Part shown: piece by piece, positions 1 through 64,000 of the stretch
Layout: each line of letters opens with the position of its first letter
Numbering within the stretch: the first letter of the stretch is position 1
DNA from: Ancylobacter gelatini
GTDB taxonomy: Bacteria; Pseudomonadota; Alphaproteobacteria; Rhizobiales; Xanthobacteraceae
Direction of reading: 5' to 3'
Length of the DNA: 64,000 bases
NCBI RefSeq assembly: GCF_022601675.1
Contig: NZ_JAKVIL010000004.1
Location: 248,001-312,000, forward strand
Program-made: the position numbers and the translations under genes
The notes under the pieces: model-generated
The model's input: the letters and a program-made list of their open reading frames with translations, nothing else
Told to the model about the DNA's origin: nothing
Database searches by the model: none

Positions 1-2
1 GC

Positions 3-1121
3 GTCAGCTACCAGGCGATCGGGCGCTGGGACACCGCGCGGCTCGACAGCGTGGCCTCCACGGAGGCGCCGACCTTCTTCGGGATCGATTCGGCGGCCCC
101 GCCGGCGCGTAACGCGGTGAAGCTCTACCGCGTCACCTATCCCTCGGTCGTACCCGAGCGCGGCAACCGTCCTATCGTCGCCACCGGTCTGCTCGCCATT
201 CCCGACACCGACGCCACGCGCTTTCCGCTGCTGTCCTACCAGCACGGCACCGTCTATGGAAAACAGCAGGTGCCCTCGTTCCCCGACCAGTCGCCGGAGA
301 CCGCGCTCGCGCTCGCCCGCTTCGCCGCGCAGGGCTACATCGTGATCGGCGCGGATTATTTCGGCATGGGCTCCTCGACCGAACCGGAAGGATATCTCGT
401 CAAGGAAAGCCACCAGCAGGCCACCTTCGACATGATTTCGGCGAGCCGCGCCGTGCTCGCCCATCTCAAGCTCACGGCCGGCAAGCTGGTACTGGGCGGC
501 TGGTCGCAAGGCGGCTTCGTCACCATGGCGTTGCTGGAAAAGCTGGAGAGCGCCGGGGTGAAGGTCGCGGGGGCAGCGACCGCAAGCGCGCCGGTCGACG
601 GCTTCCTCTGTCTCAACGGGTTCCTGTTCTTCCCGCGCGCCAATGACGCGAACTGGGTGAACTCGCTGTTCGTCCTCACCGCCTTCTCCTTCGAGAACTA
701 TTACGGCGTTCCGGGCCTTGCCCGCTCGCTGCTGACGACAGAGGCCTATGAGGCCGGACGCAAGATCTATGAGCGCGAGCCGGTCGAGGCTGCCGACCTT
801 CCCACCGACCTGCACAAGCTGATCCAGCCCGACTATTTCGATCCGCAATTCTTCGCCGCCTCGGCCTATGGCCGGATCCTGAAGGAGCGGACGAATGCCT
901 ATCGCTGGGTGATCACGACCCCGGTGCGCAATTACTATGGCGAAGACGATGAGGTGATCGCGACCGATTTCGGCAAGCTGGCGGCGAGCTATCAGCACGC
1001 CATGGGGGCCGGCAATTCCCGGGTCGAGGCGATCTCGACCGGCAAGACCAACCATCGCGGCACCTACGCCACAGCCATACCGGAATGGAAGGCGTGGTTC
1101 GATTCGCTGCCGGACGACTGA
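3..1121 (+). CDS. Alpha/beta hydrolase (lipase/esterase-like), 5' end outside window
   Basis: A serine hydrolase of the alpha/beta fold, probably acting on an ester; the substrate cannot be told from sequence. The reading frame is open to the left edge of the window, so the true start lies upstream; the first in-window start-like codon is GTG at 51. Counting from that GTG, the nucleophile elbow G-W-S-Q-G-G places Ser at about residue 152. Asp and His candidates follow in YYGEDDE (about 297) and TNHRG (about 337), giving a complete catalytic triad order. A QHGT segment near residue 64 could form the oxyanion hole. The architecture resembles secretory-lipase/DAP2-like hydrolases, and an N-terminal signal peptide would be in the missing part. 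The gene stands alone before a small ORF. Confidence 0.85.
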   Translation, partial: VSYQAIGRWDTARLDSVASTEAPTFFGIDSAAPPARNAVKLYRVTYPSVVPERGNRPIVATGLLAIPDTDATRFPLLSYQHGTVYGKQQVPSFPDQSPETALALARFAAQGYIVIGADYFGMGSSTEPEGYLVKESHQQATFDMISASRAVLAHLKLTAGKLVLGGWSQGGFVTMALLEKLESAGVKVAGAATASAPVDGFLCLNGFLFFPRANDANWVNSLFVLTAFSFENYYGVPGLARSLLTTEAYEAGRKIYEREPVEAADLPTDLHKLIQPDYFDPQFFAASAYGRILKERTNAYRWVITTPVRNYYGEDDEVIATDFGKLAASYQHAMGAGNSRVEAISTGKTNHRGTYATAIPEWKAWFDSLPDD

Positions 1122-1212
1122 GGGCGGGCCCTCGCCTCACTCGCATTTCGCTTTCGTGCGGAACGCGAGGCCACCGGCGCGGGTTGTCTCCTGACAACAT
1201 CAGGAGGCCACG

Positions 1213-1389
1213 ATGATCATTTCCGAGCAGCACAACAAGGACAAGGCCAAGCCCGGCGAAACTCGCAAGAGCCCCGATCGGCTTGGCCCGAAATCGCCCG
1301 GCCATGCCCGCAGCGGCAATCCGCAGCAGAGCGTGCTTGCCGGCGAGGACGACGAGAAGGAAGCCACCAGCAAAGCCACGCCCCGCTAA
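1213..1389 (+). CDS. Small hydrophilic protein, 58 aa, unknown function
   Basis: I do not recognise this protein. It has a strong ribosome binding site (AGGAGG, spacing about 6), an ATG start, and third codon positions that are mostly G or C like neighbouring genes. The product is highly charged and rich in Lys, Pro, Gly, Glu and Ser, with no hydrophobic segment or cysteine, so it is probably a disordered cytoplasmic protein. It lies between the hydrolase and tRNA-Asp, and its stop codon sits in the loop of a perfect inverted repeat that probably ends its transcript. Confidence 0.6.
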   Translation: MIISEQHNKDKAKPGETRKSPDRLGPKSPGHARSGNPQQSVLAGEDDEKEATSKATPR

Positions 1390-1399
1390 AGCGGGGCGT
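1378..1399 (+). terminator. Inverted repeat at the end of the 58-aa gene
   Basis: Perfect 9-bp stem (ACGCCCCGC with GCGGGGCGT) around a TAAA loop that contains the stop codon of the preceding small gene. There is no T-run afterwards, so it is a weak intrinsic terminator or an RNA-stabilising hairpin. Confidence 0.5.
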
Positions 1400-1452
1400 C
1401 GGCGCGCGACGACCGCGTGGCGAGCAATTCGGATGATATGTGGGGAATTGAG

Positions 1453-1529
<77 letters not shown>

Positions 1530-1568
1530 AACGTCGGAGCGCCGTGGGCGCCGCGTCGAGTGGGGCGG

Positions 1569-1597
1569 GAATTACGGCAGCCCCCGCCGGGTGTCAA
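1569..1597 (-). promoter_or_regulatory. Candidate promoter of tRNA-Asp
   Basis: A perfect TTGACA -35 box (1597 to 1592 on the minus strand), a 17-nt spacer and a poor -10 (TAATTC) place a start about 33 nt upstream of the tRNA. The -35 match is exact; the -10 is weak. Confidence 0.45.
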
Positions 1598-1623
1598 GCG
1601 CGTCTGACGTCATCCACAAGCGA

Positions 1624-2706
1624 TCAGCCCGGCAATTGTGGACGGCGCCCCGCGAGAATGCCGTCCATGGTCGCCATGGCGGCGATCAAAAGCGGCACGG
1701 CGAGGAATGTACCGACCGGCCCCCAGAGCCAGGTCCACAGCGCCATGGACAGGAAAACCGCGAACGGATTGAGCGACACGCGCCGCCCGACGATGAGCGG
1801 CGTCAGCACCTGCCCCTCGATGCTGGTGATCACCAGAAACGCCGCCGCCGGCAACAGGGCGGGGACCAGGGTCGGAAAGGTGACGATGCCGGCGATGGTG
1901 AGGATCAGCGTCATCACGGCCGGGCCGACATAAGGCACGTAATTGAGCACGCCCGCCAGCGCGCCCCATAGCAGCGCGTTGGGCAGGCCGAGCGCCCAGG
2001 TCATGGCGGTGGTCGCGATGCCGAGGCCGATATTGATGGAGGTCGCGGCGATCAGATAGGCGCCGAGCCGCTCCTCGATCTCGCGGAACACGCGCAGCGT
2101 CGCAAGCCGGGTCGAGCGTGGCGTCATCGCCTGCACCACCTTGCGCTTGATCTGGGTGCGACCCGCGAGGAAGAACAGCAGCGAGCCGACGAACAGTATA
2201 AACTCACCGATCGCCGGCGTGACCAGGCTCAGCACGCTCTCCAGCATCCGCGAATCGGCGACGGCAACCGTCATCGGCGCCTCCGCCGCACGGCCGATCG
2301 CCTCGATCGAATCGAAGAAGGACGAGATGCGCGCCATGGCCGGCTTGAAGGAGGCGAAGCGCTCCTGAAGCGTCGCCCCGATCTCCGGCGCACGGGCGAT
2401 CCACTCGGCGAGCGGGCCGGACAACACGCTGGCGACGCCATAGATCGCGGCGATGATCGCGGCGACCAGCACAAGCGAGGTGACGGCGGTCGGAATGCCG
2501 CGCTTGGTCAGCGCCTCCATCGCCGGGCCGATCACGCTGCCGATGATCACGGCGGCCACGATGGGAATCAGCACTGATCGCGCGGCCACCATCGCGCCCG
2601 CCAGCACGATGAGCGCGATAAGCGTGATCGAAACCTGACTGACTCGCAGCCAGAGGCGCTCATTGCGTATCTGCTGCACCGAGTCGGCCGGCAGCTCCGG
2701 GGGCAC
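1624..2706 (-). CDS. AI-2E family transporter (PerM/TqsA-like membrane protein)
   Basis: Integral inner-membrane protein of the AI-2E transporter family, whose members export small molecules or ions (TqsA autoinducer-2 export, Na+/H+ antiport in some); the substrate here is unknown. The protein shows paired N-terminal membrane segments, a central soluble stretch rich in Ala/Glu, then a C-terminal membrane block with the family-typical segments LPNALLWGALAGVLNYVPYV and GQVLTPLIVGRRVSLNP. The frame stays open to 2832, but that extension is Arg/Gly-rich and unlike the family, so I chose the GTG at 2706; the start is uncertain. Length (about 360 aa) is usual. It is transcribed toward tRNA-Asp and is divergent from manC. 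Confidence 0.85.
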   Translation of the reverse strand: MPPELPADSVQQIRNERLWLRVSQVSITLIALIVLAGAMVAARSVLIPIVAAVIIGSVIGPAMEALTKRGIPTAVTSLVLVAAIIAAIYGVASVLSGPLAEWIARAPEIGATLQERFASFKPAMARISSFFDSIEAIGRAAEAPMTVAVADSRMLESVLSLVTPAIGEFILFVGSLLFFLAGRTQIKRKVVQAMTPRSTRLATLRVFREIEERLGAYLIAATSINIGLGIATTAMTWALGLPNALLWGALAGVLNYVPYVGPAVMTLILTIAGIVTFPTLVPALLPAAAFLVITSIEGQVLTPLIVGRRVSLNPFAVFLSMALWTWLWGPVGTFLAVPLLIAAMATMDGILAGRRPQLPG

Positions 2707-2961
2707 TCCAGTGACGGTCGATCCAGCCCCCGCGCCACGCCAGATATCCACGTCTTCCCCCGATCTCAGACGCGCACCACGGCGCCCGCCAGCATGCAAA
2801 CGCGCCCGGGCCGCGCCGGTTCCCGCGCCCAACGGGAGGTTGTGGCGGCGCGCACGCCATTCGGCTTGGCCCGAGGGCCGATTTCCGGCATGCTGCCCTG
2901 TATTGAAGGGTCAGAAGGCCCATTGGCGGCCGATCGGGCCTGCTCCGCGTGGAATCACACA

Positions 2962-4386
2962 ATGCCCCCCACATCCCCCATCGTGCCTGTGATCCTCGCC
3001 GGCGGCAGCGGTACGCGGCTATGGCCGGTCTCTCGGGACAGCCTGCCCAAGCAGTTCCAGCCGCTGGCTGGCGAGCGCACCATGTATCAGGCGACGCTGG
3101 CCCGGGTTGCCGATTCCACGCTGTTCACCGCACCGATCGTGCTCACCCACGAGGATTTCCGGTTCTTCGCCCGCCGGCAGGCCAGCGATATCGGGATCGA
3201 GGCCAAGGTGGTGCTGGAGCCGGCGCGCCGCGATTCCGGCCCGGCGCTGCTCGCCGCCGCGATGATCGCCCAGCGCCTCGCGGGTGAGAACTGCCTTGTG
3301 CTGGCACTCGCGGCCGATCATGTCGTGCTCGACGACGACCTGTTCATCGATGCCTGCCGCACCGCTGCTGCGGGCGCGAGCCAGGGCCATATCGTCACGT
3401 TCGGCATCACGCCGACCGAGCCCTCGACCGCTTATGGCTATATCCGCTCCGGTGCGCCGCTGGACACGGCGGGCGTCAAGGCCGTGGCGAGCTTCGTGGA
3501 GAAACCCGACGCCGCCACAGCCGAGCGCTACATCGCGGAAGGCTATCTCTGGAACTCGGGTAACTTCATGTTCCCGGCCTCGCTCCTGATCGAGGAAGCC
3601 GCCCGCTTCGAGCCCGCCATCGTCGGGGCGGTGCGTGAATCGGTGGAGAGCGCGACCGACGACCTCGGCTTCGTGCGTCTCGACCCGAAAGCCTTTGCCA
3701 ACTCGCCCTCTAAGTCGATCGATTTCGCGGTGATGGAGCGCACCAAGCGCGCCGCCGTGGTCGCGGGTACGTTCCGCTGGTCGGACATTGGAAGCTGGGA
3801 CGCGCTGCGCGCGCTCGCCAAGGGCGACGCCGCCGGCAATGTCGTCCACGGCCCGGTGACGATGCTGGATTCGCACAACAACTTCATCCACTCGGAAGGC
3901 CCGCTGGTCGCGACCATCGGCCTCGACAATGTGGCGGTGGTCGCGACGGAGGACGCGGTGCTGGTGATGCCCGCCAATCGTGCGCAGGACGTCAAGCCGC
4001 TCGTGGCCAAGCTCAAGAGCGAGCAGCGCAACGCCGCCAGCGAGCATGTGAAGGCGCACCGCCCCTGGGGCACCTACCAGACCATCTGCCGCGGCGAGCG
4101 CTTCCATGTGAAGAAGATCGTGGTGGAGCCCGGCGGGCGGCTCTCGCTCCAGAAGCACTATCACCGCGCCGAGCACTGGATCGTGGTGAAGGGCACTGCC
4201 GAGGTCACGCTCGACGGCAGGGTGTTCGAAGTCCGCGAGAACGAATCGACCTATCTGCCGCTTGGCGGCGTGCATCGCCTCGCCAATCCCGGAAAGATTC
4301 CGCTGGAGCTGATCGAGGTCCAGACCGGTTCCTATCTCGGCGAGGACGACATCGTGCGGCTAGAAGACGTCTACAACCGCAGCTGA
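2962..4386 (+). CDS. manC: Mannose-1-phosphate guanylyltransferase/mannose-6-phosphate isomerase
   Basis: Bifunctional type II enzyme (ManC/AlgA/XanB family). It makes GDP-mannose from mannose-1-phosphate and GTP, and in many members also isomerises fructose-6-phosphate to mannose-6-phosphate; the products feed LPS or exopolysaccharide synthesis. The N-terminal nucleotidyltransferase signature GGSGTRLWPVSRDSLPKQF starts near residue 12, FVEKPD and the N-S-G-N-F-M sugar-binding motif follow, and a C-terminal cupin (KKIVVEPGGRLSLQKHYHRAEHW) carries the isomerase metal-binding histidines. The open frame begins at 2794, but those 56 extra residues are not family-like; ATG 2962 gives 474 aa, the usual length. 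A phosphomannomutase that would supply its substrate lies at 6967-8466. Confidence 0.95.
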   Translation: MPPTSPIVPVILAGGSGTRLWPVSRDSLPKQFQPLAGERTMYQATLARVADSTLFTAPIVLTHEDFRFFARRQASDIGIEAKVVLEPARRDSGPALLAAAMIAQRLAGENCLVLALAADHVVLDDDLFIDACRTAAAGASQGHIVTFGITPTEPSTAYGYIRSGAPLDTAGVKAVASFVEKPDAATAERYIAEGYLWNSGNFMFPASLLIEEAARFEPAIVGAVRESVESATDDLGFVRLDPKAFANSPSKSIDFAVMERTKRAAVVAGTFRWSDIGSWDALRALAKGDAAGNVVHGPVTMLDSHNNFIHSEGPLVATIGLDNVAVVATEDAVLVMPANRAQDVKPLVAKLKSEQRNAASEHVKAHRPWGTYQTICRGERFHVKKIVVEPGGRLSLQKHYHRAEHWIVVKGTAEVTLDGRVFEVRENESTYLPLGGVHRLANPGKIPLELIEVQTGSYLGEDDIVRLEDVYNRS

Positions 4387-4417
4387 TCGCGTCGCGCGTA
4401 CCCCTCCGTCGACCCAA

Positions 4418-4443
4418 GGCCCCGGATTTCGCGATCCGGGGCC
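4418..4443 (+). terminator. Terminator of manC
   Basis: Perfect 10-bp stem GGCCCCGGAT / ATCCGGGGCC around a TTCGCG loop, 32 nt after the manC stop. It is followed by TCGTC and not a T-run; the stem is strong enough to act as a terminator. Confidence 0.65.
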
Positions 4444-4470
4444 TCGTCATGTCCGGCCGCCGCGCAGGCG

Positions 4471-4483
4471 CCCCCCCCCCCCC
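4471..4483 (+). repeat. Homopolymer of 13 C in the kdsD leader
   Basis: Thirteen consecutive C residues between the manC terminator and kdsD, about 120 bp before the kdsD start. Such tracts slip easily in replication and in sequencing. It lies outside both coding frames as annotated here. Confidence 0.9.
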
Positions 4484-4604
4484 GCTCCGGACCGCTCTCC
4501 ATTGCATCCCGGCCCATTGCCGCTTATGTCACCGGGGCCGAAGCCCCCGCCGCCGTTCCGCGACCTGACCGGAAGACGTGGCGGGCCAGCCAGGAGTATA
4601 TGCC

Positions 4605-5609
4605 TTGGGCCTTGCCCGCTCGGAAAACCCCGTGATCGCGCCGCTCGCCGACATCCGCGCAAGTGCGCGCCGAACCCTCGCCGTCGAAGCCGGCGGCCTT
4701 GCCGCGCTCGGCGAGGCGGTGGAAGGCGCGCTCGGCGAGGCGCTCGAAGCCGCGATCGGGCTGATCGAGCAGGCGCGGGGCCGCGTCATCGTCACCGGCA
4801 TGGGCAAGAGCGGACATATCGGCCGCAAGATCGCCGCGACTTTGGCCTCGACCGGCACGCCGGCCCTGTTCCTGCACGCGGCCGAGGCCAGCCATGGCGA
4901 CCTCGGCATGGTGACGCAGGACGACGTGCTGCTGGCGATTTCCTGGTCGGGCGAGACCGCCGAACTCGGCGATGTCGTCGACTATGCCCGCCGCTTCGCC
5001 AACCCTCTTCTGGCGATCACCTCCAATGCCGGCTCGACGCTCGGCCGCGCGGCCAATGTCGCACTGGTGCTGCCCCGCGCCGAGGAGGCCTGCCCGAACG
5101 GGCTGGCGCCCACAACCTCCACCCTGCTGCAACTCGCGCTCGGCGATGCGCTGGCGGTGGCGCTGCTGGAGAGGCGTGGTTTCTCGGCCTCCGATTTTCG
5201 TGTGTTCCATCCCGGCGGCAAACTCGGCGCCCGGCTGCTCAAGGTCTCGGACCTGATGCATGCCGAGGAGACCGTGCCGCTGGTCGCGGTCGCGACGCCC
5301 ATGAGCGAAGCGCTGATCGAGATCACCGGCAAGCGCTTCGGCTGCTGCGGCGTGGTGGATGGCAGCGGCCGCCTGATCGGGATCGTCACCGACGGCGACC
5401 TACGCCGCAAAATGACGACCGACCTGCTGAGCCTTCCGGTGGAGCAGGTGATGACGGCCTCTCCGCTGACCGTCGCGCCCGACGAATTCGCCAGCGCCGC
5501 GCTCGGCGCCATGAGTCGGCGGCAGATCACCGTGCTGTTCGTCGAGAGCGAGGGCACGCCCGTCGGTATTCTTCACATTCATGACCTTCTGCGCGCCGGC
5601 GTCATCTGA
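4605..5609 (+). CDS. kdsD: Arabinose-5-phosphate isomerase (KpsF/GutQ family)
   Basis: Interconverts ribulose-5-phosphate and arabinose-5-phosphate, the first step of Kdo synthesis for lipopolysaccharide. A SIS domain fills roughly residues 40-190 (VIVTGMGKSGHIGRKIA, then SHGDLGMV and SWSGETAEL), followed by two CBS domains (about 205-330, with GIVTDGDLRR in the first). The frame is open from GTG 4578, but AGGAG at 4592-4596 sits 8 nt before TTG 4605 and lies inside the longer reading, so I take the TTG start; GTG 4632 is another option. kdsA follows after 33 nt, so the two Kdo enzymes are probably co-transcribed. Length of about 334 aa is normal for the family. Confidence 0.93.
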   Translation: MGLARSENPVIAPLADIRASARRTLAVEAGGLAALGEAVEGALGEALEAAIGLIEQARGRVIVTGMGKSGHIGRKIAATLASTGTPALFLHAAEASHGDLGMVTQDDVLLAISWSGETAELGDVVDYARRFANPLLAITSNAGSTLGRAANVALVLPRAEEACPNGLAPTTSTLLQLALGDALAVALLERRGFSASDFRVFHPGGKLGARLLKVSDLMHAEETVPLVAVATPMSEALIEITGKRFGCCGVVDGSGRLIGIVTDGDLRRKMTTDLLSLPVEQVMTASPLTVAPDEFASAALGAMSRRQITVLFVESEGTPVGILHIHDLLRAGVI

Positions 5610-5642
5610 CCGCCGCGACCCGCGCCGACCGAGGAGACGCCG

Positions 5643-6494
5643 ATGAGCGGCATCAAGGCCAATTCCGTGGTGAGTGCCGGCTCCGTCCGCTTCGGCAATG
5701 AGCTGCCGCTCGCGCTGATCGCCGGCCCCTGCCAGATGGAGAGCCGCGAGCACGCGCTGGAATGCGCCGCCGCCATCAAGGAAATCGCGGATCGGCGCGG
5801 CATCGGCGTTGTGTTCAAGGCCTCGTTCGACAAGGCCAACCGCACCTCGATCCATGGCGCGCGCGGCATGGGGCTTTCCGGCGCGCTGCCGGTCTTCGCC
5901 GAGATCCGCGAGCGCTACGGCCTGCCCACGCTGACCGACATTCACGAGATCGACCAGTGCGCCCCCGCCGCCGAGGTGGTGGACGTGCTGCAGATCCCCG
6001 CCTTCCTGTGCCGCCAGACCGATCTTCTGATCGCGGCGGCGCAGACCGGCCGCGTGGTCAACGTCAAGAAGGGCCAGTTCCTCGCGCCCTGGGACATGAC
6101 CAATGTGGTCGCGAAGGTTACCGACAGTGGCAATGCGAACGTGATGGTGACCGAGCGCGGCGCCTCCTTCGGCTATAACACGCTGGTGACCGACATGCGG
6201 TCGCTGCCGATCATGGCGGAAGGCACCGGCGCGCCGGTGATCTTCGATGCCACCCATTCGGTGCAGCAGCCCGGCGGCAAGGGCACCTCCTCCGGCGGGC
6301 AGCGTGAATTCGTGCCGGTGCTGGCGCGCGCGGCGGTTGCCGTGGGCGTCGCCGGCGTCTTTATCGAGACCCACCCCGACCCGGACCACGCGCCGTCCGA
6401 CGGGCCGAACATGGTGCCGCTGAACCAGTTTGAAGCGCTGGTCGAACAGCTTCAGGCCTTCGATCGCATCGCCAAGGGCCTTAAGGCTCGATGA
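5643..6494 (+). CDS. kdsA: 3-deoxy-8-phosphooctulonate synthase
   Basis: Condenses arabinose-5-phosphate with phosphoenolpyruvate to give Kdo-8-phosphate. It is a TIM-barrel DAHP-synthase-type enzyme of 283 aa, the usual length. Diagnostic segments are [10 protein letters not shown] near residue 25, [12 protein letters not shown] near 60, [11 protein letters not shown] near 142, and [20 protein letters not shown] near the C-terminus. The start is supported by GAGGAG nine bases or so upstream of ATG 5643. It uses the product of kdsD immediately upstream. The stop codon overlaps the next start (ATGA). Confidence 0.97.
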
Positions 6495-6910
6495 CGGAAG
6501 CCAGCTCGCCGGCCCCCCTGCGCCCTCTCCTGCTCGGAGTGATCGAGAGTGCCTCGCGGATCGGCGCGGTAGCCTGCCTGATTGCGCTGCCTCTGCTGTC
6601 CCTGCTGCCCGCCGGCTCGATCGAGCGCACCGGCGTCGGGAAAGATCTGGAGCATTTCGCCGCCTATGCCGGCACCGGCGTGCTGCTGACGCTCGGCATC
6701 GGCTCGCGGCAGCTGCGCATCGTCGCCAGCATCCTGTTGATGGTCTTGGCCGCCGGCCTCGAAGTCGCGCAGAGCTACACCGCGACCCGCAGCGCCGAGT
6801 TGGAGCAGTTCGCCTCTGGGGTTCTCGGCGCGGGCGCGGGCCTCATCGTGGGCTCGCTGGGCCGTCGTCTGCTGGCGGGGCGCAGGCTCTGGGGCGGCTT
6901 CTCGCGCTGA
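6491..6910 (+). CDS. VanZ-like small membrane protein
   Basis: A 139-aa membrane protein with three or four hydrophobic segments (about residues 24-42, 57-70, 74-92 and 110-126) and the spacing seen in VanZ-like proteins: a [13 protein letters not shown] motif after the first segment and an E-x-x-Q between the last two ([22 protein letters not shown]). The function of VanZ-like proteins is mostly unknown. Its start overlaps the kdsA stop by 4 nt, so it is translationally coupled to Kdo synthesis and may have an envelope role; that is inference. Confidence 0.75.
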
Positions 6911-6914
6911 GCAA

Positions 6915-6945
6915 CGCCCCCGGCCGTATCAGCGGCCTAGGGGCG
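6915..6945. terminator. Terminator between convergent VanZ-like gene and phosphomannomutase
   Basis: Two-part stem: CGCCCC pairs with GGGGCG and inside it GGCCG pairs with CGGCC, with a small bulge and a TATCAG loop. It lies between two converging genes and could serve both. Confidence 0.6.
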
Positions 6946-6966
6946 CCAGGGCGGCTGTCGTGCCGC

Positions 6967-8466
6967 TCACAGGCTCTGATTATAGGCGCCGACGTCCGGA
7001 TGGGTGCGCAGCACGCCGTCCACCAGCTTGAACATGTCGTACATGCGCTCCTTCGAGACCGGGCTTTCCACGACCACGACCAGCTCCGGCTTGTTGGAGG
7101 AGGCGCGCACCAGTCCCCACGAGCCATCCTCCGCGGTGACGCGCACGCCGTTGACGGTCACGAGGTCACGGATGGACTGGCCGTCAATCTTGTCGCCGCG
7201 CAGCAGCATGCCCTCGAAGTGCTTCACCACGGCGTCGACCACGCCGTATTTCTTCTCGTCCGGGCAATGCGGCGACATGGTGGGCGAGGACCAGGTCTTG
7301 GGCAGTGCCTCCTTGAGGTGCGACAGCTTCTTGCCCGGATTGCGGTCGAGCATGTCGAGAATGGCGATGGCCGAGACCAGGCCATCATCGTAGCCGCGCC
7401 CGATCGGCGTGTTGAAGAAGTAGTGGCCCGACTTCTCGAATCCGACCAGCGCGCCGCTCTCGTTCACCCGGCGCTTCATGTAGGAATGGCCGGTCTTCCA
7501 GTAATCCGCCTTGGCGCCGTTGGCGATCAGCACCGGGTCGGTGACGAACAGGCCGGTCGACTTCACGTCGACCACGAAGGTCGAGCCGGGATAGAGGGCG
7601 GAGAGGTCGCGGGCGAGCATCACGCCCACCTTGTCGGCGAAGATCTCCTCGCCGGTATCGTCCACCACGCCGCAGCGGTCGCCATCGCCATCGAAGCCGA
7701 GGCCGACATCCGCGCCCGATTCCAGCACCGCATCGCGCATGGCGTGCAGCATTTCCATGTCTTCGGGGTTCGGATTGTATTTCGGGAACGAGTGGTCGAG
7801 TTGAGTATCGAGCGGCACCACCTCGACGCCCAGCGCCTCAAGGATCCCCGGCGCGAAGGCGCCCGCCGTGCCGTTGCCGCAGGCCACCACGGCCTTGATC
7901 GGGTGCCTGAGTTTCGGCCGGTCGGTGAGGTCCTTGATATAGATTTCCGGGAAGTTCTCGACATAGCGATACGCGCCGCCCGGACGCTGAACGCCGGCGC
8001 CCGCCAGCACGATTTCCTTGAGCCGGCTCATCTCGTCGGGACCGAAGGTCATGGGCCGGTTCACGCCCATCTTAACCCCGGTCCATCCATTGTCGTTATG
8101 GGAGGCGGTGACCATGGCGACACAGGGAATATCGAGCGCGAACTGCGCAAAATAGGCCATGGGCGAGAGTGCCAGCCCGATATCATGCACCGTGATTCCC
8201 GCGCTCATCAGCCCGAGGGTCAGCGCCTGCTTGATCGACGAGGAATAGCCGCGGAAATCGTGGCCGGTGACGATTTCCGGCCGGATGCCGAGTTCGTGGA
8301 TCAGCGTACCAAGCCCAAGACCGAGCGCCTGCACGCCCATCAGGTTGATCTCGCTGCCAAACAACCAGCGCGCGTCATACTCGCGAAAGCCCGTCGGCTT
8401 CACCAGCGGCACGGTCTCGTAGGCATAGGTGTTCGGCTTCAGGGACGCCTGGGGCTGCGGGAGCAT
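6967..8466 (-). CDS. manB: Phosphomannomutase/phosphoglucomutase
   Basis: Alpha-D-phosphohexomutase interconverting mannose-6-P/mannose-1-P and/or glucose-6-P/glucose-1-P. All four motifs are present. The phosphoserine loop TASHNDNGW (Ser122), the metal site DGDGDR (259-264), the sugar-specificity loop GFEKSGHYF (342-350) and a C-terminal RASSNKPELVVVVES phosphate-binding segment can be seen. E-K-S-G-H is the form known from PMM/PGM enzymes. The frame starts at 8496, but AGGA six bases before the ATG at 8466 favours 8466 (499 aa). Its product is the substrate of ManC on the opposite strand at 2962-4386. The symbol is functional; algC or pgmG would be equally fair. Confidence 0.93.
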   Translation of the reverse strand: MLPQPQASLKPNTYAYETVPLVKPTGFREYDARWLFGSEINLMGVQALGLGLGTLIHELGIRPEIVTGHDFRGYSSSIKQALTLGLMSAGITVHDIGLALSPMAYFAQFALDIPCVAMVTASHNDNGWTGVKMGVNRPMTFGPDEMSRLKEIVLAGAGVQRPGGAYRYVENFPEIYIKDLTDRPKLRHPIKAVVACGNGTAGAFAPGILEALGVEVVPLDTQLDHSFPKYNPNPEDMEMLHAMRDAVLESGADVGLGFDGDGDRCGVVDDTGEEIFADKVGVMLARDLSALYPGSTFVVDVKSTGLFVTDPVLIANGAKADYWKTGHSYMKRRVNESGALVGFEKSGHYFFNTPIGRGYDDGLVSAIAILDMLDRNPGKKLSHLKEALPKTWSSPTMSPHCPDEKKYGVVDAVVKHFEGMLLRGDKIDGQSIRDLVTVNGVRVTAEDGSWGLVRASSNKPELVVVVESPVSKERMYDMFKLVDGVLRTHPDVGAYNQSL

Positions 8467-8556
8467 CTCAAATCCTGTGACCAGCGGGACCATCAAACCA
8501 CTTCAGACCACACGCCTTATGGAAGACGGGGGACTGGCACGTCAATCTTGCACGGT

Positions 8557-9414
8557 TCACGCCCGGAAGGCGCTGCGCAGCTTGCGCGAGGCGCGCCACA
8601 GACGCCAGAAACGGCCGAGGGGCGAAACCGGCTCGGCAGGCGCGAACGGATCGGCGCGGCGTCCGAGCCGGTCGAGGTCACCCGGCACCAGTGCCAGCGG
8701 CAGGAAGGCCGGCAGATTCGCGGCGTCGACCTCCGCCAATGCCGCCAATGCCAGCTCGTAATGCTTGCGTGCCAGCACGCCGAGATCACCGAGCGCGGCT
8801 CGCAGCGCCGGGCTCGCCCGGCCGGACACCGCATCCTCGCGGGCCAGGCCATGGGCTTTCAATATGTCGAGCGGCAGGTAGCACTGGCCGCGCCGGGCAT
8901 GGTTGGGAAAGGCGCGCAGCAGGCCGGTCACCGCATAGGCGACCCCGGCATGACCGGCCGCTTCCGCCGAGGCCCGGTCCGCCGACCCGCTCAGAACCAG
9001 CGTGGCAAGGCGGATCAGCGCCGAGGACGTCTCCCCGGCATAGCCCTCCAGGTCGTTCACGCTCGGCATGGCGTCGTCATAAAGATCGAACACCCGCGCA
9101 TCGAGCAGGGCGAAGAAGGCGTCGCGCGGCAGGCTGTAGGTCTCCACGGCGTCGAGCAGCGCCGCCGCCACCGGATTGGCGCGCACATCGCCTCGCGCGC
9201 CGCCGATCAGCGCCTCGCTCCACCATTGCAGGCGCACCTCGCCGGCGAGCGGATTGGTGATCGCCTCGCGCACCCGCGACACCTCGACATTGAAGGCATG
9301 CAGCGCGAACAGCGCCGGCCTGCGGTCCGTCGGGGCGTAGAGGTCGCTGACATAGCGGTCGCGGTCCAGTCCGCGCACCAGCGCCGCGCAATGATCGGTG
9401 TCGGTCTGGCTCAT
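8557..9414 (-). CDS. Squalene/phytoene synthase-family protein, NDUFAF6-like
   Basis: Belongs to the squalene/phytoene synthase fold, but looks like the NDUFAF6-type branch (a mitochondrial complex I assembly factor) and not a carotenoid enzyme. It has the segments RPALFALHAFNVEVSRVREA and NPLAGEVRLQWWSEAL, and GYAGETSSALIRLA where true synthases have their second Asp-rich motif; no intact D-x-x-x-D pair is visible at the expected places. The frame is open to 9546, but MSQTDTDH at 9414 gives the family start and 285 aa. The next gene upstream in the operon is an NDUFAF3/Mth938 relative, followed by secF and secD. A role in respiratory complex assembly is inference from homology and context. 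Confidence 0.85.
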   Translation of the reverse strand: MSQTDTDHCAALVRGLDRDRYVSDLYAPTDRRPALFALHAFNVEVSRVREAITNPLAGEVRLQWWSEALIGGARGDVRANPVAAALLDAVETYSLPRDAFFALLDARVFDLYDDAMPSVNDLEGYAGETSSALIRLATLVLSGSADRASAEAAGHAGVAYAVTGLLRAFPNHARRGQCYLPLDILKAHGLAREDAVSGRASPALRAALGDLGVLARKHYELALAALAEVDAANLPAFLPLALVPGDLDRLGRRADPFAPAEPVSPLGRFWRLWRASRKLRSAFRA

Positions 9415-9436
9415 GAGCGGGTTCCCGGCGCGGCGG

Positions 9437-9814
9437 TCACGGCAGCGCCAGCAGCGCGGCGGCGACGGCCCGGCCCTCGTCGAGCAGCACGTTATAGGTG
9501 GAGGCCGCCGCGCGCGTGGGCATCGCGTCGACACCGATGCCGACATCGCGCAGGCGCCAGCGCAGCGCCTCCGGCACCGGCCACGGCTCCAGCCCGGTGC
9601 CGATGATCAGCATCTGGATAGCCTCGGCCTGCCGGAACACCTCGGCGAGCGCGGCCGCGTCGATATCCGCCGCGCGCACGGGCGCCCAGGCATGAATGCC
9701 GGACGGCAAAGCGAGGATGGAGCCGGACGAGGCCATGCCGGCGAAGTGGAAGAAGCCCTTCCCGTAGCCTTCCACGGGCACCTGGCGCGGCAGATGTGCG
9801 TCGGGTGTCGCCAT
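9437..9814 (-). CDS. Mth938-like domain protein (NDUFAF3 homologue)
   Basis: A 125-aa single-domain protein of the Mth938/DUF498 family. It shows the typical GYGKGFFHFAGMASSGSILALPSGI opening (quoted in part: the key feature is the Gly/Phe-rich strand) and LIIGTGLEP in the centre; YNVLLDEGRAVAAALLAL ends the fold. The human member NDUFAF3 helps assemble complex I; the bacterial role is not settled. It is 22 nt upstream of the NDUFAF6-like gene and 7 nt downstream of secF, so it is part of a secD-secF operon. No signal peptide or membrane segment is seen. Confidence 0.88.
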   Translation of the reverse strand: MATPDAHLPRQVPVEGYGKGFFHFAGMASSGSILALPSGIHAWAPVRAADIDAAALAEVFRQAEAIQMLIIGTGLEPWPVPEALRWRLRDVGIGVDAMPTRAAASTYNVLLDEGRAVAAALLALP

Positions 9815-9821
9815 GTGCTCC

Positions 9822-10784
9822 TCAGCGCGCCGGGCGCTCCGCCCTCTGCTCGCGCTTGTCCTCCGCGCCGTCCTTTTCCGCCATGGTGCGGGTGGTGACG
9901 CCGAGATAGATCAGCAGCGGCGAGGCAATGAAGATCGAGGTGTAGGTGCCGACCAGCACCACGCCGAACATCATCGTGATCGAGAAGGAATGGATCGCCC
10001 GCCCGCCGAACAGCACCAGCGCCAGCAGCGCCAGCGTGACGGTGACATGGGTGATCACCGAGCGCGAGAGCGTCGAATTGATCGACTGGTTGAGCAATTC
10101 GTCGGTCGGCATCTTCTTGTAGCGCCGCAGCATTTCGCGGATTCGGTCATAGATGACGATCGTATCGTTCAGCGAGTAGCCGAGAATCGTCAGCAGCGCG
10201 GCGACGCTGGTCAGGTCGAAGTCGATCTGGAAGATCGCCATGAACCCGATGGTGAGCACGATGTCGTGGAAATTCGCGATCGAGGCGCCGAGCGCGAACT
10301 GCCATTCGAAGCGGAACCAGAGGTAGATCAGGATGCAGAACACCGCCAGCATCAGGCCCACGATGCCGTAGCTCAGCAACTCCTGCGAGACGCGCGGTCC
10401 CACCACCTCGACGCGGCGATACTCGACCTGATCGCCGAGCGCGGCACGCACCTTGCCGACCACGGCCTGCTGTGCGCTCTCGCCACCCGGCTGCTGGGCA
10501 ACGCGGATCAGCACTTCGCCGTCGCTGCCGATTTCCTGAATCTGCACCTCGCCGAGTTCGAGGGCCTCCAGCTTTGAGCGCACATCGCCGATGTTCAGCG
10601 TCTGGTTCGGGTAACGCACTTCAAGCAGCGTGCCGCCCTTGAAGTCGATGCCGAAATTCAGGCCGAGCGTGAAGAACGCCACCAGCGCCACGATCGACAG
10701 CAGCGCCGAGATCGGGAAGCTGATGCGCCGGAAGCGGATGAAGTCGAATTTGGTATCGTCCGGGACGATGCGAAGCAGACGCAT
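9822..10784 (-). CDS. secF: Protein translocase subunit SecF
   Basis: Inner-membrane partner of SecD that uses the proton-motive force to complete Sec-dependent export. An N-terminal membrane segment (about residues 24-44) is followed by the periplasmic P4 domain with GIDFKGGTLLEVR, then five further membrane segments with the conserved ALGASIANFHDIVLTIG and GYSLNDTIVIYDRIRE motifs. Length (320 aa) is usual. The basic C-terminal tail is Glu/Arg-rich. It starts 17 nt after secD. Confidence 0.96.
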   Translation of the reverse strand: MRLLRIVPDDTKFDFIRFRRISFPISALLSIVALVAFFTLGLNFGIDFKGGTLLEVRYPNQTLNIGDVRSKLEALELGEVQIQEIGSDGEVLIRVAQQPGGESAQQAVVGKVRAALGDQVEYRRVEVVGPRVSQELLSYGIVGLMLAVFCILIYLWFRFEWQFALGASIANFHDIVLTIGFMAIFQIDFDLTSVAALLTILGYSLNDTIVIYDRIREMLRRYKKMPTDELLNQSINSTLSRSVITHVTVTLALLALVLFGGRAIHSFSITMMFGVVLVGTYTSIFIASPLLIYLGVTTRTMAEKDGAEDKREQRAERPAR

Positions 10785-10801
10785 GGAAGCTCTCGCCTTT
10801 C

Positions 10802-12400
10802 TCAGATCGGCACGCGCTGGGGACGCTTCCAGCGCACCCAGAGCGAGACCATCAGGCGGGTCAGCGTGAAGGCCGTGAACACCGTGGTAATGATGCCGAT
10901 GCCGAAGGTGATGGCGAAGCCGCGCACCGGGCCCGAGCCGATATAGAACAGCACCGCCGCCGCGATGAAGGTGGTGATGTTCGAATCGAGAATCGTCGCC
11001 AGGGCGCGGGTGAAGCCGGCATCGATCGCCGAGATCGCCGAGCGTCCGGCGCGCGCTTCCTCGCGGATGCGCTCATAGATCAGCACGTTGGAATCCACCG
11101 CGATGCCGACGGTGAGCACCACGCCGGCGATGCCCGGCAGGGTCAGCGTCGCACCCAGCATGGCCAGCGCACCGAAGATCATACCGACATTGACCGCGAC
11201 CGCGAGCACCGCCACCACGCCGAACAGGCCGTAGGTCGCGATCATAAACGCGGCGACGGCAAGCGCGCCGACGATCGAGGCCATGACGCCCGAGCGGATC
11301 GAATCGGCGCCGAGGCCGGGGCCGACCGTGCGCTCTTCCACCACCTGCAGCGGCACCGGCAGCGCGCCGGCGCGCAGCAGGATGGCGAGGTCGTTGGCCT
11401 GCTGGACGGTGAAGTTGCCGCTGATCTGGCCGGAGCCGCCGGTGATCGGCTCGCGGATCACCGGAGCGGAAATCACTTGATTGTCGAGCACGATGGCGAA
11501 GGGACGCCCGACATTCTGCTGGGTGGCCTCGGCAAAGCGCCGCGCACCGTTGGAATTGAAACGGAAGGTGACCACCGGCTCACGCGTATTGGGATCGAAG
11601 CTCGGCTGCGCGTCGGTCAGGTCCTCGCCCTGCACCAGCGCACGCTGCTCGACCACATAGGGAACCGGCGGCTGGTCCTGCGAGTACAGGATCTCCGTGC
11701 CCGCCGGCGGCCGGGTCTGCAACGCCTGCTGCGGATTGACCGACATATCGACGAGACGGAAAGACAGCTTGGCGGTCTGGCCGAGCAACGCCTTGAGACG
11801 CGACGGGTCCTGAAGTCCGGGCACCTGAACCTGGATGCGATCGGAACCCTGGCGCTGGATCGAGGGCTCGGTCGTGCCGAGCTGGTCGATGCGCTTGCGC
11901 ACGATCTCGATTGACTGAGACACCGCCTGGATGGTGCGTGCCTGGATGCCGGTCGAGGTGGGCGTGAGGCTGATCACGTCGCCGTCGCGCGTCACGTCGG
12001 TATCGAGCTGGCCGCTCGAGGCCAGCGCGCCGCCGATGGGCTGGGCAAGTGTGCGCAGCTGGGTGAGCGCGGCCTCCGCGTCCTGGCCCTCACGAATGCG
12101 GACCTGAACGGAATCGCCCTGGATATTCAGGCCGCTATAGCCGACGCGGGCATCGCGCAGCACGCGGCGCGCATCGTCGCGGAGCATTTCGAGCCGCGCC
12201 TTGCGCACTTCCGACTGCTCCACCTGCAGGACGATATACGAACCGCCCTGCAGGTCGAGACCCAGCACGATCTTACGCTGAAGGAAGCTCGGCAGACTGT
12301 CGTAAGCGGCCGGCGACAACAGGCTCGGCACGATCATCAGGCACATGACCGCGGAAAAGACCACGGTCGCCAGCGCCTTCCATTTGGAAAAGTAGAGCAT
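10802..12400 (-). CDS. secD: Protein translocase subunit SecD
   Basis: Large subunit of the SecDF export motor. Residues 1-30 form the first membrane segment (KWKALATVVFSAVMCLMIVP), GLDLQGGSYIVLQVE marks the P1 base, and the periplasmic head extends to about residue 355. Five C-terminal membrane segments carry GIAVDSNVLIYERIREE and AGFTRALATILDSNITTFIAA. Length of 532 aa is as in rhizobia. It is preceded by yajC, with a 63-nt gap that contains a small hairpin. Confidence 0.97.
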   Translation of the reverse strand: MLYFSKWKALATVVFSAVMCLMIVPSLLSPAAYDSLPSFLQRKIVLGLDLQGGSYIVLQVEQSEVRKARLEMLRDDARRVLRDARVGYSGLNIQGDSVQVRIREGQDAEAALTQLRTLAQPIGGALASSGQLDTDVTRDGDVISLTPTSTGIQARTIQAVSQSIEIVRKRIDQLGTTEPSIQRQGSDRIQVQVPGLQDPSRLKALLGQTAKLSFRLVDMSVNPQQALQTRPPAGTEILYSQDQPPVPYVVEQRALVQGEDLTDAQPSFDPNTREPVVTFRFNSNGARRFAEATQQNVGRPFAIVLDNQVISAPVIREPITGGSGQISGNFTVQQANDLAILLRAGALPVPLQVVEERTVGPGLGADSIRSGVMASIVGALAVAAFMIATYGLFGVVAVLAVAVNVGMIFGALAMLGATLTLPGIAGVVLTVGIAVDSNVLIYERIREEARAGRSAISAIDAGFTRALATILDSNITTFIAAAVLFYIGSGPVRGFAITFGIGIITTVFTAFTLTRLMVSLWVRWKRPQRVPI

Positions 12401-12430
12401 GTTGTTCTTTCCGGGCGCTCACCCGAAGCA

Positions 12431-12451
12431 GGCGTCCGCCGGGTGGACGCC
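12431..12451. repeat. Hairpin in the yajC-secD gap
   Basis: Perfect 7-bp inverted repeat GGCGTCC / GGACGCC with loop GCCGGGT, between yajC and secD. It may tune the ratio of YajC to SecD by partial termination or mRNA processing. Confidence 0.4.
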
Positions 12452-12463
12452 CGGCTCGACGCC

Positions 12464-12802
12464 TCAGTCGGCGCTGTCTTCCTTGGCGGGCTCGCCCTTG
12501 GCGCGCACGTCGGAAATCATGCCGCGGAGCTGGCGGATCTTCACGCCCTCGCCGATCTGCAGTTCGATCTCGGTGTCGTCGATGACGCGCGCAACCTTGC
12601 CGATCAGGCCGCCGGAGGTGACGACGGTGTCGCCGCGGCGAACGCTCTTCACCAGTTCCTGGTGCGCCTTAACCTTCTTCTGCTGCGGGCGCAGAATGAG
12701 GAAGTACATGATGACGAAGATCAGCACGAAGGGCAGCAGCGACATCAGCATGTCGGTGCCGCCGGGGCCTCCGGCCTGCGCATAGGCGGGCGTAATGAAC
12801 AT
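12464..12802 (-). CDS. yajC: Preprotein translocase subunit YajC
   Basis: Small single-pass membrane protein that associates with SecDF. The first residues MFITPAYAQAG, the membrane segment LLPFVLIFVIMYFLILRPQQKK (about residues 21-38 of the membrane core) and the cytoplasmic domain with RRGDTVVTSGGLIGKV are family hallmarks. The open frame reaches 12901, but AAGGAA just before ATG 12802 gives the normal 112-aa product. It is the first gene of the yajC-secD-secF-NDUFAF3-NDUFAF6 operon and is divergent from the DUF815 ATPase. Confidence 0.95.
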   Translation of the reverse strand: MFITPAYAQAGGPGGTDMLMSLLPFVLIFVIMYFLILRPQQKKVKAHQELVKSVRRGDTVVTSGGLIGKVARVIDDTEIELQIGEGVKIRQLRGMISDVRAKGEPAKEDSAD

Positions 12803-13013
12803 GTGGGTTCCTTGTCCGTCGAGACACGAGCTGGGCCGCAGGCCCGTTGAAGCGGCGCGGACTATACTGACGCGCCTGCCGATTGCAAACGCTGTGCGCA
12901 CGCGTTCGGGTCACGGTTGTGAAAACCCGTCGAACCGCCGGCAATTACCGGCCCGCCATGCCTTGCCGCCCCCCTCGCCTGTGGGTATGTCCGGTCCGGC
13001 AAGGAGCCTGACC

Positions 13014-13892
13014 ATGACCCACACCCCGGAAGATCTCGGCGCCGTCCTCACCCGCATCGCCGAGGCCTTGGAGCGCCTCGCCCCCGCCCGTGCGGAACCG
13101 GCCGATTTCACCGCGGCCGACGCCTTCATCTGGCAGGCGGACCTGCGCCGGCTGGAGCCGGTGCCGCGCGTTTCCAAGGTCGACATGGAGTTGCTGCGCG
13201 GCATCGACCGCACGCGCGATCTGCTGGTCGACAACACCCTGCGCTTCGCGCGCGGCCTGCCGGCCAACAACGCTCTGCTCTGGGGCGCGCGCGGCATGGG
13301 CAAGAGTTCGCTGGTCAAGGCGTCCCACGCCTCGGTCAACGAGGAGACGGCGAAGGAAGGCAAGCTGCCGCTCAAGCTGGTCGAGATCCATCGCGAGGAC
13401 ATCGAGACCCTGCCGGCGCTGATGGCGCTGATGCGCGGCTCGCCGTTCCGATTCGTCGTGTTCTGCGACGACCTCTCCTTCGACGCGGACGATACCTCCT
13501 ACAAGTCGTTGAAGGCGGTGCTGGAGGGCGGCATCGAGGGGCGGCCGGACAATGTGATCTTCTACGCCACCTCGAACCGCCGGCACATCCTCGCCCGCGA
13601 GATGGTGGAGAACGAGCGCTCGACCGCGATCAATCCCGGCGAGGCGGTGGAGGAGAAGGTCTCGCTTTCCGACCGCTTCGGCCTGTGGCTCGGCTTCCAC
13701 AAATGCAGCCAGGACGATTATCTGGCGATGGTCGAAGGCTATGTCGCCCATTTCAATATCCCGGTCGACGCCGAGACGCTCCGCCGCGAGGCGCTGGAAT
13801 GGTCGACCACGCGCGGCGCCCGCTCCGGCCGCACCGCGTGGCAATATGTGCAGGATGTTGCCGGCCGGCTCGGTGTGCCGCTCGCCGGCTAG
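13014..13892 (+). CDS. DUF815-family ATP-binding protein
   Basis: P-loop ATPase of the DUF815 family (AAA+-like), function not established. It shows Walker A GARGMGKSS near residue 93, Walker B FVVFCDDLSFD near 147, and a sensor-like FYATSNRRHI near 185 of the 292-aa product, with no membrane segment. The open frame starts at 12795, but AAGGAG seven bases before ATG 13014 sets the start. It lies between yajC (divergent) and nlpD (convergent), a position I recall as conserved in Rhizobiales genomes. Confidence 0.9.
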   Translation: MTHTPEDLGAVLTRIAEALERLAPARAEPADFTAADAFIWQADLRRLEPVPRVSKVDMELLRGIDRTRDLLVDNTLRFARGLPANNALLWGARGMGKSSLVKASHASVNEETAKEGKLPLKLVEIHREDIETLPALMALMRGSPFRFVVFCDDLSFDADDTSYKSLKAVLEGGIEGRPDNVIFYATSNRRHILAREMVENERSTAINPGEAVEEKVSLSDRFGLWLGFHKCSQDDYLAMVEGYVAHFNIPVDAETLRREALEWSTTRGARSGRTAWQYVQDVAGRLGVPLAG

Positions 13893-13907
13893 CGATCAAA
13901 CGCGAAA

Positions 13908-13935
13908 GGGAGAGAGGGCATCGGCCCTCTCTCCC
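13908..13935. terminator. Bidirectional terminator between DUF815 gene and nlpD
   Basis: Perfect 12-bp stem GGGAGAGAGGGC / GCCCTCTCTCCC with an ATCG tetraloop. It is preceded by AAA and followed by CTCTT, and lies between convergent genes, so it can serve both strands. Confidence 0.8.
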
Positions 13936-13966
13936 CTCTTGATGTCGGCGGGCTGTTCCTGCGAGC

Positions 13967-15223
13967 TCAGAGCCCGGCGAGGTGCTGGGATGGATCGACC
14001 GGCTGCGAACCCTTGCGGATTTCGAAGTGCACCTGCGGCGAGGTCACCGAGCCGGTCTGGCCGGCCTTGGCGATCACCTGACCGCGCTTGACGGTATCGC
14101 CCTTCTTCACGTCGAGCGTGCTGTTATGGGCATAGGCGGTGACCCAGCCATCGGCATGCTTGATCAGCACGAGGTTGCCGTAGCCCTTGAGCTCGCTGCC
14201 GGCATAGGCGACGACGCCATCCTCGGCCGCCTTGACCGAGGTGCCTTCCGGCACCGAGACGTTGATGCCTTCATTCTGCTGCCCGCCAGGCTTGGGACCG
14301 AAGCCGGAGATCACCCGGCCGCGCACCGGCCAGCGGAACTGCACCCCGCTGTCGCTCCGCACGTCATCGGCGGACTGCGCCGGCTTCACGGCGGCGATGG
14401 TCTGCGCCTTGGGCTCGGCGGAGGCGGTCGCGACCGCCTGCGTCGCCGCAGCGGTCACGGCCGGCGTCGCGGCGGCGACCAACGGCTTGGCGGCGGGAAC
14501 CGCGGCAACGGCCGCCTGCGTGGCCTTGGGGGTTGCGGCGGCAATCGCCGTGGTCGCGGCGCCCGGAATGTTCAGCTTCTGGCCGATGCGCACCGAGGCA
14601 TTGGGATCGAGCCCATTGGCCGCGGCCAGCTCCGTGCGGGAGACGCCGTACTGGCGAGACAGCGAGGAAAGGGTCTGCCCGCTGGTGACGACATGCGCGC
14701 CGGCGGCGGCGCTGGCGGAGCGCACCGGAGCGGCGGCCTGCGCCACGGTGTTCTGCATCGCGGCCTGTGCCGGCTGGGCGACAGCGGCAAGCTGCGTCGG
14801 CGCCGCGGCCACGGCCTGCTGGGCAGCGGCGACCGGCTGGGCGCCGTAGAGTGCCTGCTGGGTCTGGGCGGGCACATGAGCGGCATAGTTCGGCGAGACA
14901 TAGGGGGCGTTCGCGCCATAGGCGGGCGCAGCGGCGGCCTGCGGCGCGCCGTAGCCGGCGGGCGCGGCACCGTAAGGGCCGGGAGTGGCGCTCGCTACCT
15001 GCTGCGGCGCTCCGTTGATCGGCCCGCGCTGCACCGCGCCGGTCGGCGCGCTTGCGACCGAGCCGGTATAGGCCGGGGCGCCCTGGCTGGCGAACGGGCT
15101 GGCATTTGGATTACTGAACCGCGCGGTATCCGAGCTGCATGCCGCCGCCGATCCCCCAAGAAGGGCGACGATCGACAGACGCAAGAACGACTGGGACCCC
15201 GACGTCGACAGGAAGTTACGCAT
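13967..15223 (-). CDS. nlpD: NlpD-like LysM/LytM (M23) protein, probable amidase activator
   Basis: Envelope protein of 418 aa. An N-terminal hydrophobic signal (about residues 12-29) ends at SAAAC-SS, an imperfect lipobox, so it may be a lipoprotein. A long Ala/Pro/Gln-rich linker, one LysM domain (HVVTSGQTLSSLSRQYGVSR, then IGQKLNIP) and a C-terminal LytM domain follow. In the LytM domain the metal site H-x-G-x-D reads N-E-G-I-N, and H-x-H reads Q-V-H, so the zinc ligands are lost, as in E. coli NlpD/EnvC, which activate amidases and do not cut peptidoglycan themselves. The order surE-pcm-nlpD matches enterobacteria. ATG 15223 is chosen because it gives a clean signal peptide. Confidence 0.9.
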   Translation of the reverse strand: MRNFLSTSGSQSFLRLSIVALLGGSAAACSSDTARFSNPNASPFASQGAPAYTGSVASAPTGAVQRGPINGAPQQVASATPGPYGAAPAGYGAPQAAAAPAYGANAPYVSPNYAAHVPAQTQQALYGAQPVAAAQQAVAAAPTQLAAVAQPAQAAMQNTVAQAAAPVRSASAAAGAHVVTSGQTLSSLSRQYGVSRTELAAANGLDPNASVRIGQKLNIPGAATTAIAAATPKATQAAVAAVPAAKPLVAAATPAVTAAATQAVATASAEPKAQTIAAVKPAQSADDVRSDSGVQFRWPVRGRVISGFGPKPGGQQNEGINVSVPEGTSVKAAEDGVVAYAGSELKGYGNLVLIKHADGWVTAYAHNSTLDVKKGDTVKRGQVIAKAGQTGSVTSPQVHFEIRKGSQPVDPSQHLAGL

Positions 15224-15347
15224 CGCACACACCCGAACGCTAAACACCCGTGAATTAAAGCGGCGTATAGGTAAACGTCGGCTTAAATCCGCCACGCAAA
15301 AGCACACACCGCGGCAATTTCGCGGCAAGGTGTTGCGGCACCAGGCC

Positions 15348-16001
15348 TTAGAGCACCGAAGCGACGCCAGGCAGCAGCGGCACGAAGCGCACCGGGGCGA
15401 GGTCGCGGCGTACCAGCCCGGCGACTCCCGGCACGAAGCGGGCCAGCATCTGGGTCTCGTCGGGCGGGCCGATGGGGGCGATCAGCACGCCGTCGGGGGC
15501 GAGTTGGGCCAGCAGGGCGGGCGGAATGTCGCGCACCGCCGCGCTGATCACGATCCGGTCATAGGGCGCGCGGGACGGATGGCCGAGCCGGCCGTCGCCA
15601 TGCACCACCTCGACATTGGCCAGCCCGATCTGACGCAGGCGCACCGCGCTGGCATGGACGAGGGTGCGAAAGCGCTCCACCGTGACCACATGGCGGGCGA
15701 TCGAGCCGAGGATGGCGGCGTAGTAGCCGCTGCCGGTGCCGATCTCCAGCACGCTGTGGGCCGGCGTCAGGTCAAGCGACTCGGTGGCGAGCGCCAGCAC
15801 CGAGGGTTGGCTGATCGACTGGCCGCAATCGATCGGCAATGCCTGGTCGGCCCAGGCCAGCGGGCGGAACGGCGGCTCGATGAAGCGCTCGCGGGGCACC
15901 TGCTCGAAGGCGCGCATCACCAGCCGGTCGCGTATGCCGCGCTTGCGCAGCGACAGCAGCAGCTCGGCCCGCTCGACCGCATCGTCCTTCGCCGCCGCCA
16001 C
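15348..16001 (-). CDS. pcm: Protein-L-isoaspartate O-methyltransferase
   Basis: SAM-dependent enzyme that methylates isoaspartyl residues and so starts repair of aged proteins in the cytoplasm. The isoAsp-binding motif CGQSISQPSVLA (about residue 59) and the SAM motif VLEIGTGSGYYAAIL (about 84) are intact, and VVHGDG and YDRIVISAA follow. Length of 217 aa is typical. The start codon is GTG, directly after the surE stop (gap of 18 nt). It sits between surE and nlpD in one operon. Confidence 0.94.
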   Translation of the reverse strand: MAAAKDDAVERAELLLSLRKRGIRDRLVMRAFEQVPRERFIEPPFRPLAWADQALPIDCGQSISQPSVLALATESLDLTPAHSVLEIGTGSGYYAAILGSIARHVVTVERFRTLVHASAVRLRQIGLANVEVVHGDGRLGHPSRAPYDRIVISAAVRDIPPALLAQLAPDGVLIAPIGPPDETQMLARFVPGVAGLVRRDLAPVRFVPLLPGVASVL

Positions 16002-16019
16002 CCTCGCCCCCTGCCCCGT

Positions 16020-16784
16020 TCAGCGCGCGAAGCGCCGGGCGAGCTGCGTCATCATCGGCTCGTCGGTCATGTCGAGGCGCAGCGGCGTCACCGAGATGCG
16101 CCCCTCATCCAGCGCGTGGAGGTCCGAGCCGTTCACGGTCTCGAAGATGCGCTTCTCGAAGGCGATCCAGTAATAGGGATTGCCGCGCCCGTCGGCGCGC
16201 GGCTCGATGCGGATCAGGTCCTGGTCGCGACGGCCCTGCGCGGTGATCGCCACGCCCTTCACCTCGTCGATGGGCCGGTTCGGGAAGTTCACGTTGAGCA
16301 CGATGCCGGGGGGAATGCCCTCGTCCAGCAGCTCGCGCACCACGCCGGGGCCGAAATGCTCGGCCACCGTATAGGGCGGCGCGCTGCGGGTCTCGAAGCC
16401 ATAGGCCTGCGACAGCGCGATGGAGGGGATGCCGAGCACCGTGCCTTCCATGGCGCCGGCCACCGTGCCGGAATAGCCGACATCCTCCGCCACGTTCTGC
16501 CCGCGATTGACGCCGGAGAGCACGAGGTCGGGCTTGGCGTCCTTCATGATGTGGCGCACCGCCATGATCACGCAGTCGGTCGGCGTGCCCTTCACCGCGA
16601 AGCGCTTCTCCGAGACCTGGCGCAGGCGCAGCGGATCGGACAGCGAGAGCGAATGCGAGACGCCGGACTGGTCGAATTCCGGTGCCACCACCCACACATC
16701 GTCCGACAGCGCGCGGGCAATGTTCGCGCAGGCATCCAGCCCCGGCGCGTGGATGCCGTCATCATTGGTGACCAGAATGCGCAT
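16020..16784 (-). CDS. surE: 5'/3'-nucleotidase SurE
   Basis: Metal-dependent survival protein SurE that removes phosphate from nucleoside monophosphates. MRILVTNDDGIHAPGL at the N-terminus carries the two catalytic Asp residues (8 and 9), VVAPEFDQSGVSHSLS follows, and SGVNRGQNVAEDVGYSGTVA provides the metal-ligand Asn. The open frame reaches 16838, but the family begins exactly at ATG 16784 (254 aa). It is the first of the surE-pcm-nlpD group. Confidence 0.96.
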   Translation of the reverse strand: MRILVTNDDGIHAPGLDACANIARALSDDVWVVAPEFDQSGVSHSLSLSDPLRLRQVSEKRFAVKGTPTDCVIMAVRHIMKDAKPDLVLSGVNRGQNVAEDVGYSGTVAGAMEGTVLGIPSIALSQAYGFETRSAPPYTVAEHFGPGVVRELLDEGIPPGIVLNVNFPNRPIDEVKGVAITAQGRRDQDLIRIEPRADGRGNPYYWIAFEKRIFETVNGSDLHALDEGRISVTPLRLDMTDEPMMTQLARRFAR

Positions 16785-16810
16785 GCCCGTCTCGTCCTCC
16801 ACAACCGCGT

Positions 16811-16888
16811 CAGCCCCGGGCCTGGCCGGGGGATCCACGTCTTCTGCACGGTCAAGGCATGGATGGCCGGGTGAAGCCCGGCCATTAC
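16811..16888. repeat. Intergenic palindromic repeat between serS and surE
   Basis: Two adjacent inverted repeats: CCCCGG / CCGGGG (16814-16831) and a perfect 9-bp stem ATGGCCGGG / CCCGGCCAT with a TGAAG loop (16863-16885), joined by GATCCACGTCTTCTGCACGG. The look (GGATCCACGTC plus a GGCCGGG-type hairpin) resembles short dispersed intergenic elements of Rhizobiales. A single copy in the window cannot prove repetition. Confidence 0.5.
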
Positions 16889-16914
16889 GATCCGCCAGCC
16901 CCGACCCGCAAGCC

Positions 16915-18417
16915 TCACGCCTCGATGCGGGTCAGCCCGCCCATATAGGGCACCAGCACGTCGGGCACGGTGACCGAGCCGTCGGCGTTCTGGTAGGTCT
17001 CCAGCACCGCCACCATGGCGCGGCCGACCGCGACGCCCGAACCGTTGAGCGTGTGCAGGAAGCGCGGGGACTTGGCCCCCGCCGACCGATAGCGCGCATT
17101 CATGCGGCGCGCCTGGAAGTCGGTGCAGGTCGAGACCGAGGAAATCTCGCGGAACGCGTTCTGTCCCGGCAGCCAGACCTCGATGTCAAAGGTCTTGCCC
17201 GAGGCAAAGCCCATGTCGCCGGTGCACAGCATCACCACGCGATGCGGCAGGTCGAGCTTCTTCAGCACGTTCTGCGCGCAATCCAGCATGCGCTCCTGCT
17301 CGGCCGGCGAGTTCTCCGGGGTGCAGATGGTGACCATCTCCACCTTGTTGAACTGGTGCTGGCGGATCATGCCGCGCGTATCACGCCCCGCCGACCCCGC
17401 CTCCGCACGGAAGCACGGGGTGAGCGCGGTGAGGCGCAGCGGGAGTTCCTCCTCGGAGAGGATGGCGTTGGCGACAAGATTGGTCAGCGGCACTTCGGCG
17501 GTGGGGATGAGCCCGAGGCGCTTTGCCGTAAAAGGCTTCTCGGCATCCGTATCGATCGTCGCCCAATAGTCCTCGATCATGAAAGCACTTGAGGCGCTTT
17601 TTGCAACGTTCTCAATGACCGCATCAATGTCGGCTCGACTGAATGTCCGCTCGCCGCGACCAAGGGTCGACTTGGCGAAGCGCTCAATCGCCCGCATCGT
17701 ATGCTCCACCCAGTCAGGCGTCCGAGGATCAGTGAAAAACTGATCCTCCTCAAACTTCGGCAGCTGCGCCGTGCCGAACATCGCCTCGTCCTTCACCAGA
17801 ACCGGCGGGGCGACCTCAGTCAGGCCGTGCTCCTCGACATGGGTGTTGAGGAAGAATTGGCCGATAGCGCGCTCCAGCCGCGCGAGCTTGTTCTTCAGCA
17901 CCACGAAGCGCGCGCCGGAGAGCTTGGCCGCCGCCTCGAAATCCATCTGGCCGAGCGCCTCGCCGATCTCGAAATGCTGCTTCGGCGGGAAGGCGTAGCT
18001 GGGCGGCTCACTGTACCGCCGGGCCGGCACTTCCACATTGTCGTGCTCGTCGGCGCCGGGAGGCACGTCGGGCAGCGGGACGTTGGGGATCGCCGCGAGC
18101 TTGGCGTGCAGCTCCGCTTCCGCCGCCTTCACATCCCGTTCCAGTTTGGGAATGTCGGTCTTGAGCTTGCCGACCTCGGCCATCAGCACTTCGGCGAGCG
18201 AGTTGTCGCCGGCCTTCTTGGCGGCGCCGATCTCCTTGGAGACGGCGTTGCGGCGGGCCTGCAGCTCTTCCAGTTTCACGATGCCGGCGCGGCGGGTCTC
18301 GTCCAGCGAGAGCAACGATTCCACCAGCGACCGCGCCTCGGATTCCGGCGTGCCGCGCCGTGCCAATGCGTCAACGAGACCCTGCGGTTCCTCGCGGATC
18401 CATTTGATGTCGTGCAT
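16915..18417 (-). CDS. serS: Seryl-tRNA synthetase with a central insertion
   Basis: Class II aminoacyl-tRNA synthetase that charges tRNA-Ser. Residues 1-115 form the N-terminal coiled-coil arm. The catalytic core has the motif 1 region, the TAEVPLTN loop (306-313), motif 2 [21 protein letters not shown] (start 336) and motif 3 [17 protein letters not shown] (start 457). It is 500 aa long, against about 425 for most bacterial SerS. The excess is one block of roughly 70 residues (228-300, bases about 17520-17736) between LPKFEEDQF and LIPTAEVP, which are normally separated by only a few residues. The DNA of this block is visibly poorer in GC than its flanks. Motifs are all intact, so the enzyme should work. 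Confidence 0.95.
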
Positions 18418-18452
18418 GGAAGTCCGTCCTTGAAAGACCTGCCGTTAAGCCC

Positions 18453-19250
18453 TCAGGCGGCGGGGCTTTCATCCCCGGCCTGATCCGCCGTCGCGCGCTT
18501 CTTCTCGACCATGCGCACGAGGTAGACCGAGACCTCATAGAGGAGCAGGGTCGGGATCGCCAGAGCGAACTGGCTCACCACGTCCGGCGGGGTGAGCACC
18601 GCGGCCGCGACGAACACGCCGACAATGGCGTAGCGCCGGAATTTCCTGAGCTGTTGCGAGGTCACGAAGCCGATCTGCGCCAGCAGGGTCAGGATCACCG
18701 GAAGCTGGAAGCAGATGCCGAAGGCGAAGATCAGCGTCATGATCAGCGAGAGATATTCGCTGACCTGCGGCAGCAGCGAGATTTCCGCCGAGCCCGGCCC
18801 GGCCGCCTGCTGCATCGAGATGAAATAGGTCATCGCCAGAGGCATGGCGACGAAATAGACGAAGGCCGCGCCGATGAGGAAGCATACCGGCGTCGCGATG
18901 AGGTAGGGCACGAACAGCCCGCGCTCATGCTTGTAGAGCCCCGGCGCCACGAACATGTAGATCTGCGTCGCCACCACCGGGAAGGAGATGAACGCCGCCC
19001 CGAACATGCCGAGCTTGATCTGGGTGAACAGGAATTCCTGCGGCGCGGTGTAGATCAGCTTCACATTCTCGGTGCCGCCGGCCGCGAACTCATAGGGCCA
19101 CAGCAGAATGTTGTAGATGAACTTGCCCAGCATGAAGCAGGCAAAGAACGCGATGAAAAACGCGATCAGCGACTTGATCAGCCGCGTGCGCAGCTCGATC
19201 AGATGCTCGATCAGCGGCGCCTTGGAGGCGTCGACTTCATCCTGGCTCAT
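18453..19250 (-). CDS. tatC: Twin-arginine translocase subunit TatC
   Basis: Six-span inner-membrane receptor for Tat signal peptides. The N-terminal motif APLIEHLIELRTRLIKSL (about residue 11), FLFTQIKLGMFGAAFISFPV, and the FAFGICFQLPVILTLL segment near residue 180 are hallmarks; PPDVVSQFALAIPTLLLYE closes the last spans. It has 265 aa. Its ATG overlaps the tatB stop by 4 nt. A likely Tat substrate in this window is the DUF1254 protein at 36451-37881. Confidence 0.97.
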   Translation of the reverse strand: MSQDEVDASKAPLIEHLIELRTRLIKSLIAFFIAFFACFMLGKFIYNILLWPYEFAAGGTENVKLIYTAPQEFLFTQIKLGMFGAAFISFPVVATQIYMFVAPGLYKHERGLFVPYLIATPVCFLIGAAFVYFVAMPLAMTYFISMQQAAGPGSAEISLLPQVSEYLSLIMTLIFAFGICFQLPVILTLLAQIGFVTSQQLRKFRRYAIVGVFVAAAVLTPPDVVSQFALAIPTLLLYEVSVYLVRMVEKKRATADQAGDESPAA

Positions 19251-20041
19251 GCCGCCGGGCCTTCATCATTGTTGCCCGGCGCCTTGACGCGCGGCTTGCG
19301 TCGGGGCTTGGCCGGTGGATTGGGAGCCGGACCGTCCAGCGCGGCGACCGCGTCCGCCACCTCCGGCTCGGCCGAGGAGGTCTTGGCCGCGCGCACCCTC
19401 TTCGGCTTCGGCGCGGGCTCGGTGACGGCATCGCCGCCGGCCGCCGGCTCCTTGGCCTTGCGCACGCGCTTGGGCTGTTCAGGCGGCACCGGCGCAGCAG
19501 ACGCTGCCGGTGTTGCGGAAGCCACGGGCGGCACCGGCGCGGGTGGTACCGGCACCGACGCGGCAGCGGACAGGCTGGAGGGCGTGTCGAGCTTGGCGGC
19601 GGCGTTGCGCACCTCGTCCTCGATGGTCTCGAAGGCGTTGCTCTCCAGCTCCGTCGGCTCGGGCAGTTGCGCCTGAACCGGATCGGCCGAGGGCAGGTCC
19701 GCGCGCTCGACCCCGGTGGTCGCCGCCTTCAACTCACTCTCGATGTCGAGCAGCGGGTTGGAAGGCAGTGCACCGGAAATGCTGTTCTTCGTGTCGTCCA
19801 CGAAGCTGCTGACGGTGCCCTTCGCGTCATCGGCGAAGCCGGTCAGATCCTTTTTGAGGTCGACGAGATCGGCCTCCCGCAACGCCTCCTGGAACTGTCC
19901 CTGAAACTCGCCGGCCATGCGGCGCAGTTTCCCCACGGACTTGCCGACCGTGCGCAGCACGCCCGGCAGTTCCTTCGGCCCGATCACGACCAGCGCGACG
20001 ATGCCGACCACCAAGAATTCGGACCAGCCGATATCAAACAT
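19247..20041 (-). CDS. tatB: Sec-independent translocase subunit TatB with long C-terminal tail
   Basis: Partner of TatC in substrate recognition. MFDIGWSEFLVVGIVALVVIGPKELP is the classic single membrane span and hinge (residues 1-26, quoted by its Glu8 and GPKELP features), followed by an amphipathic helix to about residue 90. The rest, about 170 residues, is a low-complexity Ala/Pro/Lys-rich tail, with two related basic blocks (KRVRKAKEPA and KRVRAAKTSS). Long TatB tails are common in alphaproteobacteria. Gap to tatA is 65 nt. Confidence 0.95.
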   Translation of the reverse strand: MFDIGWSEFLVVGIVALVVIGPKELPGVLRTVGKSVGKLRRMAGEFQGQFQEALREADLVDLKKDLTGFADDAKGTVSSFVDDTKNSISGALPSNPLLDIESELKAATTGVERADLPSADPVQAQLPEPTELESNAFETIEDEVRNAAAKLDTPSSLSAAASVPVPPAPVPPVASATPAASAAPVPPEQPKRVRKAKEPAAGGDAVTEPAPKPKRVRAAKTSSAEPEVADAVAALDGPAPNPPAKPRRKPRVKAPGNNDEGPAA

Positions 20042-20106
20042 GAGTCACGCCGAGGCCGCGTCAACACGGCCCCTCTCCGATCCGATGGGGTCCCGATACA
20101 CGGGAA

Positions 20107-20334
20107 TCAGCCGACCTTGGTGCGCTCGGCGTCGACGCTGGCCTGGTGGTCGAGCGTACGAACCGGCTCGGCCGGCTTGGCGGGCGGCGTCTCGTCGTCG
20201 TCAGCCATGCCCTTCTTGAAGGCCTTGATGCCCTTGGCGGCGTCGCCCATCAGCTCGGACAGCTTGCCACGACCGAACAGGAGCAGAACGACCACCAGCA
20301 CGATGATCCAATGCCAGATGCTCAATGAACCCAT
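20107..20334 (-). CDS. tatA: Sec-independent translocase subunit TatA
   Basis: Pore-forming Tat component of 75 aa. [21 protein letters not shown] is the membrane span, followed by the hinge [11 protein letters not shown] and the amphipathic helix with [12 protein letters not shown], then an acidic tail. The frame is open to 20427, but the family start is at ATG 20334 with GAGGGAGT upstream. First gene of tatABC. Confidence 0.96.
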
Positions 20335-20401
20335 AGTCAAAACTCCCTCGTGGGTACGCGGCCGGCCCCTGACGGCGGCGCACCGCAATTCAGAAGGGAC
20401 A

Positions 20402-21481
20402 CTAGGGCCGGGTTGCGGCGAAGACAAGAACCTCTGCCGGATCTATGTGCACACCTACGTCATGCCCACAGGCTAGGCCGGCCTGGGTGCGGCGCCGCAC
20501 GATCAGCGGATGGTCCAGCCCCTGCACCGCGACCTCGTAGAAATCCAGCTCGCCAAGGAATTTGTGGGTCATCACCCGCCCCGGTATGCCCGATCCCGGC
20601 GCCCGCAGCTCGACGCCCTGCGGACGAATGGCCGCAACCGCCTCCACGCTGTCCGCCAGCCCCGGCGCGGCGAAGCGGCCGAGCGGCGTCTCTATACGGC
20701 CATGGGCGACCGGTCCGTCCACCTCGTTGATTTCGCAGAAGAAGCGGGCGACCTCCAGATCCACCGGCGCGCGGTAGAGTTGCTCGGGTGTCCCGGCCTG
20801 CACCAGCTGACCGCGCCGCATCAGCGCGATACGGTCGCCAAGCCGCATCGCTTCCTCGGGATCGTGGGTCACGATGATGCAAGTCGCCCCCGCCTCGCGC
20901 AGCACGTTCAGAGTCTCGGCGCGGACCGCCCCGCGCAGCCGGCTGTCGAGGCCCGAGAACGGCTCGTCCATCAACAGGATACCCGGCCGGGGCACCAGCG
21001 CCCGCGCCAGCGCGACGCGCTGCTGCTCGCCGCCGGAAAGCGCGTGGGGGAAGGCGTCGGCGTAGCGCTCCAGCCGCATGCGGCGCAGCGCGAGGCGCGC
21101 CTGCTCCAGTCCCTCGGCGCGGGTCAGCCGGCGCAGGCCGAAGGCGACATTTTCCAGATTGGTCAAATGCGGGAACAGCGCATAGTCCTGGAACACCAGC
21201 CCGATATTGCGCCGCTCCGGCGGCACGAAGTCGTCGGGCCCCGCCACGACCATGCGGTCCAGCAGGATGCGGCCGGAACTCGGCCGCTCGATGCCGGCGA
21301 TCAGACGCAGCAGCGTGGTCTTGCCACAGCCCGAGGCGCCGAGCAGGCAGAGTATCTCGCCCGGCTCGACCGTGAGCGAGATGCCGCGCACCGCTTCCTT
21401 CTCGCCATAGTGATGGCGAACCTCGTCGATCACCAGCCGACTGGCCATGGAGACCGGCGTGCGCGCCAGCATTTCCTGCAT
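20402..21481 (-). CDS. ABC transporter ATP-binding protein, iron(III)/FbpC-like
   Basis: ATPase of an importer, closest in look to the FbpC/PotA type. It has Walker [10 protein letters not shown] (about residue 48), the Q-loop [10 protein letters not shown], the signature LSGGEQQR (about 149), Walker [13 protein letters not shown], and [11 protein letters not shown] with the switch histidine. Residues 250-359 form a TOBE-like substrate-regulation domain. No permease or binding-protein gene lies beside it: it is inserted between scpB and tatA in a run of housekeeping genes. It may work with a remote permease. The start is ATG 21481, with GGAAGGG upstream. Confidence 0.9.
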
Positions 21482-21543
21482 CGATAGACCCTTCCGCTCG
21501 CGTTACCGCCGCCTCACGGGTTTCAGCCCCCGACGGCCTGCCG

Positions 21544-22287
21544 TCAAGCCCCGGCGTCCGCGGCGTCTTCGGGGCCGTCCTCGTCCGCGCCGTCCGGCTC
21601 CGGCGCGAACAGCAGGTTGAATTCCGGCTCCAGAGGGTCCTCGTCGTCCTGCAACCCGGCATCGTCGCTCGGCAGCGGTACGGTGAGCCCGGCCGAGACG
21701 CGGGAGTCGATGAAGCCGGTGCCGCGCAGTTCGTCCAGCCCCGGCAGGTCGCGGATCGCCTCCAGCCCGAAATGCACGAGGAAGGTCTCGGTGGTGCCAT
21801 AAGTCACCGGACGCCCCGGGCTGCGCCGCCGCCCGCGCATGCGGATCCAACCGGATTCCAGCAGCACGTCCAGCGTGCCCTTATTGGTGGAGACGCCGCG
21901 TATTTCCTCGATTTCCGCCCGCGTCGCCGGCTGGTGATAGGCGATGATCGCCAGCGTCTCCAGCGCGGCGCGGGAAAGCCGGCGCGGCTCCGGCTTGTCG
22001 CGCGCCAGCAGGAAGCCGAGGTCCGGCGCGGTACGCAGCATCCATTTACCGGCCACGCGCACCAGATTTACACCGCGCGGCGCGTAATCGGCAGAAAGAC
22101 GCGACAGCAGCGCGGGCAGGTCCGCGCCCTCCGGCAGGCGGGAGGCCATCACCTCCTCGCTCAGCGGCTCGCCAGCGGCGAACAGCATGGCTTCCAGCAG
22201 GCGCAGCGCCAGCGGGCGCTCCCGGAGCATCGCCATTTCCGGCTCGTCGTCATGGAGACGTGGCGCGCGCGCCGCTTCCGCGCTCAT
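21544..22287 (-). CDS. scpB: Segregation and condensation protein B
   Basis: Winged-helix subunit of the SMC-ScpAB condensin. RPLALRLLEAMLFAAGEPLSEE near residue 25, LSRAALETLAIIAYHQPATRAEIEEIRG near 108 and the GRPVTYGTTETFLVHFGL wing near 163 are diagnostic. The C-terminal 55 residues are acidic and of low complexity. The frame reaches 22485, but ATG 22287 overlaps the scpA stop (ATGA), which fixes the start at 247 aa. Confidence 0.95.
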   Translation of the reverse strand: MSAEAARAPRLHDDEPEMAMLRERPLALRLLEAMLFAAGEPLSEEVMASRLPEGADLPALLSRLSADYAPRGVNLVRVAGKWMLRTAPDLGFLLARDKPEPRRLSRAALETLAIIAYHQPATRAEIEEIRGVSTNKGTLDVLLESGWIRMRGRRRSPGRPVTYGTTETFLVHFGLEAIRDLPGLDELRGTGFIDSRVSAGLTVPLPSDDAGLQDDEDPLEPEFNLLFAPEPDGADEDGPEDAADAGA

Positions 22288-23102
22288 GCCCCCTCCCCCG
22301 TCGGACCCGATGCGTTGTCGGCCCGCGCGCGAATCCAGATCGGCGCGAAGGCCTCTTCCTGCTGAACGTCGATCAGCCCCTCGCGCACCATTTCGAGGCT
22401 GGCGGAAAAGCCGGAGGCGAGCGCGGTGGCGCGCATCTTCGGATCGGCGATCCAGTTGAGCAGGAAGCCGTCGAGCCGTGCCCACTCGCCGGCAAAAGCC
22501 AGCCGTCCGATCAACCGCTCCAGCCGCTCGCGTGCCTCCGCCAGCGAGATGACATTGCGCGGGGCGAAGCGCACCTGCGAGAGCGCGTTCTTCTGGCGCT
22601 GCGCGCCATAGGCGGCGAGCAGGTCGTAGAGATTGGCCTCGTAGACATGGCCGACCGGGCGGTCGAGCCGCTCCGGCGCGCCGCGCAGGAACACCTGATG
22701 GCCCACGCGGTCGCGGGTGGCCAGATGCGCGGCGGCGGAGCGGATGCGCTCCAGCCGGCGCAGTCTTTCGGCCAGATCGGCCGCCAGATCGGCGCCGCTT
22801 GGGCCGTCTTCCTTCGGCGGATCGGGCAGCAGCAGGCGGGACTTCAGGAAAGCGAGCCAGGCCGCCATCACCAGATAGTCGGCGGCGAGTTCAAGGCGGA
22901 TGCGCCGGGCCTCGTCAACGAAGCGCAGATATTGCTCGGCGAGTTCGAGGATCGAGATGCGGTGCAGATCCACCTTCTGGGTACGCGCCAGCGCCAGCAG
23001 CAGATCGAGCGGCCCCTCGAAGCCGTCGACATCGACGACGAGCGCGCCCTCGCCGGGCTCGCGCGCGTCATCTGCCTCGAACGCAAAGCGGCTTTGTTCC
23101 AT
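22284..23102 (-). CDS. scpA: Segregation and condensation protein A
   Basis: Kleisin subunit of bacterial condensin, bridging SMC heads. VDGFEGPLDLLLALARTQKVDLHRISILELAEQYL (residues about 26-60) is the classic ScpA N-terminal region, and AADYLVMAAWLAFLKSRLLLP follows. The C-terminal winged helix begins around residue 200. Length 272 aa. It lies 19 nt after nagZ and overlaps scpB by 4 nt, so the three are one operon with the SPOR gene. Confidence 0.95.
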   Translation of the reverse strand: MEQSRFAFEADDAREPGEGALVVDVDGFEGPLDLLLALARTQKVDLHRISILELAEQYLRFVDEARRIRLELAADYLVMAAWLAFLKSRLLLPDPPKEDGPSGADLAADLAERLRRLERIRSAAAHLATRDRVGHQVFLRGAPERLDRPVGHVYEANLYDLLAAYGAQRQKNALSQVRFAPRNVISLAEARERLERLIGRLAFAGEWARLDGFLLNWIADPKMRATALASGFSASLEMVREGLIDVQQEEAFAPIWIRARADNASGPTGEGA

Positions 23103-23121
23103 ATCGACCGGCGGCTGGTGT

Positions 23122-24150
23122 TCAGGATGCCGCGATCATATCCGAAAAATGCGCGCGCGCCTCAATTTGCTCGATTCTTCCGGGCGCCTGGAGCCGGGCC
23201 AGCGCGGCGGCGCAGCGCCGGGCCGCTTCACCCGCCAGCACGGGCGTGCGCGAGGCGACCTCGACCATCTCGTCCAGCTTGCCGTTACAGTGCAGGGCAA
23301 GGTCGCAGCCGGCCGCAAACGATGCCTCCGCCCGCGACGCCAGCGAGCCGGCGAGCGCGCCCATGGAAAGGTCGTCGCTCATCAGCGCGCCGTCGAAGCC
23401 GATGTGGCCGCGAATGATCTCGGCGATGACGCGCGCTGAAGTGGTGGCCGGGCGCTCGGCGTCGATGGCGCTGTAGACGACATGAGCGGTCATGCCGAGC
23501 GGCAGATCGTTGAGCAGCCGGAACGCCTCGAAATCGGTCGCCTCCAGCTCGGCGCGCGAGGTCTCGACCACCGGCAGGCTCTCATGGCTGTCGGCGCGCG
23601 CGCGGCCATGGCCGGGAATGTGCTTGAGCACCGGGAGCACGCTCCCGCTCATCAGCCCCTCCGCCGCCGCGCGGGCGAGCCTCGCCACCGCTTGCGGGGT
23701 AGTGCCGTAGGCGCGATCGCCGATGATGCCGTGGCCTTCCGGCAGTCGCAGATCCGCGCAGGGCACGCAGTCGACAGTGATGCCGAGTTCGGCAAGGTCC
23801 TGTGCCATCAGCCGCGCGCCCAGACGCGCCGCCTCGACCGCGCGAGCCGCATCGCCCGCCTCGGCGATGCCGGCGAACACGGCGGCCGGCGGATAGGCCG
23901 GCCAGTGCGGAGGGCCGAGCCGTTGCACGCGCCCGCCCTCCTGGTCGATCAGCACCGGCGCATCATCGCGCTGGACCGTCGCGCGGAACGCGTCGACCAG
24001 GGCGCGCACCTGCGCCGGGCTCTCGACATTGCGGCGGAACAGAATGAGGCCCCAAGGCGCGGCGTCGCGGAAGAAGGCCGCCTCTTCGGGCGCCAGCACG
24101 GTGCCAGCGCACCCCGAGATGAAGGCGCGCGGCGCGTTATATGCGGTCAT
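23122..24150 (-). CDS. nagZ: Beta-N-acetylhexosaminidase (peptidoglycan recycling)
   Basis: Glycoside hydrolase family 3 enzyme that removes N-acetylglucosamine from anhydro-muropeptides in the cytoplasm. LIDQEGGRVQRL near residue 70, the catalytic loop KHIPGHGRARADSHESLP near 170 (general acid/base dyad D-S-H) and the nucleophile in ALMSDDLSMGAL near 253 are all present. The frame is open to 24435, but MTAYNAPRAFISGCAGT at ATG 24150 is the family start (342 aa). It is between the SPOR-domain gene and scpA. Confidence 0.95.
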   Translation of the reverse strand: MTAYNAPRAFISGCAGTVLAPEEAAFFRDAAPWGLILFRRNVESPAQVRALVDAFRATVQRDDAPVLIDQEGGRVQRLGPPHWPAYPPAAVFAGIAEAGDAARAVEAARLGARLMAQDLAELGITVDCVPCADLRLPEGHGIIGDRAYGTTPQAVARLARAAAEGLMSGSVLPVLKHIPGHGRARADSHESLPVVETSRAELEATDFEAFRLLNDLPLGMTAHVVYSAIDAERPATTSARVIAEIIRGHIGFDGALMSDDLSMGALAGSLASRAEASFAAGCDLALHCNGKLDEMVEVASRTPVLAGEAARRCAAALARLQAPGRIEQIEARAHFSDMIAAS

Positions 24151-24193
24151 GACGATGTGCCGTGTCTGGAGCGGTGGCCGGAAGGCCGCCGGC

Positions 24194-25939
24194 TCAGTTG
24201 CGCTGAACCATGCAGTCCCCGCCCTGCGCACGCAGGGCCTGGCACAGCGCGTTGGCTTCCTCGCGATTGGCGAAGGAGCCGACCTGCGCGCGGTAATAGA
24301 CGCCGCGATCGCCGAGATCGGCACGGCGGACCGCCATCTGCTGGCCGCCGAGCACGCTCGGATACTTGGCCTGCCACGAGCGCCATGTCGCCTGCGCCTC
24401 GGCCTCGGAGCGCACGGAGGCGATCTGGACGACATAGGCGCCGGCGGGCGCCGGAACGGCGCTGGCGGCCGGCGCGGCGGTGGTCTGTGTCGGCGCGCGC
24501 GGCGCGGCAGCCACGTTGTCTACGATCGAGGGTGTCGCCGAGAGCGGGGTCGGGTCGGTGTTGATCGGGCCTGAGGTGCCGGCGCTCAGCGCGATCGGCG
24601 CGTTGGCCGTCGGCTGGGCAGTCGGGGCCACGGTCGCGGGCGCACCCGGCAGCGGGGTCGGCGCGGCGTCCTCGACGATGGAACCGTCGGCGCGCACGGT
24701 GAGGGTGCGCACGCGCTTGGGCTCGGTCGAGTTCGGCTGGACCGGGGTCGGGGACGCGCCGGTGGCGGGCTGGATCACGCGCGGCTGCTGCGGCTGGGCG
24801 GCCTGCGACACGTCGACAGGCTGCTCCTCGCTCGACACGACGCGCTCATTGCCGGTGGGCGTGTTGCCGCCCACGCGGTCATAGATCAGCTTCTGGCCGT
24901 CGGTCGGCGCCTCGGCGGAGGGCTCTGGTACCACCTTGTTCGGCCCCTCGTCGGCACGGATCACCGGCGGCTGGCCGCCCGATGTCGCCGGGCCGGAGCT
25001 CGACGACCGGAAGGCGTAGACGCCGGCGACGCCGAGCACCACGAGGCCGATAACGGTTCCCACCACCGCAAGCCGGCGGCTGCCGCGCGGCGGGGCGCTC
25101 TCGACCTCTTCGTGCTCGTAACGTTCATCGAAGCCTTCCTGTCCGTCGGCACCGTAACCGGCATCCTCGACGGCGGAACGGCCGTAATCATACGCCTCCT
25201 CGTCCAGATCCAGCGGACGCGGCTCGGCCGGGCGCGCGGGTGCCGGCCGCGAGACGGCCGGTTCGGGAGCGCGAGGCGAGCGTGCGTGCGGTTCGGCGGA
25301 GAAGGGCTGGCCCAGCGCCTGCGACACCGCATCGACGCCGACGGCTCCCACGCGGCCACGATCGGCGCCGCGCGGCGCGGGGGCAACTGAAGGTGCACTC
25401 ACCCGCGATTCCGTCGGCTGGGGACGGGGCGGCATATATGAACGCTGCTCCGGCGCACGCGGCTCGGGCGCACGGGCTTCAGGAGCGCGCATCTCAGGAG
25501 CACGCGCCTCAGGAGCACGCGCCTCGGGTGCGCGGGGCTCTGTACGAGCGAAGCCGCGATTGAGGTCACGCGCGGCGTCTTCGAGCGAGTGGCGCTCGGA
25601 GCGCGGAACCGAACGCGCGGTCCCGTCGGAATAGACTTCGGCGGCAAGTGCGGCGAAGGAGCCCGGCGCGGCGGGCGGGCGCGGCTGGGGGGCCGCGGGG
25701 CGCGGGGCGGCAGGCCGGACCGGGGCTGCAGGGCGGGGCGGCGGCGCACCGAGCGAGGGCTCTCTACGCACCGGGGCGCCCGGGCGCGGCGCCGAACGTG
25801 CCAGCGCGGCGAATTCGTCGTCCTGGCCCATCAGGCGAGCGAGCTCGGCAAGCGGGTCTTCGGCGGCATGCCGTTCCTCGGTGGAACGCTGGCCAAAGGC
25901 GGCATCGTCCTGCCGATAACGCGTCGTCTCGTTGCCCAT
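24194..25939 (-). CDS. SPOR-domain membrane protein with Pro/Ala-rich repeats
   Basis: Bitopic inner-membrane protein of 581 aa. The cytoplasmic N-terminal half is Pro/Ala/Arg-rich and holds a five-residue tandem repeat (R-A-P-E-x, about residues 136-164). A single membrane span covers residues 290-310 (LAVVGTVIGLVVLGVAGVYAF) after a basic RGSRR stop. A periplasmic linker leads to the C-terminal SPOR domain (about 500-581, starting AYVVQIASVRSEAEAQ), which binds glycan strands stripped of stem peptides at division sites. So the protein probably acts in septal wall synthesis. Context with nagZ supports a peptidoglycan link. Confidence 0.88.
   Translation of the reverse strand: MGNETTRYRQDDAAFGQRSTEERHAAEDPLAELARLMGQDDEFAALARSAPRPGAPVRREPSLGAPPPRPAAPVRPAAPRPAAPQPRPPAAPGSFAALAAEVYSDGTARSVPRSERHSLEDAARDLNRGFARTEPRAPEARAPEARAPEMRAPEARAPEPRAPEQRSYMPPRPQPTESRVSAPSVAPAPRGADRGRVGAVGVDAVSQALGQPFSAEPHARSPRAPEPAVSRPAPARPAEPRPLDLDEEAYDYGRSAVEDAGYGADGQEGFDERYEHEEVESAPPRGSRRLAVVGTVIGLVVLGVAGVYAFRSSSSGPATSGGQPPVIRADEGPNKVVPEPSAEAPTDGQKLIYDRVGGNTPTGNERVVSSEEQPVDVSQAAQPQQPRVIQPATGASPTPVQPNSTEPKRVRTLTVRADGSIVEDAAPTPLPGAPATVAPTAQPTANAPIALSAGTSGPINTDPTPLSATPSIVDNVAAAPRAPTQTTAAPAASAVPAPAGAYVVQIASVRSEAEAQATWRSWQAKYPSVLGGQQMAVRRADLGDRGVYYRAQVGSFANREEANALCQALRAQGGDCMVQRN
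25448..25534 (-). repeat. 15-bp coding repeat in the SPOR-domain gene
   Basis: Five to six imperfect tandem copies of a 15-bp unit encoding R-A-P-E-(A/M/P/Q). Copies are nearly identical in DNA (GCGCCTCAGGAGCAC on the plus strand), pointing to recent slippage-type expansion. Confidence 0.8.
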
Positions 25940-26031
25940 GTCTCGAACCTGCTCGCTGCGTCGCGTGACTTAAACCACCCCGATGGGGCGACCTGATGGC
26001 AGCGGGCCGCACGCTACGCTGCGCGCCACGC

Positions 26032-27798
26032 TCACCGCATTTCTTCGGGAGCACCGACTCCGAGGATCCCGAGACCTGAAGCGATGATCAGCGCAACGGC
26101 ATGAACGAGAGCCAGCCGCGCATAAGTCGACTTTCGATCATCTTCGATAATGAAGCGTAAATGAGGCAGGTCTTTTCCGCGATTCCACTGTCCATGCAGG
26201 GCGCTGGCAAGATCGTAGAGGTAGAAGGCCAGCCGATGCGGCTCGCGTGCCGCTGCGGCCTGCTCGATGATTCGCGGATAATTCGCAATGAGCCGCGCCA
26301 GACCGATCTCGCCTTCATCGGTCAGCAGGGAAAGATCGGCGGTGGCGAAGGCGGATGCTTCGCTGGGCAGGTCGGCATAGGCGAGCTTCGCATTGCGCAG
26401 GATCGAGGCCGCCCGCGCATGGGCGTACTGGACATAGAACACCGGATTGTCGCGGGTCTGCTCGATCACCTTGGCGAGGTCGAAGTCGAGCACCGCGTCG
26501 TTCTTGCGGTTCAGCATCATGAAGCGCACCGCATCGCGGCCGACTTCATCCACCACATCACGTAACGTCACGAAGTCACCGGCGCGCTTCGACATCTTCA
26601 CCGGCTCGCCATTGCGCAGCAGGCGCACCAGCTGGCACAGCTCGACATCGAGGCTGCCCGCGCCGTCGGTCGCGGCCTTCACCGCCGCCTGCATGCGCTT
26701 GACATAGCCGCCATGGTCGGCGCCCCAGACGTCGATCATGCGCGTGAAGCCGCGGTCGAACTTGTCCTTGTGATAGGCGATGTCGGCGGCGAAATAGGTA
26801 TAGGCGCCGTCCGACTTCATCAGCGGGCGGTCGACGTCATCGCCGAACTGGGTGGCACGAAACAGGGTCTGCTCGCGGTCTTCCCAATCCTCCATCGGCT
26901 GGCCCTTGGGCGGCTGGAGGCGGCCCTCATAGACCAAATCGCGGGCGCGCAGCGTCGCCAGCATGCCGTCGATGATGCTGGGCTGGCCATCCTTGCGGGC
27001 GTGCAGCGTGCGCTCGGAGAAGAACACGTCGTGATGGATGTCGAGCGTGGCGAGATCCTGCCGGATCATCGCCATCATCGCATCGATGGCGACGTCCTTG
27101 ACCAGCGGCAGCCATTCCGCCTCGTCCCTGTCGAGGAGGGTGCGGCCGTATTTGGTGACGAGCGCCTTGCCGACGGGGACGAGATAATCGCCGGGATACA
27201 GGCCCTCGGGAATCGTGATCGCCTCGCCCAGCGCCTCGCGGTAGCGCAGGAAGGCGGAGCGGGCGAGCACGTCGACCTGCGCGCCGGCGTCATTGATGTA
27301 ATATTCGCGTGTGACGTCAAAGCCGCCAAAGGCCAGCAGATTGGCCAGCGCATCGCCGAACACCGCGCCCCGGCAATGGCCGACATGCATCGGGCCGGTG
27401 GGGTTCGCCGAGACATATTCGACGTTCATCTTCACACCGGCGCCGAGATCGGAACGGCCGAAATCGCGCCCGCCCTCCAGCGCCGCCGCGAGCACGCGAG
27501 GCCACCAGGCCGGCGCAAGCGCGATATTGATGAAGCCCGGCCCGGCGATGTCCACGCGCGCGACATCGGGGAGCGCCGCGAGCTTGGCCGCCAGCTTCTC
27601 CGCAAGGTCGCGCGGCTTCATCCCGGCGTCCTTGGAGAGCACCATGGCGGCGTTGGTGGCGAGATCACCGTGGCTGGCATCGCGCGGGGGCTCGACCACG
27701 ACGCGCGCGGCGTCGAGGCCGGCGGGCAGCGCGCCCTCGCGTGCGAGGTCATCCAGCGCGGCGCGGACGTGATCGACGAAAAGGGCGAACAGGTTCAT
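26032..27798 (-). CDS. argS: Arginyl-tRNA synthetase
   Basis: Class I aminoacyl-tRNA synthetase of 588 aa charging tRNA-Arg. The N-terminal Add-1 domain ([16 protein letters not shown]) recognises the tRNA D-loop. [20 protein letters not shown] holds the HIGH signature as H-V-G-H (near residue 132) and KMSKRAGDF the KMSKS loop (near 415), followed by the DALR anticodon-binding domain with [15 protein letters not shown]. The open frame extends to 27876 but the family starts at ATG 27798. It lies upstream of the SPOR gene (92-nt gap). Confidence 0.97.
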
Positions 27799-27923
27799 CT
27801 GAAACGGCTCCCGGCACGGCTGGCCCACAGGTTCCGAAGGGCCGCTGCCGCTACCGCAGTTCGCCGCGCAAGTCAAAGAAGGGGCCGTTTATAGGGTATC
27901 CTTCGAGGCTCGCTTGCGCCTTC

Positions 27924-29111
27924 TCAGGGCGTGACCGCCGCCGCGCGGACCGGATCGCCCCCGAACAGCCGCTCATATTCGGCCCGCGCATAGCGATCGG
28001 TCTGGCCGGCGAGAAAATCGGCGATGCGCCGGGCCCGGCGCGCCGGCAGCAACGCGTCTATACCCGCGCGCCATTCCGTCGGCAGCGCCTGCGTATCGGC
28101 CATGTAGCGGGCGAACAGCGCGCGCACCACGTCGCCGGCGACATCCATCTCCGCCATCACCCGCGGATGGCGGTACATGCGCGGGAACAGGAACGCCTTT
28201 ACCGCGCGCTCCGCCTCCGCCATGGCGGGCGAGAAGCCCACCAGCGGCCGGCCGAGCCGGCGCACGTCGTCCGCATGGCCCGGCCGCGCGTCCGCCACGC
28301 GACGGGCAGTCTCGGCCACCACATCCTCGATCAGCACCGTGATCACCCGGCGGCCGATTTCGTGGATCATGCGGGCGAGGTCGAGGCCCGGCCAGTGCGC
28401 GCGGATATCGCCGATTACCGGGCCGATGAGCGGCAGGCCGGCCAGTTCGTCCACCCCGAACAGGCCCGCGCGCAGGCCGTCATCGAGATCGTGCACGTCA
28501 TAGGCGATGTCGTCGGCGAGGGCCGCCACCTGCGCCTCCGCGCCGGGCCAGCTCCACAGCCAGAGGTCCTGGCGCTCGGCATGAACCGCGAGCGCATGCG
28601 GCAGTGGGCCGACCAGGGGGCCGTTATGCTTGACGATGCCCTCATGCGCCTCCCAGCTCAGATTGAGCCCATCAAAAGCCGGGTAGCGGTTCTCCAGCTT
28701 GGTGACCACGCGCAGCGACTGGGCGTTGTGATCAAAGCCGCCATACTCGGCCATGCAGGCGTCCAGCACGCGCTCGCCGGCATGGGCGAAGGGCGGGTGG
28801 CCGAGATCATGCGCCAGCGCCAGCGTCTCGGCGAGATCCTCGTCCACGCCGAGCGCGCGGGCCAGCGAACGGGCGACCTGCACCACTTCCAGCGTATGGG
28901 TGAGGCGGGTGCGGTAATGGTCGCCCTCGTGATAGGAGAACACCTGCGTCTTGTAGGCGAGGCGCCGGAAGGCGCTGGAATGGATGAGCCGATCGGCATC
29001 GCGGCGGAAAGCGCTGCGCGCGCCGCTGTCCGGCTCCGGGAACAGCCGCCCTCGACTCTCCTCCGCCTTCGACGCCCATGGCGCGCGCGGAATGGCTCCT
29101 GCCACCGCCAT
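27924..29111 (-). CDS. dgt: Deoxyguanosinetriphosphate triphosphohydrolase-like protein
   Basis: HD-domain phosphohydrolase that cleaves dNTPs to nucleosides and triphosphate, controlling dNTP pools. HSSAFRRLAYKTQVF near residue 43, the first metal histidine in RTRLTHTLEV near 71 and the HD pair in LALAHDLGHPPFAHAGE near 98 are intact; ALADDIAYDVHD near 193 carries the last Asp ligand. Length 395 aa fits the type 2 dGTPase family. ATG 29111 is preceded by GAGGG. It is divergent from erpA and 125 nt upstream of argS. Confidence 0.94.
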   Translation of the reverse strand: MAVAGAIPRAPWASKAEESRGRLFPEPDSGARSAFRRDADRLIHSSAFRRLAYKTQVFSYHEGDHYRTRLTHTLEVVQVARSLARALGVDEDLAETLALAHDLGHPPFAHAGERVLDACMAEYGGFDHNAQSLRVVTKLENRYPAFDGLNLSWEAHEGIVKHNGPLVGPLPHALAVHAERQDLWLWSWPGAEAQVAALADDIAYDVHDLDDGLRAGLFGVDELAGLPLIGPVIGDIRAHWPGLDLARMIHEIGRRVITVLIEDVVAETARRVADARPGHADDVRRLGRPLVGFSPAMAEAERAVKAFLFPRMYRHPRVMAEMDVAGDVVRALFARYMADTQALPTEWRAGIDALLPARRARRIADFLAGQTDRYARAEYERLFGGDPVRAAAVTP

Positions 29112-29160
29112 CAGGCCCTCGCCGCCGTCATGAGCGGGTCTCCCATGCGCTCCGCCCCCT

Positions 29161-29189
29161 TTGACTCGGGGCGGGCAGCACTTAACTAT
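29161..29189 (+). promoter_or_regulatory. Candidate promoter of erpA
   Basis: TTGACT (29161-29166), a 17-nt spacer and AACTAT (29184-29189) sit in the dgt/erpA divergent gap, giving a leader of about 45 nt. Five of six bases match the -35; the -10 is moderate. Confidence 0.45.
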
Positions 29190-29205
29190 TGCAGCAGGTC
29201 ACATT

Positions 29206-29247
29206 CAACCTGAAGACAGCGCCATGCACCCTGAAGACAGCGCCATG
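29206..29247 (+). repeat. 21-bp tandem duplication across the erpA start
   Basis: Copies at 29206-29226 and 29227-29247 differ at one base and share CCTGAAGACAGCGCCATG. Each copy ends in an ATG in the erpA frame (29224 and 29245), so the start region exists twice and the upstream ATG would add seven residues. Confidence 0.9.
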
Positions 29248-29598
29248 AGCTCAAGCCCTTCGATTGCCCCGGTCGAAAGCGTCGGCGTCACGCCGAGCGC
29301 GGTGCGGCGTATCGCGGAAATCCTGAGCCAGGAGCCGCCGGAGAGCCTGCTGCGCGTCAGCGTGGAAGGCGGCGGCTGCTCGGGCTTTCAGTACAGGTTC
29401 GACATCACCCGCCAGCGCGAGGCGGACGACACCATCATCGCCGAGGGCGGCGCCACCGTGGCGATCGATCCGGTGTCGCTGGAATACATGTCGGGCTCGT
29501 ACATCGATTTCGTCGACGACCTGATCGGCGCCTCCTTCAAGATCACGAATCCGCACGCCACCGCCTCGTGCGGCTGCGGCACCAGCTTCGCGCTCTGA
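29245..29598 (+). CDS. erpA: Iron-sulfur cluster insertion protein ErpA (HesB/IscA family)
   Basis: A-type carrier that hands Fe-S clusters to target enzymes. The three cluster-binding cysteines are present: Cys45 in EGGGCSGF and Cys109/Cys111 in SCGCGTSF. The fold motif LEYMSGSYIDFVDDLIGASFKITNP separates them. From ATG 29245 the product has 117 aa, the usual size; ATG 29224 and 29161 are in frame, and the 21-bp duplication makes 29224 a real alternative. The stop overlaps the mtnN start (TGATG). Confidence 0.94.
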   Translation: MSSSPSIAPVESVGVTPSAVRRIAEILSQEPPESLLRVSVEGGGCSGFQYRFDITRQREADDTIIAEGGATVAIDPVSLEYMSGSYIDFVDDLIGASFKITNPHATASCGCGTSFAL

Positions 29599-30347
29599 TG
29601 GGGCCTCTCGGCATCCTCTGCGCGCTGCAGCAGGAACTCGCATATCTGGCGGACAATCTCGACCATGACGGCACGACGACGGTGGCCGGGATGGATTTTC
29701 ACACCGGCCGGCTGGACGGGCACAGCGTCGTGCTGGCGCAGGCCGGCATGGGCAAGGTGAACGCCGCCATCGCCTCGACGCTGCTGATCGAGCGGTTCAA
29801 GGCCCGCACGCTGATGTTCTCCGGCATTGCCGGCGGGCTCGACCCGGCCCTGAGCATCGGCGACGTGGTGATCGCGGACCATGTGCTCCAGCACGATGCC
29901 GGCTTCACCGATCCGGACGGCTTCAAGGTGTATCAGGCCGGCCATCTGCCCTTCTTCCGGCCCTATGAGGGGCTCGGCCATGCCGCCGATCCCGATCTTC
30001 TGCGACGCGTCGAGGCCGCGCTCGCCGATCTCGCGCTGGCACCGCTCTCCGCCAGCCCCGGCGACCACCCTCCCCGCCTCCATGTCGGGCGCGTTCTCAC
30101 CGGCGACCAGTTCGTGAACAGCGAGGCGCTGCGCGTGCGCCTGTTCGAGGAACTGGGCGGAGCGGCGGTGGAGATGGAAGGCGCGGCGATGGCGCAGAGC
30201 TGCGAAGCCTTCGGCGTGCCATGGCTGGTGATCCGCGCGCTGTCGGACCTTGCCGGCGCGCAGTCGCATTTCGATTTCGCCACCTTCGTCGACGAGGTGG
30301 CGCTGTCGTCGGCGCTGATCGTGCGCCGGCTGCTGCCCGTTCTGTGA
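29598..30347 (+). CDS. mtnN: 5'-methylthioadenosine/S-adenosylhomocysteine nucleosidase
   Basis: Cleaves adenine from methylthioadenosine and S-adenosylhomocysteine, by-products of polyamine synthesis and methylation. LGILCALQQELAYL carries the catalytic Glu (residue 13), FSGIAGGLDPALSIGDVVIAD is the family core, AVEMEGAAMAQ binds the ribose, and IRALSDLAG holds the catalytic Asp. The insertion around residues 110-165 is slightly longer than in E. coli; total 249 aa. Its ATG overlaps the erpA stop by one base, so they are coupled. A terminator overlaps its stop. Confidence 0.92.
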   Translation: MGPLGILCALQQELAYLADNLDHDGTTTVAGMDFHTGRLDGHSVVLAQAGMGKVNAAIASTLLIERFKARTLMFSGIAGGLDPALSIGDVVIADHVLQHDAGFTDPDGFKVYQAGHLPFFRPYEGLGHAADPDLLRRVEAALADLALAPLSASPGDHPPRLHVGRVLTGDQFVNSEALRVRLFEELGGAAVEMEGAAMAQSCEAFGVPWLVIRALSDLAGAQSHFDFATFVDEVALSSALIVRRLLPVL

Positions 30348-30360
30348 ACGGGTTCCTTTA
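30336..30360 (+). terminator. Terminator of erpA-mtnN
   Basis: Perfect 7-bp stem CCCGTTC / GAACGGG with a TGT loop, overlapping the mtnN stop codon and followed by the T-rich TTCCTTTA. Confidence 0.75.
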
Positions 30361-30457
30361 TCCCGCCCTTATGCCCTCGCCCCGACTTCCCAATCGAAAG
30401 CTGACCCGCCGGGCGCCACATTGACGTCGCGGCCGATGTCGGCCGATGGAGGCGACC

Positions 30458-30586
30458 ATGATCATGTCCACCCTGCTTTCCGTCCTGATGCGGGCGGCCC
30501 ACCGCTTTGACCGGCGGTTGACCGACGGCGCGTGCCAGCACGGCCGCTATTGCGTGGGCGACGAGAAGATCCGCCACCGCGCCTGA
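30458..30586 (+). CDS. Small protein, 42 aa, unknown function
   Basis: Not recognised. GGAGG lies seven bases before ATG 30458, and nearly every third codon position is G or C, as in real genes nearby. The protein starts with a short hydrophobic stretch (MIMSTLLSVLMRAAH) and continues with a basic tail holding two cysteines (C26 and C32, spaced six apart). It could be a small membrane-associated or metal-binding peptide; that is speculation. It stands between mtnN and xth on the same strand. Confidence 0.5.
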   Translation: MIMSTLLSVLMRAAHRFDRRLTDGACQHGRYCVGDEKIRHRA

Positions 30587-30683
30587 GCCGGCGACATTTG
30601 CGCCGCCCGCCGCGAGGCCGCATTCTGCGCGCCGACTCGACACTGGCCCACGACCGAGGGGCCCGACACGCGGACCTACGCCC

Positions 30684-31472
30684 ATGCGCATCGCCACCTG
30701 GAACGTCAACTCGATCCGGCTGCGGATCGACAACACGCTGGCCTGGCTGAAGGAAACCTCGCCGGATGTGGTGTGCCTTCAGGAGATCAAGTGTCAGGAC
30801 GAGCAATTCCCGCGCGAGGCGTTTGAATCTGCCGGCTACAACGTCGCCGTCCATGGCCAGAAGGGCTTCAACGGCGTCGCCATCCTCTCTCGCCTGCCCT
30901 TCGACGAGGTGACCGCCGGCCTGCCGGGCGACGAGGCCGACGTCCAGTCGCGCTTCATCGAGGTGGTGGTGTCGACCGGAACCGGCGTCGTGCGGGTATG
31001 CGGCATCTATCTGCCGAACGGCAACCCGCCCGACACCGAGAAGTACCCCTACAAGCTGAACTGGATGGCGCGGCTGAAAGCCCATGTCGCCCAGCGCCTC
31101 ACCTATGAGGAGCCGTTGATCGTTGCCGGCGACTACAACGTCATCCCCGCGCCCGAGGATGTGCACGATCCCCGCGCGTGGGAGGGTGATGCGCTCTATC
31201 TTCCGCGCACCCGCCTCGCCTTCCGCGAACTGGTCAATCTCGGCCTCACCGATGCGGTGCGGGCCTCCAGCGACGCGGCGGGGCTCTATACGTTCTGGGA
31301 TTATCAGGCCGGCGCCTGGCCACGGAACAACGGCATCCGCATCGACCATCTGCTGCTGTCGCCGCAAGCTGCCGATCGGCTGAAGGGCGTCGGCATCGAC
31401 AAGCATGTGCGCGGCTGGGAAAAGCCGTCCGATCACGTTCCGGTGTGGGCGGATATCGATCTGGCGGCCTGA
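30684..31472 (+). CDS. xth: Exodeoxyribonuclease III
   Basis: AP endonuclease/3'-5' exonuclease of base excision repair, EEP fold. MRIATWNVNSIRLRIDN at the start, VCLQEIKCQDEQFP with the metal Glu (about residue 36), VAGDYNVIPAPEDVHDP (catalytic Asp and Asn, about 148), and the C-terminal RIDHLLLSP and KPSDHVPVWADID (catalytic Asp-His) are all there. Length 262 aa is standard. It is convergent with exoR. Confidence 0.96.
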   Translation: MRIATWNVNSIRLRIDNTLAWLKETSPDVVCLQEIKCQDEQFPREAFESAGYNVAVHGQKGFNGVAILSRLPFDEVTAGLPGDEADVQSRFIEVVVSTGTGVVRVCGIYLPNGNPPDTEKYPYKLNWMARLKAHVAQRLTYEEPLIVAGDYNVIPAPEDVHDPRAWEGDALYLPRTRLAFRELVNLGLTDAVRASSDAAGLYTFWDYQAGAWPRNNGIRIDHLLLSPQAADRLKGVGIDKHVRGWEKPSDHVPVWADIDLAA

Positions 31473-31487
31473 CATCCCGTCAGGCCG
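31465..31487. terminator. Bidirectional terminator between xth and exoR
   Basis: Perfect 9-bp stem CGGCCTGAC / GTCAGGCCG with an ATCCC loop, overlapping the xth stop codon, between convergent genes. Confidence 0.7.
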
Positions 31488-31500
31488 GCGAGGCGGCGCC

Positions 31501-32373
31501 TCAGCGCGTCGCCTTCATGTACTGTTCGAGATAGACAAGGGCCATGGCGCGCTCATCGGAATTGGCCGAGCTGAACGCCTCCTCATAGAGATCGACGACC
31601 CATTTGTCGTCCGGGCCGGCGGCGGCGTCGCGGGCGAGCGTCAGCCACATCAGGCCGCGCGCGGCCTGACGCGAGATGCCGTCATCGCCCTTGAACAGCA
31701 TCCCACCAAGCGCGGCCTGCGCCTGATACTGCCCCTTATGCGCGGCAAGGCCGAGCCAGCGGGCGGCGAGGCGGGTGTCGCGATTAACGCCCGTGCCCTC
31801 GATATAGAGCCGCGCGAGATGGTACTGCGCGTCCGGGTCGCCGAAATAGGAGGCGGCATAGGCGAACATGTCGCGCGCGCGGTTGGGATCGCGGCGGACA
31901 TTGCTGTTGGGAATGCCGATCAGGTAATAGGCACCGAGCGAGACGAAGGCATTGGCCACGAAGCGCGCCTGCGGGGCCGACGGGTTGTCGTCGGCATGCA
32001 TGTTGGCGATCTGGGTGAAGTAGTCGAACGCCTTGATGTCGTTGCGCTCGACACCCTCGCCCTCGACATACATGCGCCCAAGCTTCCACTGCGCGCCGAC
32101 ATGGCCCTGGTCGGCCGCGTAGCGCAGAGCGTCAATGCCCTTCTCGGTCTCGCCGGACCGCAGCGCCCGCGTGCCGAACCGAACCGATTCGTCGATGCCG
32201 CGGGGCATGGCGCCCGACAGTGCCGCACCCGGAATCACCGCGCTCGGCACCACCGGGCCCGGCAAAGCCGGGACGGCGGGACCGTCGGGGGACCCATCGA
32301 ACGCCGGCGCTACGGCCGGCGTCACGACAAGCGCCAGAACGGCGAGAAGAAGTGAACGGTCAAATATCCGCAT
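31501..32373 (-). CDS. exoR: ExoR-like periplasmic Sel1-repeat protein
   Basis: Resembles ExoR of rhizobia, a periplasmic Sel1-repeat protein that restrains the ExoS/ChvI (BvrS/BvrR-type) two-component system and so controls exopolysaccharide, motility and host interaction. Seen: an N-terminal signal peptide (residues 1-24, cleavage near APA-F), a Pro-rich linker, then Sel1/TPR-like repeats (ALRYAADQGHVGAQWKLGRM; AAHKGQYQAQAALGGML) and the ExoR-like VSLGAYYLIGIPNSNVRRDPN block. Length 290 aa against about 268 in Sinorhizobium. The start lies inside the 3' end of ilvD (14-bp overlap), so it is translated from the ilvD transcript. Its regulatory partners are not in the window. Confidence 0.85.
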   Translation of the reverse strand: MRIFDRSLLLAVLALVVTPAVAPAFDGSPDGPAVPALPGPVVPSAVIPGAALSGAMPRGIDESVRFGTRALRSGETEKGIDALRYAADQGHVGAQWKLGRMYVEGEGVERNDIKAFDYFTQIANMHADDNPSAPQARFVANAFVSLGAYYLIGIPNSNVRRDPNRARDMFAYAASYFGDPDAQYHLARLYIEGTGVNRDTRLAARWLGLAAHKGQYQAQAALGGMLFKGDDGISRQAARGLMWLTLARDAAAGPDDKWVVDLYEEAFSSANSDERAMALVYLEQYMKATR

Positions 32374-34087
32374 AGCACGATGTCTCGGCCGCGCCGCCGG
32401 GATGGGTCACCGCACCGTCACGAGCGGGTCCCACGGCATGCGCGAACTTCCAGATAGCCCCCGAGCCAACCGGAGACGGACGCGGAGCCCACTCCGCCCG
32501 GCGGGCAGCGAGTTCCTCGTCCGAAAGCGCCACGTCGAGGGTGCCCTCGACTGCGTCAATAGTGATGATGTCGCCATCGCGCAGCAGGCCGATCGGCCCG
32601 CCGACCGCCGCTTCCGGCCCGACATGGCCGATGCAGAAGCCGCGCGTGGCGCCGGAGAACCGGCCGTCGGTGATCAGCGCCACCTTGTCGCCCATGCCCT
32701 GGCCGTAGAGCGCCGCCGTGGTCGACAGCATCTCGCGCATGCCGGGGCCGCCCTTCGGGCCTTCATAACGGATGACCAGAACCTCGCCCTCTTCATAGGC
32801 GCGGTTGGTGACAGCCTCGAAGCAGGCTTCCTCGCCGTCGAAGCAGCGCGCCGGGCCGGAGAACTTCTGGTTCTTCAGGCCGGCCACCTTCACGATGGCG
32901 CCTTCGGTGGCGAGATTGCCCTTGAGGCCGACCACGCCGCCGGTGACGGTGATGGGGTCATTGGCCGGGCGAACCACGTCCTGGTGCGGGTTCCACTTCA
33001 CCGAGGCAAGGTTCTCGGCGATGGTCCGGCCGGTCACCGTCATGCAGTCGCCGTGCAGGTAGCCGTGCTCCAGCAGGGTCTTCATCAGCAGCGGAATGCC
33101 GCCGGCCTCGAACATGTCCTTGGCGACATAGCGGCCGCCCGGCTTGAGGTCGGCGATGTAGGGCGTGCGCTTGAAGATCTCGCAGACGTCGAACAGGTCG
33201 AACTTGATGCCCGCCTCATGGGCGATGGCCGGCAGGTGCAGGCCGGCATTGGTCGAGCCGCCGGAGGCCGCGACCACCGTCGCCGCGTTTTCCAGCGCCT
33301 TGCGGGTCACGATATCGCGGGGGCGGATGTTGCGGGCGATGAGGTCCATCACCTGCTCGCCGGCCGCCATGCAGAACTTGTCGCGGATTTCGTAGGGTGC
33401 GGGCGCACCGGCCGAATAGGGCAGCGCAAGGCCGATCGCCTCGGAGACCGTCGCCATGGTGTTGGCGGTGAACTGCGCGCCGCAGGCACCGGCGGAGGGG
33501 CAGGCCACCTGCTCCAGTTCGTCGAGGTCGGCATCGTTCATGGCGCCGACCGAGTGCTTGCCGACCGCCTCGAACAGGTCCTGCACCGTGACCGGCTGGC
33601 CGCGGAACGAGCCCGGAAGGATTGAGCCGCCATAGATGAAGATCGACGGCACGTTGAGGCGCACCATGGCCATCATCATGCCGGGCAGCGACTTGTCGCA
33701 GCCGGCGAGGCCGACCAGCGCGTCATAGGCATGGCCGCGAATGGTGAGCTCGACGGAGTCGGCGATCACCTCGCGCGAGGCCAGCGAGGCCTTCATGCCT
33801 TCGTGGCCCATGGCGATGCCGTCGGTGACGGTGATGGTGCAGAATTCGCGCGGCGTGCCGGCGGCCGCGGACACGCCCTTCTTCACCGCCTGCGCCTGGC
33901 GCATCAGCGAAATGTTGCAGGGCGCGGCCTCGTTCCAGCAGGAGGCAACACCCACCAGCGGCTGGTGAATCTGCTCCCGGGTCAGGCCCATGGCATAAAG
34001 ATAGGAACGATGCGGAGCGCGGGACGGCCCTTCCGTGACGTGACGGCTGGGCAGGTTGCGCTTGTCGATGATGGTCTTGGCGTCCAT
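32360..34087 (-). CDS. ilvD: Dihydroxy-acid dehydratase
   Basis: Fe-S enzyme of the IlvD/Edd family that makes 2-ketoacids for valine, isoleucine and pantothenate. GVASCWNEAAPCN near residue 47, LAGCDKSLPGMMMA near 127 and CPSAGACGAQFTANTM near 194 supply the cluster cysteines; TDGRFSGATRGFCIGHVGPEA near 483 carries the active-site Ser region. Length 575 aa is close to that of type II rhizobial enzymes. No attenuator-like leader peptide was spotted upstream. It is followed by exoR with a 14-bp overlap. Confidence 0.96.
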   Translation of the reverse strand: MDAKTIIDKRNLPSRHVTEGPSRAPHRSYLYAMGLTREQIHQPLVGVASCWNEAAPCNISLMRQAQAVKKGVSAAAGTPREFCTITVTDGIAMGHEGMKASLASREVIADSVELTIRGHAYDALVGLAGCDKSLPGMMMAMVRLNVPSIFIYGGSILPGSFRGQPVTVQDLFEAVGKHSVGAMNDADLDELEQVACPSAGACGAQFTANTMATVSEAIGLALPYSAGAPAPYEIRDKFCMAAGEQVMDLIARNIRPRDIVTRKALENAATVVAASGGSTNAGLHLPAIAHEAGIKFDLFDVCEIFKRTPYIADLKPGGRYVAKDMFEAGGIPLLMKTLLEHGYLHGDCMTVTGRTIAENLASVKWNPHQDVVRPANDPITVTGGVVGLKGNLATEGAIVKVAGLKNQKFSGPARCFDGEEACFEAVTNRAYEEGEVLVIRYEGPKGGPGMREMLSTTAALYGQGMGDKVALITDGRFSGATRGFCIGHVGPEAAVGGPIGLLRDGDIITIDAVEGTLDVALSDEELAARRAEWAPRPSPVGSGAIWKFAHAVGPARDGAVTHPGGAAETSCYADI

Positions 34088-34452
34088 TTTTATGCACTTT
34101 CCCGGCGGAAGCGGAATTCACGGGCCCTGCACCCGAGACACTACTCTCCACTACCTGTCTGTCGGATTTCGTGCCGGTTTGTGGCGGCTTCTGGGCGCCA
34201 GGGGGTCTGGTTCCGCTTATGGTTGCGAATGAGCGACACTGTTGCACATCCGTCACGTCGAAAGGTAGTGCAGGAGAGCGACGCCCGGACACCGAGTGGC
34301 ACCATGGCTAAGTTTTTCTTGCCGCCGCAAGCAAGGGCATCGGCCTGGACGAGCCGACCCTTCCGCTCGGGGCCGCGACCGTCATCAGCGTGTCACGCAG
34401 CTGTGCGGGAAAGCCTGTTCACGAACAATCACCTGCACGGGGACCTGAAGAC
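34088..34452. other. Intergenic region between ilvD and the 60-aa gene
   Basis: 365 bp without a convincing gene. A 59-codon ORF from ATG 34304 has poor codon positions and overlaps the better 60-aa gene in another frame, so I left it out. Divergent promoters are expected here, but no -35/-10 pair stands out. TTGCAC-N17-GTAGTG at about 34233-34261 is the nearest rightward candidate. Confidence 0.5.
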
Positions 34453-34635
34453 ATGTCGAGCGGCAACATCGTTGAGCGGCTGAGGGCGATGGCGGCGGAT
34501 ATCGAACGCTTTCCGCGCGACAAGATCGAGGACGAACTCTCCGAGGCCGCCGATGTGATCGAGCGCCTGCGCGCCGAGCTCGATAAATTTCTGCCGCCGG
34601 TTGAGGCGCCGACGGGCGCCGCCGACGGCGAGTAA
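34453..34635 (+). CDS. Small coiled-coil protein, 60 aa, unknown function
   Basis: The protein is mostly one amphipathic helix: NIVERLRAMAADIERFPRDK and ELSEAADVIERLRAELDKFL show heptad-like Leu/Ile/Ala spacing, so it probably forms a coiled coil or homo-oligomer. The rest is a Pro/Gly-rich acidic tail. Third codon positions are GC-rich as in real genes. The upstream Shine-Dalgarno is weak (GGGGACCTGAAG). Similar short ERL-rich proteins are common in phage and rhizobial genomes with no known role. It is convergent with mgtC. Confidence 0.6.
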   Translation: MSSGNIVERLRAMAADIERFPRDKIEDELSEAADVIERLRAELDKFLPPVEAPTGAADGE

Positions 34636-34649
34636 GGGCCGCCGTCGGC
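34621..34649. terminator. Inverted repeat at the end of the 60-aa gene
   Basis: Perfect 9-bp stem GCCGACGGC / GCCGTCGGC with an 11-nt loop that holds the stop codon; it sits 3 bp before the mgtC stop on the other strand and could stop both transcripts. Confidence 0.55.
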
Positions 34650-34651
34650 GC

Positions 34652-35365
34652 TCAATCGGCGGCGCCGCGCACCCAATGCGCCGACGACACTTCCGGCAGG
34701 CGGCGCAGATGCGCGACGAGGTCGTCGAGTTCCTTGCGCGAGACCACGGTGGAAACGAGCTGGGCCGTGATCTCGACCATGTCGTTGGGGCGCGGCTCAT
34801 CGTCGATCGAGGCGGCCGGGAAATTGGCGTGGTCCAGTTCGGCGGAGAGGTGAGCCTGAAGATGGGCGGTGTCGGCGAGGCGCCCGATCAGGATCACCTC
34901 ATAGCTCGCCTCGCTCTCCTCGCCCTGCGGCAGGCGTTCCATCCACCGCACCAGCGGGCGCAGCAGCGTGTTCCCGGCCAGCACGAAGGCGGTGAGCAGC
35001 ACGGATTGGGCGATGAGGTCCGCCCCCGCGCAGGCCCCCACGGCCGCCGAGCACCACAGCGTCGCCGCGGTGTTGAGGCCGGAAATATTGGCGCCGTCCT
35101 TCATGATGACGCCGGCGCCGAGGAAGCCGATGCCCGACACGACATAGGCGATGACGCGCACCGCCCCGTCCGGGCCGCTCAGATGCATCGCCATGTCGAC
35201 GAACTGGCACGCGCCGATCGCCACCAGAACATTGGTCCGCAGCCCCGCCATGCGCTGGCGGTATTGCCGCTCGGCACCGATCAGCGTGCCCATGGCAAAA
35301 GCCACGATCAGGCTGATGACGGTGCTTGCGAGTTCGGCAAGCTGGAACGAGGCGATGAACGGCAT
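34652..35365 (-). CDS. mgtC: MgtC/SapB family membrane protein
   Basis: Inner-membrane protein of the MgtC family, whose pathogen members inhibit the F1Fo ATPase and aid survival in low Mg2+ and inside macrophages. Four or five membrane segments occupy residues 1-135; the family motif FAMGTLIGAERQYRQRMAGLRTNVLVAIGA begins near 23, and YVVSGIGFLGAGVIMKDG and NISGLNTAATLW follow. A C-terminal ACT-like soluble domain covers about 155-237. Length 237 aa matches MgtC proper and not the shorter SapB. No Mg2+-responsive leader was recognised in the 255 bp upstream. Confidence 0.92.
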   Translation of the reverse strand: MPFIASFQLAELASTVISLIVAFAMGTLIGAERQYRQRMAGLRTNVLVAIGACQFVDMAMHLSGPDGAVRVIAYVVSGIGFLGAGVIMKDGANISGLNTAATLWCSAAVGACAGADLIAQSVLLTAFVLAGNTLLRPLVRWMERLPQGEESEASYEVILIGRLADTAHLQAHLSAELDHANFPAASIDDEPRPNDMVEITAQLVSTVVSRKELDDLVAHLRRLPEVSSAHWVRGAAD

Positions 35366-35620
35366 GGGTCTGTCTCGCCTCGCGCGCGGTCACCGGTGAG
35401 CCGGCGGACAAGGCGGCATCGCCCTGCCCCGTCTGGTCTAATGCCTCGCGGGTGACATTTCGATGACGGGCCGAGAACGGGCGGCGCCTACCCGGCCAGC
35501 GTCGACGCATCCTCCGGCATCGTCAGGGCCGAGCCCATAGCGTGAAAGACCGTTCCGGGAAACCCGCCCTGACATGCGAGCGAATGCCACTCCTCGCCGG
35601 GACGACACGCCTCGCACGGG

Positions 35621-36445
35621 CTAGAAGTGCCAGGCTAGGCTGACGGTCGGGCCGTGCATGGTGGTGTTGTAGCGGAACGAGCCGCCATTGCCGTTCGAAT
35701 TCTCGTAATCCTCGTAGAGGTAGCGATAGCCGATGGCGGTGGAGAGCGAGGGCGTCCACATATAGCCAACACCGAGATAGCCGGTGCTGGACAGCTTGGA
35801 GCCAACACCGAAGCCGCCAATGTCGGCGACAGCGTTCACGAACCATTTTTCATCGATCTTCCAGTTGGCGACCAGACCAATGGTCGGATCGACCCACGAT
35901 TCGCTCTGGCTGCGAGAGAGCGTGACCGGAAGCAGGGCCGGCGTCAGCGACAGCTCGGCCGACAGATCGACATAGCGAAGGCCGCCCGTGACCGCGATAT
36001 CGACATTCCTGATGCCGAGCGGCAGCCAGTAACCGACGGCGGCGGTCGCGATCACCTCATCCAGTTCGGCATCGAGACGGCTGGCGCCGTAAAGCCCGAC
36101 ATTCTGGCCATGAGACAGCTTCGCCACGACGAGATCGCCAAGAAACAGCCAGTTGCCGTTGGTGGCCATGAACGAACCCATCAGCGCACCGTCGAAATTT
36201 TCCAGCACATCACCGATGGAGGCGTTAACGGGCGAGGTCGGCAGGTCGCGCACGCCGACATCTCCATCGACCGCCGTCAGCCAGCCATAGAGCGTTGCCT
36301 GAAAACGCCAGTCCGACGTGGTGACGACAGGCGCGGGAGCTTTGACCGCGACCGGCGATGGCATATCGGCGGCCCCGGCAATGCCTGCGGCCAGAAGCGC
36401 GGCGAACAAAGTCGCCGTGCCGACATGCGCGCGCAACCTGCTCAT
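35621..36445 (-). CDS. Outer-membrane beta-barrel protein
   Basis: 274-aa exported protein. A Sec signal peptide (RAHVGTATLFAALLAAGIAGA-A, residues 1-26) precedes a Pro-rich linker and then alternating strands typical of a small porin-like barrel, for example TLYGWLTAVDGDVGVRD and GYMWTPSLSTAIGYRYLYED. It ends in ...SLAWHF: the terminal Phe is the BAM recognition mark. The function is unknown. It starts 5 nt after the DUF1254 gene and so is co-transcribed with it under the divergent AraC-type gene. ATG 36445 was preferred to 36484 because it starts right before the signal peptide. Confidence 0.82.
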   Translation of the reverse strand: MSRLRAHVGTATLFAALLAAGIAGAADMPSPVAVKAPAPVVTTSDWRFQATLYGWLTAVDGDVGVRDLPTSPVNASIGDVLENFDGALMGSFMATNGNWLFLGDLVVAKLSHGQNVGLYGASRLDAELDEVIATAAVGYWLPLGIRNVDIAVTGGLRYVDLSAELSLTPALLPVTLSRSQSESWVDPTIGLVANWKIDEKWFVNAVADIGGFGVGSKLSSTGYLGVGYMWTPSLSTAIGYRYLYEDYENSNGNGGSFRYNTTMHGPTVSLAWHF

Positions 36446-36450
36446 CCGGC

Positions 36451-37881
36451 TCAGCTCGCTTTGGTGACGGCCGGGATGACCCACGAGCCGTCGAGGATAG
36501 ACGGATCGTTCTCGTCCGGCCAGTAAAGGCGCAGCATCAGGTTGAAGCGGTCCTTGGGCGCGGGCAGCCAGTTGGCTTCCTTGCCGGGGCCGGGGCTCTC
36601 GTTCTGGATGTAGATGACCAGCGAGCCGTCCGGCTCCAGCGCGGGATTGGTGCGCATGCTCATGGAATAGCGATTGATCGGGTTGGCGACGAAGAACATG
36701 TTCGCGTCATACATGGTCAGCGACCAGAAGCCCTTCACCGGCGGCAGCTGGCCCGCCGCAAAGCGCAGCTGATACTTCTTCGCGCCGCTATATTCGTCGC
36801 CTTCCTTGCTCTTGAGCGAGGTCGGGTACACCGCGTCCTGCGGGCGGTTGGCGCCAAGGCCGATGGCGGTGATCAGCGCACGCTGGAGATAGTCCGTGCC
36901 ATACAGCCCGGTCTTGGTGGTGTAGCCCCAGCCATTGACCTCCTTCACGTCGCCGTCGCTGAACTTGAAGTGCAGCATGATGCGATCGAAGGACATCTGC
37001 GGCAGCCGCTTTTCCCAGCGGGCCTTGACCGCCCTGGCATCGAAGCTCTGGCCCGGCACGAGGCCGATCTCCTTGAAGCGCGCCAGCGCCGGCTCATCCT
37101 TGGCGGCAGCCGGGTTGGTCTTCATGAGTTCGGCGAGCAGCGTGAAATACTCGGTGGCGGTCAGCGCGTTCACCTGATCGCGCACAGCCGTCTTCATGTC
37201 GATCGAGGGGTCCACCTTCCCGGCCGGCGGGGTGTAGTCCTTGCCGAGCGCGCTCAGGGGGAACAGCTTGAACTGGTCCTGCAGCGCATGGACGGCGGCA
37301 TAGTCCTCCGGCGTGCCGGTGCAGTAGATGCGACCGAGCATCCAGACCATGCTGGTCGGCGACTTGAGCTGCGCCATGCCGTCGGGCACCGTGCCGCTCC
37401 AGCCGGGGCCGGTGACGAGGAAGGTCTGCGCGCCCGTGCCGGTGGTGCGCGAGCCCGGCACCTGGAACACATTGGTCCAGCCATCCAGGAAAGGCAGCAG
37501 GAAGTAGCGCCCCTTCATGTCCGGAATGCTCACCACCCAAGGTTCGGCGCCGACATCGAAGAAGGCGGTGGTGTAGAGCGTATCGGCATTCGGCGCCGTC
37601 ACGTCGCGGAACGCGGCGTCGGGATAGGAGCGCGCCTTCATGATGGTGCCCATCGGCGCCCGCGTGCCTTCCGGCTTCGCGACGTTGGTCATCACCCGGC
37701 GGGTGTATTCCATCGTCACCAGCGGATAGCCGTAGACATAGGCATCGGAGGCGATCTTGAAGTCCTCGGTTCCCTCGACGAGGTCGAACAGCGGACCGTC
37801 CCAGGCCTGAGCGCCCTGATGGGTAGCGGCGAGCGCGACGGCGGTTCCGCCCAGCAGCAGGGCGCGGCGCGAGAGTGTCAT
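36451..37881 (-). CDS. DUF1254/DUF1214 domain exported protein
   Basis: 476-aa protein with DUF1254 (about residues 65-200) and a C-terminal DUF1214 (about 350-465), families of unknown function often found in alphaproteobacteria. TAPNADTLYTTAFFDV and the SLTMYDANMFFVANPINRYS block are typical of these domains. The N-terminus MTLSRRALLLGGTAVALAAT carries S-R-R-A-L-L followed by a hydrophobic stretch and AQA-W, a good twin-arginine signal; TatABC is encoded at 18.4-20.3 kb. First gene of a pair with the outer-membrane protein; divergent from the AraC-type regulator, probably its controller. Confidence 0.88.
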   Translation of the reverse strand: MTLSRRALLLGGTAVALAATHQGAQAWDGPLFDLVEGTEDFKIASDAYVYGYPLVTMEYTRRVMTNVAKPEGTRAPMGTIMKARSYPDAAFRDVTAPNADTLYTTAFFDVGAEPWVVSIPDMKGRYFLLPFLDGWTNVFQVPGSRTTGTGAQTFLVTGPGWSGTVPDGMAQLKSPTSMVWMLGRIYCTGTPEDYAAVHALQDQFKLFPLSALGKDYTPPAGKVDPSIDMKTAVRDQVNALTATEYFTLLAELMKTNPAAAKDEPALARFKEIGLVPGQSFDARAVKARWEKRLPQMSFDRIMLHFKFSDGDVKEVNGWGYTTKTGLYGTDYLQRALITAIGLGANRPQDAVYPTSLKSKEGDEYSGAKKYQLRFAAGQLPPVKGFWSLTMYDANMFFVANPINRYSMSMRTNPALEPDGSLVIYIQNESPGPGKEANWLPAPKDRFNLMLRLYWPDENDPSILDGSWVIPAVTKAS

Positions 37882-38223
37882 GATCTGGTTCCTCCATGAC
37901 GTGTCGGGGACACCGCGAGCTTCATCCGGCGAGGGCGACGATCATGTCTGCCGGTCGGGCGCTCGATGGCGTGAAAGGAAGGCCGCTCGCGGCGGCAAGA
38001 CGGGGCCGTTGAATGCGCGATCCGGCCGACGGCGGGGGGCGCCGGCGGGGCACAAAGATCTTTGACGCAGATCATCTGTATACTTCTTTTTGATGACATG
38101 CAGTCGTTAAGCAATGCTTCCATTTATTCATGGACTTCGGGTCGCAGATGTCTTGTCAACGAGGCAAGGCATAGCTTAGGTAAATTGCAGCCGCTTGCTT
38201 TTTGAGGACAGGAGCCTCCGAAT
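37882..38223. promoter_or_regulatory. Divergent control region between DUF1254 operon and AraC-type gene
   Basis: 342 bp with no gene, the right half visibly AT-richer than the surroundings. It contains a perfect odd palindrome CAGAT-C-ATCTG at 38068-38078. It overlaps by two bases a good leftward -10 (TATACA, 38082 to 38077 on the minus strand), a suitable place for an operator. Another GCAGAT occurs at about 38144. A rightward TTGTCA (38153-38158) may be a -35 for the regulator, though no good -10 matches it. Confidence 0.4.
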
Positions 38224-39231
38224 TTGAACGACGCTCCGTCACAGCGTGTCGGGCCGCTCGCGGCCTTGCCGGGCCTGCTCGATGAACTCGGTGTCGACGT
38301 GCCGCTGGCGTTCGACGGCTCGGGTATCGAGCCTTCCCAGCTCGTGCCGGATGCGCGTTTTCCCTACCCGATGCTGGCCGCCCTGCTGGAACGCTCGGCC
38401 CGGGTTGCGCGGTGCCCGCATCTCGGACTTCTGGTTGGCGCGCGCAATGATCACCGCGCGCTCGGCCCTATCGGCGACATGATGGCGAGCGCCGCGACAC
38501 TCGGCGAGGCGTTCCGCGATTATGTCGGTGTTCAGATCGGCTATTCGCGCGGCGCCGTGGTCTATCTGCAGACGGCCGGCGACGACACGCTGATTGGCTA
38601 TGGCCTCTATGCCGAACTGGCATCGGGCCGCCAGATCCATGATCTGGTCATGGCGCTCGGCTGCAACATGGTGCGATCGCTCACCGGCGGCCGCGCGAGC
38701 CCGCTGCGCGCACTCGCCAGCGTGGGCCCGCCGGGAAATCTGGCGCCTTATCGCAGCACGATGAAGACCACCGCGTTGTTCGAACAGGAACACACCGGCG
38801 TCGTCGTCTCGGCGCGCGACATGGCGCTCGCGCTCCCCGGCGCCAATCCCGCCCGGCACCTGCAGCTTCGCACCGGCATCCAGAAAATGCTGCGGGGCGA
38901 CCTCGAAGACATCGCGGCACAGGTGCGTCACATACTGCGTCCGCGCCTGATGACCGGCGAGGCCGACCGTGATTCGGTGGCGCGCGAACTCGGGCTGGGC
39001 GGCCGCACGCTGGCGCGCCACCTCAACCGGGCCGGCACCAATTTCGAGGCGATCAAGGACGAGGTTCGCTTTGCCATCGCCCGCGAACTGCTCGCGCTGA
39101 CCCGGCTGCCGATCGGGCGGATCGCCGAAGCGCTTTCCTACTCGGCCAACAGCACGTTCGACCACGCCTTCACGCGATGGGCGGGCATGGCGCCCTCCCA
39201 ATGGCGGGCGGCGCGGCAGGCGGACGACTAG
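38224..39231 (+). CDS. AraC-family transcriptional regulator
   Basis: DNA-binding activator or repressor of 335 aa. Residues 20-200 form the N-terminal arabinose-binding-like (AraC_binding_2/ArgR-type) domain (LGLLVGARNDHRALGPIGDMM). The C-terminal double helix-turn-helix (about 240-330) includes DSVARELGLGGRTLARHLNRAG and LPIGRIAEALSYSANSTFDHAFTRWAGMAPSQWR. The start codon is TTG 38224, with AGGAG nine bases upstream; there is no nearer ATG. Its divergent position makes the DUF1254/outer-membrane operon the likely target. The effector is unknown. Confidence 0.92.
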   Translation: MNDAPSQRVGPLAALPGLLDELGVDVPLAFDGSGIEPSQLVPDARFPYPMLAALLERSARVARCPHLGLLVGARNDHRALGPIGDMMASAATLGEAFRDYVGVQIGYSRGAVVYLQTAGDDTLIGYGLYAELASGRQIHDLVMALGCNMVRSLTGGRASPLRALASVGPPGNLAPYRSTMKTTALFEQEHTGVVVSARDMALALPGANPARHLQLRTGIQKMLRGDLEDIAAQVRHILRPRLMTGEADRDSVARELGLGGRTLARHLNRAGTNFEAIKDEVRFAIARELLALTRLPIGRIAEALSYSANSTFDHAFTRWAGMAPSQWRAARQADD

Positions 39232-39306
39232 GCGGCGGCGCGGGGAAAAATGGCGCGGCGCGCGGCGCCGTGCCTGCTGGTTGCTGAGGGACCGGCCGCC
39301 GCCGGT

Positions 39307-39324
39307 CGCCGTGTCATCACGGCG
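39307..39324. terminator. Bidirectional terminator between araC-type gene and valS
   Basis: Perfect 7-bp stem CGCCGTG / CACGGCG with a TCAT loop between convergent genes. Confidence 0.55.
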
Positions 39325-39346
39325 GCCAGCCGACCGGCCGGGGCGC

Positions 39347-42184
39347 TCACGCCCCCTTGCCGAGCCGGGCGAGCGCCTCGCGGATCTTCGTCGCGCGCGC
39401 ATCGGCCGCCTCGCGACGCTCACGCTGCTCCTCGATCACCTCTTCCTTGGCGCGGGAGAGGAAATCGGGGTTGTTGAGCTTCACGTCGATCTTGGCGATC
39501 TCGTCGCTCGCCTTGGCCAGTTCCTTGGCGAGGCGCCCGGCTTCCGCGTCCATGTCGATGATGCCGGCGAGCGGCAGCGCCGCCGTCTCGCCGCGCACAA
39601 CGATCTGCACCGCGCCGGTCGGGGCCTCGTGCTCGAAGGCGATGGAGGACAGCCGCGCGAGACGCGCCAGCGCGTCGTTCCACACGCCGACACGCTCGCG
39701 GGTGATCTCCGACACGCCGACCAGGACCAGCGGGATCTGCGCACCGGCCGGCACGTTCATTTCCGCGCGCACCGAGCGGATTTCCGTGACCAGATCGACC
39801 AGCCAGCCCATCTCGGCCTCGGCATTGGGCGCCTCCAGCCCTTCCAGCACCGGCCAGGAGGACAGCGCTAGCAGGTTCTCGCGCGGGCTGCCGCCCTCGG
39901 CGGTGCGCGCCCACAGCTCCTCGGTGAGGAACGGCATGAACGGGTGCAGCAGCTTGAGGATTTCATCCAGCACGAAGGCGGTGGTGGCGCGGGTCTCGGC
40001 CTGATGCGGGTTCTCGGCGTTCATGAACACCGGCTTGGCGAGTTCCAGATACCAGTCGCAGAAGATGTTCCAGACGAAGCGATAGGCCGCGCCGGCCGCC
40101 TCGTTGAACTTGTATTCCTCCAGTGCCTGCGTGATCTCGCCAAGCGTCTTCTGGGTCTCGGAAATGATCCAGCGATTGAGCGCCGAGCTGACGCCGGCCG
40201 GATTGAAGGCCTCGCCGCGCACGCAGCCATTCATCTCCGCGAAGCGCGCGGCGTTCCAGAGCTTGGTCGCGAAATTGCGGTAGCCCTCGACCCGCGAGGT
40301 CGCCAGCTTGATGTCACGGCCCTGCGCCGCCATCGCCGCCAGCGTGAAGCGCAGCGCATCGGCCCCGTACTTGTTCACGAGGTCGAGCGGATCGATGACG
40401 TTGCCCTTGGACTTCGACATCTTGGCGCCCTTCTCGTCGCGGACGAGGGCGTGGATGTAGACGTCATTGAACGGCACCTCGCCGTCCATGAAGTGCAGGC
40501 CCATCATCATCATCCGGGCGACCCAGAAGAAGATGATGTCGAAGCCGGTGATCAGCACGGAGGTCGGGTAGAAGCGGGCAAGCTCGCCGGTCTCGTCCGG
40601 CCAGCCCAGCGTGGAGAACGGCCACAGCGCCGACGAGAACCAGGTGTCGAGCACGTCCTCGTCACGCGTGATCAGGCTCGCGCGCTTCTCGGGATCGGCG
40701 GCGAGCAGCTGCGCCTCGGCATCGGTGATGATGCCGTTCTGCACGCAATGGGCGAGCGCGGCGGCGACGGCCTCCTCTTCGGTCTCCTCGACGAAGATGC
40801 TGCCGTCCGGCCCGTACCAGGCCGGAATCTGGTGCCCCCACCAGAGCTGGCGCGAGACGCACCAGGGCTGGATGTTCTCCAGCCACTCGAAATAGGTCTT
40901 CTCCCAGTTCTTCGGCACGAAGGAGGTCCGCCCCTCGCGCACCGCCGCCAGCGCCGGCTGGGCCAGCGTGTGGGCGTCGACATACCACTGGTCGGTAAGC
41001 CAGGGCTCGATCACGACATTGGAGCGGTCGCCATGGGGCACGGCATGGGTGTTCGGCTCGATCCTGTCGAGCAGGCCGCGCTCCTCCATCAGCGCGACCA
41101 CGGCCTTGCGGCCGGCTTCGCGCGAGAGGCCATCCAGCGCCAGCACGTGATCGAGGTCGGGACCGGAGACGGCGCCTTCGAGGAACTCGCCATTGCCGAG
41201 CAGCGTGAGCCGCGCCTCGGCGTCCAGCACGTTGATCATCGGCAGGTCGTGACGGCGGCCGACCTCGAAATCGTTGAAGTCGTGCGCCGGGGTGATCTTC
41301 ACCGCGCCGGTGCCCTTGGTGGGGTCGGAATACTCGTCCGCGACGATCGGGATCAGGCGCCCGACCAGCGGCAGCACCACCTTGGCGCCGGCGGCGACCA
41401 GGCCCTGATAGCGCGGGTCTTCCGGGTGCACCGCGACCGCGGTGTCGCCGAGCATGGTCTCGGGACGGGTGGTGGCGACGACGATGTAGTCGCGGGTCTC
41501 GAACTCGTAAGGCTGGTTGTTCTCGTCGAAGGCGATCGGGTGCTGATAGGTCACGCCGTCCGCCAGCGGGTAGCGGAAGTGCCAAAGATGGCCCTTCACC
41601 TCGACCTGAAGCACTTCGAGGTCGGAAATGGCGGACTGGAACTTCGGGTCCCAGTTCACAAGGCGCTTGTCCTTGTAGATCAGCCCTTCCTTGTAGAGCC
41701 GGACGAACACCTTCAGCACGGCGCGGGACAGGCCCTCATCCATGGTGAAACGCTCGCGCGACCAGTCGCAGGAGGCACCGAGCTTCTTGAGCTGGTTGAT
41801 GATGGTGCCGCCGGATTCCTCCTTCCACTGCCACACGCGCTCGATGAAGGCCTCGCGGCCCATCTCGCGGCGGCCGGGAAGCTGGCGCTCGGCGAGCTGA
41901 CGCTCGACCACCATCTGGGTGGCGATGCCGGCATGATCGGTGCCGACCTGCCACAGCACATCCTTGCCGCGCATGCGCTCGAAGCGGCACAGTACGTCCT
42001 GCAGCGTGTTGTTCAGCGCGTGCCCCATGTGGAGCGAGCCGGTGACGTTCGGCGGCGGGATGACGATGCAATAGGGCGGCGCGCCGGCCCGCTCGGGACG
42101 CCCGGCCTGGAATGCCTTCGCATCCAGCCAGCCCTGGTAGATGCGGTCTTCGACGGCGGCGGGATCGAACCTGTTATCGAGCAT
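39347..42184 (-). CDS. valS: Valyl-tRNA synthetase
   Basis: Class I synthetase of 945 aa charging tRNA-Val and editing Thr. PPPNVTGSLHMGHALNNTLQ (HIGH site, about residue 43), the editing domain with TTRPETMLGDTAVAVHPED, and KMSKSKGNVIDPLDL (KMSKS, about 550) are intact. The anticodon-binding domain and the C-terminal coiled-coil arm (from about 880) end the protein. The frame stays open to 42394, but ATG 42184 gives the family start MLDNRFDPAAVEDRIYQ. The 246 bp upstream toward popZ hold the popZ terminator. Confidence 0.97.
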   Translation of the reverse strand: MLDNRFDPAAVEDRIYQGWLDAKAFQAGRPERAGAPPYCIVIPPPNVTGSLHMGHALNNTLQDVLCRFERMRGKDVLWQVGTDHAGIATQMVVERQLAERQLPGRREMGREAFIERVWQWKEESGGTIINQLKKLGASCDWSRERFTMDEGLSRAVLKVFVRLYKEGLIYKDKRLVNWDPKFQSAISDLEVLQVEVKGHLWHFRYPLADGVTYQHPIAFDENNQPYEFETRDYIVVATTRPETMLGDTAVAVHPEDPRYQGLVAAGAKVVLPLVGRLIPIVADEYSDPTKGTGAVKITPAHDFNDFEVGRRHDLPMINVLDAEARLTLLGNGEFLEGAVSGPDLDHVLALDGLSREAGRKAVVALMEERGLLDRIEPNTHAVPHGDRSNVVIEPWLTDQWYVDAHTLAQPALAAVREGRTSFVPKNWEKTYFEWLENIQPWCVSRQLWWGHQIPAWYGPDGSIFVEETEEEAVAAALAHCVQNGIITDAEAQLLAADPEKRASLITRDEDVLDTWFSSALWPFSTLGWPDETGELARFYPTSVLITGFDIIFFWVARMMMMGLHFMDGEVPFNDVYIHALVRDEKGAKMSKSKGNVIDPLDLVNKYGADALRFTLAAMAAQGRDIKLATSRVEGYRNFATKLWNAARFAEMNGCVRGEAFNPAGVSSALNRWIISETQKTLGEITQALEEYKFNEAAGAAYRFVWNIFCDWYLELAKPVFMNAENPHQAETRATTAFVLDEILKLLHPFMPFLTEELWARTAEGGSPRENLLALSSWPVLEGLEAPNAEAEMGWLVDLVTEIRSVRAEMNVPAGAQIPLVLVGVSEITRERVGVWNDALARLARLSSIAFEHEAPTGAVQIVVRGETAALPLAGIIDMDAEAGRLAKELAKASDEIAKIDVKLNNPDFLSRAKEEVIEEQRERREAADARATKIREALARLGKGA

Positions 42185-42368
42185 GACGGCTCCGGGCACC
42201 TCGTTCGAGCCGCTAGCCGCCGGCAAAACATGCCGCTCGGCCGGGGACGGGCTCACGATAAAGACAGGAGAGCCCGATCCGGTCGGCGCGGGCTCTGAAC
42301 GGGTGCGAGAGAAAGCGGAGCCGGCGCGCTGAGTCAACAACGACCTCGGCAGAGCACCCCTCACGCAC

Positions 42369-42403
42369 CAAAGGCGGGCCACCCGCGAGGGCACCCGCCT
42401 TTG
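42369..42403 (-). terminator. Terminator of popZ
   Basis: Perfect 10-bp stem CAAAGGCGGG / CCCGCCTTTG around a 15-nt loop, 28 nt after the popZ stop and upstream of valS on the same strand. Confidence 0.65.
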
Positions 42404-42430
42404 TGATGAAACACGAATGACGTGGCCGGC

Positions 42431-43531
42431 TCAGCCCTGACGGGCGACGCGCTCGATCTCGGCGCGCACGAGGCGCTCGACCAGCGCCGGCAGGTTCTCG
42501 TCCAGCCAGCTCTTGAGCATCGGGCGGATCGCTTCCGTCACCACGTCTTCCACCGAACGCGAGTTCGAGGCGACGGTGCGGGCCAGCGAGCCGAAGGAGG
42601 CGGCCACCGCGCTGTTGGTCGGCGCGGAAACGAGACGCTCGGGGCGAGGCAGCTCCGCAGCCGTCTCGGGCGCCCGCACGGGCTGGACCGGGCGGGCCTC
42701 GACCGGGCGCTGCTCCGCCGTGGCGGCGGGGGATGCGGGGTTACGCGGCGAGAGAGGGGCGGGCTTCGCTTGCACCTGCATGTCGACGGCCTCCGGCACG
42801 GGGGAACTGGTTTCGGCCCGCTGCGACGCGGGCTCGGTGGAAGTCACGGCGACCGACACATCAGTCGCGGCATGGGCGACGTCCTGCACGAGGCCCGGCG
42901 GCGTGGCGGGCTCGGCATGAGCGGGAGCGTCGGGGAGCATGGCTGCCGCGTAATTCGCGGACGCCTCACTCAAGGACGCCTCACCGCCAGCAGGATTGGC
43001 GGCCGTCTCGAACAGCTCGGCCGGCATAGCGGCAAGCTGCTCCTGCACCGCCTGCTCGACCAGAGCGAGGTCCATCAGCGCGGCGGCAAAGGGGGCGTCG
43101 AGGTCGAATTCGTCGATGACGGGTGCCGCCATGGCCTGCGGCTCCGTCCGCGGCGCGGGAGCGGTGCGCGAGGCGTCATAGCTGCGCGGCGCGTAAGGAT
43201 CGGAGAGCGGGCGGCGGGCCACGGCCTGCGTATAGCCGGCCGCCGCGCGCGGCGCGGGCGCAACCACAGGGCGCGCGAAGGAGCGCGGCTCGGACGCACG
43301 GGTTTCGGAGGCGCGGGTTTCGGAAGAACGCGGCTCGGACGCGCGGGGCTCGGAAACCGGCTCGGCGGGACGGGCCGGCTCAGCCTCGGCCCGCGTCGGC
43401 TCGGCGGCGAGAGCGGGCGACGAGGCCTCCGCCGCGCGCGCATCGGCGGCCACATCGTCGGAGATGATGCGCCGGATGGAGGCGAGAATCTCTTCCATGG
43501 ACGGCTCGTTGGCCCTCGCACTCACCGACAT
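42431..43531 (-). CDS. popZ: Polar organising protein PopZ (DUF2497)
   Basis: Scaffold that self-assembles at cell poles and anchors the chromosome (via ParB) in alphaproteobacteria. The N-terminal partner-binding helix NEPSMEEILASIRRIISDD (residues 8-26) and the C-terminal oligomerisation helices LKSWLDENLPALVERLVRAEIERVAR are conserved. Between them lies a very long disordered Pro/Ala/Glu/Arg-rich linker, with short E-(P/T)-R-A-S repeats. At 366 aa it is twice the Caulobacter protein (177 aa) and typical of longer rhizobial forms. ATG 43531 is chosen because it directly precedes the conserved start; 43540 and 43564 are in frame. Confidence 0.92.
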   Translation of the reverse strand: MSVSARANEPSMEEILASIRRIISDDVAADARAAEASSPALAAEPTRAEAEPARPAEPVSEPRASEPRSSETRASETRASEPRSFARPVVAPAPRAAAGYTQAVARRPLSDPYAPRSYDASRTAPAPRTEPQAMAAPVIDEFDLDAPFAAALMDLALVEQAVQEQLAAMPAELFETAANPAGGEASLSEASANYAAAMLPDAPAHAEPATPPGLVQDVAHAATDVSVAVTSTEPASQRAETSSPVPEAVDMQVQAKPAPLSPRNPASPAATAEQRPVEARPVQPVRAPETAAELPRPERLVSAPTNSAVAASFGSLARTVASNSRSVEDVVTEAIRPMLKSWLDENLPALVERLVRAEIERVARQG

Positions 43532-43665
43532 GCGCTGCATCCGATTGTTGAAACGACGCCACACCGACGGGAATGTCGCCGAATCAGGCGAATCACTCCG
43601 TTAACGTCCTGTAAATATGGCATCGGGAAAAGGCGGGCGCCAAGCAGCCCACCCGTCAAGACTGT

Positions 43666-43685
43666 GGACGGCGCGAGCGCCGTCC
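43666..43685 (-). terminator. Terminator of the TolC-family gene
   Basis: Perfect 9-bp inverted repeat GGACGGCGC / GCGCCGTCC with a two-base centre, just after the TolC stop on the minus strand. Confidence 0.6.
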
Positions 43686-43689
43686 GTTC

Positions 43690-45099
43690 TTACTGACCGC
43701 CGGGCGTGCGCACGCCGAACCAGGCATCGCGCACCTGGTCGTAATGGACCTTGGGATTGTAGGTCGCCACCTTGAGCCCGAGCCGGGTCGCGGACAGCTC
43801 GCCGCTGGCGGAGAGCACGGCATAGGACGCCACCACGCGATCGCGCTGGGCGATGACGAGGCTGGCGCGGGCATCGAACAGCGCGGTCTGCGCGTTCAGC
43901 ACGTCGAGCGTGGTGCGCTGGCCGACCCGCCACTCCTCGCGCACGCCGCGCAGGGCGATCTCGTTCGCCGCCACCGAGGCCTGCGCCGATTCGATCGCCG
44001 CCTTGGCCGCCTCAAGGGCGCCCCAGTACTGCACGACATTGGCGCGGACCTGATCGCGGTTCACGTCCACCTCGATCCGCACCTGACCGAGGGTTTCCTT
44101 GGTCTGGCGAATCGTCGCGAACTCGGCGCCGCCCTGATAGATCGGCACGGAAAGGTTCAGCGAGGCGGCCGCCGAGGTCTGGCGCTCGACATTGGCCGAG
44201 TTGTTGTAGTTGGACGAGGCCGAGCCATTCAGCGTCAGGGTCGGCGACAGCGCGCCCTCGGCCACCTTCACGTTCGACAACGCCGCGTCCACCGCGAATT
44301 CCGCCGCCTTGACGGCGGGATGGCGGGAGAGGCCGAGCTCGACCGCCCGCGTCTGCGACTTGGCCAGCAAGGCGTCGATCGGCCGGCCCGGCGTAAGCTT
44401 GACCGGGCGCAGGCCCGTGACCTGGAAGAACACCGCGTTGGAGGTGTTGAGGTTGGACTCGGCCAGCGCCAGCTCGCTCTCGGCATTAGCCACGCTGGCC
44501 TCGGCCTGCGCGACGTCGGTACGGGTGATTTCACCCACCGCGAAACGGTCGCGGGCGGCGCGCAGTTCTTCACGCAGCGCTTCGAGGTTCTGCTTCTGCA
44601 GCTGAACCAGAGCGCCGTTCTGGAGAACGTTCATATAGGCGGTCGCCGCGTCCAGCAGCACGAGCTGCTCGGTATTGCGCAGCAGCTCGCGCTGCCCCCT
44701 CACCTGCGATTCAGCGCCACGCACCGAATTGGCGGTGCGCAGGCCGTCATAAATGGTCTGCGCGATGGTGATGCCGACACCGGAAGGAGAGGTCCTGGTG
44801 TTGCTGATCGAGCCGCTGCCAAGCGCCCGGGCATACGCCGAATCGATACGCGTCTCCGCCCACTGCATGCCGACGAAGGCACTGCCGAACACCTGAGGGC
44901 GATAGCCGGACAGCGCGATCGGCACGTATTCGTCGGTCGCGCGGGTGGCGGCGCGCTGCGAGTTGAGCGTCGGATTGTTCTGATAGGCCGATGACAGCGC
45001 CTGATCGAGGGTCTGCGAATAAGCCGGCAGCGCAGTCGCGAGGAAAAGCGCGGTCGCCACAGATGCAACGACCCTGCCCCCGGTAGCAGAAACCCACAT
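43690..45099 (-). CDS. tolC: TolC family outer-membrane efflux/secretion protein
   Basis: Trimeric outer-membrane channel serving type I secretion and RND/MFS pumps. Signal peptide at residues 1-28 (ATALFLATALPAYS-Q), then two homologous halves of beta strands and long alpha-hairpins: TLDQALSSAYQNNPTLNSQRAA in the first and VELGLSRHPAVKAAEFAVDAA in the second. The half-internal repeat VPIYQGGAEFATIRQTKETL and VAQTIYDGLRT-type barrel strands occur twice. 469 aa is usual. The open frame reaches 45222, but ATG 45099 gives a normal signal. The Pcm-like gene upstream is a conserved neighbour in rhizobia as I recall. Confidence 0.93.
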   Translation of the reverse strand: MWVSATGGRVVASVATALFLATALPAYSQTLDQALSSAYQNNPTLNSQRAATRATDEYVPIALSGYRPQVFGSAFVGMQWAETRIDSAYARALGSGSISNTRTSPSGVGITIAQTIYDGLRTANSVRGAESQVRGQRELLRNTEQLVLLDAATAYMNVLQNGALVQLQKQNLEALREELRAARDRFAVGEITRTDVAQAEASVANAESELALAESNLNTSNAVFFQVTGLRPVKLTPGRPIDALLAKSQTRAVELGLSRHPAVKAAEFAVDAALSNVKVAEGALSPTLTLNGSASSNYNNSANVERQTSAAASLNLSVPIYQGGAEFATIRQTKETLGQVRIEVDVNRDQVRANVVQYWGALEAAKAAIESAQASVAANEIALRGVREEWRVGQRTTLDVLNAQTALFDARASLVIAQRDRVVASYAVLSASGELSATRLGLKVATYNPKVHYDQVRDAWFGVRTPGGQ

Positions 45100-45203
45100 G
45101 GTCCAAACCCCTGCGAATGCTAGTTTTTCCGGAGGCGCCCAACAGGCGCCCCCCTTATCCCTTAATCGGGCCTTAATAGGATAGGGGTTGGAAGCACGGA
45201 TGT

Positions 45204-45231
45204 GAACCGGCCGGTTCGCCATGGCCGGCCG
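45204..45231. repeat. Nested palindromes between tolC and Pcm-like gene
   Basis: GAACCGGCCGGTTC (45204-45217) is a perfect 14-bp palindrome. CGGCCGG (45208-45214) also pairs with CCGGCCG (45225-45231), followed by TTTT on the plus strand. It lies 48 bp after the Pcm-like stop on the minus strand and may terminate that gene or be a protein-binding site before tolC. Confidence 0.5.
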
Positions 45232-45278
45232 TTTTGCGTCGGGCGCGACAGTTCCGCCACAGCCCCCTTGCGGAAGCC

Positions 45279-45941
45279 TCAGAATACAAAGGCCGGGCGG
45301 GCCTCGAAACCGGGCAGAACCGGCACCGCCGCGTCGAAGGCAATGCGGGAGCCGATACCGCCGGTGGTATTCGTGTACACGGTCGCGCGAGCCGAGCGAC
45401 CGCGGCCGACCACGGCAACGAGTCGGCCTTCCGGCTTGAGCTGAGACAGCAGGGCCGGCGGCACCTCGTCAACGGAGCCATTCAGCAGAATCACGTCATA
45501 CGGCGCCTCGCCCGGCCAGCCCGCATTCATCGGCCCCTGGACATAGGCGGCGTTGAGCAGGCCAAGCTCCTCCAGCAGGCGCGTGCCCTGCCCCGCGAGC
45601 TCGGCATCTTCCTCGAGCGCGACGACCTGCCCGGCCAGCCGGGCCAGAACGGCGGTGGAATAGCCGGTGGCGGCACCGACATCGAGGACCAGCGCATCCG
45701 GGCCGATCGCGGCGGCCTGCAGCAGGCGCGCCAGCACCATCGGCTCCATCAGATAACGCGCGGGCGTGCCCGGCTTCACCATCAGGTCGTCGTCGATATA
45801 GGCGAAGTTCTTCAGGCTGGCGGGAACGAACTTCTCGCGCGGCATCTCCCGCATGGCGGCCACGATACGCAGATCGGTCACGTCATTGGCACGAACCTGC
45901 GCGTCGACCATGGCGCGGCGCATCTCTGCGAAATCGATCAT
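45279..45941 (-). CDS. Divergent Pcm-like methyltransferase paralogue
   Basis: 220-aa SAM-dependent methyltransferase of the protein-isoaspartate methyltransferase family. The SAM-binding motif is present (VLDVGAATGYSTAVL, about residue 84) and the N-terminal MVDAQVRANDVTDLRIVAAMREMPREKFVP matches the family. The motif that recognises isoaspartate in Pcm (S-I-S-Q-P, intact in the copy at 15348-16001) is replaced here by PARYLMEPMVLARLL, so its substrate is probably different. It is upstream of tolC. GAGG precedes ATG 45941. Confidence 0.87.
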   Translation of the reverse strand: MIDFAEMRRAMVDAQVRANDVTDLRIVAAMREMPREKFVPASLKNFAYIDDDLMVKPGTPARYLMEPMVLARLLQAAAIGPDALVLDVGAATGYSTAVLARLAGQVVALEEDAELAGQGTRLLEELGLLNAAYVQGPMNAGWPGEAPYDVILLNGSVDEVPPALLSQLKPEGRLVAVVGRGRSARATVYTNTTGGIGSRIAFDAAVPVLPGFEARPAFVF

Positions 45942-46104
45942 CGGAAAACCTCGAAACAGAAAAAACGGCGACGGGCGGTAGCCGGAGAACCACGGGCATG
46001 AGTATTGCGCAGGGCCGGCCGTTGGCAAGCCTTCTCGAAGGTTTCCAAATGTCGCAATCTCTCCCCCGACGGCCTCGCCGGAGCCATTCCCATGTGGATG
46101 GTGC

Positions 46105-46133
46105 GTTGCCGAGCGCGAACGGCTCTGTTATGA
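46105..46133 (+). promoter_or_regulatory. Candidate promoter of tRNA-Cys
   Basis: TTGCCG (46105-46110), exactly 17 nt, then TATGAG (46128-46133); transcription would start about 35 nt before the tRNA. Four of six bases match at each box. Confidence 0.5.
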
Positions 46134-46174
46134 GGCCGCTGCCCGGGCTGGCCCGGCAGGGCCGCCCAGGCTTC

Positions 46175-46248
46175 GGCCACGTGGCGGAGTGGTTACGCAG
46201 CGGACTGCAAATCCGCGTACGGGGGTTCGATTCCCTCCGTGGCCTCCA
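46175..46248 (+). tRNA. tRNA-Cys (GCA)
   Basis: 74-nt cloverleaf. Acceptor GGCCACG pairs with CGTGGCC, the anticodon stem GCGGA/TCCGC holds the loop CTGCAAA with anticodon GCA, the T-arm is GGGGG-TTCGATT-CCCTC-like, discriminator T (U, normal for tRNA-Cys) and CCA encoded. Confidence 0.97.
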
Positions 46249-46255
46249 GTTCACG

Positions 46256-46298
46256 CACGCGTCGCCGACGGCCTCAATCTTGCCGTCGGCGACGCGTG
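46256..46298 (+). terminator. Very long perfect hairpin after tRNA-Cys
   Basis: CACGCGTCGCCGACGGC (46256-46272) pairs over all 17 bases with 46282-46298, around a 9-nt loop CTCAATCTT. It starts 8 nt after the tRNA. No T-run follows. It probably ends the tRNA transcript. Confidence 0.75.
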
Positions 46299-46461
46299 AT
46301 GTGCCGGGCAGAGGCGCTTGGTCCTGCCTCGGCCAAAGGATCTCCAAGGTTTGACAACACGTCATGATCGTCGTTGATGATGCCCCGCACGCGACCGGCC
46401 GCGTGATGACACCGGGTCCCGCGCACGCAACCCTCGCTTCTTGCCGGCAAGGAACCGCCTG

Positions 46462-48261
46462 ATGGTGCCTCCCAAATTGGCCAATGCCTTCCGCAATCTG
46501 ATCAGTCCTGAAACCCGGGACACGATCGGACGGCTCCTGCTCACTGACGGCCGCCGCCATTGGAAGGGCTACGCGATCTCCTTCTTCTTCATGGGGATCA
46601 TGGCCGCGACGACATCGGGCCTCGCCTATCTCATGGGCGACGTGATCAACCGTATTTTCGTCGAGCAGAATTCGGCCGCCATCTGGATCCTGTCGGCCGC
46701 CGTGCTGGCACTGAGCGTGGTCAAGGGCTTCGCCACCTATGGCCAGGCGATCACACTGGCGCGGGTCGGCAACCGCATCATCGCCGACAACCAGAAGCGC
46801 GTGCTCGAGCGGCTGCTCTCGCAGGATGTCCGTTTCTTCAACGGCCAGCACACCGCCGAGATCATGCTGCGCTTCAATGCCGGCGCGCAGGGCGCCCGCA
46901 ACGTGCTCAACCTGCTCATCACCAGCCTCGGCCGCGACCTGCTCTCGGTGATCGGCCTTACCGCAGTGATGATCATCCAGGACCCTTTCATGGCGGTGAT
47001 CGGCCTGATCGTGATGCCGATCGCGGTCGGCGGCGTGCGCAGCCTGATCCGCAAGGTGCAGAAGATCTTCTCCCGCGAGTTCTATTCCGCGGTGCAGATC
47101 ATGACCGAATCGATCGAGGTGTTTCAGGGCATCCGCACGGTGAAGTCCTTCACCCTGGAGGGTGATCTGCGCACCAGGATTGCCGGCCGCATCGACGCGC
47201 TGGAAACGGCATCCAACCGGATGATCCGCGCGCAGTCGCAGGCCGGCCCGCTGATGGAAGCTCTGGGCGGCGTCGCGATCGGCCTCGTGGTCATGTATGC
47301 CGGCTGGGGCGTTCTCCACGGCGGCCGCACCCCGGGCGAGTTTTTCTCGGTGATCACCGCGCTGCTGCTCAGCTATGAGCCCGCCAAGCGCCTTGCGCGT
47401 CTCAACATCGACATGACCGCGCATCTCCTCGGCGCGCGCATGCTGTTCCAGATCCTCGATCTCAAGCCGATCGAGAACGACCCGCCCGGCACGCCGGATC
47501 TCAAGCTCGAGGGCGGCGAGATCGCGTTCAACGACGTCTTCTTCGGCTATCGTGAAAACGAGCCGGTGCTGCGCGGGCTGTCCTTCGTGGCGGAGGCCGG
47601 CAAGACCACCGCGCTGGTCGGCCCTTCGGGCGGCGGCAAGAGCACGGTGATGGCGCTGATCGAGCGGTTCTACGACGCCGAGTCGGGCACTATTTCCATC
47701 GACGGGCAGAATGTCGAGCATCTGACCCGTCAGTCGGTGCGCGAAGCGGTCGGCATGGTGAGCCAGGATGTGTTCCTGTTCTCCGGCACGATCCGCGACA
47801 ATATCGCCGCCGGCCGCCCGGGCGCGAGCGACGAGGAAATCCAGCAGGCCGCCCGTTCGGCGCACGCGCATGATTTCATCATGACCTTCGCCGGCGGCTA
47901 TGATTCTCATGTCGGCGAGCATGGCGCCCAGCTTTCGGGCGGCCAGCGCCAGCGCATCGCGATCGCCCGCGCCTTCCTCAAGAACGCGCCGATCCTGCTG
48001 CTCGACGAGGCCACGGCGGCACTGGACAGCGAATCGGAGGCCGAGGTCCAGAAGGCGCTGCGTTCGCTGCAGATGCACCGCACGACGCTGGTGATCGCCC
48101 ATCGCCTGCAGACGGTGGTGAACGCCGACCGCATCTGCGTGATCGAGAGCGGACGCCTGGTTGAAAGCGGGCGCCACGACGAGCTGATCGCACGGCGCGG
48201 CCGTTATTATTCCTTCCACCAGCTCCAGTTCGCGGGGCAGGAAGAGCGCCTGAGCGCCTGA
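46462..48261 (+). CDS. ABC transporter, fused permease and ATPase (MsbA/lipid-exporter type)
   Basis: 599-aa half-transporter exporting lipids, lipid-linked sugars or drugs. An N-terminal membrane domain with six segments (about residues 35-325) precedes the ATPase: Walker A VGPSGGGKST (about 387), Q-loop VSQDVFLFSGTIRDNI, signature LSGGQRQR, Walker B ILLLDEATAALDSESE and the switch histidine in VIAHRLQT. The family is close to MsbA/NdvA-like exporters; substrate uncertain. The start is ATG 46462 with AAGGAA seven bases upstream; seven extra codons in frame were rejected. It is flanked by tRNA-Cys and tRNA-Asn. Confidence 0.93.
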   Translation: MVPPKLANAFRNLISPETRDTIGRLLLTDGRRHWKGYAISFFFMGIMAATTSGLAYLMGDVINRIFVEQNSAAIWILSAAVLALSVVKGFATYGQAITLARVGNRIIADNQKRVLERLLSQDVRFFNGQHTAEIMLRFNAGAQGARNVLNLLITSLGRDLLSVIGLTAVMIIQDPFMAVIGLIVMPIAVGGVRSLIRKVQKIFSREFYSAVQIMTESIEVFQGIRTVKSFTLEGDLRTRIAGRIDALETASNRMIRAQSQAGPLMEALGGVAIGLVVMYAGWGVLHGGRTPGEFFSVITALLLSYEPAKRLARLNIDMTAHLLGARMLFQILDLKPIENDPPGTPDLKLEGGEIAFNDVFFGYRENEPVLRGLSFVAEAGKTTALVGPSGGGKSTVMALIERFYDAESGTISIDGQNVEHLTRQSVREAVGMVSQDVFLFSGTIRDNIAAGRPGASDEEIQQAARSAHAHDFIMTFAGGYDSHVGEHGAQLSGGQRQRIAIARAFLKNAPILLLDEATAALDSESEAEVQKALRSLQMHRTTLVIAHRLQTVVNADRICVIESGRLVESGRHDELIARRGRYYSFHQLQFAGQEERLSA

Positions 48262-48288
48262 TGATATCCACAGCCATGCGGGAGCGGC

Positions 48289-48317
48289 TTCACAAACCGG
48301 TCCCGCGTTGCTATATG
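48289..48317 (+). promoter_or_regulatory. Promoter of tRNA-Asn
   Basis: TTCACA (48289-48294), 17-nt spacer, TATATG (48312-48317). Shifted by one base, the -10 reads CTATAT, the preferred form in several alphaproteobacteria. A GCGGGA/TCCCGC hairpin overlaps it and may end the ABC transporter transcript. Confidence 0.55.
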
Positions 48318-48361
48318 CCCCCGGCGAGACGCGCTTGGCGGTTCTGCCCGGCGCCTCCGTT

Positions 48362-48436
48362 CCCTGATAGCTCAGTTGGTAGAGCGTTCGACTGTTAATC
48401 GAATGGTCGCAGGTTCGAGTCCTGCTCAGGGAGCCA
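48362..48436 (+). tRNA. tRNA-Asn (GTT)
   Basis: 75-nt cloverleaf. Acceptor TCCCTGA pairs fully with TCAGGGA, anticodon loop CTGTTAA with anticodon GTT, T-loop GGTTCGAGTCC, discriminator G and CCA encoded. Its 3' end served as the attachment site of an integrative element (see the remnants that follow). Confidence 0.97.
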
Positions 48437-48441
48437 CTCCC

Positions 48442-48455
48442 CCGTTACCGGGGCG
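48442..48455 (+). terminator. Possible terminator of tRNA-Asn
   Basis: CCCCG / CGGGG 5-bp stem with a TTAC loop, six bases after the tRNA; TTTT appears ten bases further on. Weak. Confidence 0.35.
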
Positions 48456-48569
48456 GCTCAGCTTTTCCCAAAGAGCTCTCCTACCCATCGAAATTGCTGG
48501 ATAATTTGATTTCCAGCCTCCGCTCGCTGTCCCAGCCGGGATCGGCCAGAGCCACCTCATCCCGCGAAT

Positions 48570-48591
48570 TTGTTGGCCTTGTTGTTGGCCT
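48570..48591 (+). repeat. Tandem TTGTTGGCCT repeats upstream of the integrase remnant
   Basis: The 10-mer TTGTTGGCCT occurs at 48570-48579 and 48582-48591 (12-bp period), between tRNA-Asn and the integrase start. Position and spacing fit arm-type binding sites of a tyrosine recombinase; this is inference. Confidence 0.5.
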
Positions 48592-48637
48592 GCAGGCCGT
48601 GTTTTCGTGATCCCAGCGATCAGCAGGGAGAGCGAAC

Positions 48638-48741
48638 ATGGCCTTGTCAGATGCCGCGTGCCGGACGGCCAAAGGCCGGGACGGCGAATACAAACTTTCC
48701 GATGGTGGCGGCCTCTATCTTTTCGTGAAGCCTGCGGCCGC
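48638..48741 (+). pseudogene. Tyrosine integrase, 5' fragment (arm-binding domain only)
   Basis: MALSDAACRTAKGRDGEYKL followed by SDGGGLYLFVKPAA is the start of a P4-type/DUF4102 tyrosine integrase, the arm-DNA-binding domain. Similarity stops after about 34 residues, at 48741; the frame continues out of register with the family to 48826. A full protein would be about 400 aa, so about nine tenths, including the catalytic domain, are gone. It has its own Shine-Dalgarno (AGGGAG) and stands 200 bp after tRNA-Asn in the usual orientation for an integrase next to its attachment site. Confidence 0.85.
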
Positions 48742-48749
48742 TCAGGGAG
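48740..48749 (+). repeat. Ten-base copy of the tRNA-Asn 3' end at the deletion junction
   Basis: GCTCAGGGAG here is identical to 48424-48433 in the acceptor arm of tRNA-Asn. It lies exactly where the integrase and MFS fragments meet, so it may be an att-like site, or microhomology used for the deletion. Confidence 0.6.
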
Positions 48750-48865
48750 AGTTCCGCCTGCATGAGCGGCAGTGCGGCCATGATCGCCGTGCTGTTGGCG
48801 CCAACGGCCAGCATCGCCAGGCATGACGACCACAAAACCAGCGATAAGATTGTCTGCCGCTTCAA
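48740..48865 (-). pseudogene. MFS transporter, 5' fragment
   Basis: On the minus strand from TTG 48865: KRQTILSLVLWSSCLAMLAV then GANSTAIMAALPLMQAELSLS, the first membrane helix of a 14- or 12-TMS MFS multidrug transporter. Similarity ends at 48740, the same point at which the integrase fragment ends. A full protein would be about 400-480 aa. The codons LSLS are CTC TCC CTG AGC, that is, the 10-base sequence shared with tRNA-Asn. It is divergent from the esterase gene, its likely original partner. Confidence 0.8.
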
Positions 48866-48970
48866 CGCCTACACCACGACCGCGCGCCCGGTATATTGCT
48901 ACTCATGACCGCGAAGCCGTCGACAGCAGATCTTCGGCTTTCTCGACGGGAAAGGGTTTGGGAGCGTGCC

Positions 48971-49882
48971 ATGGACAGCGACATTGACGACCTGAAGACG
49001 CTTTTCACCGCGAAGCCACGCCCTACCAGTTGGGCCGAGCGGCGCGCGCGCATGGACGAGATTTGCGCCATCGATCCGCCGCCTGCCGACATCGTCTTCA
49101 CGCCCTTTGCCATTGGCGGCATTCCGGCCGAATGGTCGCTAGCCCCCGAACGCGATGCAGCGCGGGTTCTGCTTTATTTCCACGGCGGCGGCTATTGCGC
49201 CGGATCGATCGGCAGCCATCGCGCCATGGTCGGCGGGGTCGGCAAGCTCGCAGGCATCCGCACGCTCGCAATCGACTATCGGCTTGCGCCGGAGCATCCC
49301 TATCCCGCCGCTCTGGAGGATGCGCTTGCCGCATGGCGCTTCCTTGGCGAGCAGGGCTACACGCCGCAATCCATAGCCATTGGCGGCGACAGCGCTGGCG
49401 GCAATCTCACCTTGGCGCTACTGTTGAGGCTGCAGGCCTTAGGCGAGCCCCTGCCGGCTGCGGCCTGGCTAGTCTCGCCCTGGCTGGACCTGCAGATGAC
49501 GGGAGCCACCCTTGACAGCAAGGCCGACATCGATCCGCTGATCAGCCGTGACTACCTCACCGGGCTCGCCACCGCTTTTCTCGCGGGCCATGATCCGGCC
49601 GATCCGGCGGTTTCACCGCTCTACGCGGATTTCACCGGCCTGCCCCCTGTCCTGATCCAGGTCGGCTCCAGCGAGACGCTACTCGACGACGCCGTGCGGG
49701 TAGCCGGCGCGCTTGGCGCCGCCGAGGTCCACGCCACGCTGGAGATATGGCCGCGCATGATCCATGCCTGGATGCTGTGGTCTGGCAGGCTCGCCGACGG
49801 GCAGGCTGCCAGCGCCCGCGCGGGAGAATGGCTATGTCGGGCCCTGCGTCCAAAGCTGTCGCAGCAGGAACGCGACGGCTGA
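48971..49882 (+). CDS. Alpha/beta hydrolase, hormone-sensitive-lipase (acetyl esterase) family
   Basis: Cytoplasmic carboxylesterase of 303 aa. The HSL-family oxyanion motif YFHGGGY (HGGG 71-74) and the nucleophile motif GGDSAGGN (Ser141) are intact; Asp lies in GSSETLLDDAVR and His in RMIHAWMLW, so the triad is complete. ATG 48971 has GGGAG at a good distance; an in-frame ATG at 48905 lies only eight bases after a -10-like TATATT (48892-48897), which makes the longer form unlikely. It probably formed a divergent pair with the MFS gene whose remnant lies upstream. Confidence 0.9.
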   Translation: MDSDIDDLKTLFTAKPRPTSWAERRARMDEICAIDPPPADIVFTPFAIGGIPAEWSLAPERDAARVLLYFHGGGYCAGSIGSHRAMVGGVGKLAGIRTLAIDYRLAPEHPYPAALEDALAAWRFLGEQGYTPQSIAIGGDSAGGNLTLALLLRLQALGEPLPAAAWLVSPWLDLQMTGATLDSKADIDPLISRDYLTGLATAFLAGHDPADPAVSPLYADFTGLPPVLIQVGSSETLLDDAVRVAGALGAAEVHATLEIWPRMIHAWMLWSGRLADGQAASARAGEWLCRALRPKLSQQERDG

Positions 49883-49942
49883 CCGGCGCCCGACGGAGTG
49901 TGACGGGAGCTTGGGACGGACTTTGCCGAGGTCATAACAAGG

Positions 49943-49977
49943 CCCGGCCGGCAGCACGGAACATGCTGCCGGCCGGG
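49943..49977. terminator. Bidirectional terminator between esterase and SDR gene
   Basis: Perfect 14-bp stem CCCGGCCGGCAGCA / TGCTGCCGGCCGGG with loop CGGAACA, between two convergent genes. Confidence 0.85.
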
Positions 49978-50008
49978 ACGAACCTCGTGCTTTTACGGCC
50001 GGCCCCGC

Positions 50009-50821
50009 TCAGGCCGGCACGGCGAGGCCGTAGCGGGCGGCGGGATGGGCGAGTGACAGGCGGGGCCACAACGCCATGCGCGCCGCGGCCAGACCGTCCC
50101 ACTCCCCGGCATCGGGCAGCGAGGGAATGGTGATGGCCTCGCCAAGATCGAGCCCGGCCAGCGCGCCATCGACCAGTTCGTCCACCGCCATGAACACCTC
50201 TGCCGGCAGGTGGCTGAAATCGAGGCCGGAATTCTCGAAGAACTCGGTGCGGGTCAGGCCCGGCAGCACCGCCTGAATGCGAAGCTCGGGCCGGTCCTTG
50301 AACTCGTTCTGCAGGGACTGGGTCAGGTTCAGCACATAGGCCTTGGTGGCGCTGTAGGCGCCGAGCAGGTTTTCCGGCATCAACGCCACCACCGAGGCGA
50401 TGTTGATCAGCGTGCCGCCGCCGCGCGCGGCAAAGGCGTTCACCGCCGCCACCGACAGCTGGCTCAGCGCCACGACATTGACCTGCACCATCGCATCGAT
50501 GCGTGCGGCTTCGGCACCAAGCACCGGGCCTTCCGTGCCGACGCCCGCATTGTTCACCAGCAACGAAATGGCAGCGTCATCCGTGACCCGCGCGACCAGA
50601 CGCGCGACGTCGGCAGGGTTGCCGAGATCGGCCGGCAGCACCTCGACCTTGCGCCCTGTCTCGCGCACCAGTTCGCCCGCGAGTTCCTCAAGCCGCGCCT
50701 TGTTGCGCGCGACCAGCACGAGATCATGGCCACGGCTGGCCAGCCGGCGCGCATAGACCTTGCCGATGCCGGACGAGGCGCCGGTGACGACGGCCGTTCC
50801 CTTGGTAGCGTTGGTGTTCAT
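50009..50821 (-). CDS. Short-chain dehydrogenase/reductase
   Basis: NAD(P)-dependent oxidoreductase of the classical SDR family, 270 aa. The cofactor motif TGASSGIG (13-20), NNAG (90-93), catalytic Ser143 and Y-S-A-T-K (Tyr156, Lys160) are all intact. ARNKARLEELAGEL after the second strand, with Arg39, suggests NADPH preference. Substrate unknown. The frame begins at 50896, but GGAGA directly before ATG 50821 sets the start. It is divergent from the photolyase. Confidence 0.92.
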   Translation of the reverse strand: MNTNATKGTAVVTGASSGIGKVYARRLASRGHDLVLVARNKARLEELAGELVRETGRKVEVLPADLGNPADVARLVARVTDDAAISLLVNNAGVGTEGPVLGAEAARIDAMVQVNVVALSQLSVAAVNAFAARGGGTLINIASVVALMPENLLGAYSATKAYVLNLTQSLQNEFKDRPELRIQAVLPGLTRTEFFENSGLDFSHLPAEVFMAVDELVDGALAGLDLGEAITIPSLPDAGEWDGLAAARMALWPRLSLAHPAARYGLAVPA

Positions 50822-50967
50822 GACAATCTCCATTTCCAGCGCGGCGACGGCCGCTCTCTTCGTTTTCACATTATGATCATCATTTTTAATTCTCAAGTCT
50901 CAATTGAACGGTTTTCGCCTGGCCTGCGTATAAGAACGATGCCACTGACCCGCGCCCGAGGGACCTG

Positions 50968-52449
50968 ATGACCGACGCCCTTCCCTCGCCCACCGGCCGC
51001 CCCGATCGCCCCGCTCTCGTCTGGTTGCGCGACGATCTTCGCCTGGGCGACAACCCGGCACTCGCCGCCGCCATCGCCTCGGGCCGGCCGGTGCAGTTGC
51101 TTTATGTGCTGGACGAGGAAAGTCCCGGCCTGCGCCCGCTGGGCGGGGCAGCGCGCTGGTGGCTCGGGCGCGCGCTCGCGGCGCTGGAGCGCGACATCGC
51201 GGCGCATGGCGGCCGGCTGTTGCTGCGGCGGGGTGCGGCCGGGGCGGTGATCGCCGCGTCGGTCAAGGAGATCGGCGCCGCCACGGTCTATTGGAATCGG
51301 CGGTACGGCGCGGCCGAGATCGCGGTCGACACCGCGCTCAAGGCCGAGCTGCGCGCGCAGGGCGTCCTCGTGGAGAGCTTCGGCGCCACGCTGCTGCACG
51401 AGCCGTGGACCGTGCTGACGCAAGCCAGAAGCCCCTACAAGGTCTTCACCCCATTCTTCCGTGCCGCGGCGAGCCAGCCGATGCGCGCGCCGCTCCCGCG
51501 CCCCACCGGCAACGGCTGGCTGCGGCCGGCAGCGGACGCACCGCCGGGCGAAGCGCTCGCCGACTGGCATCTGGAGCCCTCGCGCCCCGACTGGGCGGGC
51601 GGGCTGCGGGAGGCCTGGCAACCGGGCGAGGACGGGGCACGGGCGGCGCTGCACGCCTTCCTCGACCATGGCATCCACGGCTATGCGCAGGGCCGTGACG
51701 TGCCGGGCCGTGCCAATGTCTCACGGCTGTCGCCCTTCCTGCGCTTCGGCCATATCTCGCCCCATCAGGTCCTTGCAGCGCTGCGCCATGCCGAGGCCGC
51801 TGGCGAGGTGGCGGCGCCGGATGCGGCCAAGTTCACCAGCGAAATCTACTGGCGGGAGTTCTGCTACCATCTGATGTTCCATCTGTCGGACATCGCCGCG
51901 ACCAATATCGACCGGCGCTTCGACGTGGTGGAATGGCGCGACGACGCCACGCTGGAAACAGCATGGCGCAAGGGGCTCACCGGCTATCCCATCATCGATG
52001 CCGGCATGCGCCAGCTCTGGCGCACCGGCTGGATGCACAACCGGGTGCGCATGCTCGCCGCCTCGTTCCTGATCAAGCACGGGCTCACCGACTGGCGACA
52101 CGGCGAGCGCTGGTTCTGGGACACGCTGGTGGATGCCGATGCCGCGAATAATCCGGCGGGCTGGCAATGGGTCGCCGGCTGCGGGGCGGATGCCGCGCCG
52201 TGGTTCCGCATCTTCAATCCCGTGACGCAGGGGGAGAAATTCGATCCCGAGGGCGCCTATGTCCGCGAATTCGTGCCGGAACTCGCAGGGCTGCCGCCGC
52301 GCCTGATCCACCGGCCATGGGACGCCGATGCCGCGACGCTCCGGGCCGCCGGCGTGGAACTCGGCCGGACTTATCCGCGCCCGATCCTGGATCTGGCCGC
52401 CGGAAGAACGCGGGCGCTGGAGGCGCTGGGGTGCATTCGCGGCGAATGA
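50968..52449 (+). CDS. phrB: Deoxyribodipyrimidine photo-lyase
   Basis: Light-driven repair of cyclobutane pyrimidine dimers, with FAD and a second antenna chromophore. 493 aa: N-terminal photolyase domain (LVWLRDDLRLGDNPALAAAI) and C-terminal FAD domain with SRLSPFLRFGHISPHQVL, YWREFCYHLMFH and IDAGMRQLWRTGWMHNRVRM, ending DAANNPAGWQWVAGCGADAA. The Trp chain and FAD-binding residues seem intact, which fits a class I CPD photolyase better than a cryptochrome. ATG 50968 follows GAGGGACCTG. It is 81 bp before cysK. Confidence 0.95.
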   Translation: MTDALPSPTGRPDRPALVWLRDDLRLGDNPALAAAIASGRPVQLLYVLDEESPGLRPLGGAARWWLGRALAALERDIAAHGGRLLLRRGAAGAVIAASVKEIGAATVYWNRRYGAAEIAVDTALKAELRAQGVLVESFGATLLHEPWTVLTQARSPYKVFTPFFRAAASQPMRAPLPRPTGNGWLRPAADAPPGEALADWHLEPSRPDWAGGLREAWQPGEDGARAALHAFLDHGIHGYAQGRDVPGRANVSRLSPFLRFGHISPHQVLAALRHAEAAGEVAAPDAAKFTSEIYWREFCYHLMFHLSDIAATNIDRRFDVVEWRDDATLETAWRKGLTGYPIIDAGMRQLWRTGWMHNRVRMLAASFLIKHGLTDWRHGERWFWDTLVDADAANNPAGWQWVAGCGADAAPWFRIFNPVTQGEKFDPEGAYVREFVPELAGLPPRLIHRPWDADAATLRAAGVELGRTYPRPILDLAAGRTRALEALGCIRGE

Positions 52450-52530
52450 CGCGTCTCGCCGGTTGCCGATCCGGTTCCACGACACTAATTTCGTGAACCT
52501 TTTCGCAACGCGCAGAACCCAAATCATCCC

Positions 52531-53562
52531 ATGGACATCCGCAACGGCCTCGTCGAATCGATCGGCAATACGCCGCTCATCAAGCTGCAACGCGCCTCGG
52601 AAGAGACCGGCTGCACCATTCTCGGCAAGGCGGAATTCCTCAACCCCGGCCAATCGGTGAAAGACCGCGCCGCGCTGTTCATCATCAAGGACGCGGTGGC
52701 GAAGGGCCTGCTCAAGCCGGGGGGCGTCATTGTCGAGGGCACGGCGGGCAATACCGGCATCGGCCTCGCGCTGGTCGGCAACGCGCTCGGCTTCCGCTCG
52801 GTGATCGTGATTCCCGAAACCCAGAGCCAGGAAAAGAAGGACATGCTGCGCCTTGCGGGCGCGGCGCTGGTGGAGGTGCCTGCGGTCGCCTATGCCAACC
52901 CGAACAACTATGTGAAGGTCTCCGGCCGCCTTGCCGAAGCCCTGGCGAAAACCGAGCCGAACGGGGCGGTCTGGGCCAACCAATTCGACAATATCGCCAA
53001 CCGGCAGGCCCATATCGAGACCACCGGCCCGGAAATCTGGGACCAGACCGAGGGTGAAATCAGTGGTTTCGTCAGCGCGGTCGGCACCGGCGGCACGCTG
53101 GCGGGCTGCGCCCTTGCGCTCAAGGAGCGCAATGCCCGCATCAAGATCGCCCTCGCCGATCCGTTCGGCGCCGCGCTCTATTCCTATTACACCACCGGCG
53201 AACTGAAGGCCGAAGGCTCCTCGATCACCGAAGGCATCGGGCAGGGCCGCATCACCGCCAATCTCGAAGGCGCGCCGATCGATATCGCCTACCAGATCCC
53301 GGACGCCGAGGCGGTGCAGATCGTGTTCGACCTGCTCGAATATGAGGGCCTGTGCCTGGGTGGATCATCCGGCATCAATGTCGCCGGCGCGATCCGCCTC
53401 GCGAAGGAACTCGGCCCGGGGCACACCATCGTCACCGTGCTGTGCGACTTCGGCACCCGTTACCAGTCGAAACTGTTCAACCCCGACTTCCTGCGCGAAA
53501 AGGGCCTGCCCGTTCCCGGCTGGCTGGAGCGCAGGATCGAATTGCCGAGCGTGCTGGTGTGA
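52531..53562 (+). CDS. cysK: Cysteine synthase A
   Basis: PLP enzyme making cysteine from O-acetylserine and sulfide. 343 aa. The PLP lysine is Lys44 in NPGQSVKDRAA; the Asn/Thr substrate loop is VEGTAGNTGIGLA and the phosphate cradle SAVGTGGTLAG. It belongs to the longer bacterial form related to cystathionine-beta-synthase-like enzymes (SPG-type end LCLGGSSGINVAGAIRLA). The stop codon overlaps the next start (TGATG), so it is coupled with the alanyl-tRNA editing gene, and sseA follows: a sulfur/cysteine operon. Confidence 0.94.
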   Translation: MDIRNGLVESIGNTPLIKLQRASEETGCTILGKAEFLNPGQSVKDRAALFIIKDAVAKGLLKPGGVIVEGTAGNTGIGLALVGNALGFRSVIVIPETQSQEKKDMLRLAGAALVEVPAVAYANPNNYVKVSGRLAEALAKTEPNGAVWANQFDNIANRQAHIETTGPEIWDQTEGEISGFVSAVGTGGTLAGCALALKERNARIKIALADPFGAALYSYYTTGELKAEGSSITEGIGQGRITANLEGAPIDIAYQIPDAEAVQIVFDLLEYEGLCLGGSSGINVAGAIRLAKELGPGHTIVTVLCDFGTRYQSKLFNPDFLREKGLPVPGWLERRIELPSVLV

Positions 53563-54278
53563 TGGCAACCCATCTTCTGTTCCGCGACGACGCCTATCTG
53601 GCCGAGACCGCCGCCGTCGTGACCGGCGTGACGCCGGAAGGCGGCGTGATCGTCGACCGCACCGTGTTCTACGCCACCGCCGGCGGGCAGCCGGGCGACA
53701 AGGGCGTGCTGGTGCGCGCGGACGGCTCAGAGATCGCGCTGGCCACGGCCGTCTATGGGCCGGACAAGGCTGAGATCATCCATGTACCGGCCACAGCGGG
53801 CGGCGCGCTGCCCGAGCTCGGCGAACAGGTGACATTGCGGCTGGACTGGCCGGTGCGCCACCAGCGCATGCGCATGCACACCGCGCTGCATCTGCTGTCG
53901 GTCGCCCTGCCCTATCCGGTCACTGGCGGCTCGATCGGCGAAAGCGAGAGCCGGCTCGACTTCGACATTCCCGATGCCGGGCTCGACAAGGACGAGATCA
54001 CCGCCAAGGTGAACGCGATGATCGCCACCGGCGCCGCGGTTACCGAAAGCTGGATCAGCGACGACGAACTCGACGCCAATCCGGGTCTGGTCAAAACCAT
54101 GTCGGTGAAGCCGCCGCGCGGCTCCGGACGGGTGCGGTTGGTGAATATCGATGGGCTCGATCTCCAGCCCTGTGGCGGCACCCATGTGCGCAATGTGAGC
54201 GAAATCGGCGCCGTGCTGGTGACGAAAATCGAGAAGAAGGGCCAGCAGAATCGCCGTGTGCGGCTGGCCTTCGCCTGA
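53562..54278 (+). CDS. Alanyl-tRNA editing protein AlaX
   Basis: Free-standing trans-editing domain that hydrolyses Ser- or Gly-mischarged tRNA-Ala. The zinc site is intact: H-x-x-x-H (His106, His110 in HTALHLL) and C-x-x-x-H (Cys204, His208 in PCGGTHV). It has an N-terminal translation-protein-like barrel (FYATAGGQPGDKG), so it is the type II AlaX, 238 aa. It starts inside the cysK stop codon and is followed by sseA after 38 bp. Its place among cysteine genes is notable because serine is the precursor of cysteine and the residue most often mischarged on tRNA-Ala. Confidence 0.92.
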   Translation: MATHLLFRDDAYLAETAAVVTGVTPEGGVIVDRTVFYATAGGQPGDKGVLVRADGSEIALATAVYGPDKAEIIHVPATAGGALPELGEQVTLRLDWPVRHQRMRMHTALHLLSVALPYPVTGGSIGESESRLDFDIPDAGLDKDEITAKVNAMIATGAAVTESWISDDELDANPGLVKTMSVKPPRGSGRVRLVNIDGLDLQPCGGTHVRNVSEIGAVLVTKIEKKGQQNRRVRLAFA

Positions 54279-54316
54279 GACGCGTGCGTTTGCGGCCTGT
54301 ACCGGGAGTTTGAGCG

Positions 54317-55165
54317 ATGGCCTACGATCCCCACTTCGTCAGTACCGAATGGCTCGCCGACCATCTCGGCGCACCGAACCTCGTCATCGTCGACGGCTCC
54401 TGGCACATGCCGGCGACGGGACGCAGCGGGCGCGCCGAATATCTTGAGCGGCACATTCCCGGTGCGGTGTTCTTCGACCTCGACGCCATCTCCGACACAT
54501 CGAGCCCCCTGCCGCATATGCTGCCGTCGGAGACGCTGTTCCGGGCGGCGATGGAAGCGCTGGGCATCGGCCGGACCATGAAGATCGTGGTTTACGATAC
54601 CGCAGGCCTGTTCTCGGCGCCGCGCGTCTGGTGGACGCTCAAGGTGTTCGGCGCCGTGGACGTGCAGATACTCGATGGCGGCTTTCCGAAGTGGCTGGAA
54701 GAGGGGCGCCCGCTCGAAGCGGGAGAGCCGAAAATCTATCCGGCGAGCTTCCCCGCCAAGCTCGACCGCGAGCGCGTGGCGAGCCTCGCCGATGTGGCCA
54801 GCGCGATCGCCAGCGGCTCGGCGCAGATTCTCGATGCCCGCGCCGCCGAACGCTTCCGCGGCGAGGTGCCAGAGCCGCGGGTCGGGCTGCGCTCCGGCCA
54901 TATTCCGGGTGCCCGCAACCTGCCGGTTTCGGAAGTGGTGAAGGAGGGCCGCCTCGCCGATGCCGACACGCTGCGCGCAGCCATAGCCGCCTCGGGCATA
55001 GACCCCGCGAAGCCGGTGATCACGAGTTGCGGCTCGGGCGTCACCGCCGCGATCCTGTGGCTCGCGCTCGATACGCTCGGTACCCCGCCAAAGGCGCTCT
55101 ATGACGGATCGTGGACCGAATGGGGCGGCTCCGACCGGCCGATCGCCACCGGCCCGGCGGACTGA
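54317..55165 (+). CDS. sseA: 3-mercaptopyruvate sulfurtransferase
   Basis: Two-domain rhodanese family enzyme that transfers sulfur from 3-mercaptopyruvate to acceptors. The inactive first domain (VDGSWHMPATGR, HIPGAVFFD) and second domain with the catalytic loop SCGSGVTA (Cys238) are clear; C-G-S-G-V-T is the mercaptopyruvate type, whereas thiosulfate enzymes have C-R-K-G-V-T. 282 aa. It is the last gene of cysK-alaX-sseA; a strong terminator follows within 26 bp. Confidence 0.95.
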   Translation: MAYDPHFVSTEWLADHLGAPNLVIVDGSWHMPATGRSGRAEYLERHIPGAVFFDLDAISDTSSPLPHMLPSETLFRAAMEALGIGRTMKIVVYDTAGLFSAPRVWWTLKVFGAVDVQILDGGFPKWLEEGRPLEAGEPKIYPASFPAKLDRERVASLADVASAIASGSAQILDARAAERFRGEVPEPRVGLRSGHIPGARNLPVSEVVKEGRLADADTLRAAIAASGIDPAKPVITSCGSGVTAAILWLALDTLGTPPKALYDGSWTEWGGSDRPIATGPAD

Positions 55166-55190
55166 CGCCGCCTCCGGCAACCGGAAAGTC

Positions 55191-55225
55191 AAAGGGCCGG
55201 CCCGCACGCGCGGACCGGCCCTTTT
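55191..55225 (+). terminator. Strong intrinsic terminator of cysK-alaX-sseA
   Basis: Perfect 10-bp stem AAAGGGCCGG / CCGGCCCTTT with an inner CCGC/GCGG step, followed by T. The A-flank and T-tail make it a textbook terminator, the best in the window. Confidence 0.92.
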
Positions 55226-55285
55226 CGTTGAGACCTGGCGACCACCGGAAGGCAGTCGGCACCCCGCCACAAGCCATGAGGTCAA

Positions 55286-55304
55286 GGCGCGCTACCGGCG
55301 CGCC
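55286..55304 (-). terminator. Possible terminator of the aap operon
   Basis: Perfect 7-bp stem GGCGCGC / GCGCGCC with a TACCG-type loop, 6 bp after the aapP stop. Confidence 0.5.
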
Positions 55305-55309
55305 GCGCC

Positions 55310-56107
55310 TCAGTGCAGGATCTGGCTGAGGAACAGCTTGGTGCGCTCGTGCTGCGGGTTGGAGAAGAACGCGTTCGGCTCGTTCATCTCGATGATCTGG
55401 CCGGCATCCATGAAGATGACGCGGTTGGCAACCTGACGCGCGAAGCCCATTTCATGGGTCACGCACAGCATGGTCATGCCTTCCTCGGCAAGGCTGACCA
55501 TGGTCTCCAGCACTTCCTTGACCATTTCCGGGTCGAGCGCGGAGGTCGGCTCGTCGAACAGCATGATCTTCGGCTTCATGCACAGCGCGCGGGCGATGGC
55601 GACGCGCTGCTGCTGGCCGCCCGAGAGCTGGCCGGGATACTTGGCCGCCTGCTCGGGGATCTTCACCTTTTTGAGGAAGTGCATCGCCAGTTCTTCGGCG
55701 TCCTTCTTGGGCATCTTGCGGACCCAGATTGGCGCCAGCGTCAGGTTTTCGAGAATGGTGAGGTGCGGGAACAGGTTGAAGTGCTGGAAGCACATGCCGA
55801 CCTCGCGGCGGATCTCGTCGATGCGCTTGAGGTCATTGGTCAGTTCGATGCCGTCGACCACGATCGAGCCCTGCTGGTGTTCCTCCAGCCGGTTGATGCA
55901 GCGGATCATGGTCGACTTGCCCGAGCCCGAAGGCCCGCAGATCACGATGCGCTCGCCGCGATGGACGCGCAGGTTGATGTCCTTCAGCACATGGAATTCG
56001 CCGTACCATTTATGCACGCCCACCAGTTCCACCGCGGTTTCGCGCATGGGCGGCGTGTGAACGGCCGGGAGTTCGTCGCCGGAGACGATCGAATGAGGTT
56101 CGGACAT
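55310..56107 (-). CDS. aapP: General L-amino acid ABC transporter, ATP-binding protein AapP
   Basis: ATPase of a polar amino acid importer of the PAAT family, 265 aa. Walker [10 protein letters not shown] (about residue 59), Q-loop [17 protein letters not shown], signature LSGGQQQR (about 161), Walker [15 protein letters not shown] and the switch [18 protein letters not shown] are intact. A 25-residue N-terminal extension before [11 protein letters not shown] resembles rhizobial AapP. It follows aapM by 15 nt and is last in the operon. Confidence 0.95.
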
Positions 56108-56122
56108 GGGACTCTCCGTCGT

Positions 56123-57499
56123 TCAGTGTCTGTGGGATGTGTTCAGGCGCCGCTCCACGAAGAGGGAGTAGCGGGACATGCCGAAGCAAAAGAGGAAATA
56201 GATGATGCCGGCGAAGGCGAAGCCGGTGTAGAGCGTCACCGGCGTCGCCCAGTTGGGGTCGGTGAACGCGGCGCGAAGCTGGCCGAGAAAATCGAAGATC
56301 GAGACGATCAGCACCAGCGTCGTGTCCTTGAACAGGCTGATGAAGCTGTTCACGATTCCCGGAATGACCAGGGTGAGCGCCTGCGGCAGGATGATGAGGC
56401 GCATCATCTGCCACCAGCCCAGCCCCATCGACATGGCGCCTTCGTACTGGCCCTTCGGGATCGCCTGCAGGCCGCCGCGGATGACCTCCGCCATATAGGC
56501 GGCCGAGAACAGCGCCACGCCGACCAGCGCGCGCAGCAGGCCATCCGGGTTCACGCCCGAGGGCAGGAACAGCGGCAGCATATAGGTGGCGAAGAACAGC
56601 ACGGTGATCAGCGGCACGCCGCGCCAGAACTCGATGAAGATCACCGAGAGCAGCCGCACGATCGGCATGTGCGAGCGCCGGCCGAGCGCCAGAAGAATGC
56701 CGAGCGGCATCGAGGTGACGATGCCGGTCACCGCGATCACCAGCGTTACCAGCAGGCCGCCCCAGGAGCGGGTCTCCACCTTCTGCAGGCCGAAATCGAA
56801 ATCCCACATCAGGATGATGATGCCGAGCCCGACGAAGAACATGCCGACGCCGCGCGCCGCGCTCATCGCATTGCCGCCGAGCAAAGCGAGGATGCCGCCG
56901 GCAATGGCGCAGAACACCAGCGCCGTCAGCACATAATCCAGCCAGAATCCGGGGTTGAGCCCCATGACCGTGTCGGTGCCCGACATGAACGGGATAACCC
57001 CGGCATGGCCGAGCATGAAGTTCGAGAGGTCGATATTGCCGCCGGTGAGCAGCACGAAGGCCACCACCGGATAGACCGCGAAGAAGAGGAAGGAGTTCAA
57101 CCGCTTCATCGGCCAGTCGAGCACCATGAGCGGCACCAACAGCACCGCGCCGAGGGCGAACACGATGTCGACCCGCCAGCGCTGGTCCGCCGGATAGAAA
57201 CCGTAGATCAGCTGGGAGAACTTCGCCTTGATGAAGGGCCAGCAGGCGCCGACCTCGGGCCCGAGGCAGGCCTCGCGGTTCTGCCCCTCCCATACCGCGT
57301 CAATGAACAGGAAGCGCACCACGGGCGGGACCACCAGCACGAGCAGCGCTATGCCGAACAGGGTGAGCAGGGTGTTGAGAACGCCGGAGAACAGGTTCTC
57401 CCGCATCCACGCGACCGCACCGATATTGCGTTTCGGCGGCGGCAGCGGCGTCACCAGTTCGCTGCGGATGAATGTCCCGTCGTCGAAGGTCAGACTCAT
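56123..57499 (-). CDS. aapM: General L-amino acid ABC transporter, permease AapM
   Basis: Membrane subunit of the AapJQMP transporter, 458 aa. It has about nine membrane segments; the C-terminal half carries the PAAT permease motif AALFSAAYMAEVIRGGLQAI (EAA-like loop GQYEGAMSMGLGWWQMMRLIILPQAL). The N-terminal third is the large extension that sets AapM/AapQ apart from ordinary His-type permeases. It begins 10 nt after aapQ. Confidence 0.95.
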   Translation of the reverse strand: MSLTFDDGTFIRSELVTPLPPPKRNIGAVAWMRENLFSGVLNTLLTLFGIALLVLVVPPVVRFLFIDAVWEGQNREACLGPEVGACWPFIKAKFSQLIYGFYPADQRWRVDIVFALGAVLLVPLMVLDWPMKRLNSFLFFAVYPVVAFVLLTGGNIDLSNFMLGHAGVIPFMSGTDTVMGLNPGFWLDYVLTALVFCAIAGGILALLGGNAMSAARGVGMFFVGLGIIILMWDFDFGLQKVETRSWGGLLVTLVIAVTGIVTSMPLGILLALGRRSHMPIVRLLSVIFIEFWRGVPLITVLFFATYMLPLFLPSGVNPDGLLRALVGVALFSAAYMAEVIRGGLQAIPKGQYEGAMSMGLGWWQMMRLIILPQALTLVIPGIVNSFISLFKDTTLVLIVSIFDFLGQLRAAFTDPNWATPVTLYTGFAFAGIIYFLFCFGMSRYSLFVERRLNTSHRH

Positions 57500-57509
57500 C
57501 GCGCGCTCC

Positions 57510-58700
57510 TCACCGTTCGATCAGCGCGACGCGCCGGTTATAGGTGTTCATGATGATGGAGGTGATGATCGAAATGACCAGGTAGACGCCCATGGTGATC
57601 GCGATGATCTCGATCGCCTGCCCGGTCTGGTTCAGCGTGGTGCCGGCAAACACGGCCACGAGGTCGGGGTAGCCGATCGCGACCGCGAGCGACGAGTTCT
57701 TGGTTAGGTTGAGATACTGGCTGGTGAGCGGGGGAATGATGACCCGCATGGCCTGCGGAATGACCACCAGCCGCAATGTCTGGCTGGAGCGCAGCCCGAG
57801 CGAATGAGCCGCCTCGGTCTGCCCATGGCTCACGGCCATGATGCCGGCGCGCACATTCTCGGCGATGAACGCCGCGGTATAGGTGGCGAGCGCCACGGTC
57901 AGCGCGATGAACTCGGGAATCACCCGCACACCGCCCGCGAAGTTGAAGCCCTTGAGCTCCGGCGCCTCGAACGAGACGGGAAACCCGGTCAGCGCCATCG
58001 CGATCAGCGGCAGCCCGACGATCAGGCCGAGATTGATCCGGAAGGTGGGAAGCGGACGGCCGGTCTCCTCCAGCCGGTTCTTCGACCAGGAGGCGACGAA
58101 CACCGCGATCACGATGGCGAGCCCGAACGCCCACACCACATAACCGGTGCCCTCGGCGAAGACCGGGCGCGGCACGATGAAGCCACGATTGGACAGGAAG
58201 ACCTCGCCGAACAGCGAGATGCTCTGGCGGGGCCCCGGCAGCGCGCTGAGCACGGCGAGATACCAGAACAGGATCTGGAACAGCGGCGGCAGGTTGCGCA
58301 GCAATTCGACATAGACGCTGGACAGCAGCCGGACGACGAAGTTCTTCGACAGGCGGCCGATGCCGACCAGAAGACCGATAATGGTGGCGATGAAGATGCC
58401 GACCACCGCGACCAGCAGCGTGTTGAGCACGCCGACCAGGAAGGCCCGGCCATAGGTGGAGGACTCGCTATAGGGGATCAGCGTCTGGCTGATACCGAAT
58501 CCGGCGGTGTTCTCCATGAACCCGAAGCCTGTGGCGATGTTCTGCGCCTTCAGGTTTTCCTGGGCATTCTGGAGGAAGTCCCAGCCGAGCAGCACGATGA
58601 TGATCAGCGCCGCGAGCTGGAACAGGATGCTTCGGATTTTCGGGTCGTTGATGAAAGATGTCCGCGACCGGGTCGCAGTCGCTTGCGCAAGGTCAGCCAT
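57510..58700 (-). CDS. aapQ: General L-amino acid ABC transporter, permease AapQ
   Basis: First permease of the Aap importer, 396 aa, with about eight membrane segments (first at residues 25-42). The motif ATYTAAFIAENVRAGIMAV and the EAA loop HGQTEAAHSLGLRSSQTLRLVVIPQAM are typical of PAAT permeases. The frame extends to 58733; ATG 58700, with GAGGGGG directly upstream, is the better start. The hairpin in front separates it from aapJ. Confidence 0.95.
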   Translation of the reverse strand: MADLAQATATRSRTSFINDPKIRSILFQLAALIIIVLLGWDFLQNAQENLKAQNIATGFGFMENTAGFGISQTLIPYSESSTYGRAFLVGVLNTLLVAVVGIFIATIIGLLVGIGRLSKNFVVRLLSSVYVELLRNLPPLFQILFWYLAVLSALPGPRQSISLFGEVFLSNRGFIVPRPVFAEGTGYVVWAFGLAIVIAVFVASWSKNRLEETGRPLPTFRINLGLIVGLPLIAMALTGFPVSFEAPELKGFNFAGGVRVIPEFIALTVALATYTAAFIAENVRAGIMAVSHGQTEAAHSLGLRSSQTLRLVVIPQAMRVIIPPLTSQYLNLTKNSSLAVAIGYPDLVAVFAGTTLNQTGQAIEIIAITMGVYLVISIITSIIMNTYNRRVALIER

Positions 58701-58797
58701 GGTCCCCCTCGCCTCGATTCGAGGCTTATTCACACATGTGCGACGGGGAACGGTCCGGTCTGACGCCGGCTAATGCCCGCTCCGCGTCCCGATGGAA

Positions 58798-58828
58798 GTC
58801 GCGCCCGCGCCAGGAGGCGGGGCGCGAC
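58798..58828 (-). terminator. Intercistronic hairpin between aapJ and aapQ
   Basis: Perfect 9-bp stem GTCGCGCCC / GGGCGCGAC with a 13-nt GC-rich loop, eight bases after the aapJ stop. Such hairpins after binding-protein genes usually stabilise or partly terminate the mRNA so that more binding protein than permease is made. Confidence 0.65.
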
Positions 58829-58835
58829 GACCGGA

Positions 58836-59852
58836 TCAGCGGATCGGCGGGGCGTACTGGAGGCCGCCCTTCGTCCACAGCGCGTTGGTGCCGCGCGCGA
58901 GCTTCAGGGGGGTGTCGGGCCCGACGTTACGGTCGTACATCTCGCCGTAATTGCCGACCTGCTTGAGGATCTGGAACGCCCAGTCATTGCCGATGCCGAG
59001 GCCCTCGCCGAACTTGCCCTCGGTTCCGACGATGCGCTTCACTTCCGGATTCTCGGACTTGAGCATCTCGTCGGCATTCTTGGAGGTGATGCCGAGCTCT
59101 TCGCCGTTGACCTGGGCGAACAGGGTCCACTTCACGATGTCGAACCACTGGTCATCGCCGTGGCGCACGACCGGGCCGAGCGGCTCCTTGGAGATGATCT
59201 CGGACAGGACGATATGATCGTCCGGGTTCGTCAGTTTGAGGCGTTCAGCCGCGAGGCCCGAACGGTCGGTGGTGTAGACGTCGCAGCGGCCGGAATCATA
59301 GGCCTTGATGGTCTCGTCAGCGGTCGCGAACGCGATGACTTCGTATTCCATCTTGTTGGCGCGGAAGAAGTCCGCGACGTTCTGCTCGGTCGTGGTGCCG
59401 GTCTGGGTGCAGACCGACGCGCCGGAGAGCTCAAGCGCCGAATTGACGTTCTTGTCCTTGCGGATCAGGAAGCCCTGGCCGTCATAATAGGTGACGCCCG
59501 TGAAGTTCAGGCCGAGCGAGGTGTCGCGCGAAATCGTCCAGGTGGTGTTGCGCGACAGGATGTCGATGTCGCCGGACTGCAGCGCGGTGAAGCGGTCCTT
59601 GGCGGAAAGCGGGGTGAACTTCACCTTGCTGGCATCGCCGAGCACGGCAGCGGCCACGGCGCGGCAGAAATCCACATCGAGGCCGGTCCACTCACCCTTG
59701 TCATTGGGGTTGGAGAAGCCGGGCAGGCCCTGGCTGACGCCGCACTGGATGAAGCCCTTGGACTTTACCTGGTCGAGCGTTGCCGCCTGAGCGCCGACCG
59801 CGCAGAGCCCGAAAGCTCCGGCGAAGGCGAAAGTGGAAATGAGGCGTTTCAT
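58836..59852 (-). CDS. aapJ: General L-amino acid ABC transporter, periplasmic binding protein AapJ
   Basis: Solute-binding protein of the broad-range amino acid importer (AapJQMP of rhizobia). 338 aa, signal peptide at residues 1-23 (STFAFAGAFGLCAVGAQA-A), then the SBP family 3 fold: GFIQCGVSQGLPGFSNPND, the signature GEWTGLDVDFCRAVAAAVLG (about 53-73), and PLGPVVRHGDDQWFDIVKWT near 225. Gene order aapJ-Q-M-P and the divergent metC are as in Rhizobium leguminosarum. Its promoter is at 60035-60063. Confidence 0.95.
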   Translation of the reverse strand: MKRLISTFAFAGAFGLCAVGAQAATLDQVKSKGFIQCGVSQGLPGFSNPNDKGEWTGLDVDFCRAVAAAVLGDASKVKFTPLSAKDRFTALQSGDIDILSRNTTWTISRDTSLGLNFTGVTYYDGQGFLIRKDKNVNSALELSGASVCTQTGTTTEQNVADFFRANKMEYEVIAFATADETIKAYDSGRCDVYTTDRSGLAAERLKLTNPDDHIVLSEIISKEPLGPVVRHGDDQWFDIVKWTLFAQVNGEELGITSKNADEMLKSENPEVKRIVGTEGKFGEGLGIGNDWAFQILKQVGNYGEMYDRNVGPDTPLKLARGTNALWTKGGLQYAPPIR

Positions 59853-60034
59853 GTTAGCTGCCTTCGTTCATTCGGTTTTGATTTATCGCCCCGTTCACGC
59901 TGCGCGAACGGCACGGGTGGAGAAGCAAGGCAATAAGCGTGCCGCATGCACGCCCCTTCGCGCGACAAGGCATGCTTCCTTCGTCTGACGCACAGCCTGC
60001 GGCATGTGTGGCCCGCCTCGCCAGACCTAACGTC

Positions 60035-60063
60035 ATCAGAGCGCCCTATTCATGTACGGTCAA
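60035..60063 (-). promoter_or_regulatory. Promoter of the aap operon
   Basis: On the minus strand TTGACC (60063 to 60058), exactly 17 nt, TCTGAT (60040 to 60035). This gives a leader of about 175 nt before aapJ. The -35 is shared with the palindrome at 60059-60072. Confidence 0.55.
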
Positions 60064-60072
60064 GCGCTTGAC
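60059..60072. repeat. Perfect 14-bp palindrome between aapJ and metC
   Basis: GTCAAGCGCTTGAC reads the same on both strands. Each arm contains a TTGAC box, so two -35 elements point away from each other: leftward to aapJ, rightward to metC (TTGACG 60068-60073, with a weak -10 GCCAAT at 60091-60096). A dimeric regulator bound here would cover both. Confidence 0.75.
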
Positions 60073-60128
60073 GGCCCGCCCGCCGGGGCGGCCAATGGCA
60101 ACCACACTGGGCGACTCGACGCGGTACG

Positions 60129-61331
60129 ATGATGGCAGGACAACCTAAAGACGCCGAAAACCACGCTTTTGCCGTGGAGACACGGATCGTCAATGGCGGG
60201 CGCGACCCGCAGCGCTTTGACGGCTTCGTGAACACCCCGATCGTGCGCGGCTCCACAGTTCTTTCGCCCACGGTCGCCGATCTCGAGGCACATACCGGGC
60301 GCTACACTTATGGCCGGCGGGGCAATCCGTCGGTGGAAGCGCTGGAACAGGCGCTCACCGACCTCGAAGGCAGCGCCGGCGTGGTGCTGACACCCTCCGG
60401 CCTGTCGGCGATCAGCGTCGCCCTGCTGGCGGTGCTGGAGGCCGGCGATCATCTTTTGATGGTGGACACCGCGTACCAGCCCACGCGCCGCGTGTGCGAC
60501 GCCGTGCTCCGGCGCTACGGGATCGAGACGACCTATTACGATCCGCTGGCCGGAGCGGGCATCGAGGCGCTGATCCGGCCCAACACCCGCGCCATCTTCA
60601 TGGAATCGCCGGGCTCGCAATCCTTTGAAATGCAGGACATTCCGGCCATCGTCGAGGTCGCCCGCCGGCATTCCATCACCACGCTGATGGACAACACCTG
60701 GGCGACGCCACTGTTCTTCCGCCCGCACGATCTTGGGGTCGATGTCGCGATCCAGGCCGGCACCAAATATCTCGGCGGCCATTCCGACCTCAATATCGGC
60801 ACGATCTCGGCCACCGATCCCTGCTTCCGCAAGATCAAGCTCACCCATGGCGATCTCGGCATCACAGTGGCGCCGGAAGATGCATTTCTGGCGACGCGCG
60901 GGCTGCGCACCATGGCGGTGCGTCTCGTCCATCATCAGGCATCGGCGCTGAGGGTGGCGCAGTGGCTCGCCGCGCGCCCCGAAGTGCTGCGCGTCCTTCA
61001 TCCCGCGCTGCCGGACCATCCCGGCCACGCGATCTGGCGCCGCGACTTCAAGGGCGCGTCGGGCCTGTTCAGCATCATCCTCAAGCCGGTGCCGAAGGCG
61101 GCTGTGGACGCCTTCCTCGACAGCCTGCGGCTGTTCGGGCTCGGCTATAGCTGGGGCGGGTTCGAGAGCCTTGCCATTCCCTTCGACTGCTCGACCTACC
61201 GCACCGCCACGCGCTGGCAGCCCGGTGGCCCGGCGGTTCGGCTGCATATCGGGCTGGAGAATGTCGACGACCTGATCGAGGACCTCGCACAGGGGCTGGA
61301 GCGACTGGGGCGCGTGGGTTCGGGCCGCTAA
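60129..61331 (+). CDS. metC: Cystathionine beta-lyase
   Basis: PLP enzyme of the Cys/Met metabolism family that splits cystathionine to homocysteine, pyruvate and ammonia. 400 aa. YTYGRRGNPSVEALEQAL near residue 60, the PLP-ring residues VLTPSGLSAI near 88, MDNTWATPLFF near 189 and the PLP lysine in AGTKYLGGHSDLNIG (about residue 216) are intact; YSWGGFESL near 341 is typical of MetC. Two consecutive ATG codons (60129, 60132) are possible starts. It is divergent from aapJ, and its stop codon overlaps that of the convergent next gene. Confidence 0.95.
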   Translation: MMAGQPKDAENHAFAVETRIVNGGRDPQRFDGFVNTPIVRGSTVLSPTVADLEAHTGRYTYGRRGNPSVEALEQALTDLEGSAGVVLTPSGLSAISVALLAVLEAGDHLLMVDTAYQPTRRVCDAVLRRYGIETTYYDPLAGAGIEALIRPNTRAIFMESPGSQSFEMQDIPAIVEVARRHSITTLMDNTWATPLFFRPHDLGVDVAIQAGTKYLGGHSDLNIGTISATDPCFRKIKLTHGDLGITVAPEDAFLATRGLRTMAVRLVHHQASALRVAQWLAARPEVLRVLHPALPDHPGHAIWRRDFKGASGLFSIILKPVPKAAVDAFLDSLRLFGLGYSWGGFESLAIPFDCSTYRTATRWQPGGPAVRLHIGLENVDDLIEDLAQGLERLGRVGSGR

Positions 61332-63106
61332 TTCGCCCGACGATATAGCGAGATGCGCACCCGGCGGCCTTCATTGTAGTCATAGCCGGGAATGTCGGCG
61401 CCGCGATCGACACGCAGGCCCAGCGCTTCGGCGCGGCGCACGAAACGCATCTCCTGCCGCCGCTCCACGAACACCGCGCGGCAGCCGCCCTCCTGCAGGA
61501 AATCGGCCGCGGCCGCCCCGTCCAGGAAACGCACCGGCACCGCACCCGGCGCCAGCAGCATCAGGCTCGGCTCGTTGAAGCCGGCGCTGCCGATCGCGAT
61601 CGGCTGGCCAGCGCGCGCGCAGGCTTCCGCGCTGGCGGCTTCGGCGAGCCGCGGCGAGACCCAGATGCTCTGAAGGTTTGGCACGATGAGTTGCATCACC
61701 CCGAAGCCGGACACCAGCATGCCGGCCACCGCGAGCAGGGTCGCCTTCTCCACGCCGTAATCGCGCACCGACCCGGCGGCGATCACCAGTGCGAAGAAGC
61801 CGAGCAGCAGCAGCGGCCAGGACAGCACGCTGGTGGTGCGGTCGAAGATCGCCAGTCCGAGCAGCGCCAGCACCGCTATCAGTGCGCCGATCACCGGCCA
61901 CAGCCACAGCAGTCGCACCAGCCGCGTATTGGCAAGCGCCAGCGCCCCGCGCTCGACCGCCAGCGCGATCAGGATCGCGATGGCCGGAAAGGTCGGCAGC
62001 ACGAAACCGGGGATCTTGGTCGGGTAAAACTCCAACACCAGCCAGACCGGCAGCACCCAGGCCAGCAGGCAGCGCACCGAGCGCAGCCGTCGTGCCTTCC
62101 ACAGGATCGGCAGAGTGAGGGCCGCCAGCGGCGCCGCCGGCCAGAACAGGCCCCAGAACATCAGGAGATAGGCGCCGGGCAGCGCGGTGAAGCCGGGAAA
62201 GAACGGCGCCACCCGTCCGATCAGCAGCCTCTCCGCGGTTTCAGCGGCGCTCTCCGTGCCGGTCCAGTGGCGCAGGACGAACCAGTTCGCCACCAGCAGC
62301 AGGCAGACCGCGAGGCCATGGAACGGCGCCAGCGGACGCAGCAGCCGGACCGAGCGGTCCGCCGCCGCCAGCGCCACCAGCGGCACGGCGACATAGAGCG
62401 GTGCCAGCACCCCCTTGGCCATCAACGCCGCGCACAGGCCGCCCCAGAAGATGGCGGCGAGCTTCACGTCGATCGCGGCCGGCAGCGGCGGGCGTCCGAC
62501 ATTTTCCCCGCCGCGGCCGACATAGACGCGGGCGAAGGCTCCCATCATCGCCGCCACCGCCGCCACCAGCACCGCATCCGGCACGGCGAGCCGCGCGGCG
62601 ATGCCGATCGCGGCGCTGGAAGCGAGCAGGGTCGCCGCCAGCAGCGCGGCACGGCGGCGCACAAAGGCAAGTGCTGCCCAGAATGTAAGCAGCACGGCAC
62701 CGATTCCCGCGGCCAGCGAGGGAAGCCGGTACAAGGCGATGGTGTGAACCGCGCCCTCGCCTGCCACCACCTCGCCGAGCGCGACCACGCCGGCCTGCAG
62801 CCAGTAGAAGCCGAACGGCCGGGTATGACGCGCCTCCACCCCGATGCGCGTATCGGTGAGGCTGCCGCCCTCGACCATCTGCCGCGAAATCTGTGCCGTG
62901 CGCGCCTCGTCACGGTCGACGACGGGAATCGCGAACAGGCCGGGCAGGAAGGCGATGAGCGAGAGGCCGACAAGGAACAGGCAGGCCCGCAGATTGCTCC
63001 GGGAGCAGGCATCGAACAGCGCCAGAATGCGTTCCGCCGCCCGCAGCCGGCCGGGCGCGGCCAGCGGCGAGCCGGGCTTCTTGTGGGTTCCTGTTCGCGA
63101 GATCAT
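61328..63106 (-). CDS. ArnT-like glycosyltransferase (GT83/GT39 membrane family)
   Basis: Integral membrane sugar transferase of 592 aa using a polyprenyl-phosphate sugar. About 11 to 13 membrane segments fill residues 40-450. The first periplasmic loop starts with VVDRDEARTAQISRQMVE (catalytic-type Asp-Glu pair, 64-69), as in ArnT and other GT-C enzymes, and RPFGFYWLQAGVV follows; a soluble C-terminal domain covers about 470-592. ArnT itself adds aminoarabinose to lipid A, but acceptor and sugar here are unknown. Its TAG stop and the metC TAA overlap in CTAA, so the genes converge with no gap. Confidence 0.88.
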   Translation of the reverse strand: MISRTGTHKKPGSPLAAPGRLRAAERILALFDACSRSNLRACLFLVGLSLIAFLPGLFAIPVVDRDEARTAQISRQMVEGGSLTDTRIGVEARHTRPFGFYWLQAGVVALGEVVAGEGAVHTIALYRLPSLAAGIGAVLLTFWAALAFVRRRAALLAATLLASSAAIGIAARLAVPDAVLVAAVAAMMGAFARVYVGRGGENVGRPPLPAAIDVKLAAIFWGGLCAALMAKGVLAPLYVAVPLVALAAADRSVRLLRPLAPFHGLAVCLLLVANWFVLRHWTGTESAAETAERLLIGRVAPFFPGFTALPGAYLLMFWGLFWPAAPLAALTLPILWKARRLRSVRCLLAWVLPVWLVLEFYPTKIPGFVLPTFPAIAILIALAVERGALALANTRLVRLLWLWPVIGALIAVLALLGLAIFDRTTSVLSWPLLLLGFFALVIAAGSVRDYGVEKATLLAVAGMLVSGFGVMQLIVPNLQSIWVSPRLAEAASAEACARAGQPIAIGSAGFNEPSLMLLAPGAVPVRFLDGAAAADFLQEGGCRAVFVERRQEMRFVRRAEALGLRVDRGADIPGYDYNEGRRVRISLYRRAN

Positions 63107-63196
63107 TGCGGCCGCCCTTTCGAAAGCGGGCGGAACATACCAGATGCGCCGCGCGCGGAAAGCGCGACACGCGCTAATGGAAGCAGCAGGGCTGCG

Positions 63197-64000
63197 CTAT
63201 TCGGCCACCTGCTGGACCGCCGCGCCACCCGTGGCCCGCTCGGCCCTCCAATTACGGATGAAACCGGGCACGCGCACCGCCGGCATGGCCTGAGAGTACA
63301 GATAGCCCTGGCCATGGTCGCAGCCATTCGTACGCAGAAAGGCCGCCTGCGCCTCGTTCTCGACCCCCTCCGCCACGGTCTGAATACCGAGGCTCTGCCC
63401 GAGATTGATCACCGCGCGCACGATCGCGGCGTCGTCAATGTCGTGCTCGATGTCGTGAACGAAGGAGCGGTCGATCTTGATGCGATCGACAGGGAATTGC
63501 TTGAGATGGGTCAGCGAGGCGTAGCCGGTGCCGAAATCGTCGAGATCGATCCGGACCCCGGCAGCGTTCAACGCACGCAGACTCTGGCGCACCACCTCGT
63601 TGCCGCGGCCGAGAAACACTGTCTCGGTGACCTCGACGGTAAGTCGCTCGGGAGGCAGTCCGGCAGCGTCCAGCGCGGAGAGCACGCGCTCGGGCAACTC
63701 GCCGCGCGCGAATTCGGCCGAGCTGACATTGATGGCGACATGGCCGAAATCGCATCCCGCCGCCTGCCATGTGGTCATGTCGCGCATCACGGTGTCCAGC
63801 AGGCGCTCGCCTATCACCAGCGCGAGATACGGATCGTCAAAGGCCTGACCGAAGTCCTTCGGCCCGAGCAGTCCCTTGCGGGGATGGCGCCAGCGCAGCA
63901 GCGCTTCGAACCCGACGATGGCGCCGGTGGAGAACGACACCTTCGGCTGGTAGTAGGGCACGAACTCGCCCTTCTTCAGGGCCAGCCGCACGCGCTCGGC
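63197..64000 (-). CDS. EAL-domain cyclic-di-GMP phosphodiesterase, 5' end outside window
   Basis: C-terminal part of a c-di-GMP hydrolysing protein; the frame is open to the right edge. Nearly the whole EAL domain is visible: FVPYYQPKVSFSTG, FEALLRWRHP (catalytic E-A-L as E-A-L-L), INVSS, EVTET, DLDDFGTGYASL, RIKIDRSFV and AEGVE. The Glu, Asn, Asp-Asp and Lys residues needed for Mg2+ binding and catalysis are present, so it should be active. In full-length homologues a sensor and a GGDEF domain often precede; they would lie beyond 64000. The protein ends in an Arg-rich tail. Confidence 0.93.
   Translation of the reverse strand, partial: AERVRLALKKGEFVPYYQPKVSFSTGAIVGFEALLRWRHPRKGLLGPKDFGQAFDDPYLALVIGERLLDTVMRDMTTWQAAGCDFGHVAINVSSAEFARGELPERVLSALDAAGLPPERLTVEVTETVFLGRGNEVVRQSLRALNAAGVRIDLDDFGTGYASLTHLKQFPVDRIKIDRSFVHDIEHDIDDAAIVRAVINLGQSLGIQTVAEGVENEAQAAFLRTNGCDHGQGYLYSQAMPAVRVPGFIRNWRAERATGGAAVQQVAE

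Follow-up and report, generated by a model that had tools for sequence, protein, structure and literature searches.

The element whose trace is described here belongs to the integrative mobilizable elements and genomic islands that carry P4-like tyrosine integrases and reside in the 3′ ends of tRNA genes. It resembles them in the type of site, in the integrase domains of its relative in the congener G010 and in the attachment cores repeated in G008, G009 and G020; it differs in that only the left end is present in the window (the whole 64-kb stretch of DNA analysed), where integrase, relaxase and right end were not found. Grounded prophages and decayed islands (PMC6379469) are similar in that, as we understand the concept, the recombination module is lost after insertion, leaving an immobile remnant; the remnant in the window is distinct in comprising only ~300 bp and in being fused to a second broken gene. 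This second gene is akin to DHA2-like drug-efflux MFS transporters (EmrB type), as its relative in G025 matches PF07690 (TIGR00711, EmrB, stays below the cut-off), but only the first ~41 codons are kept in the window, and these do not make a transporter. A literature search yielded no report on Ancylobacter that deals with both integrase and tRNA-Asn, nor one joining integrase, tRNA, genomic-island remnant, pseudogene and microhomology; the papers retrieved treat islands, prophages or defence in general. The locus represents what is left of an element of known type, at a tRNA gene behind which comparable remnants are frequent in the genus; a single illegitimate deletion most likely produced it.

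The window lies on contig 15 (402 kb) of its own genome (G000), which was compared with 29 congeneric genomes (n = 30 including G000). A sequence-only reading had described the region behind tRNA-Asn as a scar left by an integrative element that has almost vanished, in which the 5′ fragments of an integrase and of an MFS gene are broken at the same base, about 48740. That two 5′ gene fragments meet there was confirmed, the two homologies abutting within ~9 bp at a distance of ~300 bp from the tRNA gene (Table 1). The shared endpoint itself holds for the MFS side, which ends at 48742, but not for the integrase, the homology of which already stops at ~48732. The junction interval between them includes the palindromic GCGGCCGC. 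From the end of the tRNA gene to position 48732, the G+C content is 0.591, as compared with 0.672 for the whole window.

Table 1. Features of the tRNA-Asn locus and its right-hand surroundings (window coordinates).
Feature	Position	Strand	Basis or remark
tRNA-Asn(gtt)	48361..48436	+	Integration site; ARAGORN
Attachment core TGCTCAGGGAGCCA, tRNA 3′ end	48423..48436	+	Presumed limits; 14-mer recurs in G008, G009, G020
Island left end	48437..48637	+	48437–48732 92.2–92.6% identical to G009, G010, G016, G019, G020
GTTGGCC repeats (two) in island left end	48572–48578, 48584–48590	+	Candidate arm-type sites
P4-like tyrosine integrase, 5′ fragment, ~32 of 423 codons	48638..48732	+	Weak PF13356; DNA match to intact integrases
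Junction interval	48733..48741		Homology limits; 0 to ~5 bp shared, or a few filler bases
GCTCAGGGAG, 10 of 14 core bases	48740..48749	+	Inside Leu-Ser-Leu-Ser codons of the MFS fragment (minus-strand reading)
DHA2-like MFS transporter, 5′ fragment, ~41 of 448 codons	48742..48865	-	DNA identity to G025, G004; protein identity to L066
Abhydrolase_3 esterase, intact	48971..49882	+	PF07859, E = 5e-55
Short-chain dehydrogenase (SDR)	50009..50896	-	Start of right-hand block common to congeners
Photolyase, then PALP/cysK-like gene	50968, 52531		Right of SDR; right-hand block common to congeners

Both fragments were assigned by comparison with intact relatives. The ORF at 48638 matches PF13356 (Arm-DNA-bind_3) with E = 1.7e-4 and 22.1 bits, which is under the 27-bit Pfam cut-off, and covers only the start of the arm domain, whereas the complete integrase of G010 (423 aa) contains all three domains, PF13356, PF22022 (Phage_int_M) and PF00589 (Phage_integrase). 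A complete integrase gene is absent at the locus. In a DNA search, the homology stopped at 48732 in G009, G010, G016, G019 and G020, and also in G002 and G025; other endpoints were 48725 (G013), 48741 (G005) and 48747 (one G008 copy). When the whole G000 genome was queried with the G010 integrase, the stump (residues 1–36) and four paralogues of 31–64% identity were retrieved, two of them on contig 14 (58%, and 64% over residues 1–148) and two weaker ones (31 and 39%); the remainder of the integrase to which the stump belongs was not found. The contig 14 site (G000:C14:410142-424692; L044, L047) consists of tRNA-Phe followed by the related open-frame integrase (58%) and, 14 kb further, by the one whose match is restricted to residues 1–148.

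The minus-strand fragment, taken alone, gave no convincing Pfam match (best DUF7048, E = 0.12) and contains no full MFS domain. At the DNA level, however, positions 48742–48835 share 88% identity with an MFS gene of G025 that is intact (448 aa) and whose product matches PF07690 with E = 2e-46, and 84% identity with one of G004; at the protein level, 32 residues of the fragment are 94% identical to a sequence from L066, an alphaproteobacterial MAG. By DNA identity and this short protein match, it is probably orthologous to an MFS transporter. The rest of that gene was not found in G000, where the G025 protein as query gave one match at E ≤ 1e-20, with 28% identity. The gene is rare: among the 30 congeneric genomes, close orthologues occur in G025 and G004 only, and in a sample of 397 genomes drawn evenly from the order, matches at E ≤ 1e-80 were present in three, G025 and G004 not among them.

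In support of the proposed scar, congeners carry intact or near-intact versions of the element at the same tRNA gene, and the missing parts of both genes are not found in G000. The search for relatives with an intact island at tRNA-Asn, which the sequence-only reading had suggested, was successful, for example, in G010, where the integrase is followed by genes for a Fic-like protein, a TraA/MobQ relaxase, QatABCD and BrxD/SngB-like and SngC-like proteins. Judged from these genes, the G010 element appears to be an island that can be mobilized and that carries anti-phage functions. The corresponding locus (L031; G010:C1:2014501-2034500) is a likely anti-phage hotspot. Relatives of the G010 integrase were also present at nine viral-contig loci, one with 77% identity over residues 1–375 (L135) and the others with 32–47%; the tRNA-Asn island family may have a phage-related origin. 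Including the tRNA gene, the window sequence up to 48732 is 94% identical to that of the five congeners listed in Table 1 for the island left end. The photolyase-cysK region is only ~74–79% identical to its counterpart in most congeners, exceptions being G018 (two pieces, 68 and 84%) and G021 (second piece, 84%). The much higher identity of the island end (92–94%) indicates that it was acquired after the species split, and it thus moved between species after their divergence. The scan from the tRNA to 53.6 kb covered four intact genes (esterase, SDR, photolyase and PALP-family gene), none of which is a relaxase or transfer gene.

The island left end directly abuts the 3′ end of tRNA-Asn, as in an insertion at a tRNA gene with a defined core. 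Away from any tRNA, the 14-mer TGCTCAGGGAGCCA also precedes a second left end of the island in G008, G009 (with one base different) and G020. In the window, no second core with three or fewer mismatches was found between the tRNA and 54.3 kb, the sole copy being the tRNA's own, which indicates that the right end of the island is gone or has diverged past this threshold. The 10-mer GCTCAGGGAG at the junction, which had been recognised as identical to part of the tRNA-Asn 3′ arm, does occur in exactly two copies in the 64 kb (48424 and 48740; 0.17 expected). Sharing of at least nine core bases is seen in ~0.035% of 30-bp stretches (both strands, longest match, the site itself counted), and the chance of the exact 10-mer, given Leu-Ser-Leu-Ser and the local codon usage, is ~0.9%. 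The 10-mer had also been considered a natural part of the MFS codons; it does lie within the MFS coding sequence, but the intact MFS genes of G025 and G004 lack it. It is, therefore, notable, yet part of MFS coding sequence. Among 19 other breakpoints, from 13 eroded island copies, none was flanked within 60 bases by a core match of at most three mismatches; a core word with four mismatches accompanied one breakpoint in G008, and an exact 7-base core word lay within 15 bases of one in G026, the others having words of 3–5 bases.

The best explanation for the scar, and one in which we have considerable confidence, is insertion of an island followed by a deletion with one end within the integrase and the other within the MFS gene. 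After the species split, the lineage would have acquired an integrative, mobilizable island whose family has tRNA-Asn as a recurrent target; one deletion would then have fused codon ~32 of the integrase with codon ~41 of the MFS gene on the right, taking with it most of the integrase, the body and right end of the island and most of the MFS gene. What would be left is an inert remnant, consisting of the intact tRNA gene, ~200 bp of island end and two stumps that code for neither integrase nor transporter; with the integrase truncated, excision by the remnant itself is not expected. The MFS gene and the esterase may have been either cargo of the island or flanking chromosome. A deletion, rather than an inversion, is indicated because searches of G000 did not recover the remainder of either gene; after an inversion, the missing halves should still be present. 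We infer that a single deletion was the cause, and that end-joining or short-homology repair, not the integrase, made the junction. The integrase copy of G008 reads ...GGCGCCCAGGGC where the window reads ...GCGGCCGCTCAGGGA, so that CAGGG could be sequence shared at the joint; the bases just before CAGGG match poorly between the two. The intact island followed by the MFS gene and the esterase, that is, the state before the deletion, was not seen in any congener examined.

Of the two mechanisms originally offered, deletion is thus favoured, whereas recombination between the tRNA site and a look-alike site in the MFS gene cannot, by itself, place integrase codon 32 against MFS sequence. A version of the latter that can do so invokes the integrase recombining the right attachment site of the island with GCTCAGGGAG in the MFS gene, whereby the intervening stretch was excised, and a second deletion that began at integrase codon 32 and stopped immediately before the core, removing the island. 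It would account for the 10 of 14 core bases at 48740–48749 and for the order on the right side of the junction, where the core look-alike is followed by the 5′ part of the MFS gene; the rarity of the 10-mer in the window and the 7-base core word near one breakpoint of G026 point the same way. Nevertheless, it is an unlikely course of events: it requires two events, the second of which would have to stop, by chance, within ~7 bp of the core, and for this reason plain deletion is preferred. Moreover, the bases to the left of the 10-mer do not (by eye) resemble those preceding the second cores in G009, G020 and G008, the MFS coding sequence already accounts for the 10-mer, and the other 19 breakpoints, apart from the 4-mismatch word in G008, offer no comparable core match. 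A role of the integrase at the junction is therefore possible, a 10-bp core match being unlikely at a random place, but not favoured. That the integrase used a cryptic core-like MFS site off-target, so that the element, prior to losing its integrase, deleted both its flank and a portion of a host gene, is quite improbable; if true, off-target activity of a tRNA-directed integrase would be a source of host gene loss.

The junction could also mark a breakpoint of the large rearrangement through which tRNA-Asn and the SDR-photolyase-cysK block became neighbours in this genome. In G000, G003, G006 and G018, tRNA-Asn and the photolyase gene are 2.5 to ~29 kb apart and in the same orientation, but in ten genomes (G002, G010, G011, G012, G015, G016, G019, G020, G023 and G026; G012 counted across the record start) they are ~500–760 kb apart and divergent; in the remaining 16 they are on separate contigs. 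In G000, furthermore, the permease and tamAB genes (named from their translations), which frequently flank tRNA-Asn and the photolyase gene elsewhere, are on contigs 17 and 10. Despite these observations, we rate a rearrangement breakpoint as quite unlikely, since in G003, G006 and G018, which share the neighbourhood, no integrase or MFS fragment of this sort was detected, and searches of G000 for the second half of either gene found none. As the arrangement is common to genomes without the junction, it does not need the junction, which is a later or separate event. An inversion breakpoint, considered on the basis of the genes flanking tRNA-Asn and photolyase in G011, was rejected likewise, the shift in neighbourhood being real but common to congeners that lack the junction. 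The least credible of the explanations is an assembly artefact, in which unrelated sequences were joined by the assembler: apart from the palindromic sequence in the junction interval, which would be in line with it, the join is far from the ends of its 402-kb contig, the remainder of neither gene was found in a 99.8% complete assembly, and similar stumps are present in other assemblies. Irrespective of the junction, the arrangements of the four and the ten genomes suggest a large inversion with one end beside tRNA-Asn (window 48361–53562). In G003, the stretch from tRNA-Asn to SDR (L029:12950-17541) carries, by size and order of the translations, Cas2-, Cas1- and Cas9-like genes.

The MFS gene had been thought to have originally been divergent from the esterase, which could not be shown. 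In eight of ten congener loci, the esterase gene stands beside aspartyl-protease-like and PhnC-like genes (names from translation), neither neighbour being seen at the short esterase loci of G021 and G023. The esterase of the window stands alone, outside this setting, so that it must have moved or been reacquired. For the MFS gene, 18 loci were compared (L061–L078, of which L061–L063 extend only ~1.5 kb to each side), leaving aside 36 further loci with matches of 30–35% identity (L079–L114). Esterase homology was present at one of the 18 (L063, 53% identity), upstream of the MFS gene and in the same direction; an intact divergent MFS/esterase pair, which had been sought as an arrangement lacking the integrase, was seen at none.

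Island erosion at tRNA-Asn is ordinary in the genus. The tRNA gene is present in all 30 genomes, and in 16 of them (G000, G002, G005, G007, G009, G010, G012, G013, G015, G016, G017, G019, G020, G024, G025 and G026) it is directly followed by a left end that could be recognised as belonging to this island family. Within the first 3.2 kb after the tRNA, on which the assessment is based, the integrase is broken or gone in 13 of these 16 copies: the ORF is intact in three (G010, G016 and G020), (near-)full-length but with a frameshift or stop in two (G009 and G019); the remaining 11 copies have lost part of it, by truncation or internal deletion, or all of it. In the three copies away from the tRNA (G008, G009 and G020), the integrase is likewise broken. 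The breakpoints of the truncated tRNA-adjacent copies are mostly different and range from position 115 to 1347 of the G010 reference, those near 218–253 (G007, G012, G024 and G026) being blurred by low identity. At the joints of the internal integrase deletions in G005, G008, G017 and G020, at most a few bases are shared (by eye). In G012, the island must also be nearly lost, because the permease gene, the usual right-hand neighbour, is within ~1 kb of the tRNA; G011 and G014, in which it is ~260 and ~340 bp away, look like empty sites. The locus in the window, taken alone, is a small scar, and its worth is comparative: the same tRNA gene in 30 related species is followed by islands that are intact, frameshifted, internally deleted, tandem or nearly gone, and as their breakpoints mostly differ, the order and mode of island decay become countable. 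The comparison also marks out short ORFs behind tRNA-Asn in this genus as stumps and not genes. For the segment comprising the tRNA end and the island end (48430–48480), two hairpins are predicted (-21.6 kcal/mol, z = -3.05), and of the tRNA and island end taken together, G015 retains only the initial ~115 bases; this suggests that the island may be the source of a terminator for tRNA-Asn.
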